Assembly: GCA_900752815.1 (NCBI GenBank)
Contig: CAADWS010000054.1
Span: 1-6,307, forward strand
Direction of reading: 5' to 3'
DNA length: 6,307 bases
DNA from: Bacteroidaceae bacterium
GTDB lineage: Bacteria; Bacteroidota; Bacteroidia; Bacteroidales; Bacteroidaceae
A program made the translations under genes and the position numbers. Numbering within the stretch: position 1 is the stretch's first letter; the number at the start of each line of letters is the position of its first letter. Below, piece by piece: positions 1-6,307 of this stretch. The notes under the pieces were generated by a model. It worked only from the letters and a program-made list of their open reading frames with translations. It searched no databases and had not been told where the DNA came from.

Positions 1-267
1 ACCGAAAGGCAGATCGAGTATCCTGTGGTTAAAACATAGCGTTGAATTGTAGTCCGTGCGTTGCCAGAGGGTAAAATGGTCTCCGGCGAACGACCATCTG
101 AAATAGCCTGACAGTGAGCCGAACTGCGGATTGACATTCCTGCTTATGAGGAAGCGGTTCACATCCACGATGTGTCCCGCCGTCAGTAGTATGTTCAGTA
201 TTTCCACGAATGCCAGCTGCGAGTATGGGTCGATAGGCATTACAGGTCCTTTGAAGTTGATTTCCAT
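1..267 (-). CDS. Hypothetical protein, N-terminal 89 residues (runs off the left edge)
   Basis: An uninterrupted reading frame starts at ATG 265-267 and stays open to base 1, giving 89 residues that begin MEINFKGPVMPIDPYSQ and reach the window edge without a stop. It is absent from a simple ORF listing because it has no stop here. The start is supported by an A-rich leader (AAAAGACAAAAG on the minus strand, 271-281), the same motif that precedes the starts at 771 and 3996, and by its position 12 bases after the ardA-like stop. The visible part has a hydrophobic helix-like stretch around residues 18-28 (LAFVEILNILL), not long enough for a clear membrane segment, followed by an aromatic-rich part (GYFRWSF, FTLWQ). 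I do not recognise the family. Its place as the last visible gene of a tightly packed operon suggests the same transcript as the methyltransferase and ArdA-like genes. No function is assigned. Confidence 0.8.
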   Translation of the reverse strand, partial: MEINFKGPVMPIDPYSQLAFVEILNILLTAGHIVDVNRFLISRNVNPQFGSLSGYFRWSFAGDHFTLWQRTDYNSTLCFNHRILDLPFG

Positions 268-279
268 ATCTTTTGTCTT

Positions 280-771
280 TTAGTCATAATTGTCATCAAA
301 TATTTCGTAACGGAATGGAAGCATGTCGCAGTAGTAGCTTGATACGCCCGTGTATATCAGGGCATCTTCTCCCGTGTCCGCGTCTTCTTCCGTTTCCGTG
401 ACGGTATCCCCGTACAGGTCATGGTAGTGTGATACCATCATGTGCGGGTCATCCGTGGTGATGTCATATCCGTAACTTCTGCTCCAGCTTATGAAAAACT
501 CCGTTTCTTCCTCTTCGAGCCTTTCAAGGGCATCCCTGATCTCGAAGAAGTTGGGACAGAGCCATTCACGGCTGATCAGTGTGTCCGGAATGTTTTCCCA
601 TTTCGGATACCGGTATTCCGGTTCCTTTTCCCCGGGAAACAGGTCGGAACAGGCACTCAGGAACTCGCCCATGTCGCTGTAGTCGGACAGGTGCAGCCAG
701 TAGTCCCTGTAATCCTTTATGTCAATGAGATGCTGTGTGGTCACGGCAATCTCTGCATTGTTCAGATCCAT
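280..771 (-). CDS. ArdA-like antirestriction protein (acidic DNA mimic), divergent
   Basis: This 163-residue protein is very acidic: I count about 40 Asp+Glu against about 10 Lys+Arg. The segment WLHLSDYSDMGEF (25-37), followed by a Cys-containing helix, a Pro-Glu run and WENIP (58-62), then FFEI (75-78), follows the pattern of the N-terminal half of ArdA proteins (W-x-D-L-x-D-[YF]-x-D...EF...W/YE...). ArdA proteins are DNA mimics of about 165-170 residues that occupy the DNA site of type I restriction enzymes and are typical of conjugative plasmids and elements. The usual first strand (YVxxYxxYNxG) is not recognisable; residues 1-24 differ, and the C-terminal part (CDMLPFRYEIFDD, 148-160) matches the family only loosely, hence 'divergent'. 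The start at 771 has an A-rich leader (AAAAGACAAG) and lies 1 base beyond the stop of the 773-991 ORF. A 170-base palindrome ends about 30 bases upstream. The gene is near-certain; the family call is moderate. Confidence 0.85.
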   Translation of the reverse strand: MDLNNAEIAVTTQHLIDIKDYRDYWLHLSDYSDMGEFLSACSDLFPGEKEPEYRYPKWENIPDTLISREWLCPNFFEIRDALERLEEEETEFFISWSRSYGYDITTDDPHMMVSHYHDLYGDTVTETEEDADTGEDALIYTGVSSYYCDMLPFRYEIFDDNYD

Positions 772-772
772 A

Positions 773-991
773 TTACTTGTCTTTTATGTATGTGGATGCC
801 GGGGATTCCATTCCACCGACCTCGACAAGGTGCCGTGTCCCGGCTGTGCAGGGTTTTTCGGGAAAATACCGCAGCTCCGCGAGGATGATTTTCCTGAAAA
901 CCGCCTGCGGCCTGACCTTGCTCAGCCGATGGGGACGCGGCTTACCTTTGTCGGTGGGAATGGAACTCCCGGTCTTCTTCATACGGTTCAT
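773..991 (-). CDS. 72-residue hypothetical ORF lying inside a palindrome; coding status doubtful
   Basis: The ORF begins 2 bases after the stop of the methyltransferase-helicase gene and ends 1 base before the ardA-like start, so its packing is that of a true operon gene. The product would be a basic peptide (MNRMKKTG..., with VFRKIILAELRYFPEKPC around residues 31-48). Against coding, most of it (801-970) is one long imperfect palindrome whose stem pairing is preserved in a second copy at 5899-6070. In that second copy the matching frame keeps KIILA--LRYF--KPC--GTR but has no ATG (ACA at the equivalent place) and ends at a TAA at 5919-5921. The shared peptide words coincide with the loop and bulge bases that are also conserved in DNA, so the peptide similarity may be a by-product of nucleic-acid structure. 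I see no recognised domain. It is kept because spacing and start codon are good; it could be dual-purpose or not translated. Confidence 0.4.
   Translation of the reverse strand: MNRMKKTGSSIPTDKGKPRPHRLSKVRPQAVFRKIILAELRYFPEKPCTAGTRHLVEVGGMESPASTYIKDK
801..970 (-). promoter_or_regulatory. Long imperfect palindrome, copy A; candidate single-stranded-DNA promoter for the ardA-like gene
   Basis: The arms 801-853 and 916-970 pair with about 42 Watson-Crick pairs: 801-820 with 950-970, 827-831 with 944-948, 832-840 with 933-941, 841-846 with 923-928, and 848-853 with 916-921. Irregularities are a 4-base bulge (929-932), a T.T mismatch (847/922), an unpaired left patch (821-826) and bulged TT (942-943). 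Copy B repeats these at matching places with different stem sequence. The right arm holds TACCTTTG (943-950). If the + strand folds, this box reads from loop to stem base, and transcription would leave the hairpin leftward with the + strand as template, giving an ardA-like mRNA with a leader of roughly 40 bases. Known precedent: Frpo of F and ssi elements near ColIb ardA. The strand given is the predicted transcription direction. Alternatives are a structured RNA or a palindromic repeat. The palindrome is certain; the promoter role is inference. Confidence 0.75.
943..950 (+). promoter_or_regulatory. -7 box TACCTTTG in the right arm of palindrome A
   Basis: TACCTTTG matches the Bacteroidota sigma-factor -7 consensus TAnnTTTG exactly, and is identical in palindrome B. 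CTTG at 917-920 lies 22 bases upstream as a possible weak -33 (consensus TTTG, usual spacing about 19-21). Its first T is in a bulge (942-943) in the folded hairpin, and the left-arm bases opposite its end (821-826) are mostly unpaired, which would help melting. In duplex DNA the box would drive antisense transcription rightward into the end of the methyltransferase gene. The mirrored minus-strand sequence in the left arm (CACCTTG) lacks the TA. Confidence 0.45.
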
Positions 992-993
992 AT

Positions 994-3900
994 TTATTCT
1001 GTTATGCGCTGGCTTCCCCAGCTGATGTGTATTTTGCCTTCACTGTCCTGCGTGCGGATGAGCAGGCTGTCGATGACAGACATTGTGATGTCGAACTCCT
1101 CGAAGATTTCTGACTGTTCTTTGACCTCACCGGTCTTGATGAATTCGTTCAGACGCTCCTTGGTCAGTACCAGTGCCATCAGGTTCTGTTCGACCGAATC
1201 TTCGTAGGTGACGTAGTGGACATCCTTCATTTCTTTGGAATCGAGACGGATGAAACGGAAGTAGAACTGTTCCATACGGGGGATGTTCCACTGCAGGGAT
1301 TCCAGTATCACGTCGTTGCAGGTAGGTATGTTCACGGAGCTGCTCAGGCTCTGCTGTGTGCATATCAGGATGCCGTTGATGGTGGAGTCGAATTCGGTCA
1401 CGATGCTCTGCCGTTTCTTGAAGGCTACATCTCCCTTGACCACAAATACAGGTCTGTCGGGAAAATGTTCCCGGATATAGCTCTCGTAGAGGTCGAAGGC
1501 CGCCAATGTGGTACATCCGATGGCAACCTTACCCGGTATTGTCCTTATGAGCCTTTCAATATAGCGGGTCTTGGAAGGATAACTGTCACCGTAGTATCCC
1601 TCTATCAGGTGAGGTACCGAACAGGCTTTGATAAGCAGCTTGATCTGCCTCATGAGTCTCAGTCCTGCATCCTTTTTCGTGTCTCCCGTGCTGTTGTAGT
1701 ACAGCTCACAGATGCGGCAGAATTCCTCGATGATGACACGGTATACCTCGTGTTCTCCTTCCGAGGGACGGACGGTATGTGTCCGTATCCGGTATTTCTC
1801 TCCTGCGAAGTCCCTGAATTTACGGGTGATGACCGTTTTGCCGATAAGTTCGGAGAGTTCGTCCTTGTTGTACACGTCCTGGTTCTGTTTCTCGATGCCG
1901 AATACAGTGGCTTTCCCCGGACAGTGGCAGGCACGGAAAAGGACATGCCCCCTGAAGGCGGGGAACGGTGTTCCGTAATCCGGGTTGTTCTCTTCCTCTA
2001 TCTCGTGGTCCCTGTTTTCGTGGTAGACCTGCGGGCTCCAGCATATCATATTTACGGAGTTGTTGTAGAGTAGTTCGAACTGGCTGTACAGTTCCGCGAT
2101 GTTGTTGCGGGTGGTTGTTCCCGTGTCGAGGATCTTGTACCTGAGCCTCCTGAATATGCACAGGATGTTTCTTGTACGCTGCGATGTGGGATTGGTGATT
2201 TCGTCCGACTCGTCGAAGACAAGGCACAGCTTGCCGGAAGTGCGTTTCACGAAACGCATCAGTCCTCTTTTCAGTTTCCGGAGCATGGAGGTGGAGACGA
2301 CAAGGAATGTCCCTTCCGGTATGTTGTTGAGGTCGCCGGCGGTCTGTATTGTACGGAAGCGTTCCTTGTTTATGGTAAGGAACGGTATCCAGGTCATGTT
2401 GGTGGCGATGGCCGGGGCAAGTATGATGACGTTCTTTGCCTTTCTGAACTTGAGCAGGTATTTCGCCCTGTGATAGACGGCGGCGGTCTTGCCTGAACCC
2501 TGCTGCCAGTTCAGCAGGGCGTAGCGTTTCTGCAACACGAGGTTCAGGTCGTGTTTCTGCAAGTCCGTGAATTCGCAGACTTCACCGTCCTTGTTGATGA
2601 ATGTGGTGCGGTCCAGGTATTCCTTCAGGCCGGCATCTTCCCGCATTTCCGCAAACTGGAGATTCTGGGTCTCGTATTGCCTCTGTTTGCGCCGTATCAG
2701 TTTACTGGCGGCACGGATCTGCCGCATGTTCTTTTCTGTGACGTTTTCCGGCATCGGGAGTTCGGCCCTTCCGAGTATGAGGTCGTTGATGCCTGCGGCC
2801 TTGTGCGTGACCTTGTCAAGCAGACGCGGGGCATATTGCTTCAGCTTGAAGCCGTAGGATGTCTTCACCAATGCCACTTCCTTGCGCGGCACCACGTTCT
2901 GCGAGGTGATGTACCTGCGGATGATGCCGAGAACCTTGCCGGTGGTCAGCTTCTTGCGTTCCCATTCCTTTATCTGTTCCCGGGTGGCATTTTCCGGCGG
3001 TTTCTGGTTGCGGAATTTGGACACCAGCGCCTCCGCCTTTTCGACATGCCTGTTCAGCACGGCATGGGCTTTCAGCTCGTACATGTATTTGGCGAGCCTG
3101 TACTCGAACTGTTCCAGCTCTTCTTTGTCTATATGGTTGCACTCCCGCATCAGCTGGAGGCGCAGCCGGTGTTTCATTTTCCGCACTTCGGCTATGCGTT
3201 TCTTCAGCTCATCCATGCTGACAAACTCTTCCGCGTTGTAGGGCTGCATTTCAATATGGAGGGAACGGCGGAGGAATACCATGATTTTTGTTGCGAAATT
3301 CTGCACGCCCACCGTAGAGAAGGCTGAATGTTCCAGCCTGGTCTGGCCGATGAAGGAGAAATTCGAGTTGATTTTCGCCACGCGTGTCTTTTCCCAGAAC
3401 TCGTTCTGCATGAAGGAGAGAGGGACGATGACCATCAGGATTCCGGCAGGGTTGAGCACGTCATAGGCCTTGTCCATGTAGAATTCCTGCGACAGCCTGT
3501 AATCAAATTTCAGGTTGAAGGGCGGATTTCCGACAATGATGTCGAAACGCTGTTCGGGATTGTACAGCTGTATGTCGCATTTCTCGATATGAGCTTCCGG
3601 GTAGAGGTATCTGGCAACGGCCACCGCCTTGCCGTCAATGTCGAATCCGTAGGCATTGTGCAGGTTGGGCAGATGGTTGAAGAAGTTGCCCATGCCGCAG
3701 CACATGTCAAGTACCATTTCCGCCGATGTCGGAGAAAGGGTCTCCACCATGCTCCGGCATATGTCGTGCGGGGTGAAGAACTGTCCCATCTCGAATTCCT
3801 TCTTGGCCTCGGCGTATTCATGGTAGCTGGTGAAATCCGACTGCCTGAGGTTGTGCAGTCCTCCGATTCCCGTGTAGCAGTTGTAGATGCTTTCCTTCGG

Positions 3901-3996
3901 AACGAGGTCCTTGCCGGAGTCTATGGCGAAAAGGATTTTCTCGTTGATCTCGGCACGCCTGTCCTGGGGAATCTGTTGGGGTATGATGGCATACAT
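994..3996 (-). CDS. N6-adenine DNA methyltransferase fused to an SF2/SNF2-like helicase (1000 residues)
   Basis: The N-terminal third is a class I adenine methyltransferase: GQFFTP (71-76) as in type I HsdM and type IIG enzymes, SAM-binding motif VLDMCCGMGNF (95-105), acidic FDID (118-121), and catalytic NPPF (157-160). A charged, probably helical linker of about 200 residues (262-460) follows. The C-terminal half is a helicase: QKHDLNLVLQKRYALLNWQQGSGKT-type region with Walker A GSGKT (500-504), motif Ia-like ILAPAIAT (525-532), DESD motif II (595-598), TGTTTR at the motif III place (625-630), motif V-like ILICTQQSLSSSVNI (876-890), and a degenerate motif VI (QFYFRFIR, 910-917). No nuclease motif or target-recognition domain is evident to me, so it is not an obvious restriction enzyme. 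Related methylase-helicase fusions in phages and conjugative elements (for example DarB of P1) act in antirestriction; that role here is inferred. The ATG at 3996 has the leader AAAAGAAAAGAC. Its stop is 2 bases from the next ORF. Confidence 0.95.
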   Translation of the reverse strand: MYAIIPQQIPQDRRAEINEKILFAIDSGKDLVPKESIYNCYTGIGGLHNLRQSDFTSYHEYAEAKKEFEMGQFFTPHDICRSMVETLSPTSAEMVLDMCCGMGNFFNHLPNLHNAYGFDIDGKAVAVARYLYPEAHIEKCDIQLYNPEQRFDIIVGNPPFNLKFDYRLSQEFYMDKAYDVLNPAGILMVIVPLSFMQNEFWEKTRVAKINSNFSFIGQTRLEHSAFSTVGVQNFATKIMVFLRRSLHIEMQPYNAEEFVSMDELKKRIAEVRKMKHRLRLQLMRECNHIDKEELEQFEYRLAKYMYELKAHAVLNRHVEKAEALVSKFRNQKPPENATREQIKEWERKKLTTGKVLGIIRRYITSQNVVPRKEVALVKTSYGFKLKQYAPRLLDKVTHKAAGINDLILGRAELPMPENVTEKNMRQIRAASKLIRRKQRQYETQNLQFAEMREDAGLKEYLDRTTFINKDGEVCEFTDLQKHDLNLVLQKRYALLNWQQGSGKTAAVYHRAKYLLKFRKAKNVIILAPAIATNMTWIPFLTINKERFRTIQTAGDLNNIPEGTFLVVSTSMLRKLKRGLMRFVKRTSGKLCLVFDESDEITNPTSQRTRNILCIFRRLRYKILDTGTTTRNNIAELYSQFELLYNNSVNMICWSPQVYHENRDHEIEEENNPDYGTPFPAFRGHVLFRACHCPGKATVFGIEKQNQDVYNKDELSELIGKTVITRKFRDFAGEKYRIRTHTVRPSEGEHEVYRVIIEEFCRICELYYNSTGDTKKDAGLRLMRQIKLLIKACSVPHLIEGYYGDSYPSKTRYIERLIRTIPGKVAIGCTTLAAFDLYESYIREHFPDRPVFVVKGDVAFKKRQSIVTEFDSTINGILICTQQSLSSSVNIPTCNDVILESLQWNIPRMEQFYFRFIRLDSKEMKDVHYVTYEDSVEQNLMALVLTKERLNEFIKTGEVKEQSEIFEEFDITMSVIDSLLIRTQDSEGKIHISWGSQRITE

Positions 3997-4026
3997 GTCT
4001 TTTCTTTTTTAATGGTTGGAAACGAA

Positions 4027-4057
4027 GACACCCCGCAAGGATGTCTTACGGGGTGTC
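4027..4057 (-). other. GC-rich hairpin between two operon genes
   Basis: The minus strand reads GACACCCCGTAAG, a 5-base loop, then CTTGCGGGGTGTC: a 13-pair stem with one T.G wobble. On the + strand the same position would be a C.A mismatch, so the fold fits the minus-strand transcript better. It sits in the 80-base gap between the 313-residue gene and the methyltransferase-helicase gene. The minus-strand downstream sequence (TTCGTTTCC) has no clear T-run, so a standard intrinsic terminator is not well supported. A partial terminator, RNA processing site or mRNA-stabilising hairpin would fit. Confidence 0.6.
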
Positions 4058-4076
4058 TGAATAAGTATTTCATGAA

Positions 4077-5018
4077 TCACTCTTCTCTGAGTGTGATTTC
4101 ATCCAGCCGCAGCCTTCTGTAGCAGTTCTCTGCGGCCTGGCTGTCCTTGAAGCGTACGTCGATGCGTCCGTTCTTGTAGAACTTGATCTGTTCTGCGTTG
4201 CTCAGGGTGAGGTTGTACCATTCGGTTATATCCACATCGCGTCTGTCAAGGCCGATGACCATACCGCTTGAACCGTTTATCACGTCATCTGCCCCGTATG
4301 CGATACCTTCGCAGAAAATGTCCACTTTCCTTCCGCAGTCATACGAGAACTCATATTCCCGGTGGTATTCCAGATGGATGCTGTCCCAGGACACGATGTC
4401 AGGGAAAGTTATCTTGTCCTTTTTCAGTTCGGGCTTCACCTTGCTCCAGCGGGAAGGCTGTACCGTTTTCAGGAAACGGGCCAGCAGTTCTTCCTCTGCG
4501 GTCTCACGGAAACTTTTTCCGCCGAGGTGTTCAATGACCATGTCCACGTAAGTCTGGTAGACCGGACGGAATCCCATGCGCATGGCCTTCTCGTCGATTA
4601 CAGGAATGGGTACGTCTACATTGTAGGTCCTGTTGAAATAGGAAATGATGCGATTCGCGAAATTCGCGTTGGCATTGCAGTTGTTGTCCGCAAGCTCGTT
4701 GATGAGGTCAAACGGTTTGAATTCGTTGTGGGTATAGTCATCCTCCCCGCTGTTGTTGAAATAGAAATTCCGTATGGAGACCTTACCGTTATCCTCATAC
4801 TTGAAGCTCTTGATTTCCCGGTACCGTTCCGCTTCTTCCTTGAAGATGGCATACCAACGGTCGATACGGTCAAGCGTCTTGTAGAGCTGGTCCTGCTGGA
4901 GCTGGCAATACTGCCTGTCCTGTTCTGTAATCTTGTCCTCGTTCCTTACTTGCACGTTCAGGATACCTGTGAGCAGGTCAGTGTGGCTGCCTGCTGTTCT
5001 TGTTGCTGTTGTCTGCAT
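4077..5018 (-). CDS. Conserved hypothetical protein, 313 residues; weak DUF4942-like C-terminus
   Basis: This is a soluble-looking protein with no signal peptide or membrane segment. Residues about 28-75 are highly charged and probably helical, possibly coiled coil (QDRQYCQLQQDQLYKTLDR...). The middle contains an Asn-rich stretch (111-122) and a helical segment (146-187). The C-terminus has SSGMVIGLDRRDVDI (240-254) and EQIKFYKNGRIDVRFKD (266-282). The KNG-x-x-D-[VI]-x-F pattern recalls the end of DUF4942 proteins, some of which occur with SAM methyltransferases, but I cannot confirm that family by eye. The start (MQTTATRTAG) follows the previous gene by 12 bases and has an A-rich leader (AAAACAATACAG). 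The neighbouring methyltransferase-helicase downstream makes a role in DNA modification or element transfer plausible, but no function is shown by the sequence. Confidence 0.9.
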   Translation of the reverse strand: MQTTATRTAGSHTDLLTGILNVQVRNEDKITEQDRQYCQLQQDQLYKTLDRIDRWYAIFKEEAERYREIKSFKYEDNGKVSIRNFYFNNSGEDDYTHNEFKPFDLINELADNNCNANANFANRIISYFNRTYNVDVPIPVIDEKAMRMGFRPVYQTYVDMVIEHLGGKSFRETAEEELLARFLKTVQPSRWSKVKPELKKDKITFPDIVSWDSIHLEYHREYEFSYDCGRKVDIFCEGIAYGADDVINGSSGMVIGLDRRDVDITEWYNLTLSNAEQIKFYKNGRIDVRFKDSQAAENCYRRLRLDEITLREE

Positions 5019-5030
5019 AACTGTATTGTT

Positions 5031-5861
5031 TTAGAGATTGTCAATTTCGGGTTTGATACGGTAACAGTAGGTGATGTGGCTGTCCATGTCCTTGACCAGC
5101 TTGACCTGTTCGGGATAAAAGTTGAGACGCCGTTCCACGGCCTGGACATCTATTTTGTCCCACTCGTGCTGCGGCAGGAACCGGTTCTCATGACGGAAAC
5201 ACCAGAGAACGATATGGTTTTCCTGGTTGCCCTTGAACACGGTCCCTTCATAGTCCTTCAGGAACTGTAGGAAGTCCTCTTCGGTCCTGAAAGCCTTGTC
5301 GAAGCCTTGGTACAGGTTACGTGCGTCCGGACCCGTGTTTTTTGTCAGATAATACTGTCTCCATGTCTCAGTGGTGAAATCGCCGTAGAGAGGGTCAGGT
5401 TCGGAATAGGACCATAACGGCACTTTTGCCGTGAATGCGACGGCACCGTTGGCGCACGCACCGCAGTTGCCCCAGTCTTGGAATATCCCTTCCGTCCATC
5501 TGACGAACTTCAACTGGAGGGGGTCAATATGGTGGAAGGATCCTCCGCTGACACTTAAACCGATACCGTCATACTCTTCCCATATGAAAGGGATATAGGG
5601 GATTTCACAGATGGAAATCAGTCCGTCCGTATTTTTGCGTTTCTCGATGAGGGCGTTGCCGTAATATTTCCCGTATCTGTCCACATAGATGAGTCTGTCA
5701 CCGACCTGTGGAATCTTTTCAGAGCGTGTCCTTTCTATCAGTTCCACATAACCGTTGGCCATATCCACGTCCTGCTGTGTCAGCCGGTGTTCATGATCGT
5801 ACAGAATGTTCAGTGGTTTGAGTGTTTCCACCGTGTACTTGTTCTTTGTTGCCTGTAACAT
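5031..5861 (-). CDS. Conserved mobile-element protein, 276 residues, possibly DUF4121-type
   Basis: This is the first sizeable gene of the leftward operon. The protein has a compact beta-rich centre: QVGDRLIYVDRYGKYYGNA (52-70), SGGSFHHID (105-113) and DWGNCGACANGAVAF (129-143) with a C-x-x-C pair (C133, C136), then a helical C-terminal half. The G-D-x-[VI]-x-Y, GGS and WG-x-CGAC-x-GA-V signatures recall DUF4121, a family of unknown function common in Bacteroides conjugative elements; I make that link from memory and hold it loosely. The paired cysteines could bind metal with other residues, but no second CxxC is present. The ATG at 5861 is preceded by an A-rich leader (AACAAAAAATCAAATGTT) and by a small hairpin and palindrome B, so expression is probably set by that leader. 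Confidence 0.93.
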   Translation of the reverse strand: MLQATKNKYTVETLKPLNILYDHEHRLTQQDVDMANGYVELIERTRSEKIPQVGDRLIYVDRYGKYYGNALIEKRKNTDGLISICEIPYIPFIWEEYDGIGLSVSGGSFHHIDPLQLKFVRWTEGIFQDWGNCGACANGAVAFTAKVPLWSYSEPDPLYGDFTTETWRQYYLTKNTGPDARNLYQGFDKAFRTEEDFLQFLKDYEGTVFKGNQENHIVLWCFRHENRFLPQHEWDKIDVQAVERRLNFYPEQVKLVKDMDSHITYCYRIKPEIDNL

Positions 5862-5881
5862 AACATTTGATTTTTTGTTAG

Positions 5882-5900
5882 TCCGGCTTCTGGGGCCGGA
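5882..5900 (-). promoter_or_regulatory. Short GC hairpin in the leader of the 276-residue gene
   Basis: TCCGGC (5882-5887) and GCCGGA (5895-5900) form a 6-pair stem with a 7-base loop, about 20 bases upstream of the ATG at 5861 and abutting the base of palindrome B. On the minus-strand mRNA it lies just ahead of the A-rich leader and could affect ribosome access or mRNA stability. No T-run follows, so a terminator is unlikely. There is no equally clear hairpin at the matching place downstream of palindrome A. Confidence 0.45.
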
Positions 5901-6070
5901 GTTCCCATAACTACAGGCTTAAAAAGGTCGTGTTCCGTACATGCAAGGCTTCGGGAAAAAATACCGCAAGCCCTCCGGGGCGAGGATGATTTTTTCCACG
6001 AACCCGAAGGGCTTGGCCTTGCTTGTACGGGAAGAACACGAATTACCTTTGCCTGTGGTTATGGGGACTC
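5899..6070 (-). promoter_or_regulatory. Long imperfect palindrome, copy B; candidate single-stranded-DNA promoter for the operon
   Basis: The arms 5899-5949 and 6016-6070 pair with about 44 Watson-Crick pairs: 5899-5918 with 6051-6070 (two T.G), 5923-5928 with 6045-6050, 5929-5935 with 6034-6040, 5936-5941 with 6024-6029, and 5943-5949 with 6016-6022. It shares with copy A a 4-base right-arm bulge (6030-6033), a T.T mismatch (5942/6023), an unpaired left patch (5919-5922) and a bulge (6041-6044) that includes the first T of TACCTTTG. Four consecutive stem pairs, 5938-5941 here against 843-846 in copy A, differ by compensatory changes on both sides, so pairing has been selected rather than sequence. 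Folded as + strand, the -7 box directs transcription out of the stem base toward the ATG at 5861. A matching peptide frame (minus strand, stop at 5919-5921) has no ATG, so this copy is not an ordinary gene. Structured RNA is the chief alternative. Confidence 0.78.
6044..6051 (+). promoter_or_regulatory. -7 box TACCTTTG in the right arm of palindrome B
   Basis: This is an exact TAnnTTTG match, identical to the box in palindrome A although much of the surrounding stem has changed. CTTG at 6018-6021 lies 22 bases upstream, as in copy A, and another CTTG at 6022-6025 gives a spacing of 18. In the folded + strand the box points from the loop to the stem base and so toward the 276-residue gene. In duplex DNA it points the opposite way, into the right-hand leader. 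Confidence 0.45.
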
Positions 6071-6153
6071 GGCTACGGTATGCTTGTTTTTCCCGATATG
6101 TTTTTATTCCGTAAGATTGCAGCCGTTTATATGGCCTTTTCAGAAAGAAATGT

Positions 6154-6161
6154 TATCTTTG
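6154..6161 (+). promoter_or_regulatory. Candidate rightward promoter, -7 box TATCTTTG
   Basis: TATCTTTG fits TAnnTTTG exactly. The best upstream -33 candidate is TTTA at 6126-6129, 24 bases away, which is weak in both sequence and spacing. A start shortly after 6165 would give a short leader before the ATG at 6190. About three such 6-base-defined matches are expected by chance on both strands of a window this size, so this is tentative. Confidence 0.35.
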
Positions 6162-6189
6162 CAGGTGAGATAAAGAGTTATTTGAAAGC

Positions 6190-6282
6190 ATGAGAAATAT
6201 GGCGGTTCGGAACAGTCCGGCTTTTTCTTATCCATTGCCCGTTCTCGTGCGAGTTTTATCCAATCTGTTGATAGTCAAATAA
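6190..6282 (+). CDS. Possible 30-residue leader peptide or spurious small ORF
   Basis: ATG at 6190 opens a 30-codon frame ending at TAA 6280-6282, with product MRNMAVRNSPAF... followed by a hydrophobic end (LPVLVRVLSNLLIVK). It lies about 28 bases after a TATCTTTG box and is preceded by an A-rich stretch (GATAAAGAG...GAAAG). No family is recognised. It could be the leader of a rightward gene beyond the window, or a chance ORF; its short length gives little statistical support. Confidence 0.2.
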   Translation: MRNMAVRNSPAFSYPLPVLVRVLSNLLIVK

Positions 6283-6299
6283 AACCTACCTGATTACAA

Positions 6300-6307
6300 C
6301 AAATATA
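6300..6307 (-). promoter_or_regulatory. Candidate leftward promoter at the right edge, -7 box TATATTTG
   Basis: Read on the minus strand the last eight bases are TATATTTG, an exact TAnnTTTG match. It would start a leftward transcript near 6292 that crosses the 6190-6282 ORF in antisense and palindrome B before reaching the 276-residue gene, a leader of about 430 bases. The -33 region is outside the window, so the call rests on one element. If real, it would be the ordinary duplex-DNA promoter of the operon, with palindrome B then transcribed into RNA. Confidence 0.3.

Follow-up and report, generated by a model that had tools for sequence, protein, structure and literature searches.

Hairpins of Bacteroidota conjugative elements as a probable family of single-stranded-DNA promoters

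Enterobacterial plasmids are known to carry single-stranded promoters. Frpo of plasmid F is described as a long imperfect hairpin formed by one strand, which rebuilds promoter boxes and gives early expression in vivo (PMC9849209). In F, ssb follows Frpo2, and a pair of genes, the second encoding a DUF932 protein, follows Frpo1. Samuel et al. 2024 based their search on five known Frpo/ssi sequences and on -35/-10 consensus boxes; the main text of the paper contains no word beginning "Bacteroid" (PMC11541004). Our own literature search covered titles and the beginnings of abstracts, with preprints outside its range and subscription papers sparse, and among the matches listed it gave no description of elements like these from Bacteroidota. 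Promoters of sigma-ABfr have TAnnTTTG as their -7 box and a motif containing TTG around -33 (PMC7366714).

We analysed a window of 6,307 nt, by which we mean the whole stretch of contig CAADWS010000054.1 from a Bacteroidaceae bacterium. An initial annotation had taken a long palindrome upstream of an ardA-like gene in the window for a Bacteroidota counterpart of Frpo and ssi. This reading is supported by a family of related palindromes, by the promoter box, by the side on which the relaxase lies and by homology to ArdA, and we consider it probable, at roughly 0.78, that the hairpin is a sigma-ABfr-type single-stranded-DNA promoter of a Bacteroidota ICE, Frpo-like in function and unrelated in sequence.

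The palindrome in question, palindrome 1, occupies positions 801-970 of the + strand. Folded as DNA, the region 781-1000 has a minimum free energy of -57.3 kcal/mol (z -8.07), and none of 200 shuffles was equally stable. The 170-base hairpin thus stands, with 68 predicted pairs inside 801-970 rather than the approximately 42 first counted. Its right arm holds CCTTG at 916-920 (+), a -33-like element within a paired stem (mean P(unpaired) 0.04-0.05 over 89 copies), and 22 nt after it the -7 box TACCTTTG at 943-950 (+), which places a TAnnTTTG box where it had been annotated. In the predicted structure T942 has no partner, nor has T943, the first T of the box; A944-T948 form pairs with 827-831, and on the opposite arm 821-824 and 826 stay single, in agreement with the proposed bulge at the first T and loose bases opposite. 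The complement of palindrome 1 also folds strongly (z -7.02), as the complement of any palindrome would, but its fold is 5.7 kcal/mol weaker than that of the + strand. Rfam gave no match, either for the whole window at the gathering score or for 760-1010 at E <= 5, and a 72-aa ORF across the palindrome has no Pfam match.

A homologous palindrome 2 lies at 5896-6075 (+; DNA fold z -9.59). For this one the shuffle z favours the complement (-10.2 vs -9.6), and the lower energy is that of the + fold. It repeats the arrangement of palindrome 1, with CCTTG at 6017-6021 (+) and TACCTTTG at 6044-6051 (+), again 22 nt after CCTTG. The string CCTTG-N22-TAnnTTTG occurs exactly twice on the window's + strand, once per palindrome (the second at 6017-6051). 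The apices carry AAAATACCGCA at 863-873 and 5958-5968 and GCGAGGATGATTTT at 879-892 and 5980-5993, all on the + strand; among seven copies in the same genome the former is invariant bar one position and the latter is invariant. A model built on these seven copies, R1, scores palindrome 1 at 112.7 bits (831-952) and palindrome 2 at 105.9 bits (5924-6053), both being among the copies used to build it.

Each palindrome has a minus-strand gene as its proposed target. For palindrome 1 this is the gene at 280-771, with its start at 771, and for palindrome 2 a gene at 5031-5861 encoding a DUF4121 protein (PF13497, E 4.9e-66). The product of 280-771 has no direct Pfam match at E <= 1, and a fold search with an ArdA-like structure model (pTM 0.62) returned no usable match. 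Its identity was settled by sequence comparison: it matches a PF07275 ArdA, itself encoded downstream of a diverged palindrome copy elsewhere, with 36% identity over 118 aa (E 2e-26). The gene first labelled ardA-like is, on this evidence, a divergent ardA.

Between the palindromes, on the minus strand, lie a gene for a 1000-aa N6-methylase/SNF2-type helicase fusion (994-3996; PF02384, PF00271), which might shield the element from restriction, and one for a 313-aa protein (4077-5018) with no Pfam/NCBIfam match at E <= 0.01. At 6154-6307, TATCTTTG on the + strand opens a AAAGAGTTATTTGAAAGCATGAGAAATATGGCG-like stretch common to eight loci. This stretch sits between the end of the rteB-like gene and palindrome 2, and it is perhaps the small RNA RteR.

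The window corresponds to positions 79043-85349, minus strand, of contig C129 in its own genome (G000). Pfam finds on C129 a relaxase (PF03432), a coupling protein, DUF4134, DUF4122, a primase, an EF-G-like GTPase and a sigma-54 response regulator, and the C129 element is a CTnDOT-type ICE. Going by size and gene order, its genes probably include those for TetQ, RteA, RteB, TraG and mobA as well as several with tra names. The annotation had predicted a mobile element with oriT to the left; the ICE has its relaxase and coupling genes on that side. C129 holds five copies of the palindrome, every one on the window's + strand, and one of them lies inside the tra operon, which runs in the opposite direction (L013 6022-6807). 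After this copy there is a gene with a SLOG/YpsA domain on the other strand. An inverted repeat at L013 10249-10305, tried for the position of the nick site, was ambiguous. Another contig of the same genome, C80, has two copies together, and R1 adds a further copy at 800. C80 appears to hold one ICE, which has a normal copy at 800, and a second rteAB/topA module that runs the opposite way.

The palindrome is not a single case but one of a family with relatives in Bacteroidota genomes, typically alongside conjugation genes. Scanning species genomes with the apex pattern gave at least 117 stretches. A fuzzy search gave 153 copies among the matches listed, of which 95 were kept as distinct and 89 were usable for the anatomy counts; related copies are not independent of each other, so that P values based on them are overstated. 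Within the same family R1 found 133 copies, spread over 44 of 121 genomes, and across the phylum it matched 11 of 296 genomes, nine of these in two further families. Contigs hold up to 10 copies. Copies at L018, L031, L066 and L064 come from MAGs titled Clostridium or Clostridiales, which may be binning errors.

Plasmids and phages were also searched. Palindrome 1 as a blastn query matched no plasmid record. A second query of this type matched four plasmid records, three of which were inspected: the largest carries ICE genes, the second only resistance-gene annotation, and the third includes a DUF4121 gene. Four phage records were matched, all without annotation. Viral contigs rarely contain the exact apex pattern: a collection of 2.9 million gave 18 stretches, located on 13 contigs, and ICE backbone genes are present in 13 of the 18 stretches.

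Across the 89 copies the right arm, read from loop to base, consists of a paired CCTTG, a spacer, the box and an outer stem. CCTTG lies 10-60 nt from the apex in 148 of 153 copies. The spacer between CCTTG and the box is 22 nt long in 58 of the 89 copies and 23 nt in 16, and 22-nt spacers have a 4-nt bulge in their middle. Taking the best-scoring 8-mer within a 10-offset window, the box reads nAnnTTTG in 80 of 89 copies and exactly TAnnTTTG in 51, and the remainder deviate mostly at the first T. The two n positions vary like those of the published sigma-ABfr consensus (PMC7366714). In a free search 49 of 88 right arms contained the exact TAnnTTTG, against 1.1 in shuffles and 1 in the complement; left arms read on the coding strand contained it in 0 of 88, against 1.0 in shuffles. 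The loop-to-base orientation of the box predicted for related palindromes is thus the one they keep.

We compared each arm with its own partner and with foreign arms in the 54 copies with a 22-nt spacer. Own arms matched at 11.7 of 15 positions in the spacer stems, against 6.3 for foreign arms, and at 8.6 against 5.4 of 11 positions in the outer stems. In the box the values were 3.35 and 3.45 of 7. The stems therefore covary and the box does not, which indicates that pairing is kept in the stems and letters are kept in the box. Most of the box lacks partners in 66 of 89 copies, whereas in 18 most of it is paired. The mostly paired state with loose flanks is that of both window copies and of many diverged copies, so that "pre-melted" is true of most copies, not all.

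These data bear on the view that the palindrome is a repeat of the MITE or REP type, or a recombination site, with no regulatory role. The many copies per element would fit such a repeat. However, the stems diverge while pairing, box, spacing and distance to the gene are kept, and in 50 of 53 cases a copy shares its strand with the closest further copy within 60 kb; we give this view hardly any credence.

The boxes share TAnnTTTG with sigma-ABfr promoters and have, in CCTTG, a possible counterpart of their TTG-containing -33 motif, and CCTTG-N22-TAnnTTTG is plausible as such a promoter in duplex DNA, where it would fire rightward and yield an antisense or noncoding RNA. Unlike those of sigma-ABfr promoters, the boxes lie within a palindrome and in duplex face away from the gene, the 22-nt spacer with its 4-nt bulge is unusual, and CCTTG is not the full TTTG of -33. 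The right side is also inconsistent: the right neighbour is on the minus strand in 59 of 89 copies, and the 30 "+" genes have scattered start distances. Past the right arm, at 95-300 nt, 27 of 88 copies have a rightward box, the next gene being "+" in 15 of the 27; eight of the 27, three of them within the 15, share one conserved stretch. A duplex promoter further leaves the covarying stems and the non-covarying box unexplained, and we regard it as very improbable.

The left side is more regular. Among the 83 copies with a left neighbour, this gene reads away from the hairpin in 74, and in 52 of the 74 its ATG lies 84-111 nt from the apex core; the other nine face the wrong way as called by a crude ORF caller. 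A tight distance directly upstream of start codons would also be found if the coding-strand transcript folded in its 5' UTR, as an RNA leader acting through attenuation or RNA stability, and the complement does fold strongly. Still, the box-bearing strand is the more stable of the two in 71 of 89 copies, whether DNA or RNA parameters are used. Among diverged copies, near-duplicates included, it is more stable in 48 of 49, and 44 of 49 have the exact box. The better fold of the box strand argues against a structure in coding-sense mRNA. Stem positions with GT outnumber those with AC by 47 to 21, a count that is weak because foreign arms lean likewise (2.24 vs 1.53 per copy). On the coding strand, TAnnTTTG upstream of the hairpin is at chance level (4 of 88 vs 4.4), the conserved promoter-like box would be antisense to the leader, and Rfam has no match to the window at the gathering score or to 760-1010 at E <= 5. 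Thus, we find an RNA leader quite unlikely and favour a promoter formed by the box-bearing strand.

The genes behind the hairpins include antirestriction genes, the setting foreseen in the initial annotation. Among 16 PF07275 ArdA genes from 53 genomes chosen for holding the element, 12 have a copy at most 2.2 kb upstream, always in the predicted orientation and directly upstream in seven; the other four have no copy in our list. DUF932 genes lie approximately 0.9-1.1 kb downstream of a copy in five of five cases, from four of the nine element-bearing genomes of the two further families, and in the single locus scanned an SSB gene (PF00436) sits between the copy and DUF932. For most other downstream families scanned, the function is unassigned.

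To relate the folded strand to transfer we used relaxase matches of E 2e-50 or better within 60 kb of a copy, which 66 of 133 copies have and 67 do not. In 64 of the 66 copies, and in 35 of 36 relaxase neighbourhoods, the nearest such relaxase lies on the strand opposite to the folded one; copies with only weak relaxase matches are opposite in 8 of 13. The two exceptions are both on C80 and adjoin that contig's second rteAB/topA module, which is on the minus strand, so they probably do not belong with the relaxase nearest to them. Of the 64 opposite copies, 43 are on the tra side, 40 of them at 14-37 kb and three at 4.8-5.7 kb, and 21 are on the mob side.

In CTnDOT-type elements mob lies near one end. 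In ColIb-P9, which is also of the MOBP type, ArdA and PsiB are encoded on the relaxase strand, upstream of nikA. An excision-deficient CTnERL is reported to have passed on part of its DNA together with a marker 20 kb from oriT (PMC5729914). The analogous ColIb-P9 layout and this partial transfer suggest that the window's + strand would be the transferred strand. Partial transfer of CTnERL, together with the position of mob, further suggests that the tra side would enter first, in which case the 21 mob-side copies would enter late.

The likeness to Frpo and to ssi of ColIb is one of design. In all of them a long imperfect hairpin of one strand presents promoter boxes just upstream of genes pointing to oriT, and elements hold multiple copies. 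Genes for DUF932 and SSB follow both F's Frpo1/Frpo2 and Bacteroidota copies, and ArdA, a leading-region gene in the part of ColIb considered here, is also encoded behind Bacteroidota copies. With the same folding procedure, the T strand of the segment common to Frpo1 and Frpo2 is more stable than its complement (-129.7 vs -114.0 and -120.9 vs -112.2), as is the folded strand of the Bacteroidota copies, and the shared segment ends 21-22 nt from the ATG.

In other respects they differ. The Bacteroidota box is TAnnTTTG whereas Frpo has a -10 TATAAT, the hairpin measures ~170 nt against ~470 for the shared Frpo1/Frpo2 segment, its conserved apex has no counterpart that we found in Frpo or ssi, and its copies lie mostly beyond the tra operon, unlike Frpo/ssi. 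R1 has no match at E <= 1 in the F or ColIb stretches (L135, L136), and Frpo2 as a query on ColIb matches behind ardA only (L136 4919-5189), with none in front. In the features examined the Bacteroidota hairpin would thus appear to work like Frpo; we do not place it in the Frpo family because sequence homology is undetectable.

The apex (AAAATACCG...GCGAGGATGATTTT; 863-892 and 5958-5993) is the most conserved part in the seven copies of the window's own genome. In the relatives its conservation is partly selection on our side, since most of them were found by the apex motif. The apex is more conserved than a promoter needs and is possibly a site for a protein or for priming.

This bears on a further alternative, a single-strand origin (sso/ssi) in which the hairpin mainly primes complementary-strand synthesis and gene expression is secondary. 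Another ICE, ICEBs1, has a known sso, where a single strand likewise folds and serves once transfer has taken place, and Frpo is said to have both roles, transcription and primer RNA synthesis (attributed to Masai and Arai, 1997). The strand preference fits an origin equally well, copies far from oriT pose no problem for it, and the apex could be its priming or helicase-loading site. Priming, however, needs neither a tight distance to the start codon nor up to 10 copies per contig, and unlike the sso of ICEBs1 most Bacteroidota copies are tied to a start codon. We therefore hold an origin as the main role to be unlikely.

For the promoter formed by the folded strand, we infer that polymerase uses it, that this depends on single-stranded DNA, that the folded strand is the one transferred and that expression is early. 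The palindrome would fold while the transferred strand, the window's + strand, is single-stranded in the recipient. CCTTG (-33) would then be in duplex, and TAnnTTTG (-7) either within an internal loop or in weakly paired DNA with bulges next to it. Host polymerase with the main sigma factor, sigma-ABfr, would bind and open this folded promoter, begin transcription near the base of the hairpin and exit leftward with the single strand as template. The mRNA would reach a gene some tens of bases further on, that of the divergent ArdA for palindrome 1 and that of the DUF4121 protein for palindrome 2. Synthesis of the second strand would then remove the hairpin, and the box in duplex would point away from the gene.

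With somewhat less assurance, we lean towards a wider picture in which Bacteroidota have a single-stranded promoter family of their own for sigma-ABfr. Its apex would probably be a binding site for a factor or a start point of second-strand synthesis, and the family would drive a programmed burst of ArdA, SSB, DUF932 and many unknown proteins at ICE entry. If this is true, a large number of genes that have not been studied and are likely to act against host defences are marked by the hairpins, and each hairpin would serve as a sequence tag for finding such genes next to it. It would also hint at how CTnDOT-type elements get past restriction barriers. An independently built version in a dominant gut phylum would show early expression from entering single strands to be a general solution.
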